Shown here: piece after piece, positions 1-64,000 of the stretch | Position numbering within the stretch: the stretch's first letter is position 1 | Layout of the letters: each line of letters starts with the position of its first letter | Assembly (NCBI GenBank): GCA_945869465.1 | Contig: CAMBPB010000001.1 | Coordinates: forward strand, 62,001 to 126,000 | Source: Prosthecobacter debontii | Lineage (GTDB): Bacteria; Verrucomicrobiota; Verrucomicrobiia; Verrucomicrobiales; Akkermansiaceae | Direction: 5' to 3' | Length of the DNA stretch: 64,000 nucleotides | Made by a program: the position numbers and the translations under genes | Notes under the pieces: generated by a model | The model's input: only the letters and a program-made list of their open reading frames with translations | Told to the model about the DNA's origin: nothing | The model's database searches: none

Positions 1-366
1 GAAGGTTTCGCCGTCGAGGTATTCCGCGGCGCGTTTCAAGCGGCCGCCGGTCATTGTCTTCTCGCCGGTTTCAATACAAGTGACACTCCATGGTTCGGCA
101 TCGCAGCGGTGGATGGAGGCCCGCTGATTCCTGAGATCAAAGGTGACGTCGGCGGTGTGAAGGTGGTAGTTGGCGAAGTAGTCCCTGATCCAGTAGCCCT
201 TGTGCCCGCAACAAATGATAAAGTCATTGATGCCGTGGGCAGAGTAGATCTTCATGATGTGCCACAAGATCGGCCGGTTGCCGATTTCAATCATCGGTTT
301 TGGCCTAACGGTGCTTTCCTCACTAATGCGGGTCCCGAAGCCCCCCGCGAATATAACTGCTTTCAT
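1..366 (-). CDS. rfbF: glucose-1-phosphate cytidylyltransferase, 3' end beyond window
   Basis: Predicted to make CDP-glucose from CTP and glucose-1-phosphate in the cytoplasm, the entry to CDP-linked deoxysugars of O-antigen or exopolysaccharide. Only the first 122 residues are in the window; the gene runs off the left edge. Residues 7-13 (AGGFGTR) form the nucleotide-binding loop of sugar nucleotidyltransferases. [19 protein letters not shown] and then [10 protein letters not shown] follow, the pattern that separates RfbF from RmlA-type enzymes. The start codon overlaps the stop of the acetyltransferase gene by 4 bases (ATGA), so the two are co-translated. It is the last visible gene of the minus-strand polysaccharide locus. 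Family assignment is strong; completeness cannot be judged. Confidence 0.92.
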
Positions 367-1172
367 GTTGGGGTATTGGGGGTGGATTCGTTCTTCGAAA
401 TGTCGTTTGCGGCCGATCGATATCGGATCACGCGAGCGGGAACGCCGGCCGCGATCGCATTGTCCGGTATGCTGTGAACTACCACCGAGCCGGCAGCGAT
501 CACGGCACCGGCTCCGATGGACACACCTTGGAGGACCGTGACCCGGTGCCCAAGCCAAGCTCCGTCACCCACCGAAATTCCACCCTTGGTCTTGAGCGGT
601 TGCTCCATGATCATCACGCCCGGGTCGATTCCGTGATCATAACAGTAGAACCCGCATCCCGGGGCGATCTCGACTTGTTTGCCGATTGTGATGTCTGCTA
701 GAATCGCGTGAATATGGCAACCGGGCTGAATGTGAGTCCCTGCACCAATACGGAGCCTTCCTCCCGAGCCCGTCTGTAGGAAGGCATCACCATACAATTG
801 CACCTGATCCTGTAATTCCAGAGGGCCTCCACCGTTGAGGAATGAGATGACGACATGGTCGCCGATATACACATGCTTTCCGAGACGAAGGTCAGGATGG
901 GAAATCGCCGCGCTGGGCGCGACAAATCCACGCGGCGTCATTTCAGCCAGGAACGCCCGGCCATGGTAAGGCATGGTTCCCCACGATGCCAACCTCGCGG
1001 CGAGACATCCGAAGGCACCTTGCCCGGAATGTTTGAGGCAACCCCTCAACCAGGCGTTGTGAAGTTGATTGCGTGTGTGCCTGTAGAGCTTCCGCAGGCA
1101 TCCGGGCGATGACCCTTCCATCACCCCGGGAGCATCGCACCGGGCGATGGATGTCGAATGACTGGGTGCCAT
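363..1172 (-). CDS. hexapeptide-repeat acyltransferase (WcaF/LbH type)
   Basis: A left-handed beta-helix acyltransferase, probably O- or N-acetylating a sugar for surface polysaccharide. The C-terminal 150 residues carry the imperfect hexapeptide repeats and end in the family signature around [19 protein letters not shown] followed by VPARVIRYR. The catalytic-type His lies in the CYDHGIDPG stretch. The first ~95 residues are basic and not clearly part of the fold, so the true start may be the internal ATG at 1121. It sits between the giant adhesin gene and rfbF, with a 4-base overlap into rfbF. The acceptor sugar cannot be read from sequence. Confidence 0.85.
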
Positions 1173-1221
1173 GGCGTTAGTTTCCGATTTTTCCAGTGGT
1201 TGATTGCGATGCCTGACTCAT

Positions 1222-4200
1222 TCAGGGAGTCGCAACCAGCACACTGAGTCGGGCGAACAGCGCGCCATTCGCAGCAAGTGACCGGGGGATGTGGACATGC
1301 ACGAAGTCGATGTTGGGGCCGGCACCATTGTCGTCCTGGGTCACCACAACACCGGGGGTTCCGGCGGAATGGGTCCATATCCCGGCAAGGTTGGTGCTCC
1401 ATTCGACTCTGATAGTCGTTGCGCTATCGGTATTCGCTAGATCGGAGCGCCGATAGGTGAAAACCAGATAGTCCTCGTTGCCCGGGTTGCCATCCAGATT
1501 TGCGGATAGCAGTGCCACCTTCGGCATAAGGTTGGCGTCCGGTTGGTTGGAAGGATTGCCGCCAATGACGTATTCGACCGCATTGCTGATCGTATCCCCA
1601 TCGGAATCTGTTCCGGGGTCGGCTGTAAGATTGTATCCTGCCATCCACTGATTGTAGGCTGGCACAGCGACCGTGTCGGGCACTTCGATCAAGACGCTGA
1701 GTCGGGCGAAAAGCATGCCGTTCGGCGATAGCGAACGAGGCAGATATACCTTCACGCGGTCCACTCCGGGAGCGAACGCATCATTTTCTTCAACGACCAC
1801 CACACCCGGGCTGCCTGCCGCATTCGTCCAAGGGCCGACGAAGTCAGTGTCCCATTCGACCTTGATTGTCGTCAGTGGATCGTTATTCGCACGGTCCGTG
1901 CGACGATAGGTGAAGAGGAGGTATGCCGAGCTGCCATTGATCCCATCCGGATCGGCAATGACCGGGGCGGAGACTGGAAGCAGATTGGCGTTGTTCTGGT
2001 TCGCAGGGTTGCCACCGATCACATATTCGACGGCGTTGCTGATCGAATCGTGGTCTGAATCATCTCCCGGTTCGGCCACAAGGCTATACTCAGCGAGCCA
2101 TTCAGTGAAGCCATTGCCAGCCACGTCGTTGATCGTGATGTTTAATGCCGCATCATCCGTAGCATTAAAACTGTCCACGACACGCACAACAAAGTCATTT
2201 GCTCCGACATTGCCGTTGCCGGGCGTGCCTGAGAGAGTGCCATCGCTTGCCACCAGCAGCCAGGCGGGTCCGCTGACTTTCATATAGGTGATCGAGTCAC
2301 CGGCGTCCATGTCGCTGGCGGAACCGGCGAGCGAGCCGCTATAGGAAATGTCTTCGTCGGCACCGGCACCGGCGATGGGATCGAGGGTGAAGGTCGGCGC
2401 GTCGTTGGCGTTGGTCACCGTGATGTTCAGCGCCGCCTCGTCGGTGGTGCTTGTGCCATCGGTGGCGCGCACAACAAAGTCATTTGCTCCGACGTCGCTG
2501 TTGCCGGGCGTGCCTGAGAGAGTGCCATCGCTTGCCACCAGCAGCCAGGCGGGTCCGCTGACTTTCATATAGGTGATCGAGTCACCGGCGTCCATGTCGC
2601 TGGCGGAACTGGCGAGCGAGCCGCTATAGGAAATGTCTTCGTCGGCACCGACACCGGCGATGGGATCGAGGGTGAAGGCCGGGGCGTCGTTCACGTTGGT
2701 CACCGCAATGTTCAGCGCCGCCTCGTCGGTGGCACTTGAGCCATCGGTGACGCGAATGAAGAAGGCGTTTGCTCCGACGTCGCTGTTGCCGGGCGTGCCG
2801 GAGAGCGAGCCATCGCTTGCCACCAGCAGCCAGGCGGGTCCGCTGACTTTCATATAGGTGATCGAGTCACCGGCGTCCATGTCGCTGGCGGAACTGGCGA
2901 GCGAGCCGCTATAGGAAATGTCTTCGTCGGCACCGGCACCGGCGATGGGATCGAGGGTGAAGGTCGGCGCGTCGTTGGCGTTGGTCACCGCGATGTTCAG
3001 CGCCGCCTCGTCGGTGGCGTTTGAGCCATCGGTCACGCCGATGACGAAGGTGTTTGCTCCGACGTCGCTGTTGCCGGGCGTGCCTGAGAGAGTGCCATCG
3101 CTTGCCACCAGCAGCCAGGCCGGGCCGCTGACTTTCGAGTAGGTGATAGAGTCACCGGCATCGATGTCGCTGGCGGAACCGGCGAGAGAACCGCTGTAGG
3201 CAACGTCTTCGTCGGCACCGGCACCGGCGATGGGATCGATGGTGAAGGCCGGAGCGTCGTTGGCGTTGGTCACCGCGATGTTCAGCGCGGCTTCGTCAGT
3301 GGCGCTTGTGCCATCGGTGACGCGGACGACGAAGGCGTTGGCTCCGACATTGCCGTTGCCGGGCGTGCCGGAAAGTGTGCCGTCGCTTGCCACTGCTAGC
3401 CAGGCCGGACCACTGACTTTCGAGTAGGTGAACGAGTCACCGGCATCGATGTCGCTGGCGGAACCGGAGAGAGAACCGCTGTAGGCCACGTCTTCGTCGG
3501 CACCGACACCGGCGATGGGATCGAGGGTGAAGGCCGGGGCGTCGTTGGCGTTGGTCACCGCGATGTTCAGCGCGGCTTCGTCAGTGGCGCTTGTGCCATC
3601 GGTGGCGCGGACGACGAAGGCATTGGCTCCGACATGGCTGTTGCCGGGTGTGCCGGAGAGCGTGCCGTCGCTGGCCACCAGCAGCCAGGCGGGTCCGCTG
3701 ACTTTCGAGTAGGTGAACGAGTCACCGGCATCGATGTCGCTGGCGGAACCGGCGAGAGAGCTGCTGTAGGCCACGTCTTGGTCGGCACCGGCACCGGCGA
3801 TCGGATCGAGGGTGAAGGCCGGCGCGTCGTTCACGTTGGTCACGGCAATGTTCAGCGCCGCCTCGTCGGTGACATTGGAACCGTCCGTAATGCGAACAAC
3901 AAAGTCATTTGCTCCGACGTCGCCGTTGCCGGGTGTGCCGGAGAGCGAGCCATCGCTTGCCACCAGCAGCCAGGCGGGGCCGCTGACTTTCATATAGGTG
4001 AGTGTGTCACCGGCGTCCATGTCGCTGGCGGAACTGGCGAGAGAGCCGCCATAGGAAATGTCTTCGTCGGCACCGGCACCGGCCATGGGATCGGCGGTGA
4101 AGGCCGGGGCGTCGTTCACGTTGGTCACAGCAATGTTCAACGCGGCCTCGTCCGTGTCACTTGAGCCATCGGTGACGCGAATGACGAAGGAGTTGGACCC

Positions 4201-7200
4201 GACATCGCTGTTGCCGGGTGTGCCGGAGAGAGTGCCATCGCTTGCCACCACCAGCCAGGCCGGGCCGCTGACCTTCGAGTAGATGAACGAGTCACCGGCA
4301 TCGATATCACCGGCGGAACCGGCGAGTGTGCCACTGTAGGCCGCCTCTTCGGTTGCTCCTCCTCCTGCAATGGGGTCAAGGGTGAAGGCCGGCGCATCAT
4401 TGATCGAACTGACTGTGATTGAAACAGTCACAGCATCGGATTGAACCACTCCATCGCTCGCGCGGTAGGTGAACGAATCGTCGCCATGATAATTCAATGA
4501 CGGGGTGTAGGTAAACCCGCCGTTCGAATTTAAATTCAACGTGCCATCGCTTGGACCGACATCCAGGATTGCAGTCAACGGCAGGGCTTCCGGATCGGAA
4601 TCGTTGACGAGCACACCTGACGCCGCCACGATCAGCGGAACATCCTCATTCGCGGAATAGGCATCCGCAGTCACCACAGGCGCTTGGTTTGGAACATAGA
4701 CTGCGGTCAGTGTATGATCGCCATCCATGGTCATGGTGATGCTCGGGTTCGTGCTGTGATCAGCACCATTTTTCAACCACTTCTGGAAATTGGTGGCGCC
4801 GATCACCGCCGGCACGGACATGTTGATCACCGTTCCTGCGAGATACAGGCGGGAGAATTCGGAGGCTCCATTTCCACTTTCTCTAACATCCGAAGGAGTT
4901 AAGGTCACATTCACTCCGTTGTCGGGCGAAGAGTTGACCGTGAGGGCCCGCGTGACTTGCGGGATCACCCGGACGTTGTCGAGCAACAAATCCACACTGC
5001 TCGTATTGGGCGCGGATTTGTCCTCAAACATCAATGTCGTTGTGGCGCTGTTCGCGATGAAGGAATAACTCCTTGAAGCCCAGACCGTGACTCCGGTGCC
5101 ATTTCCCGTCAGCGTTTCTTGAGGTGAGAGCAGAATCGAGGCACCGGTAACGGTTGTCTTGATCTTTTGCGTGCTGGCTGTACCGGAAATGAAGGCTTGG
5201 ATACCCCGATCAAACGTCAACAAATAAGGGAACCCCGGTCTCGTGGCGAACGTTTGCGAGAAGATCGCATTGGCGACCTTGTTGCTCGCATTAAAGGCGG
5301 TCAGTTTGGCAGTCAGAGTGAGCAGGGGATCGGTCGCCGGCCGGCTGGTTGTGGTGGTTTCGATTTGATAGTTGCCGGAAACCGTCCAGAAATTGGGCAC
5401 CAGACCTGTGATTTGTTCGAAACTGCCATTTTTCAGAACCCCGTTCACACTGATCGCAATGGTTGCAGGAGCGGAAGGGGAATTGCCGTCCTCGGTCACG
5501 AAGGAGAAACTGTCAGCCCCCTCATAGGTCTGGTCCGGCGTGTAGGTCAGATTCGGAGCAATTCCGGTGAGCGTTCCATGCAAGGGCTGCACCGTCACGG
5601 CGAATGTCAAGGTATCCTCATCCACATCGCTTCCGGTGAGGATGATCGATCGGGTCGTGCCACGCGTCATCGAAATGGACTGGGCATTCGCAACAGGCGC
5701 ATCGAATACTGTAGCCACGTCGATCGTGACGGTAGCCGGAGCCGAGGGACCCGAGCCATCGTTCACCGTAAAAGTAAAACTGTCCGACCCGTTTGTATTC
5801 GGGGTCGGTGTATAAGTCAGGTTCGGGGGCGAACCCGAAAGCACTCCATAACTGGGAGAATCAGCCACAACGAACGTCAAGTCATCTCCTTCCGGATCGG
5901 TTCCGGCCAAGGTGATTCCCACTGCAACATCTTCGTTGGTTGCGACCAATTGCGCCACCGCTGAAGGACCGTCGTTCACCGAATTGACGGTAATCGTCAC
6001 AGTCGCAAGGCTTGAGTTCACCGAGCCGTTGGTGGCGTGGTAGGTGAAAGAGTCCGTGCCATTGAAGTCCGGCGTCGGGTCGTAAGTGAAGCTGCCGTCG
6101 GCGTTTAGGCTGAAGGATCCCTGCGTAGGCGGCACATCGATCACCGCGGTGATCGGCAGCGAGTTGGGATCCGTATCGTTTGCCAGGATTCCGGGAGCCG
6201 CTACTGCCAACGGGGTATCCTCATCGGTGAAGTAGGAATCCGCCGTGGCCCAAGGCGTGTTATCGACAACATAAACGGCATTCATTGTATAACTCCCGTC
6301 TATCGTCACGGTGGTCGAAAGGCTGGTGCTGACATCGCTTCCGTTTTTCTGCCATTTCTCAAAAACATTGGCGCCGGAGGCAGCGGTAGCGGTGAGCGTC
6401 ACCGATGCTCCGTCAGCATAAATGCGGTTGAACGCGGTCACGCCATTCGCGCTTCCTCCAAGATCCGCCGGAGCCATGGCGACAGCCAGGCCGCTTACCT
6501 GACTCGAGGTTACGGCAAGTGTGTGAGTCACGTCAATTTCGGAAATCCTCACGCCATCAAGAAGCAAGTCGCAGGTGTGCGACACGCCGGAAGACAGGGT
6601 CGAAGAGTTGTCCGCGAATCTGAGGGTGGTGGTCGCACTGTCGGCAATGAAGGTATAACTCTTCGCCGTCCAGTGCGCGGGTCCGGCAGCCGCCGTCAGT
6701 TCCTCAGGCCGGGATAACAGGGTCCCGGTGCCGAGCACGGTTACCTGCAGCCTCTGCTTTTGATTCGCAATGCCGACGGTGCCTATGTCGAAGTCGAGGC
6801 TGTAGGCTCGCCCGGGCACGGTCGAAATAACCTGAGAAACAATCCCGGTAAAGCTGTTGCCACCACTGTTGAAAAACGCGATCCGGTCGCCATCTGTCGA
6901 GCTTATGCCCGGCACGCTGTCCTTGATATAGCCAACGACACTACCCGTCACTGTCCAATCCGCCATCGTGGTGACTTGGCCGGAAACGATCGCGCCCGAC
7001 TCGAAGCTCCCGTTGGTCAGGGCATTGATGGGTGCCGCAGTGACGCTGATTGAAACGGTGGCCACGTTGGAATCCACCGCCCCGTCATTGGCTTTGTAGG
7101 TGAAGGAATCGGATCCAACGTATCCCGCAGTGGGCGTGTAGGTGAAACTTCCGTTTGAATTCAAGGTCAGGCTGCCATGCGCCGGACTAGAGACCCCGAT

Positions 7201-10035
7201 CGCCGTGAGCGGATCCGAATCGACATCCGTATCGTTGGAAAGAACACCGGTGGCAGCCACCGTCATGGGAATGCTCTCAATCGTCGAATACGAGTCAGCT
7301 ACCGCGACCGGTGCGGAGTTGGGGGTGAACACCGCCACCCGGACGCGATCAAGCAACAGATCGGAATTGGTGGCCTCACCCACAGGCAAGGCCGCTGAAC
7401 CGTCCGTGAACGTAAGAGTCGTGGTCGATCCGGTCGCCACAAAGGTATGATTCTTCGGTGGCCAATTCGCCGCTCCCGCAGTTGTCATCGTCAGGTTCTC
7501 TTCAGCCGAAAAACCGGCAGCAGTTACCAACAGACGTTGCTTCTTACCAACGGTTCCTACAATGCCAACATCGAAATCCAATTCATACGTCACTCCCGGG
7601 GTGGTTGCGAAGGTCTGTGAAATAGAGCCTCCGAAGACATTGCCAGCTGCGTTGAACAGCGTGAGCCGGTCTCCGTCGGGGGCGGTATAGATCAGCGGTG
7701 CGACCGAGTCTTCCACATAACCAAGCGGGTTGCCGGTGAGCGTCCAATCCGCGAGAGCGGTGACACGGCCGGAAACGATGGCACCCAGTTCGAAGCTGCC
7801 GTTGAGAAGCGCGACCGGAGCCGCGGCACTCACCGTGAGCGAAACGGTGGCCACATTGGAATCCAAGACTCCGTCGTTGGCTCGATACGTGAACGAATCC
7901 GCCCCCGTGAAACCACTGCCCGGCGTATAGGTAAATCCACCATCGGTATTGAGAGTCAGAATCCCGTTTGACGGGCCCGCAACCAACACCGCTGTAAACG
8001 AATTGAGATCAGGTTCCGTGTCGTTGCCAAGCACGCCCGAGGCAGGTACCACGAGTGGGACGTTTGCCGTGGTCGCGTAGCCGTCATCCGCCGCATCCGG
8101 GGCATCGTTAACCGGGGAGACAGTCAGCAAAACTGTCACCACGTTCGAATCGAGAATGCTATCATTGGCTTTGTAGGTGAATGAATCATTTCCATCGAAG
8201 TTTGCATCCGGAATGTAGGTGAAGCCACCATTGGCACTCAAGGTGAGGGAACCGCTCGATGGTCCCGCGACCAATATCGCAGTCAACGAACCAATTTCGG
8301 CATCGGTGTCGTTGCCCAGCACGCCTGATGCCGCCACTACCAGCGGAGTGTCCTCGGTGGCCGTGTAGCCGTCCGCAACCGCAACCGGCGCGTTGTTACC
8401 AATGCTGCCGGCGGTCAATCGCACGTCGTCGAGCAGAAGATCGGAGCTGGAGGCGCTATAACCCACAAGCATTGCTCCTGACCCATCCGTAAACGTGAGG
8501 GTAGTCGTTGCCGCGGACGCCACGAAGATGTGATGCTTCGGCGTCCAATTCGCCGCACCAGCAGTCACCATTTCCACATAATCCGCTGCGGAGAGGCCGG
8601 CCGCCGTCACCCGCAGTCGCTGGTCCCCGCCAACAGTTCCTACAATCCCGACTTTATAATCCAGTTCATACGTCATCCCCGGGGTGGTTGCAAACGTCTG
8701 TGAAATGGAGCCTCCGAAAACGTTGCCGCCAGCATTGAAAAGCGCGAGTCGTTGTTCGTCAGGCGCGGTATAAATCAAGTTTTCCACATAGCCGATCGGA
8801 CTGCCCGTCACCGTCCAGTTCGCGAGAGTGGTAACCTGGCCGGAAACGATGGCACCCAGTTCGAAGCTGCCGTTGAGAAGAGCGACCGAGGCTGCCGCGT
8901 TCACCGCTATCGAGACGGTGGCCACATTGGAATTCGCGAGGCCGTCGTTGGCTCGGTAGGTGAACGAATCCGCCCCGACATAGGCGCTGCCAGGCGTGTA
9001 GGTAAATCCTCCATTGGAATTCAATGTGAGGGTGCCATTCGACGGCCCAGTCACCAACGCCGCGGTCAATGAACCGGGTTCGACATCCGTATCGTTGCCC
9101 AGGACACCCGATGCCGCTACCACAAGTGGAGTGCCCTGGGTGGCCGAGTAACTGTCCGCGACCGCCACCGGCGCGTCGTTGACATTGGTCACCGTCAGCG
9201 CAACGGTCGCCACATTCGAATCAACAATCCCATCGTTTGCCTTGTAGGTGAACGAATCACTCCCATGGAAATTGGCACCCGGCGTGTAGGTCAATCCACC
9301 ATTGCCGCTCAAAGTCAGGCTGCCGTTTGCCGGACCCGCCACCAAAATCGCGGTTAACGAATCAAGATCGGCATCCGTGTCATTGCCCAACACACCCGAT
9401 GCCGCCACCACCACCAGCGGAGTGTCCTCGGTGGCGGAGTAGCTGTCAGCGACCGCCACCGGCGCGTCGTTGCCGGCGACACTTGCGGCCACACGCACGT
9501 GATCCAGCAAAAGGTCGGAACCTGTGGCGCTGTCACCCAGATTGAGAGTCCCTGAACCATCCGTGAATGTCAGCGTGGTCGTTGCCTCAGTCGCGACAAA
9601 AGTGCGATGCTTCGGAGCCCACAAGGCCGGATATCCTGTCGCATTCAAATAGTCCTCCGCGGACAGGCCCGCCGCCGTCACCAGCAGGCGCTGCTTCCGG
9701 CCCGAAGTTCCTATGATGCCGACTTGATAGTCCAGGTCATAAGTCACCCCCGGGGTGGTGGCGAAAGTCTGTGAGATCGTGCCTCCGAAAACATTGCCGG
9801 CAGCATTGAAAAGCGCGAGCCGATTAAAATCCGGGGCGGTATAGTTCACATCCTCCACATAGCCAATCGGATTGCCCGTCACCGTCCAGTTGTTTATCGC
9901 GGTGAGTTGGCCGCTGACAATCGAACCGGTTTCGAAGCTACCGTTGACAACAAGCTCTGCGTGGCAAACGGTAGCGCCATATTTCGCAAGCATTAACATT
10001 CCTGCGAGATTTAGAATTCTGCTGATCTTTTTCAT
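1222..10035 (-). CDS. giant secreted multidomain repeat protein, putative adhesin (2,937 aa)
   Basis: I place the start at 10035 because MKKISRILNLAGMLMLAKYG is a clear signal peptide, cut near residue 26. The open frame continues upstream to 10377 without coding character. Module order: NGSFE-type beta-sandwich modules resembling DUF642/choice-of-anchor C (five copies, each ending in LLLD.VR), alternating with Ig/cadherin-like Big_9 modules (NDAPVAVADSY...DTP), and two InlB-like B repeats ending in AVYV. Eight near-identical 95-residue dystroglycan/cadherin-type repeats follow at residues ~1879-2638. The protein ends in two copies of a ~145-residue module containing DSDxDxxSNAxEYVxGGNP, a Ca-binding-like Asp motif. 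There is no PEP-CTERM, LPXTG or membrane anchor. Likely a calcium-stabilised surface or matrix protein; its place inside the polysaccharide locus suggests a matrix role. Ligand unknown. Confidence 0.85.
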   Translation of the reverse strand: MKKISRILNLAGMLMLAKYGATVCHAELVVNGSFETGSIVSGQLTAINNWTVTGNPIGYVEDVNYTAPDFNRLALFNAAGNVFGGTISQTFATTPGVTYDLDYQVGIIGTSGRKQRLLVTAAGLSAEDYLNATGYPALWAPKHRTFVATEATTTLTFTDGSGTLNLGDSATGSDLLLDHVRVAASVAGNDAPVAVADSYSATEDTPLVVVAASGVLGNDTDADLDSLTAILVAGPANGSLTLSGNGGLTYTPGANFHGSDSFTYKANDGIVDSNVATVALTVTNVNDAPVAVADSYSATQGTPLVVAASGVLGNDTDVEPGSLTAALVTGPSNGTLTLNSNGGFTYTPGSAYVGADSFTYRANDGLANSNVATVSIAVNAAASVALLNGSFELGAIVSGQVTTLANWTVTGSPIGYVENLIYTAPDEQRLALFNAGGNVFGGSISQTFATTPGMTYELDYKVGIVGTVGGDQRLRVTAAGLSAADYVEMVTAGAANWTPKHHIFVASAATTTLTFTDGSGAMLVGYSASSSDLLLDDVRLTAGSIGNNAPVAVADGYTATEDTPLVVAASGVLGNDTDAEIGSLTAILVAGPSSGSLTLSANGGFTYIPDANFDGNDSFTYKANDSILDSNVVTVLLTVSPVNDAPDAADDGYATTANVPLVVPASGVLGNDTEPDLNSFTAVLVAGPSNGILTLNTDGGFTYTPGSGFTGADSFTYRANDGVLDSNVATVSLTVSAAAPVALLNGSFELGAIVSGRVTALADWTLTGNPLGYVEDSVAPLIYTAPDGDRLTLFNAAGNVFGGSISQTFATTPGVTYELDFDVGIVGTVGKKQRLLVTAAGFSAEENLTMTTAGAANWPPKNHTFVATGSTTTLTFTDGSAALPVGEATNSDLLLDRVRVAVFTPNSAPVAVADSYSTIESIPMTVAATGVLSNDTDVDSDPLTAIGVSSPAHGSLTLNSNGSFTYTPTAGYVGSDSFTYKANDGAVDSNVATVSISVTAAPINALTNGSFESGAIVSGQVTTMADWTVTGSVVGYIKDSVPGISSTDGDRIAFFNSGGNSFTGIVSQVISTVPGRAYSLDFDIGTVGIANQKQRLQVTVLGTGTLLSRPEELTAAAGPAHWTAKSYTFIADSATTTLRFADNSSTLSSGVSHTCDLLLDGVRISEIDVTHTLAVTSSQVSGLAVAMAPADLGGSANGVTAFNRIYADGASVTLTATAASGANVFEKWQKNGSDVSTSLSTTVTIDGSYTMNAVYVVDNTPWATADSYFTDEDTPLAVAAPGILANDTDPNSLPITAVIDVPPTQGSFSLNADGSFTYDPTPDFNGTDSFTYHATNGSVNSSLATVTITVNSVNDGPSAVAQLVATNEDVAVGITLAGTDPEGDDLTFVVADSPSYGVLSGSPPNLTYTPTPNTNGSDSFTFTVNDGSGPSAPATVTIDVATVFDAPVANAQSISMTRGTTRSIILTGSDVDEDTLTFAVTVQPLHGTLTGIAPNLTYTPDQTYEGADSFSFVTEDGNSPSAPATIAISVNGVLKNGSFEQITGLVPNFWTVSGNYQIETTTTSRPATDPLLTLTAKLTAFNASNKVANAIFSQTFATRPGFPYLLTFDRGIQAFISGTASTQKIKTTVTGASILLSPQETLTGNGTGVTVWASRSYSFIANSATTTLMFEDKSAPNTSSVDLLLDNVRVIPQVTRALTVNSSPDNGVNVTLTPSDVRESGNGASEFSRLYLAGTVINMSVPAVIGATNFQKWLKNGADHSTNPSITMTMDGDHTLTAVYVPNQAPVVTADAYSANEDVPLIVAASGVLVNDSDPEALPLTAILDVGPSDGTLNLNSNGGFTYTPSLNYHGDDSFTYRASDGVVQSDAVTVSITVSSINDAPAFTLDPIAGGGATEEAAYSGTLAGSAGDIDAGDSFIYSKVSGPAWLVVASDGTLSGTPGNSDVGSNSFVIRVTDGSSDTDEAALNIAVTNVNDAPAFTADPMAGAGADEDISYGGSLASSASDMDAGDTLTYMKVSGPAWLLVASDGSLSGTPGNGDVGANDFVVRITDGSNVTDEAALNIAVTNVNDAPAFTLDPIAGAGADQDVAYSSSLAGSASDIDAGDSFTYSKVSGPAWLLVASDGTLSGTPGNSHVGANAFVVRATDGTSATDEAALNIAVTNANDAPAFTLDPIAGVGADEDVAYSGSLSGSASDIDAGDSFTYSKVSGPAWLAVASDGTLSGTPGNGNVGANAFVVRVTDGTSATDEAALNIAVTNANDAPAFTIDPIAGAGADEDVAYSGSLAGSASDIDAGDSITYSKVSGPAWLLVASDGTLSGTPGNSDVGANTFVIGVTDGSNATDEAALNIAVTNANDAPTFTLDPIAGAGADEDISYSGSLASSASDMDAGDSITYMKVSGPAWLLVASDGSLSGTPGNSDVGANAFFIRVTDGSSATDEAALNIAVTNVNDAPAFTLDPIAGVGADEDISYSGSLASSASDMDAGDSITYMKVSGPAWLLVASDGTLSGTPGNSDVGANDFVVRATDGTSTTDEAALNITVTNANDAPTFTLDPIAGAGADEDISYSGSLAGSASDMDAGDSITYMKVSGPAWLLVASDGTLSGTPGNGNVGANDFVVRVVDSFNATDDAALNITINDVAGNGFTEWLAEYSLVAEPGDDSDHDSISNAVEYVIGGNPANQNNANLLPVSAPVIADPDGINGSSAYLLFTYRRTDRANNDPLTTIKVEWDTDFVGPWTNAAGSPGVVVVEENDAFAPGVDRVKVYLPRSLSPNGMLFARLSVLIEVPDTVAVPAYNQWMAGYNLTADPGTDSDGDTISNAVEYVIGGNPSNQPDANLMPKVALLSANLDGNPGNEDYLVFTYRRSDLANTDSATTIRVEWSTNLAGIWTHSAGTPGVVVTQDDNGAGPNIDFVHVHIPRSLAANGALFARLSVLVATP
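2122..4401 (-). repeat. eight tandem 285-bp coding repeats
   Basis: Eight head-to-tail units of exactly 285 bp (95 codons) within the adhesin gene. Each encodes a cadherin-like (CADG/He_PIG) domain that starts NDAP.FT.DPIAG and contains KVSGPAWL, SDGTLSGTPGN and DEAALNI. The bases are almost the same from unit to unit; for example the block around SGPAWLLVASDG recurs at 285-bp spacing. That points to recent duplication or ongoing homogenisation by recombination. The outermost units are the most divergent. Confidence 0.93.
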
Positions 10036-10516
10036 AATTTCAGGGGGAAAGGGGGGCAAACACATTGTATCGAACTGGCGGATCAGTTTCCGCCCGGCCG
10101 TGGAAGCAATCGGGAAGTTGTATCCATCTCGAGACGGACTAGTCGAATTTATTGCCGAATACGCATCACACGTTAAGATTCCTCCCATGGATGAATCATC
10201 GACGAGGTCCCTTCCACGCTCACACGGAGTGAGAACGTATATGGAGAAATCCGCAGAATCCTGCTGTTTCGAAATTCTGTTATCGGGAGGGAAATTCATT
10301 GTCGGGGGAAACTGAACCACGACGCCTCGAAATTTTCCGGGACAGGTGCGCAGCTCAATCAACACAACCCGTATCATAAACCGATCCTCGGGGAATTACG
10401 CGATCACGTAAGCGTGAACCTTCTCTTGCTCAAGAATGTCAACCGGAACCCCGCTTATATCGTTTTACGAACATACAAAACAAGGTCGATTGCCTGCCCT
10501 TGCAGAAAGAGATGGG
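10036..10516. other. intergenic region upstream of the adhesin gene
   Basis: 481 bases between the DUF5672 gene and the adhesin signal peptide. No ORF here looks coding. It holds the dyad at 10396-10411 and a C-rich tract (on the transcribed strand) just before the adhesin ATG. The adhesin therefore probably has its own promoter here, unlike the tightly packed genes upstream. I see no convincing -35/-10 pair. Confidence 0.5.
10396..10411. promoter_or_regulatory. operator-like dyad TTACG-N6-CGTAA (site 1)
   Basis: A perfect 5-bp inverted repeat with a 6-bp spacer, the geometry of CRP/FNR-family operators. It lies in a 19-base sequence (10392-10410) that recurs with one mismatch at 36092-36110. 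It is about 360 bases upstream of the adhesin start. The regulator is unknown and the function is inferred only from symmetry, recurrence and position. Confidence 0.4.
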
Positions 10517-11413
10517 TCAGGCACCCTTGGTTTCCCCGGGCAGCAGGAAAGGTTCCCAGAAACTCCTGTCATATCGGGCCCAAGCGTGACAACCGAACGG
10601 CATTTTCCCGCCGTTCATCTCAAAACATTTCCGCGGACCAACCTCAAAGGCAAATTCGAGTCCCTGTTCAAGAGTCGCAACCTTGTAATCCGGCAGATAT
10701 GAAACGGCCCTGTCCGACCAGAAGATGTCGCCAAGCCGGCTGTATGGGCTGGGATCCTGCATCATGTCCCACTCGGCCACGATTCCGTTCACGATTTTGG
10801 AGCGGGGGAATATTGGTTGCAGTTTTCTCAATAGCTGAACAATTGAGCGGACGCGCCGACTGTTGCGCGTGAACATATCCATCCAATAGGTGCTGGGTTC
10901 CCGCCGATACCGGTTGTAGAGAACCTTCAGCGACGACTCGACGTTCATCATGCCGAATCCCGTGTTTCCCACCCGCGGCACTGTGACCCACGGCGCATCA
11001 TCGCACGGGATCCATGGCGCACCGATATAGTCCACTCCGGACTGACACCAGCGCTCCATTTGGTCAGACAGAACGAGGCTGTCCAGGTGGTAAATGAAAA
11101 TATAGCGGTAATCGGAAAATGCCTTGTAGAACAGCGGCGCGAAATGCAGGTGATTGATCGCGGCGACCGAACCAAAGAATTTGGAAGAGAAGTTCTTGAC
11201 CTTGAACCCCTCAAGCCTAACAGGCGAGTCCGGAGGTGCAACCAAATATCTATCATACTTTCCCAGATAGTGCTCAAGATGACGGACTGAAAGCATTTCG
11301 TCCTCGGTAAGCGTCGGCCGGTTAGACAAGAGCACCAGAATCGCCACACTCTTGGAGGGCGGACGCTTCTGTCTGTAGGGACGCGCAAGCAGGCGGGTGA
11401 GTGCGTGGATCAT
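10517..11413 (-). CDS. DUF5672 family putative glycosyltransferase
   Basis: About 298 residues from the ATG at 11413. An upstream in-frame ATG at 11515 would overlap the truncated nucleotidyltransferase, so I chose the internal one. The pattern YIFIYHLDSLVLSD, then YIGAPWIP, then VGNTGFGMMNVES and a late FAFEVGPRKCFEMNGG...PFGCHAW is characteristic of DUF5672 proteins, which occur in glycan clusters and have a GT-A-like fold. It likely transfers a sugar to the surface polysaccharide. It is the last polysaccharide gene before the adhesin. Donor and acceptor are unknown. Confidence 0.75.
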   Translation of the reverse strand: MIHALTRLLARPYRQKRPPSKSVAILVLLSNRPTLTEDEMLSVRHLEHYLGKYDRYLVAPPDSPVRLEGFKVKNFSSKFFGSVAAINHLHFAPLFYKAFSDYRYIFIYHLDSLVLSDQMERWCQSGVDYIGAPWIPCDDAPWVTVPRVGNTGFGMMNVESSLKVLYNRYRREPSTYWMDMFTRNSRRVRSIVQLLRKLQPIFPRSKIVNGIVAEWDMMQDPSPYSRLGDIFWSDRAVSYLPDYKVATLEQGLEFAFEVGPRKCFEMNGGKMPFGCHAWARYDRSFWEPFLLPGETKGA

Positions 11414-11450
11414 ATCAGGGAGGGGGAGTGATTGATTATTGGTTTCAAGA

Positions 11451-11744
11451 TCAGTTTTGGCTGAAAATGATTTGATATATGAGTTCGCGCATGCCGACCG
11501 CCGAGCCGTCCCCATAGTATTCCGGAATGTCCCATTTGCCCTTGCGCAGGATGGAAAACGCCGTCCTTACCCCGCCGATTCTCATTTTCTCCAGAAGTGC
11601 GTGCGAGGCCACTTTGACCCGCTCGGAACCATCGGGAAGTTTGTGCAAACCCACTGGAAACAACTCTTTGCTGCACGGCAGGGGTGATATCCGGGTCGCA
11701 TGGCCACCACAAGGAATCAGCCCTATCACTTCGTGATCACTCAT
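11451..11744 (-). pseudogene. truncated sugar nucleotidyltransferase (N-terminal 97 residues only)
   Basis: Encodes IGLIPCGGHATRISPLPCSK then ELFPVG, the glycine-rich nucleotide loop and the Lys motif of RmlA/GalU-like nucleotidyltransferases, then LREGKWDIP-type sequence (here ILRKGKWDIPEYYGDG). The frame stops after 97 codons, whereas such enzymes have about 240-300 residues. The sugar-binding and second metal-binding parts are missing, and I find no continuation in another frame before the DUF5672 start at 11413. Probably inactive, left by a deletion whose right end is the DUF5672 gene. Confidence 0.7.
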
Positions 11745-11769
11745 AATTACCTTCTCTCAAATCGGTCGT

Positions 11770-13101
11770 TCAAGCCAGCAACCACACCTTGCCATGGTAG
11801 GAAGGAAAGAGGCAATCCAACAATACGGCCGCCTCATGGGTTCCCCAACAATCCGCATAACTCTCGGCCATCCTATCGAACCGGTGCCATCCACAAACCA
11901 ACTGCATGAACGAGGCGTCGGGAAACCGCGCGTCTCCCTCCCACACTTCGTTCGGGTTCCAGGATTCGATGTTCGAGATCCGGCCTCGCTCGAAGGATAA
12001 TTGTATGCCGCCACGGAAAAAATTTAGCTTTAACTCTCCACTGTAGCCTTCCGCCACCGTGCCAATCAAATGCTTTTCCATTTCGGGACGGATCCGGCGC
12101 AGCAAGGCGACCATGTCCGGAACCCGGATATACCAGGGACTTGCCTTGATCTCGCGGAGATGGCTCTTCGGTATCGCATGATACAAGGGATGATCCCGCT
12201 CGAGTGCCAACTCCAGCCCCAGTAGTTCTTCGCATGCAAGGATGCCATCCGCAACCAGGGCTTTGCCTTTTTCCCACAGGCCTTTCAACAGCTCCGGCCA
12301 TACATTCAGATAGCCCGCGCCTGCCTTCAATTCGACTTGGTAGATGCGGAGCATCGGCATGTGTGACAGGGCGATACATGGCAGGTATTGCACATAACCC
12401 AGGCGACTGCCAGCCGCATCCTCAACGATCAGCCAATCACGACGCCGGGTATTGTCCTTCGAGCGCCCTGAGAACTCGTAATCCCATTCTTCGCTCGAAC
12501 GGGCCGCCGCAAACAACTCCCGGCAACTGGCCTGTTCATAGACATTGCGGATGAATGCATGATCATCAGAGGTTGCCGGGCGCACGCGGCAGCCGCCGGG
12601 TCCTTTCAAACGCGTTAAGTGCATGGAATCCACGCATCGGCTGCCCCACATCTTGACGCCCATCTCATAGCCAAATTGTCGGTATATCCAGTCAACCCCG
12701 GTGATCACCTGCATCAGCTCACCTTTCGCCGCACTTCGGGCATGAATGGCCTGAAACTGCTTTCGCACCAACCCCCGCCGGCGGTAGTCCGGGTCGGTTG
12801 CAACCAGCTCGGGACGTCCAACCTGAAACGGAATGCCGCCGTATAGCCAGGTCTGCGAAATCAGGCATACCGACGAGACAATTTTTTGGGATCTCGTGTC
12901 CACCACCACCGTGAAATCGCCTGCCTGAACCGTCGGATGCCGGCCGGACGCCAAATCCGCAGTCCAGCCGGTGAAACGAGCGTCAAAAAGCCGGGTATTG
13001 AATTCCACAAGCGCTTCCGCGTCTTGCGGTCCTGCCAGACGAAGCACGAGAGGATCGCCACAACAAAGCGGCATCTGACTCAAGATGGAAGAACTTGGCA
13101 T
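11770..13101 (-). CDS. GNAT-family N-acetyltransferase, Eis-like
   Basis: 443 residues. The N-terminal half is a GNAT fold: LRLAGPQDAEALVEFN opens the domain and VATDPDYRRRGLVRKQF is the acetyl-CoA pyrophosphate loop (R/Q-x-x-G-x-G/A type, here RRRGLV). VDWIYRQFGYEM is the strand seen in Eis-like enhanced-survival acetyltransferases. The C-terminal half (about 200 residues) matches the second GNAT-like and sterol-carrier-like parts of that family, but weakly. It lies 24 bases downstream of the class IV aminotransferase and probably acts with it. The substrate could be an amino sugar or amino acid of the polysaccharide; this is inference. Confidence 0.75.
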   Translation of the reverse strand: MPSSSILSQMPLCCGDPLVLRLAGPQDAEALVEFNTRLFDARFTGWTADLASGRHPTVQAGDFTVVVDTRSQKIVSSVCLISQTWLYGGIPFQVGRPELVATDPDYRRRGLVRKQFQAIHARSAAKGELMQVITGVDWIYRQFGYEMGVKMWGSRCVDSMHLTRLKGPGGCRVRPATSDDHAFIRNVYEQASCRELFAAARSSEEWDYEFSGRSKDNTRRRDWLIVEDAAGSRLGYVQYLPCIALSHMPMLRIYQVELKAGAGYLNVWPELLKGLWEKGKALVADGILACEELLGLELALERDHPLYHAIPKSHLREIKASPWYIRVPDMVALLRRIRPEMEKHLIGTVAEGYSGELKLNFFRGGIQLSFERGRISNIESWNPNEVWEGDARFPDASFMQLVCGWHRFDRMAESYADCWGTHEAAVLLDCLFPSYHGKVWLLA

Positions 13102-13125
13102 TGTTCACTGCGCTGTTGGAATTCT

Positions 13126-14064
13126 TCAGTAAGTCCGCTGCTTGTCGCTCGTCACCTTGTCGGTCAGGACCGAGAGCTCTACGAACGGATGTGGATCGAC
13201 GTTGCGAACCGCCCGGAAATACCTCGCCTGAAGGGACCGCAGAATCGGTGACTCCCCGTTGAGTGGCTGGCCTTCGATCGACTTGACCAGAATCAGTTCC
13301 GCAAGTGTGCCGCAGAGGGCGATTTCGTCGGCGACAAGCAGCTCGGTTCGATCGATGGGGCGACGGATGAAGGGAATGTTCATCGACTTGGCCATGGCTT
13401 CGACAATGTCCAATGTAACGCTTTCCAAGGCACCCTCTGTTGCGGGAGGAGTGTAAATGACGCCATCGCGCACCATCACAATGCACGATGCGGTGGCCTC
13501 GGCCACCCGCCCCGAGGTATTGAGAAGAACCATGTCCTGGCAGCCGAGTGCCTTACCTTCGATGCGGGCGAGCCGCGCGACTTGATAGTTGCTGCCCGCC
13601 TTGATGCGTGCCGGAAGGGAGACATCGGGGCTCCTGCGCCAAGTACTCAGACCAAGGGCGATCGGATCGGGAACCCGCTTGTCCTGATGGTAACCGGTAA
13701 TCACCAAATCAGCGACGGTACCCTCACCCCAATGACCCTCAACGCCGTATAGTGTCGTCCGGAACCACATGTCCTGGTCGGATTCGAGCAGTGCCTCGAC
13801 GAGCTGTGCGAGCGCGTTCCGGTAATCGTCGAAACTAGTCTCAAAGGGGATGTGAAGCAACCTCGCCGAACGACGGAGGCGTTCGTAGTGGCTGCGCAAC
13901 TGGACGATCCCAAAAGGACCTTCAGGTTGCCAATAGCCCTTTAGGCCTTCGAATACATTCAAACTCCGCGTCACGGCCTCACACCCGATGTGGAGTGTGG
14001 CCTCATTCCAAAGGCAGAGGCCGCCATTCATATACACGTATTTTGGTTGTTGTAGTTTTACCAT
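13126..14064 (-). CDS. class IV aminotransferase (BCAT/DAAT-like)
   Basis: PLP-dependent transaminase of fold type IV, 312 residues from the ATG at 14064. An earlier ATG at 14160 would overlap the Wzt gene and adds non-conserved residues. YMNGGLCLWNEATLHIG starts the fold. RIKAGSNYQVARL carries the PLP lysine, NTSGRVAEATASCIVMV binds the phosphate, and LVADEIALCGTLAELILVKS is the C-terminal signature. These features resemble branched-chain aminotransferase. Its location between the ABC exporter and a GNAT gene suggests making or trimming an amino-acid or amino-sugar substituent rather than housekeeping leucine synthesis, but that is not shown. Confidence 0.82.
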   Translation of the reverse strand: MVKLQQPKYVYMNGGLCLWNEATLHIGCEAVTRSLNVFEGLKGYWQPEGPFGIVQLRSHYERLRRSARLLHIPFETSFDDYRNALAQLVEALLESDQDMWFRTTLYGVEGHWGEGTVADLVITGYHQDKRVPDPIALGLSTWRRSPDVSLPARIKAGSNYQVARLARIEGKALGCQDMVLLNTSGRVAEATASCIVMVRDGVIYTPPATEGALESVTLDIVEAMAKSMNIPFIRRPIDRTELLVADEIALCGTLAELILVKSIEGQPLNGESPILRSLQARYFRAVRNVDPHPFVELSVLTDKVTSDKQRTY

Positions 14065-14117
14065 AAGTTGTTGTTTGTCCGGACTGATAAATGATGGGCG
14101 GCCAATCGGCAGAATTT

Positions 14118-15428
14118 TCAATCGTTGACGCCGGTCCGCGGCAAAAACGAGGTGGTCCAATCGAGCAATGGCCGGATCAGCCCGGGCATCGGCTGGCCAT
14201 AGTCACCCCGTGACGTGTTCGTCGCGGAGAAATCATCCACCACCCGAAACGCGACCGCCTCGCCCACGATGGCGTGGACGGCCTCGGGGTCCAGTGTCAT
14301 CATCACGGCTTCAACGTAGATGTAGCCCTCAGCCAGCAGGTTACCCGGAATCCATCCCGTACTCACATAGCGACCGGGCGCGCGCCGCTGCCCTCTCCAA
14401 GCGGGGTCCAGATCCACCGCCACGAAAAGCACGGTGCCGTCCTGATTTCGAAGTGCGAAATGAGGGAGGAATTTGTGGCCGGGCACCAAGACTTCGAATT
14501 CCAGTTCGATTCCGACGGATTCGTGAACTTCGATCGAATCCACCACCGCGCCCTCTCCCGATCGAACGCGCACCCCGCATAGACGTACAACTTCATCACC
14601 CGGGGCCGACGAAACGTCCTCCCACTCCCGCACGGCCGTCGTCGTTACACCCGAGTTCATATAGGCGCTCGCCACTTGAGCGGAGGGTCCGTCGAGCTCG
14701 ACCTGCCCCTTGTGGAGGAGAATGCAACGCGAACAAAGCCGCGTCACCGCCTGCATGTTGTGAGATACAAACAAGACGGTTCGTCCGGCGTGCGCCACGT
14801 CATCCATCTTTTGAAGGCATTTTCTCTGAAACTCCGCGTCCCCCACCGCCAAAACCTCGTCAACCACCAGGATTTCTGGCTCCAAATGGGCTGCGACTGC
14901 GAACGCCAACCGCACATACATTCCGCTGCTATATCGCTTTACCGGAGTGTCCAAGAACTTCTCAAGACTGGAGAAGGCGACGATCTCGTCGAACTTGCGT
15001 TTGATTTCCAGGCGTCCCATCCCAAGGATCGCTCCATTCAAATAGATGTTTTCACGACCGGTGAGCTCGGGATGAAAGCCGGTTCCAACTTCTAGCAGGC
15101 TTGACACCCGTCCACGCAGGTGGATCCGGCCGCGAGTGGGCTCGGTGATTCGGCTGAGGATTTTGAGCAACGTTGATTTTCCCGCGCCGTTGCGACCGAT
15201 GAATCCGACGACTTCTCCCTGCTTGACTTCGATGTTGATGTCGCGGAGTGCCCAAAACTCCTCGGTCTTCGCCCGCTTCCCATTGTTCGCGGAACGCAGC
15301 CAACCAAAAGGTGCCCGCACCGCTTGCTCAAGCACGTGGCGAAGTCCATCGCCTTTCTGCGCTTGGCGTCCGATAATGTAGCGTTTTGAAAGATTTTCGA
15401 CAGAAATAATGGATTCACTCATAAACAT
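14118..15428 (-). CDS. wzt: polysaccharide ABC exporter ATP-binding protein (Wzt-like)
   Basis: ATPase of the ABC-2 exporter that moves undecaprenyl-linked polysaccharide across the inner membrane. Walker A is GRNGAGKST at about residues 73-81; the signature is SSGMYVRLAFA and Walker B is EILVVDEVLAVGD. The N-terminal extension SKRYIIGRQAQKGDGLRHVL is typical of Wzt/TagH. The C-terminal ~170 residues form a Wzt_C-type carbohydrate-binding beta-sandwich (FALRNQDGTVLF, GRYVSTGWIPGNLLAEG), which in known Wzt proteins reads the capped glycan end. Starts at 15428 and 15422 are both possible. The permease lies just upstream. Confidence 0.9.
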   Translation of the reverse strand: MFMSESIISVENLSKRYIIGRQAQKGDGLRHVLEQAVRAPFGWLRSANNGKRAKTEEFWALRDINIEVKQGEVVGFIGRNGAGKSTLLKILSRITEPTRGRIHLRGRVSSLLEVGTGFHPELTGRENIYLNGAILGMGRLEIKRKFDEIVAFSSLEKFLDTPVKRYSSGMYVRLAFAVAAHLEPEILVVDEVLAVGDAEFQRKCLQKMDDVAHAGRTVLFVSHNMQAVTRLCSRCILLHKGQVELDGPSAQVASAYMNSGVTTTAVREWEDVSSAPGDEVVRLCGVRVRSGEGAVVDSIEVHESVGIELEFEVLVPGHKFLPHFALRNQDGTVLFVAVDLDPAWRGQRRAPGRYVSTGWIPGNLLAEGYIYVEAVMMTLDPEAVHAIVGEAVAFRVVDDFSATNTSRGDYGQPMPGLIRPLLDWTTSFLPRTGVND

Positions 15429-15502
15429 TGAATTGGAGGGGGCACGGTGAATGGAACCGCTCTATAGATAGGGGGAACCAGTGCATTTCGCTTGAAAAAC
15501 AC

Positions 15503-16318
15503 TCAGATCACATCGGCAAAGGTACGTTCGGTGCGGCGGAAATACCAAATGCCGCTGATGATGATCAAGATCACACCGGCAACTGAAATCCAAAACCCGG
15601 GCCAATAGATATCCTGTGCGCCGAGAATCGCCCAGCGGAAACCGTCAATCACGCCGACCATCGGGTTGATGGAATACAACCAGCGCCATTCCTCCGGAAC
15701 GACATTGCTGCTGAATCCAACGGGAGAGACATATAGTCCGAATTGGACGACAAATGGCACAATGTAACGAAAATCCCGGTAACGCACCATGAGTGCGGAC
15801 ACCCACAGACCCGCTCCGAAGGCCGTGGCAAAGGCGAGAAGCACGAAGACCGGCAGCATCGCAATCGAGACTCCCGGCACATATCCGTAGTATACCATCA
15901 TCAAGGTCATCAGGACTGACGAGATGAGAAAATCCACGAAACTGGTGATCACGCTGCTTACAGGCACCACCAGGCGCGGAAAGTAAACCTTTGAAATCAT
16001 TCCGGCATTGGAGACCAGGCTGTTGCCGCTTTCCGAAAATGCGGTGGCGAAGAACTGCCAGGGCAGCATGCCGCAAAACACTAGGATCGGATATGGCACC
16101 CCCCCGGATGGCATTTTCGCGAGCTTGCCGAAGATAAAGGTCAGGACCAGCATCGTGAGCAGCGGGCGGATCACCGCCCATGCCACACCGATGACTGTCT
16201 GCTTGTAGCGGACGAGGATATCCCGCCAGGCAAGGAAGTAAAACAACTCCCGGTAACGCCAAAGGTCCCGCCAGTATTGGCGCTCCGCGCGTCCGGATTC
16301 GATGATGATTTCGTTCAT
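15503..16318 (-). CDS. wzm: polysaccharide ABC exporter permease (Wzm-like)
   Basis: ABC-2 type membrane protein of 271 residues. The N-terminal YRELFYFLAWRDILVRYKQT is the amphipathic signature of polysaccharide permeases, followed by about six hydrophobic segments, with GLYVSPVGF and INPMVGVIDGFRW as family landmarks. It pairs with the ATPase gene about 75 bases downstream. It overlaps the preceding GT2 by 4 bases (ATGA), so translation is coupled. It implies ABC-dependent export of at least one glycan made in this locus. Confidence 0.9.
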   Translation of the reverse strand: MNEIIIESGRAERQYWRDLWRYRELFYFLAWRDILVRYKQTVIGVAWAVIRPLLTMLVLTFIFGKLAKMPSGGVPYPILVFCGMLPWQFFATAFSESGNSLVSNAGMISKVYFPRLVVPVSSVITSFVDFLISSVLMTLMMVYYGYVPGVSIAMLPVFVLLAFATAFGAGLWVSALMVRYRDFRYIVPFVVQFGLYVSPVGFSSNVVPEEWRWLYSINPMVGVIDGFRWAILGAQDIYWPGFWISVAGVILIIISGIWYFRRTERTFADVI

Positions 16319-17334
16319 GGATTGATTTTCGATTTGGGTGACAGAGGCATGGTTAGGAATTCGGGTGACAGGTTACCCCCGTCATGATCGCAGGGAAGGG
16401 ATGCGAGAGCCTGGACACGCGGCCAGCCGGGCATTCTCCGGCGCAGCGCGTGGCGCTTGGACGCTGAAAACATCCGGATTCTGGCGGCGACGCGGCCAAG
16501 GCGGCTCCCGTTGAGCAACATCTCCACAGATTGAATTTCGCCTTGCACGTCGGCCAGGGCGTGACGCACCAAATGTCCGACCTGAGGATCCGCTCCCGCC
16601 GCGGCATTGAGATATTCGAGAAAGCATTCGAGAACATTCCGCCACGCACGTGAATGGACCAATGGATCCTGCATGGCAATCACGCCGATGCCGCGGGTAT
16701 CGTTGTATTTCTCAACCAAGGGCTCCGCCACAAACGCCCACGGTCCCAAAAGGGACAGGCGGAAGGCTAGATCGTGGTCTTCGAGCAATCGCATTTCCGG
16801 ATTGAACCCCCCGACCTTCTCGAAGGCATCACGGCGCAGAAGCGCGACTTGATTGAACAGGATGAAACGAGTCGCGATGATTGGCGCGGGATTTGCCCAG
16901 AACCCCTCTTGCAAACGGCTCATCACGCCCGAGACCCCGAATGTGGTCCTGCCCGGGCCATCCTCATCGATCAGCTCGGCATTGCACATGCAGCAGGGCA
17001 CCGTCCCGCCGCCATCTATCATAACCTTGACTTGGCGGGCGATTTTTGACGACTTCCAAGTATCATCGGAGTCGAGAAACGCGATGAATTCGCCGCGTGA
17101 CAATCCCACTCCGGCGTTGCGCGCGGCCGAGGGCCCGGCATTTTTCTGGGAAATGAAGCGAATGCGCTCGCCATACCCTTCGAGCACTCCGACCGTCGCG
17201 TCCGTGGATCCATCGTCCACCACGATGACCTCCATGGGACAATACGACTGCTCCAGAGCGCTGTCGATAGAGCGCTGAACGGTATCGGCCCGATTGTAAG
17301 TCGGGATGATGACTGATACAAGAGGGTTGATCAT
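16315..17334 (-). CDS. glycosyltransferase family 2
   Basis: Start set at ATG 17334, which overlaps the stop of the acetyltransferase gene (ATGA) and begins directly with INPLVSVIIPTYNRADTV. The GT-A domain shows VDDGSTD, GPSAARNAGV and AFLDSDDTW (DxD metal site), then LLEDHDLAFRLSLLG near residue 200, the usual catalytic ED region of GT2. About 339 residues, soluble. Probably adds one sugar of the repeat unit on the cytoplasmic face. Donor unknown. Confidence 0.9.
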   Translation of the reverse strand: MINPLVSVIIPTYNRADTVQRSIDSALEQSYCPMEVIVVDDGSTDATVGVLEGYGERIRFISQKNAGPSAARNAGVGLSRGEFIAFLDSDDTWKSSKIARQVKVMIDGGGTVPCCMCNAELIDEDGPGRTTFGVSGVMSRLQEGFWANPAPIIATRFILFNQVALLRRDAFEKVGGFNPEMRLLEDHDLAFRLSLLGPWAFVAEPLVEKYNDTRGIGVIAMQDPLVHSRAWRNVLECFLEYLNAAAGADPQVGHLVRHALADVQGEIQSVEMLLNGSRLGRVAARIRMFSASKRHALRRRMPGWPRVQALASLPCDHDGGNLSPEFLTMPLSPKSKINP

Positions 17335-17915
17335 GGCCGCTCGGGGGATTCGGGACGCCGGAGGATTCTGGCAGGCACGCCGCCGGCGACACATCGGTCG
17401 GGAACATTTTCTCTAACAACTGAGTTGGCGCCGATGACGGCGTTCCTGCCAATCGTGACGCCCGGGCAAATCACCACGCCATGGCCAATCCACGCGCCCT
17501 CTCTGATGGTTACCGGTGAAATCTTCGTGATCCCCTGGTCTTTGATCGGGACCTGGCTGGAACCACAGGCGTGGGAATGGTCCGAAATGTGGACAAATCG
17601 CGCAATCAGCACGCCGCCTTCAATAGTGACACGCGACACCGCGGTGATCGTGCAATCACCCGAGATGGAGGTCTGGTGGCCGATCGAAATGACTGGCTGG
17701 AGCTTCGACTCATCCGAATCCATCACTTCAATCCAGCAGTTCGAGCCAATATAGACTTCACTTCCAATTTCGATTCCCGACTCGCCGCCCAGACGGACGG
17801 GAAGGCAGATGATTGACCGTCTGCCGAAGCGATGGAAAGCTCCTGCAAATAACAGCGAGCCAAGCTTGTCACGGATGCGCCTTGTCGCGCGGTAGGCATG
17901 GAGAAAAATGGACAT
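17331..17915 (-). CDS. hexapeptide-repeat acetyltransferase (WcaF-like)
   Basis: 194 residues with left-handed beta-helix repeats from about residue 45 (GIEIGSEVYIGSNCWIEV onward). The acceptor-side histidines are in HISDHSHACG and GAWIGHGVVICPGVTIG; the closing motif is VIGANSVVRENVPDRCVAGG then VPARILRR. Such enzymes use acetyl-CoA to acetylate a sugar hydroxyl or amine. CCGCCC stands directly before the ATG and there is no Shine-Dalgarno. Its stop overlaps the GT2 start. Confidence 0.87.
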   Translation of the reverse strand: MSIFLHAYRATRRIRDKLGSLLFAGAFHRFGRRSIICLPVRLGGESGIEIGSEVYIGSNCWIEVMDSDESKLQPVISIGHQTSISGDCTITAVSRVTIEGGVLIARFVHISDHSHACGSSQVPIKDQGITKISPVTIREGAWIGHGVVICPGVTIGRNAVIGANSVVRENVPDRCVAGGVPARILRRPESPERP

Positions 17916-17942
17916 GGGCGGATTGAGCGGTCGGCGTGGCGG

Positions 17943-19355
17943 TTACCGCGGTTCGCCGGGTCGGCCGACAGCGTCCCCCGCCATGCGTTCCCAGAGCCTT
18001 CGGCGCCATTCGGCGTTGGCCCGGGCGACGGATTCGGCATCATCGATGTCATCATTGTCCGAATCCAGCACTTCAGGGTCAGGTGCCGCGGAGCCGGCAC
18101 CCAAGCGTAGGATGGAGTAAACCGAACTGATCACCGCCACACTCAGCCAGAAGTAAAGCATTGATTGGTCGAAGTAGGCCACGGAGATGCTGGTTGCTGC
18201 GTGGGAAAACAGACAGGCGCCGAAGCACCAGATCATGAAGCTTTGATCGGGCCACTGCGCGATGCGGTTGTCATGGATGTGGCCAACCCATTTGAACGCC
18301 ACAAGCAGCATCCAAATCACGAGCAACAAGGCCAGCAAACCGCCTGACACTCCGAAACCGATGTAGTAGTTGGTGATGTCCGTGTGTTGGGGATCGTGCG
18401 CGATGCCCTGCATTGGCATCCAGTGGCGGGTCACATCCGTACCGAAAAGCCACCACTCGGAGAAGTGTTTGAAGGTCTGTTCGATTAGAAACGAGCGGTG
18501 CCATCCCGTGCTTCCACCTGATATATCAATCCGCGATATCAGATAGTACGGCGGCTTCGTCATCGTGAACATCAGCGTCACATAGAGCAACACCGCGGCA
18601 ACGCGCAATTTATTGAGATGGGCTTTAAAACGCCACATCAGCAGAGCGGCTCCGCATGCAAACAGACTCATCACCGGGCCGCTGGAAGCCGAAGCGAAGA
18701 CCATGACGATTCCGGCCGCAATGCCAGCCATGGCGGCAATCCGGTGACGTTTCAAAATTCCGATAAACAAGGGAATACAAGTGGCGCCCACCGTGCCTGC
18801 GAGGATCGGGTGGCGAAACGGGCCTTGAGCCCGCAGTTTCCCCTCGCGAATGACAACCCAGTCAGGCACCCCGCCAAAGACCGCAAAGATGTTCCTGCCG
18901 GTGAGCTTTTCCACCATCATTTCCATCGCGATCGGCACCAACAGCAAGGCGATGATACGGATCACGTCGCCCACTTCCTCCAGATCCGCGCACCAGATCC
19001 GGATGAGGAAATAGATCAGCGTCTGGTTGAAAACCGCCCCGGCGGTTGTCACCGGTCCCGCCCGCTCGGGGTCGTGGAAAAAACTCGCGAAGAGCATCCA
19101 GCCGCCCCAGGCGATCATCAACTTGTCGATCAGGTTGAGCCCTCCGGGAAGCGACTCGCCTTTCGTCACCACCCGGATCGTGCCGACAAGGAGGAGCATG
19201 CGATACACTGGCAGCGAGATCGGTCCCAGTTCGATTCCCTGGCCCAAGGTCATATAGGTGCAGCCAATAAGAAGCGGCACCGGAGCCCATTTGCGCGGCA
19301 CCGCAAGCAACGCGGCGGCGCACACCAGAAAAAAGATAAGAGCGACGGGATTCAT
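17943..19355 (-). CDS. O-antigen ligase/polymerase-like membrane protein
   Basis: 470 residues with about 10-12 hydrophobic segments spread over residues 1-430 and a polar acidic C-terminal tail (SDNDDIDDAE). The central GPFRHPILAGTVGATCIPLF resembles the conserved region of Wzy_C/O-antigen ligase proteins. The long extracytoplasmic loop between about residues 270 and 330 (WHRSFLIEQTFKHFSEWWLFGT) is where ligases carry catalytic residues. It may ligate or polymerise the exported glycan in the periplasm. WaaL, Wzy and exosortase-locus EpsG-like roles cannot be told apart from sequence alone. Confidence 0.75.
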   Translation of the reverse strand: MNPVALIFFLVCAAALLAVPRKWAPVPLLIGCTYMTLGQGIELGPISLPVYRMLLLVGTIRVVTKGESLPGGLNLIDKLMIAWGGWMLFASFFHDPERAGPVTTAGAVFNQTLIYFLIRIWCADLEEVGDVIRIIALLLVPIAMEMMVEKLTGRNIFAVFGGVPDWVVIREGKLRAQGPFRHPILAGTVGATCIPLFIGILKRHRIAAMAGIAAGIVMVFASASSGPVMSLFACGAALLMWRFKAHLNKLRVAAVLLYVTLMFTMTKPPYYLISRIDISGGSTGWHRSFLIEQTFKHFSEWWLFGTDVTRHWMPMQGIAHDPQHTDITNYYIGFGVSGGLLALLLVIWMLLVAFKWVGHIHDNRIAQWPDQSFMIWCFGACLFSHAATSISVAYFDQSMLYFWLSVAVISSVYSILRLGAGSAAPDPEVLDSDNDDIDDAESVARANAEWRRRLWERMAGDAVGRPGEPR

Positions 19356-19424
19356 CGTTATATGCGGAGGCCTTGCCGGATTCCCAATCCACTCAAGGGC
19401 GTATCAACTGTTGTTCTCGTGGAA

Positions 19425-20426
19425 CTACCGGACCAAGCGCAGAATTGTCGATCGGTTGGTCCAGACGCGGAGCAGGGTTCTTTGGAACGCCGGGATGATC
19501 CCACAGAGGTTCGGTTCGTTGAAGAACAGGGTTTCCATGACCTTCGCACCCGGATCATCCGCCTTGAGCCAGTGGTCCTGTAGAAATTCGCGTTTCACGT
19601 AAGGGGCCGCAATCCGGTTATAAGGGGACAATTGTTGAAAAACCGCCCGAGGACCCTTTGTCCAAGGTTTGCCGCCTTGCGCATGAATCAACGGCGGCGT
19701 GCGGCCCATCAACGCATTCCTCAGCCTGTCCTGCACGGTGTAGCCGTCTTCCTGGAAACACTGGGCGATGTCCCTTCCATCCTTCAGCAGGAAAAGAGGG
19801 ATTCCCGCAAATCGTTCCGACGATAGCAACGCCGTAAGCACATCCTGATCCCCCATTAGGTGGAGCGGTCTTTGAGACCATGACTGAGCCTGCGCCTGCC
19901 GGTAAGTCGGATCCATCAGACTTTCATCCCACGCGTCCAACAAGGGCCGATGACAGACATTCACCTTGATCAGACAGGAATTGATCGTCGAAGTGAGGCG
20001 CCGCGACTCAGTCAGATTCCAGCCCGCCGCCCTCAGTCGGCTTCCTTTGGATCGGCCCCAACCGTATTCTTCCGTGGCGACAAAAACCTCCTCTGACAAA
20101 TGCTCGATGAGCTTCGACACGGACGATGCGAGGATAATGTCCGAGTCGCACCAAATCACGGGTCCGCCGGTCTCACTCAATAGCTGTTTCAATAAGGATG
20201 GCTTGACGCTCCATCCCGTCTGCGGCGTGGAAACTTCCTTCCTCAACATGACGTTTGGCTGATTCGAAAGCCAGTCGAGATCCTCCTGGTTCATGTTTCT
20301 CATGAACGCATGGAACAACCATTGCGGCTCGTGCCGCCTGGCACTCAACACCAGCAGCTTCACCCCAAGAATGCAGTCTTGCCTATCTTCAAAGAGACAG
20401 ACATGCGTATGTGACATATTGATCAT
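19425..20426 (-). CDS. putative GT-A glycosyltransferase (GT8-like)
   Basis: 333 residues, soluble. GGPVIWCDSDIILASS holds a DxD-type metal site at about residues 93-95; TINSCLIKVN and LMGDQDVLTALL match the later conserved blocks of GT8-like nucleotide-diphospho-sugar transferases. I do not recognise a closer subfamily. It lies between a GT4 and the O-antigen ligase-like gene, so a sugar transfer role in the same glycan is likely. The start could also be the ATG at 20417. Confidence 0.65.
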   Translation of the reverse strand: MINMSHTHVCLFEDRQDCILGVKLLVLSARRHEPQWLFHAFMRNMNQEDLDWLSNQPNVMLRKEVSTPQTGWSVKPSLLKQLLSETGGPVIWCDSDIILASSVSKLIEHLSEEVFVATEEYGWGRSKGSRLRAAGWNLTESRRLTSTINSCLIKVNVCHRPLLDAWDESLMDPTYRQAQAQSWSQRPLHLMGDQDVLTALLSSERFAGIPLFLLKDGRDIAQCFQEDGYTVQDRLRNALMGRTPPLIHAQGGKPWTKGPRAVFQQLSPYNRIAAPYVKREFLQDHWLKADDPGAKVMETLFFNEPNLCGIIPAFQRTLLRVWTNRSTILRLVR

Positions 20427-20529
20427 TCTGCAGCTAATAATAAAAACTCTGACTTAACTCCCGACTCCGACTCCGATCTGCGATCTGGGGCACAGGAGCT
20501 CTTCCTCAACAAACCTTAGTCCTAAAGAT

Positions 20530-21705
20530 TCAACTCCTGCCGGATTCCGGTGTCCGGATCTTGGTCGAATAGACTTCAACCAGCCGCCTGCCCGCACCTT
20601 TCCAGGTGATGTCGCCGATGGTGGACAATGACGCATTGCGCAGGCGCTTCAGGAACGCCCGGTCCAGATTCACATGGTTGATGTCCTTGGTTAACGCTCC
20701 GATGTCCCGCATGGGATGCACCATCGCGTTGTCCATGTGTCCGCATACAGCTCCGGCTCCGTCGGACACCAGCAGCACGCACCCGGAGCCTCTGGCTTCA
20801 TAGGTTACCAGCGCGCTGCCCTCCTCCACCGACGACAGGACGAACAAATCCGACTGCCTCATGAGTTCCGGCAGATCGTTCCGATGTCCCAATACCTGCA
20901 CGCTGGGATGATCCAGCAGGTTCGCAAGCCTCTCGGCGTATCCCGGAACAAATTCCCCACAAACAAGAAATTTCCCTTGTTGATGCGCCCCGGAATTCAG
21001 CCACGCTTCCAACGCGTAGTGCAGCCCCTTCCTCGGTTCACAAACGCCTGCATACAACATCACCAGCCCCCGATCTTCAGTCGGATCCTGGCTTCCCGGG
21101 AAAAATCTATCCTTGTCATATCCGTAGTGATGCCGGAGCAGCTTCCCTTGGTCGAATCCACAGTCTCTGAACGACTGCGCTACGAAGTCTGACGGGCAAA
21201 GCAGGAAATCGGCGCCGGCGTACTCCTTTTCCTCGTGGTCAAGGTAGCTCTGGTTGTGCCTGTGATCGTGGTCGGGTGGAAGATCAATTCCAAGCCGCCT
21301 GCCTTCCTCGGCGGCCGCCTGATAGGCATATGCCGTGTGGGCGTTGGGACGTTCAAGAAAACAAGCAATCCCCAGCCGTTTTGCGGTCTGAAGCGTGAGC
21401 AGCGAAGCGAGCGGCCAACCATGCACGACGTCAATCTGAGATGGATGGGCCGCCAGCCATCTTGCCGTCATCCAATCGTGAAGCTGACAGGCGCGCGTTC
21501 TTCCCAAGGCGCGCAAGGGAATGCGGAAACGGCCTAACGACAATGTCGTGTGCAAGCGGATTTGCGAAGGCAGTCTCCTTGCGACCGATCCGGTGAAAAC
21601 GGTGACTTCAGCACCCGCGCGCACCGCGCCGTCCACCTGATACCAAGCCGTCCTGCAGATACGCTCCGCACCGATTCGGAATGGAAAACTGTAAAGAACG
21701 CGCAT
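20530..21705 (-). CDS. glycosyltransferase family 4 (GT-B)
   Basis: Start placed at ATG 21705: it begins MRVLYSFPFRIGAERICRTA, the expected first strand of GT-B folds, while the upstream open frame to 21972 is Arg/Pro-rich and runs into the next gene. 391 residues. Late motifs include LVMLYAGVCEPRKGLHYALE, LMRQSDLFVLSSVEEGSALV and YEARGSGCVLLVSD; the last two correspond to the E-x7-E donor-binding region of GT4. Retaining transferase, probably cytoplasmic, acting on the lipid-linked oligosaccharide. Confidence 0.9.
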   Translation of the reverse strand: MRVLYSFPFRIGAERICRTAWYQVDGAVRAGAEVTVFTGSVARRLPSQIRLHTTLSLGRFRIPLRALGRTRACQLHDWMTARWLAAHPSQIDVVHGWPLASLLTLQTAKRLGIACFLERPNAHTAYAYQAAAEEGRRLGIDLPPDHDHRHNQSYLDHEEKEYAGADFLLCPSDFVAQSFRDCGFDQGKLLRHHYGYDKDRFFPGSQDPTEDRGLVMLYAGVCEPRKGLHYALEAWLNSGAHQQGKFLVCGEFVPGYAERLANLLDHPSVQVLGHRNDLPELMRQSDLFVLSSVEEGSALVTYEARGSGCVLLVSDGAGAVCGHMDNAMVHPMRDIGALTKDINHVNLDRAFLKRLRNASLSTIGDITWKGAGRRLVEVYSTKIRTPESGRS

Positions 21706-21886
21706 GGGTTGATTTTGAACTCCTCCACGCTCCCCAATGCCGCGCTGATCCAGACTCCGGATCAACCCATTGCGGGGTGCCGCCGGTGTCGCCTCGCTTT
21801 CCCCCCGACACCTTGCCTGGGTGGCGAGGTGCGCGGTGGATCGTCGTTCACCGCCAAACAGCGCCATCCTCGGGCAGAATGACCGT

Positions 21887-24235
21887 TTATTCGATGATCC
21901 TGAGGTTGGTCGGTGCCGAGGGCGCAGGCGCGGCGTTGCCAATGACGACATTGGAGACGATGGAGGAGCCACTGGTGGCGGTGAAGGCGAGGTTTCCCAA
22001 CAACCCTATGGAGGACTGCTCGGTCCGGAATGCGTAGTTAGTCGCAATGATGACAGGAGCCTGACCGGAGGGCGTGACCGTTACCGAATATCGATGGGTG
22101 GGAACGTCCGCCGTGACAACGACGCGGTAGCGGGTATTGGGCAGGTATTGAAGAGCATTTTCCGCCCTGTATCCACTGCCGTCCCGGGCATCGATCACGC
22201 CATTGGGTGCAAACCGAACGATGACGGCAAGTTCGGGGTAGGACAAGGCGGCCGTGGAGGAAATCCCCGTCACCGCATCAATCCCGGCGGCGGAAGGCAC
22301 CACATCAAAGGAACATGTAAAGGCCCCGGCCTGCGCCGGGATGGAGGCGTTTTGCCATTCGCCGTTCGAGGTGAACGATCCGATGGAATACGTGGCATTG
22401 AGGACAAAGCTGCTAGACATGCCGGATTTGATGGCAATGGCCTTGACCGTGGTGCTGGCGGCCACGAGGAGGGGGCTACTGTAAACCGCGCTCTGGCTAT
22501 CAGGTGTCGCGCCGTTCGTGGTGTAGCGAATGGTCGCTCCCGCTGTCGATGTGCCGAGGGTCACCGTCTGCGAGCCAAGGTAGCTTCCCGGAGCAGGAGA
22601 GGAGACCGGGGCGCTGACTTGATTTGCGTCGGAAACAATGTAAGTGCCGGTTCTCAAGGAACTGTCAGAGTCCGTCCCGTTGTAGGCGATCGCTTTGAGG
22701 GTTTTGGTTCCGACCCCCAGAGAGATTGGGCCGGTATAGAGGGTGCCTGTGGATCTTGTCGGGATGCTGTCATCCGTTGTGTATCGGATCGCCGCGCCGG
22801 CGGTCGCGGAAGTGATCGTGACGATCTGAGGGCTGGAGGAGCTTCCCGCCACCGGGGAGAACGAAGGAGTGGTAACGGTCATCAGCGGGGGCAGCGTCCC
22901 CCCGTCATTGTAAACCGCCCACATATTTCCCGCAAATCCACCTAATCCGGACAGCGTTTTGTATCGCTCGGTGAAGGCGAAAATCGCGGGATGCCCCCAG
23001 GACGCGCTGCGGCCGGTGAGCTTCGCCGCCAACACAGCTCCTCCCATCGCGGGCCACACGACGTGTCGGTAAGGGGTTCCGCCCGTCCAGCGGCTGTCAT
23101 CCTTGTTGGGTTCCCAGCGGTGCCTCACTCCCCATTCCGCCATGCCGACATGCGACTGGTTATAGGTCTCACTGGGGCTGTCAACAGGCCGTCCCACATC
23201 GCCCTGCGTCACGAAAAACGTCTGTGTGTCCTCTTGGAATACATCCGATCTTGCCGCGAAGGCGAGAAGAGTGGGGTCATTGAGGGCGACGGCCGCAAGA
23301 AACACCGGAAACTTTCGACCGCACTTGTGTCCTCCGTCATGGTAGAACGCACCGCCGTTGGTGGCATAGCTCCAAATATCAATTCCGCACTGAATGCTTT
23401 GGATCATTGCTTTTTCTTTGTCCGCCTGCGAGTTGTTGAGATGCAGCCAGAGGCCCACCTCACCCCACTTGAAGGCGATTTCCCGACCGTAGGTGGAAGG
23501 TTGTCCGTTTCCACCGTTCCCCGCCGCCACATTCCGCCACGGGCAAATCAAGCCGCCGGTATAGTGGCTGCTCCATTCCCACCATGGAAGTGCCGGAAGT
23601 TTCGCCTCAATGGCCGCTTTCGTCGGCGAACCCGACACCGGCGTTAGATTCTTCAGGACCGAGTAATTGATTTGGCTTTTGTTCCATCGAATCGTCCGGT
23701 CATTTCCGTAAGGACCGGGGCGGAAGCTTCCCTCGGGTGGGGCGGAAGCCAGCACGGTGAGCACACAAACCGTATCAAAATAGTTTGGATAGGAGCTCAC
23801 TGTCTTTGAGGAGACCAACGAGTTTCCGGCAAGCAAATTGAACGGAAAATTCAAGGCTAGGTTGAGTGCCGGGTCGTAGGCGGTTGTTGTCAGCGGGTTC
23901 ACGCTGCTGTCGAAACCGTGCTTCGCACCTGCGATTGGGTTCTTCATCGAACCATTCTGTTTGCCCACGGTGCTTTGAGAAGGGTTCGGATTGATGTTGG
24001 TGATGGTGACGGGGCCGATCACCCAAGGCTCACCGTTGGCAAAGGTTCCCGTAGGACGGTCCGAGGAGAAGCTCCATGTGATGCCGTAATGAGACACCGA
24101 TGTGGCTGCTTGGACCACGCCAAGCGCCGAGATCGCGATGAATAAAGCCGCACCGATGAATTTGGTGGCAGAGGATGGCAGATATCGGGACCTATTTGCG
24201 GGTGCCAAGTGTCTGAGAGCGAATCTATGGATCAT
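21887..24235 (-). CDS. secreted protein with chitobiase-like C-terminal modules
   Basis: 782 residues with a signal peptide (hydrophobic ATKFIGAALFIAISALGVVQA, residues ~24-44). Residues ~45-460 are a unique Trp/His-rich region (WWEWSSHYTGGLICPWRN, FYHDGGHKCGRKFPVFLAA, MAEWGVRHRWEPNKDD) that I cannot assign but that looks like an alpha/alpha-barrel carbohydrate-active enzyme. Two CHB_HEX_C_1-like modules follow (AAIRYTTDDSIPTRST; ATIRYTTNGATPDSQS), then a beta-sandwich. The frame stops at APTNLRIIE, where a fibronectin III domain would usually begin. Inside a glycan locus this could be a lyase or hydrolase that trims the polysaccharide. Confidence 0.75.
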   Translation of the reverse strand: MIHRFALRHLAPANRSRYLPSSATKFIGAALFIAISALGVVQAATSVSHYGITWSFSSDRPTGTFANGEPWVIGPVTITNINPNPSQSTVGKQNGSMKNPIAGAKHGFDSSVNPLTTTAYDPALNLALNFPFNLLAGNSLVSSKTVSSYPNYFDTVCVLTVLASAPPEGSFRPGPYGNDRTIRWNKSQINYSVLKNLTPVSGSPTKAAIEAKLPALPWWEWSSHYTGGLICPWRNVAAGNGGNGQPSTYGREIAFKWGEVGLWLHLNNSQADKEKAMIQSIQCGIDIWSYATNGGAFYHDGGHKCGRKFPVFLAAVALNDPTLLAFAARSDVFQEDTQTFFVTQGDVGRPVDSPSETYNQSHVGMAEWGVRHRWEPNKDDSRWTGGTPYRHVVWPAMGGAVLAAKLTGRSASWGHPAIFAFTERYKTLSGLGGFAGNMWAVYNDGGTLPPLMTVTTPSFSPVAGSSSSPQIVTITSATAGAAIRYTTDDSIPTRSTGTLYTGPISLGVGTKTLKAIAYNGTDSDSSLRTGTYIVSDANQVSAPVSSPAPGSYLGSQTVTLGTSTAGATIRYTTNGATPDSQSAVYSSPLLVAASTTVKAIAIKSGMSSSFVLNATYSIGSFTSNGEWQNASIPAQAGAFTCSFDVVPSAAGIDAVTGISSTAALSYPELAVIVRFAPNGVIDARDGSGYRAENALQYLPNTRYRVVVTADVPTHRYSVTVTPSGQAPVIIATNYAFRTEQSSIGLLGNLAFTATSGSSIVSNVVIGNAAPAPSAPTNLRIIE

Positions 24236-24242
24236 TCGATCT

Positions 24243-24269
24243 TTTATAATTATTTGGCTGCGGTCTCAA
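24243..24269 (-). promoter_or_regulatory. possible promoter of the secreted CHB_HEX gene
   Basis: On the minus strand TTGAGA (24264-24269) and TATAAA (24243-24248) are separated by 15 bases, within an AT-rich patch that also contains a T7-A7 run at 24274-24287. The -10 box ends only seven bases before the ATG at 24235, so a transcript from here would be almost leaderless. The spacer is short, so this is weak evidence. The rest of the 24236-24371 spacer holds nothing else I can name. Confidence 0.28.
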
Positions 24270-24371
24270 GCCGTTTTTTTAAAAAAATTTAACAAATAGA
24301 ACCGTGGGGGGGGCTTTTTCGGCAATTGTGCCAAGCAATGGAGCGGAAAACCTTGCGCGGCCAAGGGATTT

Positions 24372-26294
24372 TTATGCGGTCCGCCTCACGGGCATATCCG
24401 CTTGGGGCTTGTGAGCTGCGGACGATTTGATTTTCTTGATTCGGGCGAACGTCTCTCTGCGGAGCGGGTTGCGTAGTTTGAGCTGGCGGGGCAGCAAGGT
24501 CAGGGCGGAACCCATGGCCTTCAGGAATTTCAGGAAATGGGCCCGCGAGAGCGCCTTGAAACACTGGAAGGAAACCCGTGGCAGGAGGAAAACGAGCGCC
24601 TCAGGCCAGGGAAGGCAGGATACCGCCAAGAGGATTTGATTGCGGGGCTTGAAGAACAATTCCACCTCGCTGCGGCGGGACACCGGATTTGCGTGATGAA
24701 CGACGGCGATTCCCGGCGTGTGGAGGATCCGGCCGCCGCGGTCCAGAATCCTCCAGGCGAGTTCGACTTCTTCATAATGCATGCAAAGCAGCTCCGGGAA
24801 AAGCCCTGCCCCGATCATCGCGTCCCGGCGAAAGGCGTAGGCGGTGCCGCTGAAATACGAGGTGAAGAACTCTTTGTCGGCATGATCCAGAATCGGCAGC
24901 GGATGCCACCAGCGCCCGACGTCTTCCGCGATGCCGTCCGGTTTGAAAATCCGCAGCGCAAGACCATCCACCAAAACCGATTCCCGAAAATAGGCCGCCG
25001 CTTTGGCCAGAAGCTGGGGGTCGGGAACCGTCACGTCGCTGTCAAAGCCAACGATCAGCTCGCCCCGGGCTTCCCGGATGCCGCGGTTGCGGGTCACTGC
25101 AGGGCCGGCATTGGATTCGTTGACGAACAACCGAACGGCGGGAAATTCCCTGCGAATGGCTTCGACGCTGTCATCAGGAGAGCAGTCGTCCACGACAATC
25201 ACCTCGAAGTCCACGCCCTGCTGCCGATACACGTCCGCGAGCAGGGCAAGCATGCCATCCCGGCGCTTGTAGCTTGGTATAACGACGCTGACCATTCCGC
25301 AAAAATAGGGATTGTGGACGAAAATTTCAGTGGCACAGCCAGCCCCGATCCGCTTGGCGGTGCGATCCGAATATCCCTGCAACCAAGTGGCTCGCTCCCG
25401 CCAAAGGGTTTGCCACCGTCCGGCGGCGTCACCCTCACGGGGTTTCCTGAGGACTGCGGACAACGCGGCGCGAAGTCCGGTTCCAGCCGCGAGAAAGAAC
25501 AGGCCCAGCCATTTTGCGGGGCCGCGCCAGTGGGTTCGCACCAGACTCGCCTTCCCTCGGTAAAGCAGCATGGTTTTGTGAACCGGAGTATCCGAGCATA
25601 GTCCGACCTCATGCACCAGTTCCGCTTGCGGGCAGATCACCGGGCGATAGCCGAGCCGCCGCGCCCGCATGGCCAGGTCAACATCCTCGCCATACATGAA
25701 ATATCGCTCGTCCATGCCGCCCAGCTCGTCCCAGACGGTCTTGGGTGCCAGCAGGAAGCAGCCGGTGATGACCCCGACCTCCCTCACGCTGTCCCGTTGC
25801 CAATGACCCAGCGATTCCGGATCAAGCCAGCGGTTTTGGGGGGCGAGAGTGGTCAGGCCGAAACCAAACATCGCCATGCTCCACAGAGAAGGTTCGCCCC
25901 AGCAGGAGGATGGCTCCAAGCTGCCGTCCGGTCTCAAGGTCCTGCCGCCGTAAAGCCCGTGACCGGGATGGCTTCGCGCAAAATCGACAATCGCTTCCAC
26001 CGCATGGTTGAGGATCACCGTGTCCGGGTTCAACAGAAGGACAAACTCCGCGTCCGCATGGCTGGCTCCCAGATTCACGCCCGCCGCAAACCCCAGATTG
26101 GCTCCGGGAACCAGCAGCTCCACCTCTGGAAAACATTCTCGGATGAACGCCACCGAATGGTCCCGCGAATCGTTATCGACCACGATGATTTGCTGGCGGA
26201 TTTCCTTGCGGTTGGAAATGACACTTTCCAAACAGGCTCCGATAAAGTCCGCGGAATTGTAAGAGACAATGATGATCGCGACGTCGGCTTTCAT
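24372..26294 (-). CDS. tandem glycosyltransferase family 2 protein (GT2-GT2)
   Basis: 640 residues from ATG 26294, chosen because it overlaps the upstream stop (ATGA) and begins with [16 protein letters not shown]. The first GT-A domain (about 1-300) has [10 protein letters not shown] as its DxD-like site and [19 protein letters not shown], a rhamnosyltransferase-like block. After a linker, a second complete GT-A domain starts at [14 protein letters not shown] (about residue 335) with [18 protein letters not shown] and [17 protein letters not shown], and ends in a basic tail. Either a bifunctional enzyme adding two residues or a fusion of two neighbouring GT genes. No frame break is visible. 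Confidence 0.88.
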
Positions 26295-26845
26295 GAGGGG
26301 GTGGCGTTTTGGGAAGAATTTCTGGTGCCGATCCCGCGGGCGGGCACTCCCGCCGCGATGGTTCCGGGTGGCAGATCCCGGGTGACCACGGCGCCGGCTC
26401 CGATGATGCAGCCGTCTCCGATGGTCACTCCCGCGGTGACAACCACCCGGGCACCCAACCACACGTCGTTTCCAATCGTTACATCCAGTTCACGCTTGGG
26501 CTGGTCTCTGAATGGCCGGCCCGCGACAAACTGATAGTCCGACGCGGTGATGAAAACTTCGGGAGCCAACGAGACAAAATCGCCGAGAAAAATCCGGCCG
26601 GTTGAATCGCCGGCCCACAGATAGCACCGCTCGCCAATGTGGCAGCCATTGCCCATCGAGATGCGTTCGCCATTCCTGAAAGACACGTTGGGAGCCAGTC
26701 TGGTGTCCTTCCCCATGGCGATCCGCCGGCGCTCCCTGACGTGGGTGTAGCCGAAGTAATGAACCATTCGAAACGCGTGAAGATAACACCGCGGATCCAG
26801 AAGCGATCGCATGAGACCAAAAACCTGATGAATGCGTTTCTTCAT
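26291..26845 (-). CDS. hexapeptide-repeat acetyltransferase
   Basis: 184 residues. Beta-helix repeats run from [20 protein letters not shown] to the signature [19 protein letters not shown] and [18 protein letters not shown] and [17 protein letters not shown] are typical of maltose/galactoside acetyltransferase-like proteins, here with a short N-terminal helix ([14 protein letters not shown]). Likely O-acetylates a polysaccharide sugar. The stop overlaps the tandem GT2 start. Confidence 0.87.
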
Positions 26846-26872
26846 GAGCCGGCGGGTCGCGAAAATCCATGG

Positions 26873-27358
26873 TCAGGCACGACCGGAGAAGATGAAATCA
26901 CGCAGTCCCCTCACAAGTTCGTCGCTCGCGGAAGCTCCGATCCGGCGGGCGGGCCTCAGTTCACCCAGGTGATCCAACCGCACGCGAAGTTCCGCTTCAT
27001 CGAAAGCGACATTGACGTTTCCCAATTCATGCATCCGCCGCGCGGTGGCCACCTGATGCTCGCTCCGGTGTTCTCCCAGACTCGCCCTCTTCGGCATTAC
27101 CAGAATCGGTTTGCCATACATGAGGGCGGAAAGAATGGTTCCCATTCCGGCGTGGGAAATGATCAGGGTCGCCGCGTTGAAACGTTTGGAATACTCGGGG
27201 GGCTGTAGAAAATGGGTGAACTCAATGAACTCCGGTTCCCACCCCCCCTCGCCGATCTGCGCAAAAACATCCCGCCGGCCGTTCTCACGCGCCCAGGCAT
27301 CGATGACCTTCAACATCCGATCAAAGGGCAGGTCCGTTCCAACCGTGACGAAAATCAT
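26873..27358 (-). CDS. PssE-like glycosyltransferase catalytic subunit (Alg13-like)
   Basis: 161 residues corresponding to the C-terminal, UDP-sugar-binding half of a GT28/GT-B enzyme. MIFVTVGTDLPFDRML opens it; LIISHAGMGTILSALMYGKP is the donor-binding loop and PKRASLGEHRSEHQ the conserved HQ motif. Works as a heterodimer with the membrane partner encoded immediately upstream (ATGA overlap), by analogy with PssD/PssE and Alg14/Alg13. Probably adds the second sugar to the lipid-linked primer. Confidence 0.88.
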   Translation of the reverse strand: MIFVTVGTDLPFDRMLKVIDAWARENGRRDVFAQIGEGGWEPEFIEFTHFLQPPEYSKRFNAATLIISHAGMGTILSALMYGKPILVMPKRASLGEHRSEHQVATARRMHELGNVNVAFDEAELRVRLDHLGELRPARRIGASASDELVRGLRDFIFSGRA

Positions 27359-27813
27359 AACACGCTTCCGTAAAACCGAGGTCCTCCCTCACCGGCAAGA
27401 TGAGGCCACTGAGTCAGCCACAAATCCACGAAGCCGCCGGACTTCACGCCCGACATCGAGAACTCCTCGGCGTTCGCCACGCTGTCCAGCCAGATCACGC
27501 GGGCTCCCAGCCACTTGCCAAGCCGGACGGCGAAATATCCCGGAGCCGCACCGGTGGTAATGACAACCTCGGGGCGTTCCCGCAGCAACAGCAGAAAGAT
27601 GGCGATCGCACTGCGGACAAGCGCCTGCTTGTTCCACCGGTTAGAGTCCGGAATCAACCGGAACTCCGCCTGGCCGACATCCTCGCGGTAGCCCTCGCGG
27701 ACCGTCGCGTAAATCACGTCGCAGCCTTCAAAGGCGGGCCTGAGCCGCAGCAACTGGACCCAGTGTCCGCCGCCGGAGGAGATTGCCAGAACTTTGGGGC
27801 GTTTTTCAGACAT
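27355..27813 (-). CDS. PssD-like glycosyltransferase membrane subunit (Alg14-like)
   Basis: 152 residues. VLAISSGGGHWVQLLRLRPA is the acceptor-side glycine loop of Alg14/PssD, and VITTGAAPGYFAVRLGKWLG the second hallmark. The hydrophobic stretch SAIAIFLLLLRERP is the likely membrane contact. Recruits the Alg13-like partner to the membrane. It follows the polyprenyl sugar transferase gene by about 12 bases, which fits primer synthesis followed by the next sugar. Confidence 0.88.
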   Translation of the reverse strand: MSEKRPKVLAISSGGGHWVQLLRLRPAFEGCDVIYATVREGYREDVGQAEFRLIPDSNRWNKQALVRSAIAIFLLLLRERPEVVITTGAAPGYFAVRLGKWLGARVIWLDSVANAEEFSMSGVKSGGFVDLWLTQWPHLAGEGGPRFYGSVL

Positions 27814-27825
27814 CGCATTGTCAGT

Positions 27826-29268
27826 TCACGAGGCGCCGCGGCTCAACAGCACGGCCGGGATGGTCTTGAGGAGGATCTTCAAATCCAACAACAGGGACCA
27901 GTTTTCGATATAATCATGATCCATCTGCATCCAGCGGTCGAAGGACACTTGATTGCGGCCGCTGATCTGCCAGATGCAGGTGATGCCGGGTTTCACCGAC
28001 AGGCGCTTGCGGAATAACCATTCGTAACGCTTCACCTCATCGGGCAGCGGCGGCCGGGGACCAACGAGACTCATCTCACCGCTGAGCACGTTGAACAATT
28101 GGGGCAGCTCATCAATGCTCGTCCTGCGGAGCAACCTTCCGATCCGCGTGATGCGCGGATCGTTCTCGATTTTGAACGCCGGTCCGTCCCGTTCGTTGAG
28201 GTGAGCGACGGTAAATTTGCGCTCCTCCGCATCGGCGACCATCGAGCGGAACTTGTAGAGTTTGAACTGGCGCTGGTTCATTCCCACGCGATTCTGCACA
28301 AACAGCACGGGACCCGGACTGGTCAGCTTGATCAGGATGGCCACCAGCACCAACAGCGGGAAAAGAATGATGAGAACCGCCAGCGAGAGCGCCGCGTCAA
28401 CGAGCCGTTTCAAAAGCAACTGCACCAGCATCTGCTCCCTGAACAGAGTCACCACGCATTCATCCTCGAATTCCTCGACATGCATGTGCCTGAGTAGCGC
28501 GCCGTCCGGTGAATCCGGCATGAGCCGCACCACGATTCCGAGATCCCGCGCGTGCTGCACGATCGCCGTGATGTCGCTGAAACGGGTGTCAATGGGCATG
28601 CACACGATGATTTCGTCAACCCGCTCTTCGGTTAGGATGTTCCGGATGTTCTCCAGGTTGCCGAGAATCTTCCAGTGATCCGGATGATGCCGCTCCCAGT
28701 CATTGACCGCGTCCCGGCTCTCCGCCACAAACCCGACGATCTTGTAACCGAGCTCCGGTTTTTCATCGATCTTGCGGGCGACCTCCCGCGCCCGGTGATT
28801 GGCCCCCACCATCAAAAGGAACCGGTAATTGTAGCCGGAGCGTCTGGCGCTCAATAACAACACGCGGAGGAACAGGCGGCTGACGATGCCGATGGTGGTC
28901 ACCACCGCGAAGAAAATGAGGATGTTGAAGATATTAAAGCTCTTCACCGAGAACACGGCGCACAAGACCATCAGCCAGAATGACGCGAGCGTGGTCGCCT
29001 TCAACAGGCTCAACAACTGGGTGTTGAGCGCGACCAGACGATCGGCCTTGTAGCGGATGAAATAATCGAAAGTGCCGATCCATCCGGTGGCGAGAGCGAG
29101 CATTCCGAGCGTGTCTTCGATATGAAAGGTCGCATCTAATATATAGTTTCCTCCTCCCATCACGATTTCCGGTCGGAAGAGAATGATGGCGGAGCCCGTG
29201 GCGATTAGAACCAACTGGTCGAACAAGCGGAATATCTGGATCAATAACTTGTGGCGAAGTCTGATCAT
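27826..29268 (-). CDS. undecaprenyl-phosphate sugar phosphotransferase (WcaJ/EpsE type)
   Basis: 480 residues. The N-terminal part has four to five hydrophobic segments and a CoA-binding-like Rossmann region ([33 protein letters not shown]). The C-terminal bacterial sugar transferase domain has [46 protein letters not shown] and [14 protein letters not shown]. It starts repeat-unit synthesis by moving a sugar-1-phosphate to undecaprenyl phosphate in the inner membrane. A shorter enzyme of the same reaction class is encoded at 34,543-35,454, so two primers may be made. Confidence 0.93.
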
Positions 29269-30299
29269 GGGTCTTGGGGGGGGTGGGGGCGATCGGGGCC
29301 GCGACTGTCTTCACTGTGGTCCGGGGGAAATTGGGTGCGAAACCACGCTGCCAGGTCCCTGGCGCGGGGATTCCAATACGTGCCGTGATGCCGGGACCGG
29401 ATATATTCCATGAATTCCCGCAGCAAGGAAGCCGGATAGCAGTCGGCCGAGTTCCCGGTGCCGGAGAAATCGATATAGTCCGGATGAATGTTTACCAGCG
29501 CGAGGCCGCCATGTTGCGCGATCCAATCGAGCTTGCGCTTCCATATTGCGGGCGTCTTTTCCTGCAGAAGGATAAACAGGGTGGAATCCTGCGGCAAGGT
29601 GTATGACAGCTCGATGTATCCCGGCCCCTTGTGGCCGGCGGGCGGTTTGACATAAAAGGGGAAAATCGTGTGGGACCCTTCCGGCTGGGGCTCGAAGGGA
29701 TCGGTGTCGAACGTCGAGGTGTCGTAGAGAACATTCAAATCATGGAGCCAGTCAAGCTGCCGGAGCATGAATCCCGAGCGGAACCCGACCGCCCCCCAGT
29801 TGCCGAGGTAGCGGTTGATGGTTGTCGCCTTCCTGCTGAAACTTTCCCTCGATTCATACAAGTGCCCGTCGTGGTTCAGGTCATGAACTCCAACCTCGAA
29901 GCCGTTCTCATCCAGCCATTGGCGCAGCCGGGCGGGATCCTGATAGGGACCCTCGGGTATGAAATTAAATGACGAGCGGAACTCATGGGCGATCTCGAGC
30001 TTGGCGAGATCCCTGACTTTGGAGAGTCCGGTCTTGGATTCGACATCATGGGTGAAGACCAGGGCGAATTGTTTCCGGTGCGGCCATCCAACCCATCCCG
30101 GAGGTTTTTCTGAGGCGGTATTGTCGATAGGCCAGACCGTCGAGTGGCGCCTGATGATTCCCGGGATGCGGATGCGCCGCAACGACCAGCGAATCGTCTG
30201 TGGAATGAACGGCCTTACCCGGAAATAGGCCCGGGCGAGCAATCCGTGCGAACCGCCGGCCATTGCGTCGGATTCCGGATGAAGTGTCTTTTCAGTCAT
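29265..30299 (-). CDS. polysaccharide deacetylase-like protein (NodB superfamily)
   Basis: 344 residues. Conserved NodB-type blocks are visible: FTHDVES (motif 1 with two metal/catalytic acids), EVGVHDLNHDGHLY (the H-x3-D/H metal motif) and GFRSGFMLRQLDWL (motif 3). The later LVNIHPDYID could provide the final His. No signal peptide, so it may act on lipid-linked intermediates or be mis-started. Overlaps the sugar transferase gene by 4 bases. Probably de-N-acetylates a hexosamine in the glycan. Confidence 0.8.
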   Translation of the reverse strand: MTEKTLHPESDAMAGGSHGLLARAYFRVRPFIPQTIRWSLRRIRIPGIIRRHSTVWPIDNTASEKPPGWVGWPHRKQFALVFTHDVESKTGLSKVRDLAKLEIAHEFRSSFNFIPEGPYQDPARLRQWLDENGFEVGVHDLNHDGHLYESRESFSRKATTINRYLGNWGAVGFRSGFMLRQLDWLHDLNVLYDTSTFDTDPFEPQPEGSHTIFPFYVKPPAGHKGPGYIELSYTLPQDSTLFILLQEKTPAIWKRKLDWIAQHGGLALVNIHPDYIDFSGTGNSADCYPASLLREFMEYIRSRHHGTYWNPRARDLAAWFRTQFPPDHSEDSRGPDRPHPPQDP

Positions 30300-30340
30300 G
30301 ACCCGCGATCAATAGCAGCCCCCAACTCCCGCGCTCCAAC

Positions 30341-32623
30341 TCAGTTTCCTCCATTCAGCCATCCCGGGGTAACCGAACGGGACTTGTTGAAGATGCATGA
30401 CACATCGGCCCTGCCCTTGACCAGCTCCGAGTAGCCCCACAACAACCCGTCGCGGCTGGTGTGTTCCGCATCCAACACCAGCAACACCTTGTCCATCAGT
30501 CCCGCCATCGTCAGGGTGCGGCTCGTCTGATCGATCGGGGGCATGTCAAAAACGATATAATCGTAATGGCTGGCCTGCAGATTCGGCATGAGTTCGTACA
30601 AATGAACCGGCGAGAAGGTCGGCAAGCCGCTGTCATCCCTGCGGGCGGTGGCGCTCGCATAATACAGGTTCTGCGGATTGTCCTTGAACTGGGTGTTCCG
30701 CGCCAGATGCAGGGCGCCGTTGAGCGTGTGGCGCGGAATCTCGCCGAACAACGGGTTCTCCTCCGGATGATAGGAACTCAAGTCCACCAGCAGGACCTTC
30801 ATGCCGGGAATTTCCGAAAACGATTTTGCCAGTCCCGCGGCGATGGTCGATGCGCCCGCGCCTTCGGATAGGCCGGTGACTGCCACCAGTTTCGGCTTGT
30901 GGGTCACGTTGTTGACCTCAAAATTGAAAATGATCCGGTCGCGGATGGTTTCGGAATAGGGCAGGATGAAGTGGCCCGTTTTTCTGGCCGGCGTTTCGAA
31001 TCCAAGCTCTTCAAATTCGGATTGAGGGATCGTCAATTCCTCGCCCATTCCAATCCGCGGCTGGGCCCCGTCACGGGCGAGCAACATCCCGCCCCGCTCT
31101 TTTTTCCGGATGAAGGGAATGGATAGAAGCAATGGCAGTTGGAGCCGTGTCTGAATCTCGATCGGCCGTTTGATCCTGCGGTCCAACAGCAGTTCGATCA
31201 GAAACGCCAGGCCCACCCCGAGCGCCATGCCGCCGCCAGCTAGGCCCAATATCACCTTCTGGACCTTTTCATCGAATGTTTTGATAGGTTCGGTGGGATG
31301 CTCGATCATCCTGATGTTCTGCATCCGGGATGGATCGAGAGTCTTCTCCAACTTGGCGTTCTTGAGTTTGGTCGCCAAGGTCCGGTACTCGAGATCCTCC
31401 ATCTGCTTGCGGCGTTCCATCTCCTCGATCTGCGCGCCGATGGTGTATTGTTGGGTGAACAATCGCCCAATCTCCTTGAGATGGTTGTCAAAAACCTCGA
31501 TTTTAGCGCTGATCGCCGCCAGCCGCGCCTTCTCGGCGATCCAATTCGACCTGGGATTCCCGGGATCGCTTTCCACCGCTGCCGCCGTCGCGGCGAGATC
31601 GGGATATTTTGCAAGCAACACCTTGCGCCTCGCATCGTAGGTTCCGAGTTGTTGCTGGTTAAGCGTTAGCAAGCGGTTGCCGGATTTGAATTTGATGCGC
31701 AACTCCAGGTCCCGCTTTTGCAGGAAGGCGAGCAGTTCCATGACTGTCCGGTATTCGGTAACGGCTTGTTGGGGCGGAGCATCGCCTTTGGACTTCTGTT
31801 CCTTCTCGTCGTTAGAGCTTTTGTCGGGTTCGGCCTCGTCACTTGTGCCTGACGATCTTTCGAGCGATTCGATGTTTGCCTGCTGTTCGGCGAAGGTCGC
31901 GCGGGCATTCATCAGATCTTCGTGGGTCTTGGCCCGCTGCGAGGAAAGCGCGCTGATGGCGTCCGCCAGGGACAGGATCCCCGAGTCGGTTCGGAGCTTG
32001 TTCAGGTGCTTCTCGGTTTCCTTCAAACGCGCAAAAACTTCTTCGGTTTGCTTCTCCACCATGTCAAAGGCCGCTCCAGAACCGTGAATATCCAAGTGGC
32101 TCTCGAGATACTGATCCACCAGCTCTTTCAACACCACCTTCGCCAGGGCGGGATTCCTGTTTCCGTAAACCACGCGCAGCACGTTGCTGCTTTGGCCTAC
32201 ACCCACTTCCAGTTTGGCGAGTATCGTCCCAGCCGCATCAGACACCGAGGCCGTTCCGCCCGTTTCAGGCAGCAACACCCCGACGCCGATGGTCTCGGCG
32301 ACTTTCTTGGCCAGGTCCAGGCTCATCAGAATCTCGATCTCCGTTCGGATCTTGCTATCCATCGGGCCGATTCCCGGGCCCGCCTGAGTTTGGTAGGGAT
32401 CGCCCGATCCGCGCACAAACACCGACTCCACCCACAGTTTCGACTGGGATGTGTAGACGGGCTGCTGGGACTCAAAGAGGGCTGCCGCCGCACCAAATCC
32501 AATCAAGGACAACAGCAGGATCATCCATTTGTGCCTGAACAGCACGTAGATGATATCCTGCACGTCGAACCCGCCCTTGGGGGCATTGGACGGGGACTTT
32601 TGCGTGATTTTAGGCGAGGGCAT
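30341..32623 (-). CDS. Wzc/Wzz-like polysaccharide chain-length and ATPase-like protein
   Basis: 760 residues. There is a Wzz N-terminal domain with a transmembrane segment (MILLLSLIGFGAAAALF, about 34-50), a long coiled-coil periplasmic region with a Lys/Asp/Glu-rich insert near 270, a second membrane segment (VILGLAGGGMALGVGLAFLI), then a BY-kinase/ParA-like cytoplasmic domain. In that domain Walker A reads GLSEGAGAST (about 583-592), with Ala where the invariant Lys of GKS/T should be. Walker A' (VLLVDLS) and YIVFDMPPI remain, and there is no Tyr-rich tail. It likely controls chain length and export; kinase activity is doubtful. Confidence 0.88.
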   Translation of the reverse strand: MPSPKITQKSPSNAPKGGFDVQDIIYVLFRHKWMILLLSLIGFGAAAALFESQQPVYTSQSKLWVESVFVRGSGDPYQTQAGPGIGPMDSKIRTEIEILMSLDLAKKVAETIGVGVLLPETGGTASVSDAAGTILAKLEVGVGQSSNVLRVVYGNRNPALAKVVLKELVDQYLESHLDIHGSGAAFDMVEKQTEEVFARLKETEKHLNKLRTDSGILSLADAISALSSQRAKTHEDLMNARATFAEQQANIESLERSSGTSDEAEPDKSSNDEKEQKSKGDAPPQQAVTEYRTVMELLAFLQKRDLELRIKFKSGNRLLTLNQQQLGTYDARRKVLLAKYPDLAATAAAVESDPGNPRSNWIAEKARLAAISAKIEVFDNHLKEIGRLFTQQYTIGAQIEEMERRKQMEDLEYRTLATKLKNAKLEKTLDPSRMQNIRMIEHPTEPIKTFDEKVQKVILGLAGGGMALGVGLAFLIELLLDRRIKRPIEIQTRLQLPLLLSIPFIRKKERGGMLLARDGAQPRIGMGEELTIPQSEFEELGFETPARKTGHFILPYSETIRDRIIFNFEVNNVTHKPKLVAVTGLSEGAGASTIAAGLAKSFSEIPGMKVLLVDLSSYHPEENPLFGEIPRHTLNGALHLARNTQFKDNPQNLYYASATARRDDSGLPTFSPVHLYELMPNLQASHYDYIVFDMPPIDQTSRTLTMAGLMDKVLLVLDAEHTSRDGLLWGYSELVKGRADVSCIFNKSRSVTPGWLNGGN

Positions 32624-32647
32624 TGTTTGCGATTGGTTGTCGGTTGC

Positions 32648-33763
32648 CTACAGCCGGACGCAGACTCCGGCGGTCTGCCTCACGGAGTGTGTGACGAAGG
32701 CGATTTGCGCCGGGGAGATTTCCGGAAACATGGGGAGTGAAATGAATTGGTCGGCGCATTGTTCCGCGACCGGAAAATCCCCGCGCTGGTGTCCGAGAAT
32801 GCGATAGGCGGGCTGCAGATGAATCGGGACCGGATAGTGCATGCCAAATCCGATTTCCTTGCGCGCGAACTCCCGCAACAAGTCCTGCCGGTCCCGGACC
32901 CGAATCGCATAGATGTGATAGACATGCCGTCCGCCGCCCGCGGCAAGCGGCGTGAGCACCTCCGGCAAGCCCGCAAGCTCGCGGTCATAGTGCTGGGCGT
33001 GCTCGCGGCGCTGGTTGTTCTCGTGGTCAAGATGCCGCAGCTTGACGCCGAGAATCGCGGCCTGAAGCGCGTCCAGGCGGCTGTTCCAGCCGATCAGGGA
33101 GTGCCGATTCTTGCCGGTTTGTCCGTGGTCTCTGAGCATCCGGAGTTTGGCCGCCAGATCCTCGTGATCCGTGACCACCGCTCCGCCTTGGCCGAAAGCT
33201 CCGAGGTTTTTGCTCGGGTAAAAACTGAAACATCCCGCATCGGCGAGGGACCCGGTTCTCCGTCCCAGATATTCCGCACCGTGGGCTTGAGCCGCGTCTT
33301 CAATCACCCTCAAGGCGTGTCTGCGGGCGATCTCAAGGATCGGGCTCATGTCAGCGGCCTGACCGAATAAATGAACCGGAATGACCGCCTTGGTTCGTGG
33401 CGTCACCGCCGCCTCCAGCGCCGCCGGATCCAGCGTGTAAGTCCGCTCATCGATGTCCACGAAAACCGGGGTGGCACCTGCGAGACAAATCGCCTCGACG
33501 GTGGCGACAAAGCTCATGGGCACCGTGATCACCTCGTCGCCCGGGCCGATGCCCATGGCCACCAAGGTCAGCCACAAGGCCTCGGTTCCACTGCCCACGC
33601 CCACCGCGCACCGGGTCCCGCAGTATGCGGCGAAATCCCTCTCAAAGCGCTCGACCACCGGTCCGCCCGCAAAAACACCGGAATCAATCACCGCGCCGAC
33701 GGCATGCATCAACTCCTCCCGCAGGGGGGCGTGACGTGCCGTCATGTCGAGAAACGGGACCAT
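32648..33763 (-). CDS. DegT/DnrJ/EryC1 family sugar aminotransferase
   Basis: 371 residues, PLP-dependent, converting a keto-sugar nucleotide to an amino sugar. VGVGSGTEALWLTL binds PLP phosphate, VIEDAAQAHGAEY stacks the ring, and SFYPSKNLGAFGQGG carries the Schiff-base Lys near residue 184. YPVPIHLQPAYR and FPVAEQCADQFISLPMFPEI are the usual C-terminal blocks, closest to WbpE/WlbC-like members. Next to it are an N-acetyltransferase of the WbpD type and a dehydrogenase remnant, the three steps of a 2,3-diamino-uronic acid route. Confidence 0.92.
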   Translation of the reverse strand: MVPFLDMTARHAPLREELMHAVGAVIDSGVFAGGPVVERFERDFAAYCGTRCAVGVGSGTEALWLTLVAMGIGPGDEVITVPMSFVATVEAICLAGATPVFVDIDERTYTLDPAALEAAVTPRTKAVIPVHLFGQAADMSPILEIARRHALRVIEDAAQAHGAEYLGRRTGSLADAGCFSFYPSKNLGAFGQGGAVVTDHEDLAAKLRMLRDHGQTGKNRHSLIGWNSRLDALQAAILGVKLRHLDHENNQRREHAQHYDRELAGLPEVLTPLAAGGGRHVYHIYAIRVRDRQDLLREFARKEIGFGMHYPVPIHLQPAYRILGHQRGDFPVAEQCADQFISLPMFPEISPAQIAFVTHSVRQTAGVCVRL

Positions 33764-33769
33764 TGCCTG

Positions 33770-34264
33770 TTAGTTTCCGCTGGGAGGATTCATTGGACGC
33801 GCCGGATTTCCGGCGACCGTCGCATTCGCGGGCACATCCCTGGTCACCACGCTGCCGGCGCCGACCATGGCATTTTCACCGATGACAATTCCGCCCAGAA
33901 TGGTGGAACCGGAACCAATCGAGGCGCCCTTTGCGACCAGCGTCGGTTGGCAAACCCAAGCGCCATCACCCAGAATTCCGGCATCCGCTCCAGTGGCTCT
34001 CGGCCATCGGTCGTTAGAGAAAATCACCCCGTGGCCGATGAAGACTCCTTCCTCAAGCGTCACGCCCTGGCAAATGAACGAGTGGCTGGAGATCTTGCAA
34101 CGGGCGCCGATTTTCGCGCCCTTTTGCACTTCGACAAAACATCCGATCCGCGTTTCATCGCCGATCTCACAGCCGTACAGATTGACGAAGTCGTGGAGTT
34201 TGACGCCCTTGCCAAGCCGGACATCGGACGCAATCCGCAGGGTGTTGGTGGGGTGGGCTGTCAT
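33770..34264 (-). CDS. WbpD/WlbB-like sugar N-acetyltransferase
   Basis: 164 residues of left-handed beta-helix. VKLHDFVNLYGCEIGDETRI, QKGAKIGARCKISSHSFICQ and GVFIGHGVIFSNDRWPRA (with the likely acceptor His and Asn-Asp pair) match the family that acetylates the 3-amino group made by WbpE-type aminotransferases. The closing AMVGAGSVVTRDVPANATVA then GNPAR is standard. The aminotransferase gene follows directly downstream, supporting the pathway assignment. Confidence 0.88.
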   Translation of the reverse strand: MTAHPTNTLRIASDVRLGKGVKLHDFVNLYGCEIGDETRIGCFVEVQKGAKIGARCKISSHSFICQGVTLEEGVFIGHGVIFSNDRWPRATGADAGILGDGAWVCQPTLVAKGASIGSGSTILGGIVIGENAMVGAGSVVTRDVPANATVAGNPARPMNPPSGN

Positions 34265-34285
34265 GCGGTTAATTAGTTCGGGAAT

Positions 34286-34546
34286 TCAGCCTGCTGTTGG
34301 CAGGGTTTCCCGCTGCGAGGACAAGGCCGGCATGCGGGAAACCGGCAACCGTACGGGGCCGCCGCCGAGCGCCAGGGACTCGGTGCAGGCCTCGCGGATG
34401 CGCACCACTTCGAGGATGGTCCGAACCGCCTCCGAGTAGAGGTAGGTGTGGCCAACCATCAGAGCGTCCATTTGCACGTCACCAAGCATCTCATGCATAT
34501 CCGAGTGGCCGACGACATCCGGGTGGCATTCCGCCATAGGGTTCAA
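34286..34546 (-). pseudogene. C-terminal remnant of a Gfo/Idh/MocA dehydrogenase (WbpB/WlbA-like)
   Basis: 86 codons reading GHSDMHEMLGDVQMDALMVG, then SEAVRTILEVVRIREACTES and GGGPVRLP. This corresponds to the last helices of Gfo/Idh oxidoreductases, where a GR-type loop and an alanine-rich helix precede PVRLP. The NAD-binding Rossmann domain and catalytic Lys region (about 250 residues) are absent; the frame begins where the sugar transferase gene ends. In WbpB/WbpE/WbpD pathways this enzyme acts just before the two intact genes downstream. Probably a deletion product. Confidence 0.6.
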
Positions 34547-35454
34547 CCTAGCCTCTGAGGGCAGAATCCGGAAACCGGCGTGGCTTCGGATTCGTCACAA
34601 TCGGATGGCGCGGCGGCGCGACCGTGGGGTTGAAGAAACGCCGCGTACATCTGCCGCAACAGGGCCACGGGGGTGCGCATCATGATGCTGAGGTCCAAGG
34701 CCGGCGAGGCCCGCCGGACGTAGAGGGCATCCATCGCGTTCATCTCGCTGAAGGTTGCCTCCCCCTTGCCGCAGACCTGCCAGACGCCGGTCAGTCCCGG
34801 CAGCGCTTGAAATCGTTGCCGTTGTTTCGGCGAGAAAAACCCGAATTCCTCGGAAAGGCAGGGTCGCGGCCCCACCAAACTCATCTCACCGCGTAGGATG
34901 TTTAACAACTGTGGCAACTCGTCAAGGCCCGCCGCTCTCAGGAAACAACCGCCCGGAAGCAAGCGCGAATCGCACATCAAATCCAGCTTCACCATCGGGC
35001 TGTCCGAGCGGACCAATTGCCGGAAATAGCTTTCGTGCCGACGGGTATCCGCGTGCGGCTTCATGCTGCGGAATTTGTAGAGAACAAAACGCTTCCCGTT
35101 GAGGCCGATTCGTTCCTGACGGAAAAGAGCCGGGCCGCGGGAAGCAAATTTGATCCACAATGCAACGGCAGCCATCACTGGCACCGTCACCGGAAGACTG
35201 ATCAGAATGCAGGAAAGATCGAGCGCGCGTTTCCAGACGGGAACCATCCCGCAAGCGCTGAAAGGCCCCTCACCACACTCCGCGGCGGGATGGGTGAGGC
35301 TCGGCATGCGGGAGCCGGAAAACTTGAACGAGGCCCCGGGGTGGCGGGCGCGGCTCAGATCGCGGTGAACCGGAGGAGGGGCCGTGGGTAACGGAGCCCT
35401 TCGGTGGGAAGAGCCCTTCTTGATGATAGCTTTCGCTTCAACAGCAGTTGTCAT
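34543..35454 (-). CDS. short-form initiating sugar transferase (WbaP/PglC-like)
   Basis: 303 residues. It has a Pro/Arg-rich N-terminal tail of about 70 residues, one hydrophobic segment (LDLSCILISLPVTVPVMAAV), then the bacterial sugar transferase domain: [45 protein letters not shown] and LPGLTGVWQVCGKGEATF. It lacks the N-terminal multi-membrane region of the enzyme at 27,826-29,268. First gene of the polysaccharide locus in transcription order, so its promoter should lie in the ~700-base spacer upstream. A run of C residues immediately precedes the ATG. Confidence 0.9.
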   Translation of the reverse strand: MTTAVEAKAIIKKGSSHRRAPLPTAPPPVHRDLSRARHPGASFKFSGSRMPSLTHPAAECGEGPFSACGMVPVWKRALDLSCILISLPVTVPVMAAVALWIKFASRGPALFRQERIGLNGKRFVLYKFRSMKPHADTRRHESYFRQLVRSDSPMVKLDLMCDSRLLPGGCFLRAAGLDELPQLLNILRGEMSLVGPRPCLSEEFGFFSPKQRQRFQALPGLTGVWQVCGKGEATFSEMNAMDALYVRRASPALDLSIMMRTPVALLRQMYAAFLQPHGRAAAPSDCDESEATPVSGFCPQRLG

Positions 35455-35823
35455 GGGGGGGACGGGGGGAACGGGGGGGTGGAAAAGGTCTGGATCTCAG
35501 GCAACTGGCCTCATGCTGGGGTCTGGGGTCAGCTTTTTCTTCAAACTTCTTCAAACTTCTTCAAACGCTTAAAAAACGCTTAAAAACCCGGAAGATCGGA
35601 GCTGGAACGCTGCCGCCCTTGGTCAATTAGCGCATCGCGGCACTAAAACCAATTTTCAGGGATTCGGTCAAGATGTAAAAGCGCATTTCAGGCCAGTTGA
35701 GGATAACGTCCGGGGGGGACTCTCAGGGGCAATCAAAGTGCGCGGTCGTTTAGGAAATTAGCTTTCCGAAGGCCTTAAAATAAGGGGCTTCTTGAAAATC
35801 AGTTATCATTAATTAAATAGCAT

Positions 35824-35839
35824 TTTCCCGCGTGGGAAA
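35824..35839. terminator. hairpin in the gspF to polysaccharide-locus spacer
   Basis: Perfect 6-bp stem TTTCCC/GGGAAA with a GCGT loop. On the minus strand it is followed by an AT-rich stretch (ATGCTATTTAATTAAT) but no U-run. It lies about 310 bases after the gspF stop, so it may be a weak terminator of the gspE-gspF transcript. Confidence 0.3.
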
Positions 35840-36095
35840 CGGGAAATACCAACCCTCCGTGGGTGGTCCTCGCGGCGGAGGTTAGCGACCCGGCCTTCCC
35901 TGAATCCCCGGATGGATCGGCACCAAAGCTCGGGAGCCGGCCGTTCGAAGGCGGATCTTGGATCTGAAGGACGCGTGCATACGCGCTCAGAATATGGGAT
36001 GGAAATCTCATCGATCTTCGGGGAAGCCAGGGGGGAGAGGCGGCACGCCATGGCCGCTGACAGGTGGAGCATGCCACGAAATCCGCTTCACGGAA

Positions 36096-36111
36096 TTACG
36101 CGATGACGTAT
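36096..36111. promoter_or_regulatory. operator-like dyad TTACG-N6-CGTAT (site 2)
   Basis: Second copy of the 19-base sequence GGAATTACGCGATSACGTA (here 36092-36110), matching site 1 at 18 of 19 bases in the same orientation. The dyad is imperfect on one arm. It lies between gspF and the first polysaccharide gene. Taken with site 1 it suggests one regulator for the glycan locus and the adhesin; alternatively the two copies are direct repeats bounding the locus. Confidence 0.4.
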
Positions 36112-36150
36112 CCTCAAGCGATCGGACGGCCGTCCGATTCGACTCCGCGC

Positions 36151-37437
36151 CTAACCGAGGTTGGAGATCGTCTGGAAGATCGCGGTGATCATCAAATAGG
36201 CCATGGCGCCGATCAGGCCGGCCATGACGATCAGAACGGAAGGCATGATCAGCGCCATGATGCGCTGCAGGTCCTTGTCGAGCTCCTTGTCGTAGCGCTC
36301 GGCGGCGCGGCGCAGCGATTGGTCGATCTTGCCGGTTTGTTCGCCGACGGAAATCATGTCAATGAGCAGGGGTGGAAACGCGCCGTTGCGGATCAGCGCC
36401 TTGGAAAAGGAGCGACCGTCGCCCACCTGATCGATGACCTTGTTGAGTTCCGCCCGCAGCGAGCGGTTCTGGGTGGCATCGCGGGAAAGCTCAAGCGCGC
36501 GGAGTAGGGGCAGGCCGTTGCCGACCAAGTTGGCCATGGTTTCGAGGAACTGGACGTAGAACCGGCTGGTAATGACGCGGCCAATGAGCGGCAGTTTGAG
36601 TTTCATCCGGTCCCACGTGGGCTGGTTCGCAGCGTTGTCTTTCCATGCTTTAAAGAAAACGAACGAGGCGATCAGCGTGAGGACAATGACGATCCACCAC
36701 TTGCTCAGGAAATCCGAAACGGCGATGAGGATCGCCGCGCCGAGCGGGATCTTGCCGCCGGGCGTGCTTTCGATGAGCTGGGTGAGCTGGGGGATCAGGG
36801 TGGTGACGAAAACAATCGACACGACGATGCCGGCGAGCACCAGGAATGCCGGATAGATCATCGCCAGAATGAGGCGGCTTTGCAGCTCGGCGAGTGTCTT
36901 GAGATAGTGCGCCTGGCGTTTGAGAATGGTGTCGAGCGCGCCGGATGCCTCGCCCGCCGCCGCCAGCGAACAATATAGCGAGCCGAAACTCGGGCTCACT
37001 TTTTTCAAGGCCACGGAAAAATTGACACCGTCGCGCACAATCTGGCGGATTTTGAAGGAAACCGCCTTGAGGTTACCGAGCTCCTGACGGTTTTCCATCG
37101 ATTTGAGCGCTGGCTCAAGCTGCAACCCGGCGCTGAGCATGTCAGATAGCTCCTCGGTGAATAACACGACCTCCTGGCGTTTCAGCTTGATCGGGCCCTC
37201 GGGGATCGGTGCCTCCTTGGCATTCGCCTTGGCCACCGCACGCGGGGATTCTTCGGATTTCGCCTTGGCCGCCGACTTTTTAGCGGCTTGCACGGCGGGC
37301 GCGGTCTCCCTCAGATTGACCGGTTGCAGGCCTTTGCGATCCAACATCCGCAAGGCTTCGGGTCGGTCGGTCGCGTCGATTTCCCCGGTGCTGACGGAAC
37401 CGTTTGAGGCGAGGGCTTTGTAGGCGAACAGAGGCAT
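36151..37437 (-). CDS. gspF: type II secretion/type IV pilus inner-membrane platform protein (GspF/PilC)
   Basis: 428 residues with two T2SSF domains. The N-terminal MPLFAYKALASNGSVSTGEI is the classical GspF start; an Ala/Lys-rich linker (about 50-90) precedes VVLFTEELSDMLSAGLQLEP. Three membrane segments are visible (MIYPAFLVLAGIVVSIVFVT; WWIVIVLTLIASFVFF; LIMPSVLIVMAGLIGAMAYL). The second domain holds TMANLVGNGLPLLRALELS and MISVGEQTGKIDQSLRRAAE. It sits directly after gspE, the usual motor-platform pair. No pseudopilin or secretin gene is in the window. Confidence 0.93.
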   Translation of the reverse strand: MPLFAYKALASNGSVSTGEIDATDRPEALRMLDRKGLQPVNLRETAPAVQAAKKSAAKAKSEESPRAVAKANAKEAPIPEGPIKLKRQEVVLFTEELSDMLSAGLQLEPALKSMENRQELGNLKAVSFKIRQIVRDGVNFSVALKKVSPSFGSLYCSLAAAGEASGALDTILKRQAHYLKTLAELQSRLILAMIYPAFLVLAGIVVSIVFVTTLIPQLTQLIESTPGGKIPLGAAILIAVSDFLSKWWIVIVLTLIASFVFFKAWKDNAANQPTWDRMKLKLPLIGRVITSRFYVQFLETMANLVGNGLPLLRALELSRDATQNRSLRAELNKVIDQVGDGRSFSKALIRNGAFPPLLIDMISVGEQTGKIDQSLRRAAERYDKELDKDLQRIMALIMPSVLIVMAGLIGAMAYLMITAIFQTISNLG

Positions 37438-37465
37438 CTTGAATTTGAAATTTCAGATTTGAGGG

Positions 37466-39184
37466 TCATTCGCCGCCGCCGATATCGGACGAGGTGACGG
37501 AAATGACTTCCTCAATGGTGGTTTCCCCTTTCATCACCTTATACCAGCCGTATTCCCGCATCGGGATGTAGCCGTCGCGGATGGCTTGGACGCGGAGTTC
37601 CGCGGCTTGGGCGCGGTGGGCGACGAGTTCCTGCATCGGCTGGGTCAACAGGATGACTTCGTAAATCGCGAGCCGGCCGGAGAAACCGGTCATCCGGCAC
37701 CGGTCGCAACCTTTCGGGAGATAGACCTGGCCGGGGATGTGCAGCGGGATGCCTAGATCGCGACGGTCCTGCTCGGTGACCTCCCGCGGAACCCTGCAAT
37801 GCGGGCAAAGCCGGCGGACTAGGCGCTGGGCAAGAAACGCACGGACCGCGGCGGAAACGAGGAATGGCTCCACGCCCATGTCCACCAATCGGCTGATGCC
37901 GCCCATGGCGTCGTTGGTGTGGAGAGTCGAGAACACCAAGTGCCCCGTGAGAGACGCGCGGATGGCGATTTCCGCAGTCTCGAGGTCGCGAATTTCCCCG
38001 ATCATGACGATGTTCGGGTCCGCCCGCAGAATCGAACGCAGGGCGGTGGCGAAGGTCAGCCCGATCTCGTTTTTCACGGCGATCTGCATCACCCCGGTGA
38101 GTTTGTTTTCCACCGGGTCCTCGACCGTGACAATGCGGCGCTCCGGGTGATTCACCTCGCTAAGGAAGGAATACAGGCTGGTGGACTTCCCCGAACCGGT
38201 GGGGCCGGTGATGAGGATGATGCCGTTGGGCAGGTGCAGCAAGGCTTCGATTTTTTTCAGCACGAATGGCTCCATCGCCAGTTTCGCGATGTTGAATTTC
38301 TCCTGGTTGAGCAGACGCAGGGATACGCTTTCCCCCTCCACTGTCGGCACGGTGGCGACCCGGACGTCGATGGTGGCGCCTTCGAACTGGAGGTTGATGC
38401 GGCCGTCCTGCGGCACCCGGCGCTCGGCGATGTCGAGGCGCGCCATGATTTTCAAACGGGCGATCACCGAGCTTTGCAGCGCCTTGATGTTTTCCGGCAC
38501 CGCGATTTCGATCAGCCGCCCGTCAATCCGGTAACGGATGCGCAGGTTGGTGCTGAGCGGCTCGACGTGAATGTCGGTCGCGCGCTGGTCGAGCGCCTCG
38601 CGGATGATCTGGTTGACGAATTTGACGACGGAAGCCTCCTCGTCGTCGTCCTGGTCGATGACGTTGGCTTCGTCCTCGCCGGCTTCGAGATGGTCGTAAT
38701 CGAAATCGCGGCCTTCGAGGATTTGTTCGAAGGTATCCGCACCGACCCCGTAGAGGCGGCGGAGCGACTCGTGCAGGCGCTTGCGGGACGTCATGCACCA
38801 ATCGATCGGAAGCGCGAGTTCCTGCGCGGCGGCTTGGCGCGCCACGAGATTGAAGGGATCGAAGGTGGCCAGTTTCAAGCGCTTCTTATCGCCGTCGCCA
38901 TGGGTGATGGCCACCGGCAGCAACCGATGGCGCAGCGCGATTCTCGGACCGCATGCTTCACGCAATGGCAACGGGACTTCGGCGACGGGAATGGTTTCCA
39001 GCCATTCCATGCCGAGGTCATGCGCCAATTCGCGCATGTAGCGTTCTTCATCGACCACGCCAGCATCCAGCACATCATCGATGGGCGAGCGCTGGCGCTG
39101 GGCCGCGGATTGCAGCACCTCGGTGAGTGCGCGGATATCCTCGCATCCGGTGCGGCGGGCGGGTTCAATCAAAAGCTGGGTCAT
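37466..39184 (-). CDS. gspE: GspE/PilB-type secretion ATPase
   Basis: 572 residues. N-terminal T2SSE_N domain (to ~150), an acidic DQDDDEE linker, then the hexameric ATPase core: DIHVEPLSTNLRIRYRIDGR, Walker A GPTGSGKST (about 327-335), Asp box VTVEDPVENKL, Walker B VMIGEIRDLETAEIAIRAS and His box GHLVFSTLHTNDA. The zinc-binding tetracysteine (CPHC...CDRC) lies near residue 465. It powers assembly of a pseudopilus or pilus. Whether it serves secretion or twitching cannot be told without the rest of the system. Confidence 0.94.
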   Translation of the reverse strand: MTQLLIEPARRTGCEDIRALTEVLQSAAQRQRSPIDDVLDAGVVDEERYMRELAHDLGMEWLETIPVAEVPLPLREACGPRIALRHRLLPVAITHGDGDKKRLKLATFDPFNLVARQAAAQELALPIDWCMTSRKRLHESLRRLYGVGADTFEQILEGRDFDYDHLEAGEDEANVIDQDDDEEASVVKFVNQIIREALDQRATDIHVEPLSTNLRIRYRIDGRLIEIAVPENIKALQSSVIARLKIMARLDIAERRVPQDGRINLQFEGATIDVRVATVPTVEGESVSLRLLNQEKFNIAKLAMEPFVLKKIEALLHLPNGIILITGPTGSGKSTSLYSFLSEVNHPERRIVTVEDPVENKLTGVMQIAVKNEIGLTFATALRSILRADPNIVMIGEIRDLETAEIAIRASLTGHLVFSTLHTNDAMGGISRLVDMGVEPFLVSAAVRAFLAQRLVRRLCPHCRVPREVTEQDRRDLGIPLHIPGQVYLPKGCDRCRMTGFSGRLAIYEVILLTQPMQELVAHRAQAAELRVQAIRDGYIPMREYGWYKVMKGETTIEEVISVTSSDIGGGE

Positions 39185-39365
39185 GGGTGGCGGACGTGTT
39201 GTCGCTTAAAACCTCCCGCGGCGCAATCTGTCTCTTGAAAATGCCCGAATCCCCCGATCCCCGGCGAGAATTCCGCCACCCAATGGGCCACCCTCACGAT
39301 CCCCTTTCCCGCCGCTGCCCGTCTTTGATCTTTCCGCCTTCCGCTTTCGAACTTACGCTTTCCCC

Positions 39366-39635
39366 ATGCCCGCCGCGCCTGAAGCAGACCCCCGGTTCAA
39401 CGAGTTCATCATCCTTCAAGCCCAGAACGCCGGCTTGTTCCTCGGCCAGATTCCCCACCCCCACAGCGGCGAAAAAACCGTCAACCTCCGGGCCGCCCGT
39501 TCGGTGATCGATTCCCTGGAAATGCTGGCTTCCAAAACCCGGGGAAATCTCACAGCGTCCGAGTCGAAACTGCTCGCCACCGCCCTCCAAAATCTCCAAC
39601 CGCTCTTCCAATCCGCGATCCATGCGCAAGAGTGA
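39366..39635 (+). CDS. DUF1844 family protein
   Basis: 89 residues, containing the family core FNEFIILQAQNAGLFLGQIP then GEKTVNLRAARSVIDSLEML and an SESKLLATALQNLQ helix. DUF1844 proteins are small, helical and of unknown function, and are commonly linked to envelope genes in Verrucomicrobia and Acidobacteria. It is first in a plus-strand run ending with lptB and beyond, 48 bases before kdsA. CCCC stands directly before the ATG. The 181-base divergent spacer to gspE (39185-39365) presumably holds both promoters. Confidence 0.88.
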   Translation: MPAAPEADPRFNEFIILQAQNAGLFLGQIPHPHSGEKTVNLRAARSVIDSLEMLASKTRGNLTASESKLLATALQNLQPLFQSAIHAQE

Positions 39636-39683
39636 TGCTTCCGTTTCGAATTTGATCCTTCATATTTCGTGCTTTCCAAACCC

Positions 39684-40502
39684 ATGTCCTTCGATCCCTT
39701 CAACATCGGCAACGTCCCCGTCGGCGGACCCGTCCCGTTTTTCATCCTCGGCCCCTGCGCCTTGGAATCCGAGCCCTTCGCCTGGGAAATGGCCCGCTCC
39801 CTCAAGGAAATCGGCGACCGCACCGGCATCCATTTCATCTTCAAGGCCTCGTTCGACAAAGCCAACCGCACCTCCGTGGATTCCTTCCGCGGCCCCGGCA
39901 TCCGGGAAGGCTGCCGTATCCTCGGTGAAATCTCCAAGGAACTCGAACTGCCCGTCACCACCGACATCCACACCGCCGACCAGGCCGACATCGCCGCCGA
40001 GCACATCGACCTCCTGCAAATCCCGTCCTTCCTCTGCCGCCAAACCGATCTGCTGGAAGCCGCCGCCAAAACCGGCCGCGCCGTGAACGTCAAAAAAGGC
40101 CAGTTCCTCGCCCCGTGGGACACCGTCAACATCGCCGGTAAACTGCGCGCCTTCGGTTGCGAGCGCTTCCTCATCACCGAGCGCGGAACCACCTTCGGCT
40201 ACAACAACCTCGTCGCCGACATGCGCTCGCTCTACTGGATTCGCAAGGAAGGCCTGCCTGTCGTCTTCGACGCCACCCACTCGGTGCAACGCCCGGGCGG
40301 ACTCGGCGGCTCCACCGGCGGCGATGGCGAACTCGCTCCCGTGCTCGCCCGCGCCGCCGTGGCCACCGGCGTGGACGGCCTCTTCATGGAGGTCCATTCC
40401 GATCCCGCCAACGCCCTCTCCGACGGACCGAACCAAATCCCACTCGAATTCATCGAAGACCTGCTGGTCAAACTCATCGCCATCCACCACGCCGCGCACT
40501 GA
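39684..40502 (+). CDS. kdsA: 3-deoxy-8-phosphooctulonate synthase (KDO-8-P synthase)
   Basis: Condenses phosphoenolpyruvate and arabinose-5-phosphate to KDO-8-phosphate for lipopolysaccharide. 272 residues from ATG 39684; a slightly earlier in-frame ATG at 39669 adds five non-conserved residues. Landmarks: FFILGPCALESE, KASFDKANRTS (PEP-binding), SFRGPGIREGC, VTTDIHTADQAD, LLQIPSFLCRQTDLLEAA, VNVKKGQFLAPWD, TERGTTFGYNNLV and FDATHSVQRPGG. All active-site segments are intact, so this is a genuine Gram-negative lipid A/KDO pathway. Confidence 0.97.
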   Translation: MSFDPFNIGNVPVGGPVPFFILGPCALESEPFAWEMARSLKEIGDRTGIHFIFKASFDKANRTSVDSFRGPGIREGCRILGEISKELELPVTTDIHTADQADIAAEHIDLLQIPSFLCRQTDLLEAAAKTGRAVNVKKGQFLAPWDTVNIAGKLRAFGCERFLITERGTTFGYNNLVADMRSLYWIRKEGLPVVFDATHSVQRPGGLGGSTGGDGELAPVLARAAVATGVDGLFMEVHSDPANALSDGPNQIPLEFIEDLLVKLIAIHHAAH

Positions 40503-40521
40503 GTCATTCCAATCGAAACCC

Positions 40522-41784
40522 TTGCGCGCCATCCTTCCAGTCCTGCTGATCCTGACTCCCGCCCTTCCCGCGGCCGAGGACCTGCCCGATGTCTCCCGGA
40601 AAAAACTGTCCGCTATCTCCATGTTGCCCGATGGCAGCCAGCTCCATGGCGTGATGTTGCCACGCTATGACGAAAACCTCCGCCTCATCGGCGTCCTGAA
40701 AGCCGCCTCCATGACGCTCGTGAACGTCAATACGATCGCCGGCGAAACCGTTTCCATCGAGTTCTTCAACCCCGACCGCAGCCCCCGCGGACGGGCGGAC
40801 CTAACCAAAGCCGTGTTCCGCCAGGACAAGGGCCTGCTGGAGGCCCGCGAGCCCGTCACCATCCGGACCGACCGGATCAGCGCCAAAGGCACCGGCCTGA
40901 TCTATGCCTTCGAACAAGGCGAGGGCTATCTAATGGGTCCTGCCACCACCTGGATCCAGACTCCTATCGAGACCAGCATGAACTCCCATCCTTCGCCACT
41001 GCGCGCCGCCGCCCTCCTCGGAATGTCGCTGCTCACGCTGCAGCTAACAGCCGCGCCGCCGCCTGCCGTCAGCCGTGGAGAACTCGCCGCCATCCAAGCC
41101 GCCGCCGCCTCCACCGCGGCCACCGCCAGCATCTCCGCGGCCACCGTGCGGGCCGATCTCGCCACCGCGACCCGCGATGCCGCCGCCGCCTCCACAGCCG
41201 CGCGAAACTTCCTCGTCCAAGCCGACCTGCCGCCCGCGACCCCGGAGCTTCCCGCCGAGGCGAAACCCCTCGACGTGAAACCCGGACCCGATGACACCGT
41301 GGTATCCTGCGATGGCGGCATGTATTTCGACGCCGACGAAGGCGTGTTCGTCTATCTCAAAAACGTGCGCGTCACCGATCCCCGCTTCGGCCTCTCCGGA
41401 GCCAACGAACTGAAGATTTTCCTCGGCAAAAAACCCGCCAAGGCCCCTGCCCAGCCCGCCAAAGAAGCCAAGGACGGCAAACCCGGCCTCGGCCTCGGCG
41501 CTAAGTTCGGCGATCTCGAGCGCATCGTCGCCAGCGGCGCCGTGCGCATCGTCCAGAAGGAAACCGAAGCCGGCAAGGACCCCGTCGAAGCCAGTGGCGC
41601 GATCTTCACCTACCACGCCAAAACCGGCGAGATCATCCTCAGCGGCGGCTACCCATGGGTCAAACAAGGCACCACCTTCATGCGCGCCAAGGAACCCAAC
41701 CTCAACCTCCGCATCCTCAAAACCGGCAGCTTCGTCACCGAAGGCAACTGGGAAATGGGCGGCACCATCGAAAAAAACCGCTAG
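40522..41784 (+). CDS. LptC-like/LptA-like fusion for LPS transport
   Basis: 420 residues from a proposed TTG start at 40522, chosen because it yields a signal peptide (LRAILPVLLILTPALPAA) 19 bases after kdsA; no ATG fits. Residues ~25-150 form an LptC-like beta-jellyroll (LHGVMLPRYDENLRLIGVLK; RADLTKAVFRQDKGLLEARE). At residue 153 an in-frame MNSHPSPLRAAALLGMSLLT looks like a second signal peptide, followed by an Ala-rich helix and an OstA/LptA-like domain (SCDGGMYFDADEGVFVYLKN; ASGAIFTYHAKTGEIILSGG). No stop separates the halves. Position between kdsA and lptB supports an LPS-transport role. Confidence 0.72.
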   Translation: MRAILPVLLILTPALPAAEDLPDVSRKKLSAISMLPDGSQLHGVMLPRYDENLRLIGVLKAASMTLVNVNTIAGETVSIEFFNPDRSPRGRADLTKAVFRQDKGLLEAREPVTIRTDRISAKGTGLIYAFEQGEGYLMGPATTWIQTPIETSMNSHPSPLRAAALLGMSLLTLQLTAAPPPAVSRGELAAIQAAAASTAATASISAATVRADLATATRDAAAASTAARNFLVQADLPPATPELPAEAKPLDVKPGPDDTVVSCDGGMYFDADEGVFVYLKNVRVTDPRFGLSGANELKIFLGKKPAKAPAQPAKEAKDGKPGLGLGAKFGDLERIVASGAVRIVQKETEAGKDPVEASGAIFTYHAKTGEIILSGGYPWVKQGTTFMRAKEPNLNLRILKTGSFVTEGNWEMGGTIEKNR

Positions 41785-41792
41785 ATCCCCCG

Positions 41793-42557
41793 ATGCACCA
41801 CCCCGGCTCCACCGTCTGCCATCCCGAAACCGCCGTCCTCTTCGCCAACGGCCTCCGCAAAACCTATGGCGGACGCGCCGTCGTCGATGGCGTCTCAATG
41901 ACCGTGCAGCCCAGGGAAATCGTCGGATTGTTAGGACCTAACGGCGCGGGTAAGACCACCTCCTTCTACATGATCGCCGGACTCATCCCCGCCGATGCCG
42001 GCTCGGTGTGTTTCAATGGCCATGACATCTCCAGGATGCCGATGCACCGCCGCGCCCGCCTCGGCCTCGGCTACCTGCCGCAGGAGGAATCCGTGTTCCG
42101 CAAACTCTCGGTGCTCGACAACCTGCTGGCCATCCTGGAAACCCGGCCCAACCTCAGCCGCGCCGAGCGTCATGATCGCGCCCATGACCTGCTCGCGCGC
42201 TTCGGCATCACTAAGCTCGCCAAGTCGCTCGCCATCACTCTATCAGGCGGCGAGAAACGCCGGCTCGCCATCGCCCGCTCGCTCTGCTCGGACCCCACCC
42301 TGCTGATGCTCGACGAACCCTTCGCCGGCATCGATCCCATCGCCGTCGAGGACATCCAGCGCATCGTCCGCGAATTGCGCGACCGCGACGGCCTCGCCAT
42401 CCTCATCACCGACCACTCGGTCCGCGAAACGCTCACCATCACCGACCGTGCCTTCCTCATCCACGACGGCCGCGTGATCCTCGAAGGCGCGTCCGACGAG
42501 CTCGTCAACGACCCCATCGCCCGCAAACACTACTTGGGCGACGATTTCCGGATGTGA
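41793..42557 (+). CDS. lptB: LPS export ABC transporter ATP-binding protein
   Basis: 254 residues. Cytoplasmic ATPase of the LptBFG complex that drives lipopolysaccharide to the outer membrane. Walker A GPNGAGKTT at about 48-56, then SFYMIAGLIPADAGSV and the LptB-specific LGYLPQEESVFRKLSV; signature TLSGGEKRRLAIARSL, Walker B LLMLDEPFAGIDPIAV, and the H-loop ITDHSVRETL. The start follows the LptC/A stop by 8 bases with a C-run in between. Alignment across the whole protein is typical of lptB. Confidence 0.95.
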   Translation: MHHPGSTVCHPETAVLFANGLRKTYGGRAVVDGVSMTVQPREIVGLLGPNGAGKTTSFYMIAGLIPADAGSVCFNGHDISRMPMHRRARLGLGYLPQEESVFRKLSVLDNLLAILETRPNLSRAERHDRAHDLLARFGITKLAKSLAITLSGGEKRRLAIARSLCSDPTLLMLDEPFAGIDPIAVEDIQRIVRELRDRDGLAILITDHSVRETLTITDRAFLIHDGRVILEGASDELVNDPIARKHYLGDDFRM

Positions 42558-42578
42558 ACCGGAGCGCCGCCAGGTGGC

Positions 42579-42596
42579 GCGGGCATCCCTGCCCGC
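42579..42596. repeat. REP-like palindrome after lptB
   Basis: GCGGGCA-TCCC-TGCCCGC, a perfect 7-bp stem with a 4-base loop, 22 bases after the lptB stop. Same design as the palindrome at 63603-63621, so it may belong to a REP family spread by RAYT transposases, or act as a transcript-end hairpin. It lies in the 173-base spacer 42558-42730, which holds no gene I can support. Confidence 0.5.
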
Positions 42597-42730
42597 AGCC
42601 TTCTGGAATTACGGCTCATGGTGATTCCTCAGCGCGCCGCTTTCACCTCCCTTCGGCCTGCTGCCCGGGCGCGCGCGCGACCTCGCCCGTTTTTCCTTTT
42701 GGAATCCGCAACTTCTGTTTCACTCCGCCC

Positions 42731-43225
42731 ATGCCGCCACGCCTTGCCGCACTCCTGACGATGCTGGTGTTCGCTTTCACTCCTGCAGCTTTGGCCAGTG
42801 GCAAGGCGGAAAACAAGGCGTCGCTTTCGCTCCACGTGCAGGCGGAGGCTACCGACAACCCGAAAATGATTTTCGCGCAGTTGGCCAACGGCAAAACCCA
42901 ATATTTCCGCCGCATGCCGGAATTCACCACCAAGGATGTCGCATCCTTCAGCCCCTTCCCCTCCGACGCCGGCGGGGATGATTACGGCATCGTCTTCAAA
43001 CTCAAGGACACCGCCGCCAAACGACTTGCCGCCATCAGCAACATCAATCAGGGACGCTGGATGATCGCCCAAGTCAATGGCCGCGTGGTCGATGGCGTCC
43101 TCATCGACAAACAAATCGACGACGGCTTGGTCGTGGTCTGGAAAGGTGTCGCGCTCGCCGACGTCAATGTGTTCGATGCGGCACTGCCGCGCATCGGACA
43201 GGAAGGAAAAAAGAAGAACAAATAG
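42731..43225 (+). CDS. secreted protein resembling the SecD periplasmic head domain
   Basis: 164 residues with a signal peptide (MPPRLAALLTMLVFAFTPAA, cut near ALASG). The mature part reads GIVFKLKDTAAKRLAAISNI, then GRWMIAQVNGRVVDGVLIDK and QIDDGLVVVWKGV. This order (function strand, T-AA-R helix, xIAxVxDGxVxxxPxI strand) resembles the SecDF P1 head fold. The similarity is short and I would not assign a secretion role. It ends in a Lys-rich tail (GQEGKKKNK). The M23 peptidase starts 10 bases later, so they are likely co-transcribed. Function unknown. Confidence 0.65.
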   Translation: MPPRLAALLTMLVFAFTPAALASGKAENKASLSLHVQAEATDNPKMIFAQLANGKTQYFRRMPEFTTKDVASFSPFPSDAGGDDYGIVFKLKDTAAKRLAAISNINQGRWMIAQVNGRVVDGVLIDKQIDDGLVVVWKGVALADVNVFDAALPRIGQEGKKKNK

Positions 43226-43234
43226 CCCCGCCGC

Positions 43235-44299
43235 ATGCTCCGCCATTTGATCCTCGCCCTGGCCCTGGCCGCCGCCCTGCCAGCCGCCACCGACCTCCGC
43301 CTGCCGACCGAAAACCATCACCTCTTCACCGGGGAACCGGAGCGCTTCTACATGTATGTGGACCGGACCTTCGAGGGACAAACGAGCAAACCGTGGGAAG
43401 GCGGCTCCTTCGGCCTCGTCCGCAACGCCCTCCGCATCGACGACCAAGTCCTGCTTACCAAGTTTCACGAGGGCATCGACATCGCCCCGGTCAACCGCGA
43501 CCGCGCCGGCAATCCGCTCGATCTCGTCTCCAGCATCGCCGATGGCCGCGTGGTCCATATCAGCCCACTCGCCGGACGCAGCAACTATGGCAAATATGTG
43601 GTGGTCGAACACCCGTGGGACAACTCGTTGATCTATTCGCTATATGCCCACCTGGCGGAAATCACCTGCAAGCCCGGCGATCCGGTGAAAAGCGGCTCGG
43701 TGCTTGGACGCATGGGTTACACTGGAGCGGGCATCGACCGTACGCGCGCCCACGTCCACCTCGAACTCACCATGATGATGAGCCAGCGCTACGACGAGTG
43801 GCACAAGGGCACTGCGGGCGGCATGAACTATCAGGGACTGTTCAACGGCATGAATCTAACCGGGGCCGATGTCGCAAGGTTTTTCATCGATCACAAGGCA
43901 AACCCGCAACTCCGCTTCAGCGAGTTCGTCACCTCCACTCCGGTCTATTTCAAGGTCACCGTGCCATCCAAGGGCACGCCGGAATTCGTCACCCGCCACC
44001 CGTGGATCCGCCGCGGCGATGCGGAGGGCGCCGTTTCATGGGAAGTGAGCTTCAGCGCCACCGGCCTGCCCGTCGCCTTCGCTCCCAGCCAACGCCAGGT
44101 CGAAGCGCCCGTGGTCACCGCAATCCGCCCCTCCACCATTCCCCACCGCTACCTCACCCGCAACCTCATCACCGGTCAGGAAGACCAGGCGTCTCTAACA
44201 TCCTCTGGCAAGCAACTCGTCGCCCTGCTCACCGATGACTTCCCGGCCGCCAAACAACAGGCGATGGACACCCCTAAAACACCAGCGCCCAAAGGCTGA
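43235..44299 (+). CDS. M23-family metallopeptidase-like envelope protein
   Basis: 354 residues with a signal peptide (LILALALAAALPAATD). The LytM/M23 core is complete: FHEGIDIAPV gives His78 and Asp82 as zinc ligands, GKYVVVEHP and YAHLAEI lie in the middle, and RAHVHLEL provides the second HxH (about 173/175). A ~150-residue C-terminal beta-rich extension follows (HPWIRRGDAEGAVSWEVSFS). Probably a peptidoglycan endopeptidase or an adaptor in the periplasm. It lies in the same run as the LPS transport genes. Confidence 0.88.
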   Translation: MLRHLILALALAAALPAATDLRLPTENHHLFTGEPERFYMYVDRTFEGQTSKPWEGGSFGLVRNALRIDDQVLLTKFHEGIDIAPVNRDRAGNPLDLVSSIADGRVVHISPLAGRSNYGKYVVVEHPWDNSLIYSLYAHLAEITCKPGDPVKSGSVLGRMGYTGAGIDRTRAHVHLELTMMMSQRYDEWHKGTAGGMNYQGLFNGMNLTGADVARFFIDHKANPQLRFSEFVTSTPVYFKVTVPSKGTPEFVTRHPWIRRGDAEGAVSWEVSFSATGLPVAFAPSQRQVEAPVVTAIRPSTIPHRYLTRNLITGQEDQASLTSSGKQLVALLTDDFPAAKQQAMDTPKTPAPKG

Positions 44300-44346
44300 T
44301 CCAACCGATCCCGAAGCCATCCCCGCTTCCCAGCATTCACCCTAAC

Positions 44347-44811
44347 ATGTTCGACTCCATTCTCGACAAACTCGCCGCCCTCGGCCTATCGCTTCCCGCC
44401 GTGCCCGCGCCCGTGGCCGCTTATGTGAACTGCGTGCGCAGCGGCAACCTGCTCTTTCTCTCCGGCGGACTGCCCATCGATGGCGACAAGAAAATCCTCG
44501 GCAAGGTCCCCACCGATGTCTCCATCGATGAAGCCAAGGAAGGCGCCCGCATGATCGTGCTCAACCGCCTCGCCGTGATCCGCGACACCATCGGCTCGCT
44601 CGACAAGGTGAAACAAATCGTCGCGCTCACCGGCTTCGTCAATTCCGAGCCCGACTTCCACGGCCACCCGCAAGTCGTCAACGGCGCGTCCGAACTGCTG
44701 GTTGAACTCTTCGGTGACAAAGGCAAACACTCCCGCACCGCGCTCGGTGCCGCCGCCCTGCCGCTCAATGTCGCCGTCGAGATCAACATGATCGTCGAAG
44801 TGGCGGAGTGA
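44347..44811 (+). CDS. RidA family protein (YjgF/Atu1372-like)
   Basis: 154 residues, the longer Atu1372-like RidA subgroup. AAYVNCVRSGNLLFLSGGLP, EAKEGARMIVLNRLAVIRDT, VKQIVALTGFVNSEPDFHGH and SRTALGAAALPLNVAVEINM are the family blocks; the late Arg binds substrate carboxylate in true RidA deaminases and is present here (HSRTALG). May deaminate enamine/imine by-products or act as a paralogue of unknown substrate. The 278 bases after it (44812-45089) contain no gene I trust. Confidence 0.88.
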   Translation: MFDSILDKLAALGLSLPAVPAPVAAYVNCVRSGNLLFLSGGLPIDGDKKILGKVPTDVSIDEAKEGARMIVLNRLAVIRDTIGSLDKVKQIVALTGFVNSEPDFHGHPQVVNGASELLVELFGDKGKHSRTALGAAALPLNVAVEINMIVEVAE

Positions 44812-45089
44812 ACGGCTCACAATCTTCCATCCAATCCAACGCAACGCTTATCCGCCTGAGAGTCCGGCGGGATTCCGTGGAAAGCCAGCTCATGAGACGA
44901 GCTATCGCCATTCTCGCCGCCCTGGCGTTCATCGCCTTCTTCAACACCATCGTCATCATTGCGGACCGCGGTGAAGGCGAGCAGACAGTTGTTAGCCGCC
45001 AAACTCCACGCACGATTCTTGCGCTGAGCTTGACCGTGGAATCTGAACCGCAAACCACCCAGAGACAGATGCCATTCCGGGATCCAGGC

Positions 45090-47285
45090 TTACGGCTCGC
45101 CGTCCGGGAAAATCCCCGCGATGGAGGTTTCGGTTTTTTCATCCATCCAGCGTTCGAGCGCGGCGCGCATCGGGGCCAGCACTTCGGGACGAGTCGTTGC
45201 CAAATCGGTTTCGCCGTGGGGATCGGATGCCATCCGGAAGAGTCCGAAATGGCGGGTTCCGGCTGAGGTGGGAGTGCACACAAGTTTCCAGTCCCTAGTC
45301 TTTAAACAGCGTTGTTTCGCCTGCACAAGGCGCTCGTGGTATTCCGGCTTGAGCACGAACTGATAGTTGTAGTCCTCATCGATCCAAGTGCATTCGTCCA
45401 TCGGCGGGAGCTTGAGCCGCTCGACGCTGGGCACCGCGAACTGAATGAAAGGAAACCCGGTTTCACCATAAAACGGCCGGTATTCCGGCTTCTCCGTCCC
45501 GCGGATCCAGTTGGCGAAACTCTGGCCCTGCCAGGTGGATGACTTTTCCAAACCCACCAGATCCGCCAGGCTCGGCACCACATCAATCAGGCGCACGGTT
45601 TCTGGAATGACACGGGCGGGCTGGCCGGGCACATGCACAATCATCGGCACGCGGTTCGCCTGAAGGCCGCCGTTGAAGGTGAGTCCGTGGCCGAGGGTGA
45701 CGCAGGGCTCGTAGTGGTCGTCACCGTGGTCGCCGGTGACAATGACGATGGTGTTGTCAGTTAGTCCGTTGCGCTCGATGGCGGCGAGGATGGCTCCGAC
45801 ACAATCGTCAAACTGCCGGGTGCAGCCGTCATAGAGGCCGCGGATTTGGGAGATTTCCTTGGGCGGCAGCGCCTTCCATTTCGATTCGAGATCAGTCCCG
45901 CCGATGAACGAGTCGATGTCGAACTCGACCTTGCTGCGGTTAGGCCCCGCATAGGCGGGATCGGTGAACATGCTGACGTAAGGTTCGGGGATGCTGTAGG
46001 GAAGATGATTGCAGGAATAGAAGACATGCCAGAAGAAGGGTTTTTTATCCTTGCCGGCGGATTCCAGCCGCCTCTCGACGCGCTGGGTGACGACCTTGGG
46101 CGTGACGAAGTTGGCGAAGGCCTGGAGCTGCGGGAAAATTCGATAGCCGACCGGGTTGTCGAAATAAAGCGGCACGACGAAGTGTGCCATCACGACGGCC
46201 TGGCTCATGTAGATCTTGAAGTTGTCGAAACTCGAAACCGAGATGTTCTCGAAGCCTAGCGGCATGATCTCGTAATAACCGGCACACCAATCGCCGATGG
46301 CGGAAGTCTCGTAGCCATGCTCGCGCAGGACGCCGGCGATGGGAACAATGCGTTTCCCGGTGGCTTCCACCGTGGCCCGGTCCGGATACATTTGGCGGAT
46401 GCCGTGGCTCTGCGGATACTGCGAGGACATCAGTTGGACGCTGGACTCAAGGGTCGAGGCAATGGACGTGTAGCAGTGCTCGAAAACCGTGGATTTGGCG
46501 GCCAGCGCGTCGATCGCCGGCGAGACTCCGGCGGCGGCCTGGCCATCGCTCCGCGATGGCCGGTAGCCGGTGCAGCCGAGGCGGTCGCCGCGCAGGGAGT
46601 CGGAGCCGATGATGATGATGTTAGGTGTGGTGGCGGTCTGGGGGGTGGCGGTGCGGGCGGGTTGGTTGAAGCTCTCGATGCCGAGACATGAGGCGACCAG
46701 GACGCCGATGGCGGCCGTGGTCAACCAGCCGAGGCGGCCGCGGCGGTGAATGTGCCACCCCAGCGAAAGGCAGATGCAGACCAGCGGAAGCACCGTGAAC
46801 AGGGTGAACAAACCGGCGGGTTTCACCGGATCGGGAAGCAGGTCTAGCGCCTTGAAGTACCATTGGCCGAACTCGGCTTCATCAAGGAAATACGGCCGGG
46901 TTTTGGCCAAACGGAGCGTGAAATAACCATGCAGGACGGCCGCGATGACCAACCCCCGAAGCGCCACGGCGAGGGGTTTGCGGTATTTCGAGCGACGGGT
47001 CCACAGGGTGATGACGGGATGGGCGAGCACCGCCGCGGCGAGCGCCAGCAATCCGTAGGCGACGAGCATCAGCAGGTTTTGGCGCACCAGAAACCCGAGG
47101 TATTGGTCGCGGGCGAGCGCGCTGAATTTGTTCATCATCGCGCCGGACGACTGGGTCAGGTGCCACAAGGCGAGGCCATACTGAATGGCGAGAAACGCAG
47201 TGACTCCGGCAAGGACCGGCAGAAACGCGGCGGCGGGCGTGGTTTTGGAAGCGGGAAGGTTCAATCGAAAAGAGCGTTGCAGCAT
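45090..47285 (-). CDS. membrane alkaline-phosphatase-superfamily protein, LtaS/EptA-like
   Basis: 731 residues. Five hydrophobic segments fill the first ~210 residues (e.g. FLPVLAGVTAFLAIQYGLAL; LVAYGLLALAAAVLAHPVIT), then a periplasmic sulfatase-fold domain: NIIIIGSDSLRGDRLG (metal Asp), STLESSVQLMSSQYPQSHG, FWHVFYSCNHLPYSIPEPYV and IVTGDHGDDHYEP. Where sulfatases have C/S-x-P-x-R this protein has Thr (TLESS), the nucleophile type of LtaS and phosphoethanolamine transferases, with no Pro or Arg. So it is probably not a formylglycine sulfatase but a phospho-group transferase or phosphodiesterase. Monocistronic and divergent from the glycolipid gene. Confidence 0.8.
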   Translation of the reverse strand: MLQRSFRLNLPASKTTPAAAFLPVLAGVTAFLAIQYGLALWHLTQSSGAMMNKFSALARDQYLGFLVRQNLLMLVAYGLLALAAAVLAHPVITLWTRRSKYRKPLAVALRGLVIAAVLHGYFTLRLAKTRPYFLDEAEFGQWYFKALDLLPDPVKPAGLFTLFTVLPLVCICLSLGWHIHRRGRLGWLTTAAIGVLVASCLGIESFNQPARTATPQTATTPNIIIIGSDSLRGDRLGCTGYRPSRSDGQAAAGVSPAIDALAAKSTVFEHCYTSIASTLESSVQLMSSQYPQSHGIRQMYPDRATVEATGKRIVPIAGVLREHGYETSAIGDWCAGYYEIMPLGFENISVSSFDNFKIYMSQAVVMAHFVVPLYFDNPVGYRIFPQLQAFANFVTPKVVTQRVERRLESAGKDKKPFFWHVFYSCNHLPYSIPEPYVSMFTDPAYAGPNRSKVEFDIDSFIGGTDLESKWKALPPKEISQIRGLYDGCTRQFDDCVGAILAAIERNGLTDNTIVIVTGDHGDDHYEPCVTLGHGLTFNGGLQANRVPMIVHVPGQPARVIPETVRLIDVVPSLADLVGLEKSSTWQGQSFANWIRGTEKPEYRPFYGETGFPFIQFAVPSVERLKLPPMDECTWIDEDYNYQFVLKPEYHERLVQAKQRCLKTRDWKLVCTPTSAGTRHFGLFRMASDPHGETDLATTRPEVLAPMRAALERWMDEKTETSIAGIFPDGEP

Positions 47286-47542
47286 CCATCACCGGGATCA
47301 AGTCCAGGAATCCGGGGGTCGCTTCACCGCAAAATCGTCCCACTTCATTGGCTGGTAACACACCAAGGTTTCCCAATCGATGCGGATCCCGCCGAAGTAA
47401 CGTTGAAAAATGCCGGATGGTCTTGTCGATGAGCCCATCGATTCCGGGTTGGTCGGCACGAGCTGTCTCAGCGCGAAGAAAACACGCAAAAGTCCATCGA
47501 CGCAACGCAAGTCTCGCTCTAAATCTTCGGCGCAGCCCCGTC

Positions 47543-48676
47543 ATGCCCGATCCACCGCGCATCCTCATCGTCACCGCCGCCTTTGGCGAAGGACACAACA
47601 GCGCCGCCCGCAATCTGGCCCTGGCGCTCGAGGCGGCGGGCGCGCTGACCCAGGTGAGCGACCCCTGCTTACTCGGGATGCCACGGTTTACCGATCTGTC
47701 GAGCAGAAGCTACCGCTGGATCACCACCCATTTCCCCAGGATCTGGGCGGCGATTTACCGCTCGACGGATCGCTGTGATTTCAGTCGCGGCGGGTCACCG
47801 TTGATGCGGCTGCCCGAGCGGGCCTTGGCCGCCTTGGTCGAGGACTTTCAACCCACGGCGGTGGTCAGCACCTATCCGATTTATCCCTATTTCCTGGCGC
47901 GCATCTTCGCGGAGAGCAGAAAAAAACTCCCGGTTTTCACCGTGATCACCGACTCCATCGAAATCAACGCCGCCTGGCTCCGCGCACCGGGAGAATGGTG
48001 GCTGGTCACCGATCCGATCACCCGCGATGCGATGGTCCGCAAAGGCCTGGCCGCGGAAAAAATCGTCGATACCGGATTCCCGGTGCATCCGGTTTTTTCA
48101 GAGTTGTCACCCGTCGCTGCGGCGGACGCCTGCGATCCCTTCCGCGTCCTGTATTTTCCGACGGCTAAACTGCCCTTTGTCCGGCGGCACAGCCGGGCGC
48201 TGCTGGATGCGTCTCCGAAGGTGCATCTGACCATCGTCCTCGGGCGCAATGTCCGCCGCCTGTATTCCCGAGCCCGGGAAATCAAGCATGCCTATCCGGG
48301 CCGCGTCCGCCTGATCGGTTGGACTCGCAAGGTGCCGCAGCTTCTCAACCGCCATCACCTCGTGGTGGGCAAAGCCGGCGGAGCCACCGTCCACGAAGCG
48401 ATCGCCGCCCGCTGTCCGATGCTCATTCACCATCTGGTGCCCGGCCAGGAGGAAGGGAATCTCCGCCTGCTGGAAGCCATCGGTGGCGGTGCGTTCGCCG
48501 GGACCCCCGAGGTTCTCACCCGCCAGGTGTCCGATCTTCTCGCAGACCACGCCGTCGCGTGGCGCGCCATGAAAAACGCCCTCGCCCGCCACGGTCGCAA
48601 CGCCGGAGCCATCGCCGCCGCGGGTTTCATCTTGCGAGAAATCGGAGATCGCGGATCGAAGATCGTAGCTGTGTGA
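47543..48676 (+). CDS. MGDG synthase-like diacylglycerol glycosyltransferase
   Basis: 377 residues, GT28 family. ILIVTAAFGEGHNSAARNLA is the hallmark N-terminal loop of MGDG synthase/UgtP; VVSTYPIYPYFLARIFAESR, VFTVITDSIEINAAWLRAPG and WWLVTDPITRDAMVRKG follow. The donor-binding end has VVGKAGGATVHEAIAARCPM and HLVPGQEEGN. Transfers a hexose from a UDP-sugar to diacylglycerol at the cytoplasmic membrane face. Its divergent neighbour is LtaS/EptA-like, a pairing reminiscent of glycolipid-anchored polymers. The 257-base divergent spacer 47286-47542 has no other gene. Confidence 0.88.
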   Translation: MPDPPRILIVTAAFGEGHNSAARNLALALEAAGALTQVSDPCLLGMPRFTDLSSRSYRWITTHFPRIWAAIYRSTDRCDFSRGGSPLMRLPERALAALVEDFQPTAVVSTYPIYPYFLARIFAESRKKLPVFTVITDSIEINAAWLRAPGEWWLVTDPITRDAMVRKGLAAEKIVDTGFPVHPVFSELSPVAAADACDPFRVLYFPTAKLPFVRRHSRALLDASPKVHLTIVLGRNVRRLYSRAREIKHAYPGRVRLIGWTRKVPQLLNRHHLVVGKAGGATVHEAIAARCPMLIHHLVPGQEEGNLRLLEAIGGGAFAGTPEVLTRQVSDLLADHAVAWRAMKNALARHGRNAGAIAAAGFILREIGDRGSKIVAV

Positions 48677-48712
48677 TTGCTCTTTCATTCAACCCCACTC
48701 TCCACCTCTCCC

Positions 48713-49321
48713 ATGACTTTCCTCTACGACATCGGCCGCGTTCTGTTGGATTTCGATTTCGAATCCTCGCTGGCCCGGTTGTTGCCCGCCGCTTGCCCCG
48801 ACCCTGCGGAGCGCCTGAGTCGCTTGCTGGTCCGCAAGGACGACTTCGAAGCCGGCGTGGTCGCTCCGGACGAGTTCACCGACTGGGCGCTCGAAGTGCT
48901 TGGCAGCGACGCATCCCCAGGGGAATTCCGCCACGCCTGGCAACAGATTTTCACCCTCAACCGGCCGATGTGGGATTGCGTGCGGTCGCTCGCGGAATCC
49001 GGCAAACACCGGTTGATCCTGTTTTCCAACACCAACGCCATCCACTGCCCGTGGCTCTTCAGCGCCTGGCCGGAATTCTCCCTGTTCGATGGCGCGGTGC
49101 TGTCCTTCGAAACCGGATTCATCAAACCCAATCCGCAGATCTATCAATATGCCGTGGATGCCCACGCCCTCGATCCCGCCGCCACCCTCTACATCGACGA
49201 CCTGCCGCAAAACATCGCCACCGGCCGGCATTTCGGCTTCCAGTGTTTTCAATACGATCTCAACGACCATCCCGCCTTCGAACACTGGCTCAGCGGGAAA
49301 CTCATGAACACCAGTGTCTGA
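48713..49321 (+). CDS. HAD-superfamily hydrolase (YihX-like)
   Basis: 202 residues from ATG 48713, preceded by CTCCC. Motif I LYDIGRVLLDFDF (Asp nucleophile), motif II LFSNTNAIH, motif III FIKPNPQIYQYAV and motif IV TLYIDDLPQNIATG are all present; the small helical cap lies between motifs I and II. Resembles YihX/glucose-1-phosphatase-like enzymes. Substrate cannot be read. It lies 36 bases after the diacylglycerol glycosyltransferase and just before thiG, so operon membership is possible. Confidence 0.87.
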   Translation: MTFLYDIGRVLLDFDFESSLARLLPAACPDPAERLSRLLVRKDDFEAGVVAPDEFTDWALEVLGSDASPGEFRHAWQQIFTLNRPMWDCVRSLAESGKHRLILFSNTNAIHCPWLFSAWPEFSLFDGAVLSFETGFIKPNPQIYQYAVDAHALDPAATLYIDDLPQNIATGRHFGFQCFQYDLNDHPAFEHWLSGKLMNTSV

Positions 49322-49360
49322 GTTTCCATCTATCATCTATCTACCATCTACCATCTCCCA

Positions 49361-50137
49361 ATGTCTCCGCTCATCATCGCCGGCCGTGAATTCCATTCCC
49401 GCCTTTTCCTCGGCACCGGGAAATTCCCGTCCAACCAAGCCATGCGCGACGCGCTCGCCGCCAGCGGCACCCAGATCGTCACCGTCGCCCTGCGCCGCGC
49501 CGACCTCACCGGCCGCCACGATCCCTACGCGAACATCCTCGAGTTCATCGATGCCGAAAAATACCTCGTCCTCCCTAACACCAGCGGCGCGATGAACGCC
49601 GAAGAGGCCGTGCGCCTCGCCCGCCTCGCCGCCGCCGCCGGCCTTCCCAAATGGGTGAAACTCGAAATCCACCCCGATCCCACTTACCTGCTTCCCGACC
49701 CGATAGAAACCCTCAAGGCCGCGGAAATCCTCGTCAAGGAAGGCTTCACCGTGCTGCCCTACATCAACGCCGATCCGGTGCTCGCCAAGCGTCTGCAGGA
49801 AGCCGGCACCGCCACCGTGATGCCACTCGGCGCGCCCATCGGCTCGAATCGCGGCCTCGCTACCCGCGATCAGCTCCGCATCATCATCCAGCAGGCCATC
49901 GTGCCCGTCATCATCGATGCCGGCATCGGCGCTCCCAGCCACGCCGCCGAAGCCATGGAACTCGGCGCCGACGCCGTGCTCGTCAACACCGCCATCGCCA
50001 TCGCCTCCGATCCCACCCGGATGGCCGCCGCCTTCAAGCTTGCCGTCGAAGCCGGCCGCGCCGCACGCGAACTCGGCCTGCCCGAAGCCACCGAGCAAGC
50101 CAGCGCCACCAGTCCGCTCACCGGGTTCCTCGGTTAG
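49361..50137 (+). CDS. thiG: thiazole synthase
   Basis: 258 residues, a TIM-barrel that builds the thiazole phosphate of thiamine from deoxyxylulose-5-phosphate, glycine- or tyrosine-derived imine and ThiS thiocarboxylate. [44 protein letters not shown]-type sequence (here [20 protein letters not shown]), [20 protein letters not shown] (Schiff-base Lys), [47 protein letters not shown] and [10 protein letters not shown] match along its length. No TPP riboswitch fits in the 39 bases upstream, which are a CATCTA-type simple repeat. Confidence 0.96.
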
Positions 50138-50219
50138 CCACGCCGATGGTCACATCGCCCCTCGTTGGGATTTTAGATGGTTTTTCAATTCCCTGCTGAT
50201 AGCTTGGTGCAAGCGAAAC

Positions 50220-50402
50220 GTGGGAGACCTCGCGGAATTGCGGAAGAACCCGGAAAAAGCCGCGCCGGAAATGAGCGTGAAGATGAATCCGGAGCTGGGA
50301 AAAGTTTCCCAAGACCACGCCAAGGGGGAGCTGACCATCCGCACCAAGGACGGGCAGGAGAAGGGCCAGGTTTGCGGGCTTCACTCCGCCATCATGTCGT
50401 GA
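50220..50402 (+). pseudogene. possible small ORF or gene remnant after thiG
   Basis: A 60-codon stretch with coding-like composition (NPEKAAPEMSVKMNPELGKV, then HAKGELTIRTKDGQEKGQV), reachable from a GTG at 50220. No ATG-started frame explains it, and it runs slightly into the 3' end of the convergent parvulin gene. I do not recognise it. It may be the tail of a decayed gene or simply shadow sequence. The rest of 50138-50380 holds nothing else. Confidence 0.25.
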
Positions 50403-51442
50403 AAGACATCGATTTTTTCCGCTTCGAAGCGGCGCAGGGCGTCCCGGAAATCGCGGGTCGCCTGGCGGCGTTTGACCGCTTCCAGCGCGGCGAGAACTTC
50501 GGGTTTGGCCTGCTCGAAGGATTGTGGTTCGGCGGCTTTGCGGCCGGTGACTTCGACGAGGTGCCAGCCGAGGCGGGTGCGGATGAGGGTTGCTTGATTC
50601 AAGGCCAGCGGGAAAACCTGGGCGGCAAAATCGGCGGGCAGGCGGCGGCGGGTCATCCACCCTAACAAACCGCCCTGGTCCTTCGTGGCGGGATCTTCGC
50701 TGACTTCCTTTGCGAGAGTGGCGAAGTCCTTGGTTTTGGCAGTCAGCCCGGCCAATGCCGCCTCGAGTTTCGCCTTCGCCTCTTGCGGCGGGTGATCGCG
50801 TGTCGGGATGAAAAGGTGGCGCGCCTCAATGCGTTCGGGAATCACCGGAGCCATTGAGTTCTCGTCGAACCACTTGCGCGCTTCCTCAGCGGTGACACTG
50901 GCGAGTGGGCCGATTTTTGATTCGACGTATTTTTCCTGCTGGATCCGGGCGGCGAGGCGGTCACGAAGGTCCTGACCACTGGCGATTCCCTGGGATTTCA
51001 TGGCGCTTTCCATGGCGTCTTTGGATTCGAAGCGGCCTAACAAACGCTGCCGCCGGCCGTCAATCTCCTCGTCGCCAACCTTGAGTTGCGGGGCGTTGAC
51101 CTTGGCTTTGACGCGCAGCAATTCGTGATCGATCAATTCGTCGAGAGCCGCGTAACGGGCGATTTTGCGGTGTTCGGGCGTGAGGGATTCGAAGGTTTTG
51201 CCGTCGAGCCACAGCCGTTCGCGTACGGCGCGGTCGAGCTGGCTGCGGGTGATCTGGAGATTGAAAACCCGGGCAACCACCCCACCGGCTTTGGCCGCGG
51301 CGACCGCTTCCGGACTGCGCGGGTCGGCCCGCTCGATCTTCCGCCGCAGCGGCCCCTTGAACAGGAAAAGATCCGCCGCCAGATAGAGAAGAACCAAGCC
51401 GTAGAGGGCAAGGCGCAGCGAGAATTTGCCGAGGGGAGTCAT
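50381..51442 (-). CDS. periplasmic parvulin-type peptidyl-prolyl isomerase (SurA/PpiD-like)
   Basis: 353 residues. One N-terminal hydrophobic segment (FSLRLALYGLVLLYLAADLF) anchors or exports it. A SurA_N-like chaperone part follows (FNLQITRSQLDRAVRERLWL; DELIDHELLRVKAKVNA), then a rotamase domain with RIEARHLFIPTR, FATLAKEVSEDPATKDQGGL, LGWMTRRRLPADF and GWHLVEVTGRK, the usual parvulin landmarks. Assists folding of outer-membrane or secreted proteins. Monocistronic; the upstream spacer is repetitive. Confidence 0.9.
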   Translation of the reverse strand: MTPLGKFSLRLALYGLVLLYLAADLFLFKGPLRRKIERADPRSPEAVAAAKAGGVVARVFNLQITRSQLDRAVRERLWLDGKTFESLTPEHRKIARYAALDELIDHELLRVKAKVNAPQLKVGDEEIDGRRQRLLGRFESKDAMESAMKSQGIASGQDLRDRLAARIQQEKYVESKIGPLASVTAEEARKWFDENSMAPVIPERIEARHLFIPTRDHPPQEAKAKLEAALAGLTAKTKDFATLAKEVSEDPATKDQGGLLGWMTRRRLPADFAAQVFPLALNQATLIRTRLGWHLVEVTGRKAAEPQSFEQAKPEVLAALEAVKRRQATRDFRDALRRFEAEKIDVFHDMMAE

Positions 51443-51462
51443 AGGGAGAGACTCAAAACTTT

Positions 51463-51575
51463 AAGACACAAGAAATACGAACTACGAATTTGGAACTCAT
51501 TCTCTGCGATTCACTAATCTTGCGTCTTGAAGTCTTGGAGTCTTGGAGTGTTGCGTCTTGATTGAAGTCTTTTGT
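51463..51575. repeat. low-complexity repeat between parvulin and L,D-transpeptidase genes
   Basis: Short words are repeated in this 135-base spacer, chiefly CTTGAAGTCTTGGAGTCTTG and GCGTCTTGA/AAGTCTT variants (about six near-copies of a GTCTTGnnG unit). No gene. It could be decayed minisatellite or a spacer family specific to this lineage. Confidence 0.55.
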
Positions 51576-51577
51576 CT

Positions 51578-52738
51578 CTACCTGATCTCCACCGTCGTTC
51601 CCGGGCGGATCAGGATGGGCAGGCGGATTGCATCCCAGTTGGCGAGCCGGATGCAGCCGGCGCTGCGGGCGCGGCCGATGGTTTCCGGGTCGGAGGTGCC
51701 GTGCATGCCGATGCCCGGCTTGCTCAGCCCGTTCCAGATGACGCCCACCGGGCTGTTAGGACCGGCCGGGATGTTGAGCGCATCGTTGCCGCGCTTGCCG
51801 GTATCGAGCAGTTGCTGGTCATAGCGCCAGTATGGCAGCTCGACCATGCTGCGGAGCTCCCAGGTGCCGAACTTGATGAACTGCGGCTTGCCAGGAGTGA
51901 TGGGAAACGAGGCGATGAGCCCGCGGTTCGCACGCGTGACGCGGGTGACTTCCGTTTGACCGGGCTCGGCGACGACGAGGGCGGCCGGAGCGGCCTCGAA
52001 GATCCGCGCCTGGTTGATTTTAGTGTCCACCACCACGTGGCGCAGGCTGAGGGCCGGGTCGGCTTCGTGTCTAACTTGTCCGAGTTTCTCGATGTAAAAC
52101 GGTGTGATGTTAGGAACAATGAGGGAGTCCCGTGCCTTGAGAGTGTTGATCCTCTTGCCGCCGTTGAGGACCGTTAGGTAGGCGACGTCGCAGTGGTAGC
52201 GCTCGGACATGAACTCGGCGACGCTGCGGTAGCTCATGCGCCTTTTTTTCGCTTGGAGCGAGCGCTTGGTGGGAAGGTCCGGATCGACCCATTCCTTGAC
52301 GACATCGGGCACCAGTCCGACCGCAAGCGGATTCGGCACTGCCTTGCGGGCGGCGGTGTTGACCGCCACCCAGTCATCCACCGGATGGCCATTGACTTCA
52401 TTCCAGGAATAGACGGCCAGCTCGGTGAAACGACCGGGTTTGCCATCGACCAGGCCGGGGCCGAAATTCGCTTCATCGAGGAAAATCTGCAGGCGCACCG
52501 CATCGTCGCCGGCGGGTTTGACGTCCAGCGAGCTGGGTGGCGAGACGGTTTCTAGCGGGGCCGCCGGCCCGCCGGAGGCCGGGGCGGGCGCACCGGGGAT
52601 TGGTTTTGAAACGAGGTCGTCAGCGCCGCCTAACGGCAACGCCTTGAAAACCGGACGGGTGGCGGGTTGCACGCCGACCTGCTGGCCGGAAGCGGAAATG
52701 GCCGCGGCGAGCACCAGAAGAAATGAAAATCTGAGCAT
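51578..52738 (-). CDS. L,D-transpeptidase (YkuD domain)
   Basis: 386 residues with a signal peptide (FSFLLVLAAAISASG). The C-terminal YkuD domain carries GIGMHGTSDPETIG and SAGCIRLANWDA, giving His346 and catalytic Cys362 in the SxGCIR consensus. Upstream, YHCDVAYLTVLNGGKRINTL followed by LKARDSLIVPN looks like a LysM-like or ErfK-type segment. Cross-links peptidoglycan 3-3 bonds or attaches proteins to it in the periplasm. It ends one strand-turn after VEIR, as usual for the fold. Single gene, upstream neighbour hflX 20 bases away. Confidence 0.92.
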   Translation of the reverse strand: MLRFSFLLVLAAAISASGQQVGVQPATRPVFKALPLGGADDLVSKPIPGAPAPASGGPAAPLETVSPPSSLDVKPAGDDAVRLQIFLDEANFGPGLVDGKPGRFTELAVYSWNEVNGHPVDDWVAVNTAARKAVPNPLAVGLVPDVVKEWVDPDLPTKRSLQAKKRRMSYRSVAEFMSERYHCDVAYLTVLNGGKRINTLKARDSLIVPNITPFYIEKLGQVRHEADPALSLRHVVVDTKINQARIFEAAPAALVVAEPGQTEVTRVTRANRGLIASFPITPGKPQFIKFGTWELRSMVELPYWRYDQQLLDTGKRGNDALNIPAGPNSPVGVIWNGLSKPGIGMHGTSDPETIGRARSAGCIRLANWDAIRLPILIRPGTTVEIR

Positions 52739-52758
52739 GTGAAGAACGTGGCAAGGAA

Positions 52759-54063
52759 TTATGCTGACGGCAGGGTCGCAAAGGCTTCGAGCCGGCCCGC
52801 GATGGTCGGGGGAACCACGGCGCGCACGAGGATATCATCCCCGTCGTAATCCGTCGAGAGCACCTTTGCCTCGCGGTGGAGCAAGCCAACGAGGTCCGCC
52901 CGATGCTGCGGAATGCGGTAATCCCTCCGGCGCACCCGGTCGGCCAAAACCCCGCAACACGCTTGGCGCAAATCCTCCATTCCGAGACCGGTGACGGCGG
53001 AAATATGCAGCGCTCCGGGAAACTTGCGGTCAAGCACGGCCAACGCCTCGGGATCGGTGACGAGATCGATTTTGTTGAGCACGGTGATGACTTGCTTCTC
53101 CTCCGCGCCGAGTTCCTTGAGCACCTCGAGCGTGGTGTCGTGGAAACGTTCCACTTCCGGAGCCTGCGCATCCAGCACGTGGATCAGGAAATCAGCGAGC
53201 ACGGCTTCCTCAAGCGTGGCTTTGAACGCCTCCACCAGGCGGTGCGGCAGGTTTCTAACAAATCCGACGGTGTCGGTGATGAGCAGCGGCTGGCCATCCG
53301 GAAGGTCGATCCGGCGGGTGGTGGTGTCGAGGGTGGCGAAAAGCATGTCCTTGGCCATCACGTCGGCGCCGCTGAGGATATTGAGCAGGGACGATTTTCC
53401 GGCATTGGTGTAGCCAACGATGGCGGCGTGGGGAGTCTCGTATTTCTCGCGTTCCTTGCGCTGGGTCTTGCGTTGTTTGCGCACTCCTTCGAGCTCGCGC
53501 TTGCAGCGGTCGATGCTCATGTTGGCGAGGCGGCGGTCCACTTCGATTTGTTTTTCGCCCATTCCGCGCGACGCCCCGCCGCTGGCCCCGCCGCCGGAAC
53601 CTGCGGATTCGCGGTCGAGGTGGCCCCACATCCGCGCGAGGCGCGGCAGGGCATATTGCATGCGGGCGAGCTCGACTTGCAAACGGGCTTCCTTCGTCTG
53701 CGCGCGCCGGGCGAAAATATCGAGAATCACCTCCTCGCGGTCGATCACGCAGAGGTCGGCGAGTTTTTCCCACTCACGTTGCTGGGAAGGGGCCAGGCCG
53801 TTGTCGATGACGATCACGTCGCACTCGTGGGCGCGGGCGAGTTCGGCGATTTCCGCGGCCTTTCCCGTGCCACAGAGGAATTTCTTGTGCATCTCGCGGC
53901 AGCGGGGCAGCACGGACTCGACGACCTCGATGGCGAGGGTCTTGACGAGCTCGCCCAATTCTTCGAGCAGGGATTCCGATTCGGTGGCCTCGCGGGGATC
54001 GAAATAAAAGCGCACCAGCAAGGCGCGCTCGACCATTTGAGGTTTTTCTCTGATTTCAAACAT
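52759..54063 (-). CDS. hflX: GTPase HflX
   Basis: 434 residues from ATG 54063; an in-frame ATG six codons earlier adds LLLSR-type residues and is less likely. HflX N-terminal domain: FLCGTGKAAEIAELA, CDVIVIDNGLAPSQQREWEK, IDREEVILDIFARRAQTKEA, the Gly-rich loop GSGGGASGGASRGMGEKQIE and a coiled region. The G domain has G1 GYTNAGKSS (about 217-225), G3 DTVGFVRNLPHRLVEAFKAT, G4 NKID and G5 SAVTG. Binds 50S/70S ribosomes and splits stalled ribosomes. Housekeeping. Confidence 0.95.
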   Translation of the reverse strand: MFEIREKPQMVERALLVRFYFDPREATESESLLEELGELVKTLAIEVVESVLPRCREMHKKFLCGTGKAAEIAELARAHECDVIVIDNGLAPSQQREWEKLADLCVIDREEVILDIFARRAQTKEARLQVELARMQYALPRLARMWGHLDRESAGSGGGASGGASRGMGEKQIEVDRRLANMSIDRCKRELEGVRKQRKTQRKEREKYETPHAAIVGYTNAGKSSLLNILSGADVMAKDMLFATLDTTTRRIDLPDGQPLLITDTVGFVRNLPHRLVEAFKATLEEAVLADFLIHVLDAQAPEVERFHDTTLEVLKELGAEEKQVITVLNKIDLVTDPEALAVLDRKFPGALHISAVTGLGMEDLRQACCGVLADRVRRRDYRIPQHRADLVGLLHREAKVLSTDYDGDDILVRAVVPPTIAGRLEAFATLPSA

Positions 54064-54370
54064 CCGCGAAAGAAGTAGCACCCGAAGCGCCCTGCGGCCA
54101 TGGGAAATTTCCCCGCCAGCTGCTGACTCGCGAGGATTCCCCCGTCCGCGGGGTCCGTCCCGGCCACCCTGGATGCCTTCCGGTGGGCGGTGGCTTGCGC
54201 GGTGAGGCGCAGTTCGGGGACCGGGCGGTTGACGGCGAGTTTTTCCATCTGGGCGATTTCGGGCATCGCGAGTTCGCTCTGATGGTTGTCAGGCGAGGTG
54301 GCTTCGCGGTATGGGAACTGACCGAATGGTTTAACTCCCCCGGCGAACGCTCCGCAAACCTACGCTGACG
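54064..54370. other. intergenic region between hflX and cimA
   Basis: 307 bases. Short open frames exist on both strands but none shows a recognisable domain or consistent codon pattern. It should contain the hflX promoter and the end of the cimA transcript; I see no clear hairpin or promoter boxes. Confidence 0.4.
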
Positions 54371-55948
54371 TCACGGCCGCGCCTTCCTCCGTTGCAGGAA
54401 GAGATCGATGCCATCGACCAATGCTAGCCAGCTTGCCTCGATGATGTTTTCGGACACGCCGACGGTGCTCCAGATCGAACCGCCATCGGTGGAAACCACC
54501 AGCACGCGGGTTTTCGCGGCGCTGGCGTCATGGCCGTCGATGATGCGGACTTTGTAATCGACGAGCGAGACGCCGGCAATTTCCGGATAGAATGGCAGCA
54601 GTGCCTTGCGCAGCGCGAGATCGAGCGAATTCACCACGCCACGGCCCGCGGCGATGGCGTGCACTTGGGTGCCGTCCACCGTGAGTTTGACGGTCGCCTC
54701 GCAAACGGGCGGATGACCGTCGCTGTAATGGCGGTAGCTGGTGTGGTATTCGTTGAGGACGAACGGTTTTTGGTGATCGCCGATTTCGCGGCGGATCAGG
54801 AGTTCGAGCGTGCCGCCGGCGGCTTCGAACGAGTAGCCGTCGTGTTCGAGTTCCTTCACGCGCTTGAGGACGGCGGAGGCTTCGTCCGAACCTTTGTTGA
54901 GAACCAGGCCGATTTCCTCCGCCTTGATCAGGATGTTCGCCTGGCCGCTGAGTTCCGAAACCAGGATGTTTTGTTCGTTGCCGACGCTGGTGGGCACGAT
55001 GTGCTCGTAACTGCGGGCGTTTTTCAGCACCGCGTTGACGTGCATGCCGCCCTTGTGGGCGAAGGCGGTGCGGCCGACAAACGGGGCGCGGACAAAATGC
55101 GGATTGTTGGAAACATCGTCCACAAAATAGGATAGATCGCGAAGTTTCTCCAAGTGCGGCACCACGGTGAGTCCCATCTTCAGTTGGAGGATCGGGATCA
55201 CTGACGTTAGATTGCAGTTCCCCGTGCGTTCGCCGTAACCGTTGATGGTGCCTTGGATCTGCGAGGCTCCAGCCTTCACAGCGGCGATGGCGTTGGCGAT
55301 GGCGAGTTCGCAATCGTTGTGGGTGTGGATGCCGAAAGGCGTGCCGGGGATGCGGGTTCCCACCGCCATGCAGATCTGCATGATCTCCGATGGCAGCGTG
55401 CCGCCGTTGGTATCGCAGAGCACCAGGCAGGACGCGCCGCCTTCCGCCGCGGCTTCGAGCGTGGCCAGTGCGTGTTCGGGGGAATCCTTGTAACCGTCGA
55501 AAAAGTGCTCGGCGTCATAGACCACCTCGCGGCCGTTCTTTACCAGGTGGGCCACCGTGTCCCGGATCATCGCCCGGTTTTCCTCCACCGTGGTGCGCAG
55601 GACTTCGATGACCTGCATTTCCCAGCTTTTCCCGAAAATCGTGACGACGGGTGTTTCTGCTTCCAGCAGCAGGCGCACCTGCGCGTCGTCCTCCACCGCC
55701 ACGTCGGCGCGGCGGGTGGATCCGAACGCGGCGAGTTTGGCGTGTTTGAGGTTCAGGTTTTTAGCTTCGCGGAAAAACTCCACATCCTTCGGGTTCGAAC
55801 CCGGCCAACCGCCCTCGATGTAGTCGATGCCAAAGGCGTCGAGCCGCTGGGCGATCCGCAGTTTGTCGAGGCCGGACAATTGGAAGCCTTCGCCCTGGGT
55901 GCCGTCACGCAGGGTGGTGTCGTAGAGAAATACAGGTTTGGCGCTCAT
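54371..55948 (-). CDS. cimA: (R)-citramalate synthase
   Basis: 525 residues from ATG 55948; the open frame extends 36 codons upstream but those are Arg/Ala-rich and non-conserved. Condenses pyruvate and acetyl-CoA to citramalate, the threonine-independent route to isoleucine. HMGL-like barrel: LYDTTLRDGTQGEGFQLSG, YIEGGWPGSNPKDVEFF (the GGWPGSNPKD form distinguishes CimA from LeuA), CDTNGGTLPSEI, FGIHTHNDCELAIANA (HxH metal ligands) and GTINGYGERTGNCNL. The C-terminal LeuA dimer/allosteric domain includes VKLTVDGTQVHAIAAGRGVV and VDYKVRIIDG. Confidence 0.95.
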   Translation of the reverse strand: MSAKPVFLYDTTLRDGTQGEGFQLSGLDKLRIAQRLDAFGIDYIEGGWPGSNPKDVEFFREAKNLNLKHAKLAAFGSTRRADVAVEDDAQVRLLLEAETPVVTIFGKSWEMQVIEVLRTTVEENRAMIRDTVAHLVKNGREVVYDAEHFFDGYKDSPEHALATLEAAAEGGASCLVLCDTNGGTLPSEIMQICMAVGTRIPGTPFGIHTHNDCELAIANAIAAVKAGASQIQGTINGYGERTGNCNLTSVIPILQLKMGLTVVPHLEKLRDLSYFVDDVSNNPHFVRAPFVGRTAFAHKGGMHVNAVLKNARSYEHIVPTSVGNEQNILVSELSGQANILIKAEEIGLVLNKGSDEASAVLKRVKELEHDGYSFEAAGGTLELLIRREIGDHQKPFVLNEYHTSYRHYSDGHPPVCEATVKLTVDGTQVHAIAAGRGVVNSLDLALRKALLPFYPEIAGVSLVDYKVRIIDGHDASAAKTRVLVVSTDGGSIWSTVGVSENIIEASWLALVDGIDLFLQRRKARP

Positions 55949-56115
55949 CGCTGGGGGCGCGCAAGCTAGGGTGAGATGGTCCGATGGGCAAGTGGGAAGA
56001 AACTCGCGGTGCCCGGCCCTACCTGCCGCAAGCGTGGCGGATCGAACTCTCGACAACCTTGGAGTTTGGATTTCCGCTTGCCTCGGACGGCGGATTGGGA
56101 AACGGGCATGGATCC

Positions 56116-56556
56116 ATGCAGCCGATTCTCGAGGACTATTTCAAACAGGACCCGGTCACCTGCGCCCGCGGCTTGATCGGTTGCCATTTTGTCTGGCACG
56201 GCTGCGTCGGACGCAGCGTGGAAACCGAGGCCTACGATTCCGTGGATGATCCGGCCTAACTGATGCGCGGGCGGCGGCAGGGCGTGCAGGATTCTCTGTT
56301 AGGTGCCGGACCGGACCGGCTGACGCGGGCATTCGGCATCAATACCTCGAACCAAGCCCGCGTGACGGGCGCGGAAAACCATTCGATGCAACTGCCTCAG
56401 TCCTTGCGGACCGAGGGCAAAGTACTGCGGCCGGTGCTCACGATCGGGTCCGGAAAGGCACCGGAGTTTCCCGCGATCCAAGCGGCGGGACCGCTGCGCC
56501 TGCCGGTGCCGGCCTCCAGCCTGGTGGTTTATGAAGCGGTATCGGCGGGCGGTTAA
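56116..56556 (+). pseudogene. broken DNA-3-methyladenine glycosylase (AAG/MPG type)
   Basis: Two separate pieces. The first (from ATG 56116) reads RGLIGCHFVWHGCVGRSVET then EAYDSVDDPA and stops at 56259. The second (from 56263) resumes with RGRRQ...LLGAGPDRLTRAFGINTS. In intact AAG proteins about 60-70 residues, including the base-flipping Tyr-His region (YVYFxYG type), lie between VETEAY..DDPA and the GPGRLTxALGI motif; here they are gone. The C-terminal GPRIG..x..PxRF end is also degraded. Clear deletion pseudogene of a base-excision repair enzyme. Confidence 0.78.
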
Positions 56557-56760
56557 TAAGAGAGTGCTGCCAGGGAATCCGCGGCAAGCCCGGACAAACT
56601 ACCGTTGCTCCGATCAAGGCCTGGCGGGATTCGCCTGCCGAACCTCCACGGCCCCTGACAGCCCGGAGAGACAAGCCCAAGCGGTGGTTTTCCGCAACGC
56701 CTTTTTTCCGCAAGCGCACGCGCCCTGCGTGCAACGAGGCGGCTCGCGGACCATCGATTT

Positions 56761-57474
56761 TCAGGCAAACTCGTATCTTAGCGCCGAGAGGCAGAAAAGT
56801 GTGGCGGTCTCGACGCGGAGGACGATGGAGCCGAGCGAAACGGGGAGGAAACCGGCAGCCAGGGCGGCGCTGGTTTCAGCGGTGGAGAAATCTCCTTCCG
56901 GGCCGACTAACAAGGTGGCGGAGGTGGTGCCGGGATAGGCGTGGAGGACTTCGCGCAGGGGCTTGCAACCGGGGGCGAGGGAGGCGATGATTTTCAGTCC
57001 GGCGGCTTCCGATTGAGTGGCGAGCCAACGCTCGAAAAGGAGGCAATCGGCGATGTGCGGCAGGGTGTCCTGGCCGCACTGTTTGCAGGCTTCCAAGGCG
57101 TTGCGACGCCACTTGTCGGACTTTCCCTCACCCGGCTGGACGATGGTGTGACGAGTGACCAGCGGCTGGATGGTGGCAATGCCGAGTTCAACCGCTTTCT
57201 GGACGATGAGGTCCATGTTTTTGCCCTTCGGGATGGCCTGCGCCAAAGTGATGACAGGCAGCGGCGGCGGCGGGGATTGGGCTGCGGCGAGTTTCAGGGA
57301 AACGTGGTCGCGTGAAACAGTTAGAACCGCGGCTGCCGCGCGGCGGCCGCGGCCATCGAAGACGGTGATTTTTTCTCCGGGCTTGATGCGCAGGACCTGC
57401 GAGAGATGGCGCGCCTCGTCACCGGTTAGAGAGCCGGTGTGCCAGTCTGCCGGAGGGAGGTGGAAGCGGGCCAT
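56761..57474 (-). CDS. rsmE: 16S rRNA m3U1498 methyltransferase
   Basis: 237 residues from ATG 57474, just downstream of dnaJ. The open frame runs far upstream across dnaJ in another frame, but that part is shadow. MARFHLPPADWHTGSLTGDE begins the PUA-like domain (HLSQVLRIKPGEKITVFDGR). The SPOUT domain shows AIPKGKNMDLIVQKAVELGI, LVTRHTIVQPGEGKSDKWRR, EACKQCGQDTLP, LLVGPEGDFSTAE and SLGSIVLRVETATLFCLSAL, which form the knotted SAM site. Methylates U1498 in the 30S decoding region. Confidence 0.94.
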   Translation of the reverse strand: MARFHLPPADWHTGSLTGDEARHLSQVLRIKPGEKITVFDGRGRRAAAAVLTVSRDHVSLKLAAAQSPPPPLPVITLAQAIPKGKNMDLIVQKAVELGIATIQPLVTRHTIVQPGEGKSDKWRRNALEACKQCGQDTLPHIADCLLFERWLATQSEAAGLKIIASLAPGCKPLREVLHAYPGTTSATLLVGPEGDFSTAETSAALAAGFLPVSLGSIVLRVETATLFCLSALRYEFA

Positions 57475-57490
57475 GGGAGAGGAGTCTTTT

Positions 57491-58630
57491 TTATAAATCA
57501 AAAAACCTCTTCGCTTTGTGGAAAAACCCTTGCTGCATCGGGGAGTTGTGATTGCCGATGGATTCGGAAAAGGCGCGGAGTTTTTCCTGTTGGTCGTGGC
57601 TGAGTTTGGTGGGGACTTCGACCTGCACGCGAACGTTGAGATCGCCGCGGCGGCCGTTGGTGAGCGATGGCATGCCTTTTTCGCGGAGCCGGAAAACGGT
57701 GCCGCCCTGGCTGCCCGGGGGGATTTTGATCGAGGACTGTCCGTCCAGTGTGGGAACCTTGAGTTCGCCACCGAGGGCCGCCACCGAGAAAGGCAGGGGA
57801 ACTTCACAGAAGAGATCGGCGTCGTCGCGTTGGAATACGTCGTGATCGCGGACATGCAGGAACACATAGAGATCCCCCGGAGCGCCGCCGCGCACGCCGG
57901 CGTCACCGTTTCCAGAGGATCGCAGGCGGGTGCCGGTATCGACGCCGGCGGGGATGCGGAGCTTGATGCGGCTGTCCCGTTGGACTCGGCCCTCGCCTTT
58001 GCAACCGCTGCAGGGATCGGAGATGGTTTCGCCAGCACCGCGGCATTCGGGGCAGGTCGATTGTTGAATGAAGATGCCGGCTTGGCGGGCGACCACGCCG
58101 CGGCCGCCGCAGGACGTGCAAACCCTGACTCCGCCGGAGCCTTTGGTGCCTTTGGAACCACAGGCTTCACAGGGAACGTAGCGTTCGATTTCGAGTTCTT
58201 TCTCGACGCCATGCGCGGATTCTTCGAGTGAAATTTCCAGATCGTAGCGGAGATCGCTGCCGCGTTGTTTGCCGGATGCCTTGCGGCGCGAACCCCCACC
58301 ACCGAAGAACTCCTCGAATCCGCCGCCGAAAGCGCCGCCGAAGACTTGTGAGAAAAGGTCCATCGGATCGTGGAAACCGCCGCCGGGGCGTCCGCCGCCA
58401 TTGGTGAAGGCGGCATGGCCGTAGCGGTCATAGGCGGCGCGTTTGTCGGCATCGCTGAGCGCTTCGTAGGCTTCGCCGAGTTCCTTGAACTTGTCCTCGG
58501 CGGTGTGGTCGCCCGGATTTTTGTCCGGATGGAACTTCACCGCGAGTTTGCGGTAGGCTTTTTTGATTTCGTCGGCACCTGCGTCCCGGGAGACGCCGAG
58601 AATTTCGTAATAATCGCGTTTGTCCGGCAT
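57491..58630 (-). CDS. dnaJ: chaperone DnaJ
   Basis: 379 residues, complete class I DnaJ: J domain with [20 protein letters not shown] and [10 protein letters not shown] (HPD motif), Gly/Phe-rich linker ([16 protein letters not shown]), and four CxxCxGxG zinc repeats ([32 protein letters not shown]). The C-terminal substrate domain contains [20 protein letters not shown] and [19 protein letters not shown]. Stimulates DnaK ATPase. It follows grpE by 4 bases and precedes rsmE, a common order. DnaK is not in the window. Confidence 0.97.
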
Positions 58631-58634
58631 GGAA

Positions 58635-59216
58635 TTAAGCGGCGCCTCCTTCCGTCGGAAGCGGGACTTTGGAGACCACCACGCCTGCGGGGCGGAGCAG
58701 TCGGTCGCGGAGTTTGAAGCCGCGGCGGGTCACCCGCAGAATCCGGCCTTCCTCGCCGGCGGCGCATTCCTCCTCCGCCACCGCGTCATGCCGATTGGGG
58801 TCGAATTTTCCGGTCGTCGGAATTTCCTCAACCCCTTGGGAGGCGAGGAATTCGCTGAGTTGGCGGCGGACCATGTCCATGCCGATGTAGATCATTGACG
58901 AAGTGTCTTGGGAGGCGGCCTGCATGCCCATTTCGAAGTTGTCGATGACCGGGAGGAGTTCTTCGAGCAGGCGTTGGTTGGCATAGCGGATGGCTTCCTC
59001 GCGTTCGCGGGCGGTGCGTTTGCGGAGGTTGTCCATTTCCGCAGCCGTGCGCAGGGAAATTTCCTTCCATTTGGCGGCCTCGGCTTCGAGTTCTTCCCAT
59101 GGATCGAGAGTGGCGGCGGCGCAGTCCGGGGTCGCGGTCATGCCGGGATTCTCTTCCGGAGATTCGGCCGGAGATTCAGGTGCGGGTGCGGCGGGAGGAT
59201 CGGTGTCAGCTTGCAT
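58635..59216 (-). CDS. grpE: nucleotide exchange factor GrpE
   Basis: 193 residues from ATG 59216. An acidic, Pro-rich N-terminal tail precedes the long coiled coil ([40 protein letters not shown]), the four-helix part [19 protein letters not shown], and the beta domain with [15 protein letters not shown] and [20 protein letters not shown]. Releases ADP from DnaK. No CIRCE element is visible upstream, so HrcA control is not supported; the upstream neighbour is a mobile RAYT gene in the opposite direction. Confidence 0.95.
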
Positions 59217-59306
59217 CGCGGAAACCTGTATTCGCAAAGCCCCCCGCGTCAACCCTAGGCGCAGGATTCGCGGCACCCATCCGCGGAATCCATACAAAGG
59301 TACAAA

Positions 59307-59317
59307 GGGACTGTCCC
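59307..59317. repeat. short palindrome upstream of RAYT gene
   Basis: GGGAC-T-GTCCC, a perfect 5-bp inverted repeat just before the transposase frame, in a stretch (about 59297-59325) unlike its surroundings. Small hairpins beside RAYT genes are the usual substrate of these transposases. No matching copy was found at the 3' end. Confidence 0.4.
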
Positions 59318-59360
59318 GATATCTGATTTTTTAGTTGCGGTGGTGGGGATTTCTGTGGTG

Positions 59361-60464
59361 ATGTCGGGCATGAGACGCGCACGCTGGTTGGCGGGATGGA
59401 GGAACTCGACGATGAAGCCGGTCATTTACCACTGCATCAGCCGGGTGGTGGAGCGGCGCTTTGCGTTTGGCGGGACGGACAAGGAGAAGTTCCGGACGTT
59501 TATGCGGATGTATGAGAGTTTTTCGGGCTGCCGGGTTCTTTCTTACTGTCTGATGTGCAATCACATCCATCTTTTGCTTGAGGTTCCGCCGATGCCGGAG
59601 GGCGGGTTATCGGATGAGGAATTGCTGTGCCGGTTGAGGGCGCTTTGCAACGAGGTGCTTGTGGCGGAAGTGGCTAAGGAACTGGCGGAGGCACGGGCGA
59701 AGGTGCGGGATGGCCTGGCGGGGGTGGACAAGGTGGCGGAGATTCACGGCCGCGTCACCTACCGGATGCATGATCTCGGGGAATTCATGAAGGGTTTGAT
59801 GGGGCGCTTCACGCAATGGTTCAATCGAAACCACGAGCGGACAGGAAACCTGTGGGAAGACCGGTTCAAGAGCGTGATCGTGGAGGACGGAGTGGCGGCG
59901 AAAACGATGGCGGCCTATATTGATTTGAATCCGGTGCGCGCCGGCATGGTGAGGGATCCGGCGGAGTATCGCTGGAGCAGTTATGGCGAGGCGATCGGGG
60001 GGGGGGGCAAGGGGAACGGGAAGAAAGCGCGTGCCGGACTGGTGCGCGCGCTGCGGGCGCACAAGGGAGTGGAGGCGGATGCCGCGTTTTGGAAAGACGA
60101 GGTGGCTCCGGAGTATCGAAAGATTTTAATGGCTGGAGCTGTGGAAACGACCCGCGAAGATGTGGCTCGCGGTGGGAGGCGGACGATCAAAACCACAAGG
60201 AAGGGGAATACAGCCGTGGAGACGGAACGGGAAAAGGTGAACACGGGAGAGATTCCAATCGGGAAGATTCTGGGATGCCGGGTGAGGTATTTTACGGACG
60301 GGGCGGTGATCGGCAGCCGGAATTTTGTGAACGAGGCATTCGCCAGCGCGCGGGACCGTTTCGGGCAGAAGCGGAAGGACGGGGCGCGGCGAATGCGCGG
60401 CGCCGCAGCGTCCGAATCGGGAGCATTGTGGAGTCTGAGGGATCTGAAAAAGGGAATCGAATAG
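59361..60464 (+). mobile_element. REP-associated tyrosine transposase (RAYT), intact
   Basis: 367 residues from ATG 59361 (a GTG at 59340 and ATG at 59370 are alternatives). Y1_Tnp-type single-strand transposase: YHCISRVVERRFAFGGTDKE, then LSYCLMCNHIHLLLEVP (the HxH metal motif) and GRFTQWFNRNHERTGNLWED, RFKSVIVEDG and [20 protein letters not shown], the last holding the likely catalytic Tyr. A ~130-residue basic C-terminal extension follows ([20 protein letters not shown]). RAYTs are usually single-copy, vertically held genes acting on REP hairpins. An 11-G run (59997-60007) lies inside the frame. Confidence 0.85.
59997..60007 (+). repeat. homopolymer of 11 G inside the RAYT gene
   Basis: Encodes the Gly run in [13 protein letters not shown]. 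Tracts of this length are prone to slippage, so the gene could be phase-variable, or the count could be a sequencing artefact. In its present length the frame is open. Confidence 0.8.
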
Positions 60465-60517
60465 TAGCTTCTCCGTCCTTGCGCGATCCGCCACCGGCCG
60501 CTAAAGCCTCCGCCGCC

Positions 60518-61750
60518 ATGGCCGCCATCAACTCGAATTTTCTCAAACTCAAAGCCGGATACCTGTTCCCCGAAATCGCCCGTAGGGTGAAGACCTACAG
60601 TGACGCGAACCCCGATAAAGCCGCGCGCATCATCCGCTGCGGCATTGGCGATGTCACCGAGCCGCTGCCACCAGCAGTGGTCAAGGCGATGCATGAAGGC
60701 GTCGATGAAATGGCCAGCCGCGAGACGTTCAAGGGCTACGGTCCGGAGCAGGGTTACGAGTTCCTGCGCCAGGCGATCGTGGACAACCAGTTTGCCGGGC
60801 TCGGCATCTCCGCCGACGAGGTATTCATTTCCGACGGTTCAAAATGTGACACTGGCAACATCCTCGACATCTTCGGGAAGGGCAACACCATCGCCATCAC
60901 CGATCCGGTCTATCCGGTTTACGTCGATACCAACGTGATGGCCGGCAATACCGGCGAAGCAGACGAAAAAGGAGCCTACGCCGGTTTGCTCTATCTTCCC
61001 TGCAATGCGGCCAACCATTTTGTCGCCGACGTCCCCGAGCGGAAGGCGGACATCATCTATCTCTGCTTTCCTAACAATCCTACCGGCGCGGTGGCCACCC
61101 GTCCGCAGCTTGAGGCATGGGTGAGATACGCGAAGGAAAACGAAGCCGTCATTCTCTTCGACGCCGCCTACGAGGCCTTCATCCAGGATCCGGCGATTCC
61201 GCGGTCGATCTTTGAGATCGAAGGTGCCCGCGATTGCGCCATCGAGTTCCGTTCGTTCTCTAAAAACGGAGGTTTCACCGGTGTCCGTTGCGCCTATGTC
61301 GTCATTCCGAAAACCGTCACCGGCCAGGCTGACGACGGCAGCCGAGTCCCGCTCCATCAGTTATGGAGCCGCCGCCACAGCACCAAGTTCAATGGCGCCA
61401 GCTACCCCGTGCAGAAAGCCGCCGCTGCGGTTTTTTCCGCGGAGGGAAAACAACAGGTGGCCGCGCTCATCGGGCACTATATGGGCAACGCCAAGCTTCT
61501 CCGCGAAGCCGCTGCCGCCGCCGGACTGCCGGTGTTCGGCGGTGAGAACGCCCCCTATGTCTGGGTCGGTTGTCCGGCGGGTCTGAGTTCGTGGGACATG
61601 TTTGACAAGATGCTGGGTGAGGCGCAGGTGGTGATCACTCCCGGCTCGGGTTTCGGCTCCGGCGGCGAAAGTTATTTCCGCATTTCCGCGTTTAACTCCC
61701 GTGCCAACGTCGAGGAAGTCTGCCGCCGTTTGAATTCACTGATGGCGTAG
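60518..61750 (+). CDS. dapL: LL-diaminopimelate aminotransferase
   Basis: 410 residues from ATG 60518. Converts tetrahydrodipicolinate directly to LL-diaminopimelate using glutamate, giving lysine and the peptidoglycan cross-linker; known from plants, Chlamydiae, Verrucomicrobia and some others. [20 protein letters not shown] and [20 protein letters not shown] are the DapL-specific N terminus; [67 protein letters not shown] (PLP Lys near residue 248) and [18 protein letters not shown] follow. Its presence supports the phylum assignment. Confidence 0.96.
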
Positions 61751-61783
61751 AACACCCGACCCGCCCCCCTGGACTCGACCCTC

Positions 61784-62008
61784 ATGCTCAGCCTCGAGCA
61801 CTTGGTGTTAGTCGATGAGTTGGCGGGCCACATTCTGAGTGCCAAGGCAGCCACCGCCATCGATACGGAGCGCATGGCGCTGGAGGTGATCCGGCGGGAG
61901 GGCCGTGAGGATTGGTGGCGTTATTATGTCCAGGATTTGAAGGAGGATCCGCGTGGTGCATTTCAGTTCATCACATGTTCCAGCAACAAGCTCTGGATGA
62001 CACAATAG
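61784..62008 (+). CDS. small hypothetical protein, convergent overlap with DUF2017
   Basis: 74 residues: an amphipathic helix (LSLEHLVLVDELAGHILSAK), then TERMALEVIRREGREDWWRY and a short tail. Preceded by CCCTC directly before the ATG, as for many real starts here. The last 46 bases overlap the 3' end of the DUF2017 gene on the other strand. I do not recognise a family; composition is coding-like but it could be spurious. Confidence 0.35.
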   Translation: MLSLEHLVLVDELAGHILSAKAATAIDTERMALEVIRREGREDWWRYYVQDLKEDPRGAFQFITCSSNKLWMTQ

Positions 62009-62436
62009 AACTGGGAGCGCAGAAATCCGGAGCGGGAGACCGGCGCGAGATCGGCGGGATCGATGGATTCGCCGGGGCCGAAATGATACCGCTCCTCGAT
62101 TGCCAAGCGGGCCTGGTTGAGAGCGCTATACCAATGAAACGCGTCGTCGCGGGTGATCCACAGCGGGCCGGGACCGCCGCCGGATTCGAGACGGGCCGAT
62201 GCGATGGATGTGGTGACGTGGAGCACATCCGCGGAAAAGCCCGCTTCGAGGTCGGGGACGATGTATTCCCTCCAATCCGGAGCCACATCCTCATCGGTGA
62301 TGAGACTACCCAAACGATGGGCAAGATTTTCATCGCATGAGACGGCGTCGGTAGTGATGCCGGTGAGCAGTTGCCAGTCGCCGGCGTCCTGGGCATCGAT
62401 GCGGAGCCCGCCTTCCAGTGTCGGCATGATTTTCAC
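61963..62436 (-). CDS. DUF2017 family protein
   Basis: 157 residues, mainly helical. The N terminus (LEGGLRIDAQDAGDWQLLTG), DWREYIVPDLEAGFSADVLH and a C-terminal FLRSQFYCVIQSLLLEHVMN helix fit DUF2017, a family of unknown function almost always encoded beside clpS. Its start overlaps the clpS stop by 4 bases (ATGA), so the two are translationally coupled; a role in adaptor-mediated proteolysis is inferred from that linkage only. Confidence 0.75.
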   Translation of the reverse strand: MKIMPTLEGGLRIDAQDAGDWQLLTGITTDAVSCDENLAHRLGSLITDEDVAPDWREYIVPDLEAGFSADVLHVTTSIASARLESGGGPGPLWITRDDAFHWYSALNQARLAIEERYHFGPGESIDPADLAPVSRSGFLRSQFYCVIQSLLLEHVMN

Positions 62437-62714
62437 GCGGCTTTTTCGAGGGAGGTTTTGAGCTGATGAGCCTGGAGTTGTTGGAGGTAAAACTCGGCTT
62501 TTTCGCGTTGGCCGGTCCAGACGATCGAACGCCCCTGCTTGTGGACCTGCAACATTAGAATGGCGGCCTTCTTTTCATCGTAACCGAAGATCTTCATGAG
62601 CACATAGGTGACATAACCCATCAGATTCACCGGATCATCGTGGACGACGACGTTCCACGGCACGTCGAGCGAGGTGTCTTCCCGGGTTTTTGTGAGTGTG
62701 TCGGAATCCGCCAT
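62433..62714 (-). CDS. clpS: ATP-dependent Clp protease adaptor ClpS
   Basis: 93 residues. VPWNVVVHDDPVNLMGYVTY is the ClpA/ClpC- and N-degron-binding core (NxVxxxDDPVNxMxYV), followed by LMKIFGYDEKKAAILMLQVH and GQREKAEFYLQQLQAHQLKT, as in other ClpS. Delivers N-end-rule substrates to the Clp unfoldase. It lies 4 bases downstream of the ispG-coding frame, so it depends on transcription through the transposase-ispG fusion unless it has its own promoter. Confidence 0.95.
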   Translation of the reverse strand: MADSDTLTKTREDTSLDVPWNVVVHDDPVNLMGYVTYVLMKIFGYDEKKAAILMLQVHKQGRSIVWTGQREKAEFYLQQLQAHQLKTSLEKAA

Positions 62715-62718
62715 GGGA

Positions 62719-64000
62719 TCAGGCGAAGGTGGTTGCGGATTCGGGCGCGTCCACCCATTTGCCGTGTTCGCGGATGAGATCGATTAGGCGTTCCACCGCC
62801 TGATCTTCCGGGATGTTGAACTTCACCGCGGTCTTGCCGACATACAGGTTGATTTTGTTAGGAGCGCCGCCGACATAGCCGAAATCGGCGTCCGCCATTT
62901 CGCCGGGACCGTTGACGATGCAGCCCATCACGGCGATACGCACGCCCTTGAGGTGGCCGGTCGCGGCGCGGATTTTGCGCGTGGTGGACTGCAAGTTGAA
63001 CAAGGTCCGGCCGCAACTCGGGCAGGCGACGTAGTCCGTCTTGAAAATGCGGGTTCCGGCCGCCTGCAGGATGTTGTAAGCGAGGCGCAGCGATTGGCCG
63101 GGAGCGGTCTCGCCGCGGACGAGCACGGCATCGCCGATGCCATCGCAGAGCAACGAGCCGATGTTCCGCGCGGAGCGGAGGAGGGCGCTTGGGAAATCAT
63201 CGTTTGAAGTTGGCGGTTGCAGGGTGTCCTTCAACAAAACCGGATGTCGCGGATCGACTTTGGCGGCTAACAATCGGAACGCCGGGATGACCTCCATGTC
63301 GGTTCCGTCCGCCACGGTGACAAGACAGGTTTCGTGGCGGGCATTTACGGCGGCCACCGCCGGATCGTCGTTCGGGTCGATTTCCATGACGCCGGATTTT
63401 TCGAGAATGATCTCCGGTTTGAAGTCGCCCATCGCGGGAATCTTGTGGGCGAGGGCGTTCCAGCGGTCCTGAGTGGTGAGGACACGCACGGTGTTTTCAC
63501 CGCCGAGGGCATGGCCCATGATGGCGATTGGCGAACTACGGCGTCTTTCGTAGGAGAAGGGATCGTAGGAGAAGGGATCGTAGGAGGGTGTGAATGAGGT
63601 GGCTGGAGCATCTTGCTCCAGGCCGTCACCGGAGCGTCTCGCTTTGAGGGCCGCTCCGTACCTCGATCCCGTCCACTCCGCCGAAGCGCTCCCCTTCCTC
63701 GGATTCGCCAAAACATACCGGACCTGATGCCTGAAATCCTCCGCATCCCTCACCAAATGATCATAATATTCCTCCTGCCAGAACGATCCTTGCCGCCCCA
63801 AAAGTTCATTGGCTTTCTTCGCGCTGAAGGATTTCCATGATTGAATGATCTTCTCCAAGTCCTGCCCGTCCGCGGGACGAAGCACGGCATGCACATGATT
63901 GGGCATCACCGACCATGCGAGCAATGTGTAACGCTCGCCATCGAAGTGTCTCACCGCATTCTCTATCAGCCTGGCGATTTCCGGCCGTTTGAGAAGACAC
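62719..64000 (-). CDS. ispG: RAYT transposase fused in frame to C-terminal half of IspG (5' end beyond window)
   Basis: One open frame runs from the right edge (CLLKRPEIARLIENAV... reading in) to 62719. The first ~120 residues are a RAYT: LLAWSVMPNHVHAVLRP (HxH), SFWQEEYYDHLVRDAEDFRH (catalytic Tyr region) and VRYVLANPRK. After a REP palindrome translated as GLEQDAP and a short tandem repeat, IspG begins at about YDPFSYERRR: GGENTVRVLTTQDRWNALAH, LLCDGIGDAVLVRGETAPGQ, then DYVACPSCGRTLFNLQS and VAVMGC-type IAVMGCIVNGPGEMADADFG with its 4Fe-4S cysteines. This is the plant/chlamydial long-form C terminus. The IspG catalytic TIM barrel is not on this side of the insertion. Confidence 0.85.
   Translation of the reverse strand, partial: CLLKRPEIARLIENAVRHFDGERYTLLAWSVMPNHVHAVLRPADGQDLEKIIQSWKSFSAKKANELLGRQGSFWQEEYYDHLVRDAEDFRHQVRYVLANPRKGSASAEWTGSRYGAALKARRSGDGLEQDAPATSFTPSYDPFSYDPFSYERRRSSPIAIMGHALGGENTVRVLTTQDRWNALAHKIPAMGDFKPEIILEKSGVMEIDPNDDPAVAAVNARHETCLVTVADGTDMEVIPAFRLLAAKVDPRHPVLLKDTLQPPTSNDDFPSALLRSARNIGSLLCDGIGDAVLVRGETAPGQSLRLAYNILQAAGTRIFKTDYVACPSCGRTLFNLQSTTRKIRAATGHLKGVRIAVMGCIVNGPGEMADADFGYVGGAPNKINLYVGKTAVKFNIPEDQAVERLIDLIREHGKWVDAPESATTFA
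63548..63588. repeat. 15-bp tandem repeat at the RAYT-ispG junction
   Basis: Unit TCGTAGGAGAAGGGA occurs twice (63548-63562, 63563-63577) followed by a partial third copy. On the minus strand it encodes SYDPFSYDPFSYE, so the IspG YDPFSYE segment is duplicated right at the edge of the inserted transposase sequence. Confidence 0.85.
63603..63621. repeat. REP-type palindrome at the RAYT 3' end
   Basis: CTGGAGCA-TCT-TGCTCCAG, a perfect 8-bp stem with a 3-base loop, located just after the RAYT domain and inside the fused reading frame. Matches the form of REP hairpins bound and cut by RAYT proteins and resembles the palindrome after lptB at 42579-42596 in layout. Confidence 0.75.

Follow-up and report, generated by a model that had tools for sequence, protein, structure and literature searches.

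A giant adhesin gene of Prosthecobacter debontii, located in the window (the whole 64,000-nucleotide stretch of DNA that was analysed), ends in two tandem copies of a module with the hallmarks of a C-terminal localisation domain, and of a sort new to Verrucomicrobiota. The observations behind this reading are that the module is conserved, is modelled as one compact fold, lies at the C-terminus, follows unrelated bodies that appear to be mostly exported, replaces PEP-CTERM, moves between genes as a tail, and is restricted to the phylum within the sampled sets. From these observations we infer that the module acts as a signal read by a dedicated partner. A probability of roughly 0.55 is given to the view that it represents a folded localisation domain, placed at the C-terminus and specific to Verrucomicrobiota, with a putative partner that recognises it.

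The giant adhesin and its two C-terminal modules

The features of the adhesin gene, all on the minus strand, are as follows.

1222..10377, minus strand, giant adhesin ORF, 3051 codons counted from the first ATG
9958..10035, minus strand, probable Sec signal peptide MKKISRILNLAGMLMLAKYGATVCHA, called with a simple heuristic from an inferred start codon
1678..2112, minus strand, C-terminal module copy 1, 145 aa, the internal tandem copy
2026..2061, minus strand, EF-hand-type loop of copy 1, DSDHDSISNAVE, with positions 1, 3, 5 and 12 acidic in 92/92 aligned modules
1687..1710, minus strand, last strand of copy 1, FARLSVLI, the strand call being borrowed from the model of copy 2
1225..1659, minus strand, C-terminal module copy 2, 145 aa, directly before the stop codon
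1573..1608, minus strand, EF-hand-type loop of copy 2, DSDGDTISNAVE, from the alignment and the structure model
1234..1257, minus strand, last strand of copy 2, FARLSVLV, with F135 and R137 conserved in more than 90% of aligned copies
1222..1224, minus strand, adhesin stop codon

Translation is more likely to start at codon 115 (window position 10035, an inferred start codon), giving a protein of 2937 amino acids. The body of the adhesin, as matched with Pfam and NCBIfam, is composed of tandem-95/Big_9 and He_PIG domains and five DUF642/choice-of-anchor C stretches, with the choice-of-anchor C model TIGR04362 reaching 221.5 bits over these five stretches in NCBIfam, where its cut-off is 120. 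The NCBIfam name choice-of-anchor C refers to the varying C-terminal anchors of such proteins, and a body of this type counts in favour of the tail being a localisation domain. Preceding the modules, a 285-bp unit is repeated in 7.7 tandem copies with 88% matches (window 2198-4402), corresponding to 95-aa He_PIG repeats, and this array is a likely site of copy-number change. The gene itself is held within a polysaccharide-biosynthesis cluster (window 1-24235), where its neighbours include a sugar nucleotidyltransferase (NTP transferase), a hexapeptide transferase, a DUF5672 protein, an ABC-2 exporter pair, and GT2 and GT1 glycosyltransferases.

An earlier note on this DNA described the adhesin as ending in two tandem modules of ~145 residues, and as being devoid of PEP-CTERM, LPXTG and T9SS-type anchors. 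Both statements are borne out. The two modules can be placed by coordinate, are 57% identical across 145 aligned residues, and have a common framework consisting of W5, the loop region D(S)D-x-D-x-I-S-N-A-V-E-Y-V-I-G-G-N-P, FTYRR, and FARLSVL. In the last 299 amino acids of the adhesin, no Pfam family is matched at E<=0.1 and the sole NCBIfam match is far under its cut-off; thus, signals of the PEP-CTERM, Por_Secre_tail or LPXTG type are not seen there. Comparison of module 1 with module 2 gives a dS of 1.8, which is near saturation, and a dN of 0.34 (dN/dS ~0.19), indicating that both copies are old and have been kept by selection. Chance is also ruled out by the presence of this framework in dozens of further proteins.

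Predicted fold and the calcium-type loop

An AlphaFold2 model based on 92 aligned copies predicts one compact domain (pLDDT 88.5, pTM 0.80). The predicted layout starts with a helix bearing a conserved W, followed by an EF-hand-type loop and a second helix, and then a six-strand Ig/FnIII-like sandwich, the last strand of which forms the very end of the protein. The loop follows the pattern DxDxDxxxNxxE, and the last strand F-x-R-L/V. A Foldseek search of the PDB returned nothing at E<=0.001 and weak Ig-like matches only, and the VIA-align comparison placed cytokine-receptor FnIII domains first with a Z of 7.3, a middling level that can mean a mere common arrangement. By sequence, no related chain was found in the PDB beyond calmodulin-like loops; chain 1k85, of chitinase A1, is matched weakly at the profile level. 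The predicted beta-sandwich topology resembles that of FnIII/Ig-like domains, with the difference that the module possesses an extra helix-loop-helix and matches no sequence family. When the 92 copies were compared with Pfam and NCBIfam, no model covered the beta part.

The Asp-rich motif had been likened in the earlier note to dockerin and thrombospondin-3 repeats, and that likeness holds in part. The motif is of the calcium-loop kind, being EF-hand-type with positions 1, 3, 5, 9 and 12, but it is not a true TSP3 or dockerin repeat. As in dockerin type I and other EF-hand proteins, one canonical calcium loop is followed by a helix at a C-terminal site; dockerin type I, however, has two F-hand repeats where the module has a single loop, and no Pfam dockerin match was found in the window copies or in the 92 copies. 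The short Asp-rich DxDxDG motif is likewise reminiscent of TSP3_bac (PF18884), which differs in forming arrays whereas the module carries one loop, and the TSP3_bac profile matches 2 of the 92 copies, neither of them a window copy.

The module copies of one group of genomes (g2, called Akkermansia-like here from family kinship and Amuc_1099 matches) are informative in this respect. Their tails end sulfatases, GH18 proteins and BNR enzymes, and terminate in RRFLRLKVTRE. The calcium-ligand positions 1, 3, 5 and 12 are acidic in every one of the 92 aligned copies that do not belong to the Akkermansia set and in only one of the nine that do, with 8/9 being devoid of three of the four ligands. W5, N26, L91, W95, F135 and R137 are nevertheless kept in 9/9, and a copy without the ligands is modelled with the same fold (pLDDT 94.3). 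The C-terminal position is likewise retained. Since these copies keep the sandwich and the last strand, the conserved core of the module lies in those elements, and not in calcium binding. The lone Akkermansia-like module with all calcium ligands is L232 (G082:C9:17094-17501), whose eight sisters have lost them.

Distribution of the module

A search of the P. debontii genome (3.59 Mb, 161 contigs) with an 11-row profile finds the module at 36 places at E<=0.001, and the second adhesin module used alone already retrieves clear relatives. With a 20-row profile, the module is present in 168 of 289 Verrucomicrobiota genomes; the best 14 places per genome were scored in this search, and the per-genome counts are lower bounds. 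The true counts in genomes of the same family are large, as up to 259 unscored candidate places were seen in a first look. By profile search, then, the module is far from being confined to one protein, which was the other outcome that the earlier note had named as refuting its idea. Among named genomes, 79 loci were obtained, the full-length ones being labelled Akkermansiaceae, Verrucomicrobia(ceae), Haloferula, Luteolibacter or PVC group.

Outside the phylum, no full-length module was found in 296 Bacteroidota genomes, three of which gave partial matches in the EF-loop region, and no match was found among 72,556 plasmids or in the viral contigs searched. Relative to the Bacteroidota and plasmid sets, the module is thus phylum-specific as far as sampled, Planctomycetota lying outside the sample. 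No description of the module was found in the open-access literature, subscription papers being outside that search.

Position at the C-terminus

When all loci are pooled and distinct full-length copies in frames with a stop are counted, 140 of 150 copies end no more than 5 residues from the stop codon, with 6 more at 6-15 residues and 4 farther away. Uniform placement would put 3.6 of the 150 within 5 residues of the stop. Thus, 146/150 copies reach to 15 residues or fewer from the stop, which is not the random placement that the earlier note had raised as the alternative to a sorting tag. In the P. debontii genome, nearly all copies end a few residues from the stop, or fall short of it by a few unaligned residues.

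For the four non-terminal copies, two are the first members of tandem pairs, namely those of the window adhesin and of contig C39. In a third case, L240, Akkermansia relatives of the frame stop at the normal place, and the fourth, L164, is a truly internal copy. Two P. debontii loci stand out. In L020 (G000:C39:4904-5341), a second tandem tail follows the first and is frameshifted past its calcium loop, meaning that the window adhesin is not alone in having tandem tails. In L038 (G000:C110:7728-8033), an internal module is followed by more than 500 further residues that appear phytase-like by eye.

Carrier proteins and movement of tails

When the bodies of the 41 complete carriers are clustered, 26 unrelated groups result, with Pfam assignments that include PATR, cadherin, Big, fucosidase-like, sulfatase, GH18 and sialidase-like BNR bodies. 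Signal-peptide-like N-termini were called with a crude heuristic in 44 of 59 carriers versus 47 of 119 control ORFs, and judging from these N-termini the carriers are probably mostly exported.

Two pairs of genes in the P. debontii genome show movement of the tail. In the first, contigs C4 and C54 (L034, L035) and contigs C75 and C103 (L031, L030) break inside one near-identical tail that is present in two genes. The DNA identity of this tail is 97.7-100% (98.8% in the 5' part, 97.7% in the 3' part), and the shared identity includes the stop codon and ~90 bases of 3' flank. The bodies of these genes have no detectable DNA similarity near the tail, yet they are not wholly unrelated: the two proteins are of the PATR type and 39% identical where they align. 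The second pair, on C70, has a tail with 99% DNA identity on proteins that are 32% identical. Near-identical tails behind diverged bodies imply that tails have been copied between genes, and the presence of four contig ends inside such tails means that further identical copies may be collapsed in the assembly.

The PATR proteins also provide a view of the module in relation to another C-terminal signal. The P. debontii genome encodes 24 PATR-repeat ORFs, 18 of which end in the module (3 of these cut by a contig end within it); the remainder consist of one with the beta part only, one with PEP-CTERM, two that are bare, and two that run off contigs. Over 116 residues, the PATR body with PEP-CTERM shares 41% identity with a PATR body that carries the module, and their similarity extends precisely up to the start of IPEPASALLGGLGMLTLLRRRR in the one and of the module in the other. 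The module therefore replaces PEP-CTERM at the same junction of homologous bodies, a type of argument that was used for GlyGly-CTERM (PMC3237569). The genome as a whole encodes one exosortase (G000:C57) and ~6 PEP-CTERM proteins versus the 36 module places. The PATR protein with the beta part alone (L224, G000:C101; YQLQHS..W..GFYRIRVSP), lacking the calcium loop, indicates that the module superfamily may extend beyond what the profile detects.

Candidate export and anchoring systems

The closest parallel is with the CTDs of the T9SS (types A and B), which are folded C-terminal beta domains found on many unrelated Sec-exported proteins of Bacteroidota (PMC12618676, PMC5445135). The module is similarly a folded beta domain, with which unrelated Sec-exported proteins (signal peptides by heuristic) of one phylum terminate, but carries an EF-hand-type loop ahead of the sandwich. 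The 92 copies match no T9SS CTD family in Pfam or NCBIfam at E<=0.001, and the T9SS translocon SprA/Sov was found in 0 of 289 Verrucomicrobiota genomes, that of P. debontii included. With SprA absent and a Flavobacteriaceae positive control at 2846 bits, the module was rejected as a T9SS substrate.

A link to the pilus-like Amuc_1098-1102 system was likewise rejected. The Amuc_1099 family (NF042425) has an EF-hand-type loop similar to that of the module, and its matches to module tails reach ~20 bits against a cut-off of 50 and span ~35 residues, covering the calcium loop only. In addition, presence of Amuc_1099 has no association with presence of the module. The P. debontii genome does possess the Amuc_1100/Amuc_1099/secretin-like gene order of the Akkermansia pilus-like system (L171, G000:C31:23760-24737), and its Amuc_1099 homologue carries the EF-hand-type loop NRDPDADGFNNREEF.

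In the case of exosortase, an association exists but is one-sided. Exosortase was detected in 97 of 97 genomes with at least five modules versus 60 of 121 module-less genomes, a comparison that is uncorrected for ancestry, and within g2 there are more module copies where exosortase is present (p 0.012, likewise uncorrected for ancestry). Exosortase-bearing families without the module exist, as do module genomes with no detected exosortase, such as G113 with two copies. Because of the module-less exosortase families and the uncorrected ancestry, exosortase is a lead and not proof. Surfaces rich in exopolysaccharide may instead lie behind the association, in keeping with the location of the adhesin gene among polysaccharide genes.

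The module shares with PEP-CTERM/exosortase targets (and with GlyGly-CTERM and MYXO-CTERM) its place behind homologous bodies and its many targets per genome. It differs from PEP-CTERM in being a folded, soluble domain of 125-165 residues that lacks the signature motif, TM helix and basic cluster, and the six PEP-CTERM proteins of the P. debontii genome look quite different from module tails. No TM helix is found in the last 150 amino acids of the adhesin, where the best 19-residue hydropathy mean is 1.2, so the tail cannot be an ordinary exosortase substrate.

The tests of SprA, Amuc_1099 and exosortase thus identified no partner gene. The earlier note had suggested a tag that could mark a phylum-specific export or anchoring route, with co-occurrence with a particular secretion gene as a check. 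Here, the conserved, C-terminal and phylum-specific character of the tag is upheld for the sampled sets, together with its interchange with PEP-CTERM, whereas none of these three systems could be tied to it as the particular route. No clear co-occurrence was found, with SprA absent, Amuc_1099 unassociated, and the exosortase link one-sided and confounded by ancestry.

Alternative explanations

The main rival to the reading of the module as a localisation signal is that it is an accessory domain, FnIII-like with a structural calcium loop, that binds matrix or glycans (exopolysaccharide or LPS) and so holds exported enzymes and adhesins close to the cell, and is C-terminal by architectural habit with no export machine involved. 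This is a serious proposition, if a rather unlikely one, and is consistent with the Ig/FnIII-like fold and its Z 7.3 neighbours, the weak 1k85 profile match, and the position of the adhesin gene in a polysaccharide cluster. The presence of exosortase in all 97 module-rich genomes points in the same direction, as exosortase is the enzyme of the exopolysaccharide-associated PEP-CTERM system (PMC1569441). Selection on both tandem copies also favours binding, and counts against the signal reading, since purifying selection on the internal adhesin copy would be needless for a pure C-terminal address tag. Also counted against a signal are the search for a partner gene, which found none, the few internal copies (L164, L038), a fold typical of binding modules, the two bare PATR proteins, and the crudeness of the signal-peptide heuristic. 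The selected internal copy and the FnIII-like fold thus leave room for a matrix-binding domain. Such binding modules, however, are usually also found at N-terminal or internal positions, whereas 146/150 copies here are at the stop, and the carriers have very different substrates.

Improbable by comparison is a role as a cap or propeptide at the C-terminus, one that would stabilise long repetitive proteins in the periplasm, assist their folding or hold them inactive, and that may be cleaved. The strict C-terminal position and the many carriers that are long beta-repeat proteins of 1000-4700 amino acids would suit such a function, but the module is also found on ordinary globular enzymes (sulfatases, GH18), and the same PATR bodies occur bare or with PEP-CTERM. 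That the module is a mere bacterial TSP3/EF-hand calcium repeat, common and with no special meaning, is very improbable, in spite of the EF-hand-like loop, the TSP3_bac matches in 2/92 copies, and the calmodulin loops that are its best PDB sequence matches. The loop accounts for just 12 of ~130 conserved positions, conservation is as strong in the beta part and the last strand, and the Akkermansia copies, which keep all but the calcium ligands, contradict this explanation. Even less probable is a disguised exosortase substrate, or PEP-CTERM variant. The shared junction with PEP-CTERM and the exosortase of P. debontii and of every module-rich genome could be read in this way, but there is no PEP-like motif, TM helix or basic tail, and module genomes with no detected exosortase (G113) are at odds with it.

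Implications

If the module is a localisation domain, the carriers would be made with a Sec signal peptide and delivered to the periplasm, where, or at the outer membrane, the module would be recognised by its partner. The partner would then export the carrier, or fix it to the cell surface or matrix. Such use of the module would follow the logic of T9SS C-terminal domains, by analogy and outside all known families. A more speculative extension, possible but doubtful, is that an undescribed outer-membrane export or anchoring machine, a functional counterpart of the T9SS, delivers a sizeable share of the exported proteins, among them the enzymes with which Akkermansia degrades mucin.

The placement of proteins on or beyond the verrucomicrobial outer membrane is poorly known, and the module gives a handle on it. 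Since neither Pfam nor NCBIfam has a model for the beta part, carriers are now annotated without the module. Its reach extends from 36 places in one genome to gut bacteria of the Akkermansia-like group, with their sulfatases, sialidase-like enzymes and GH18 enzymes, and recognition of the module lets exported proteins be predicted and offers a bait for the partner.
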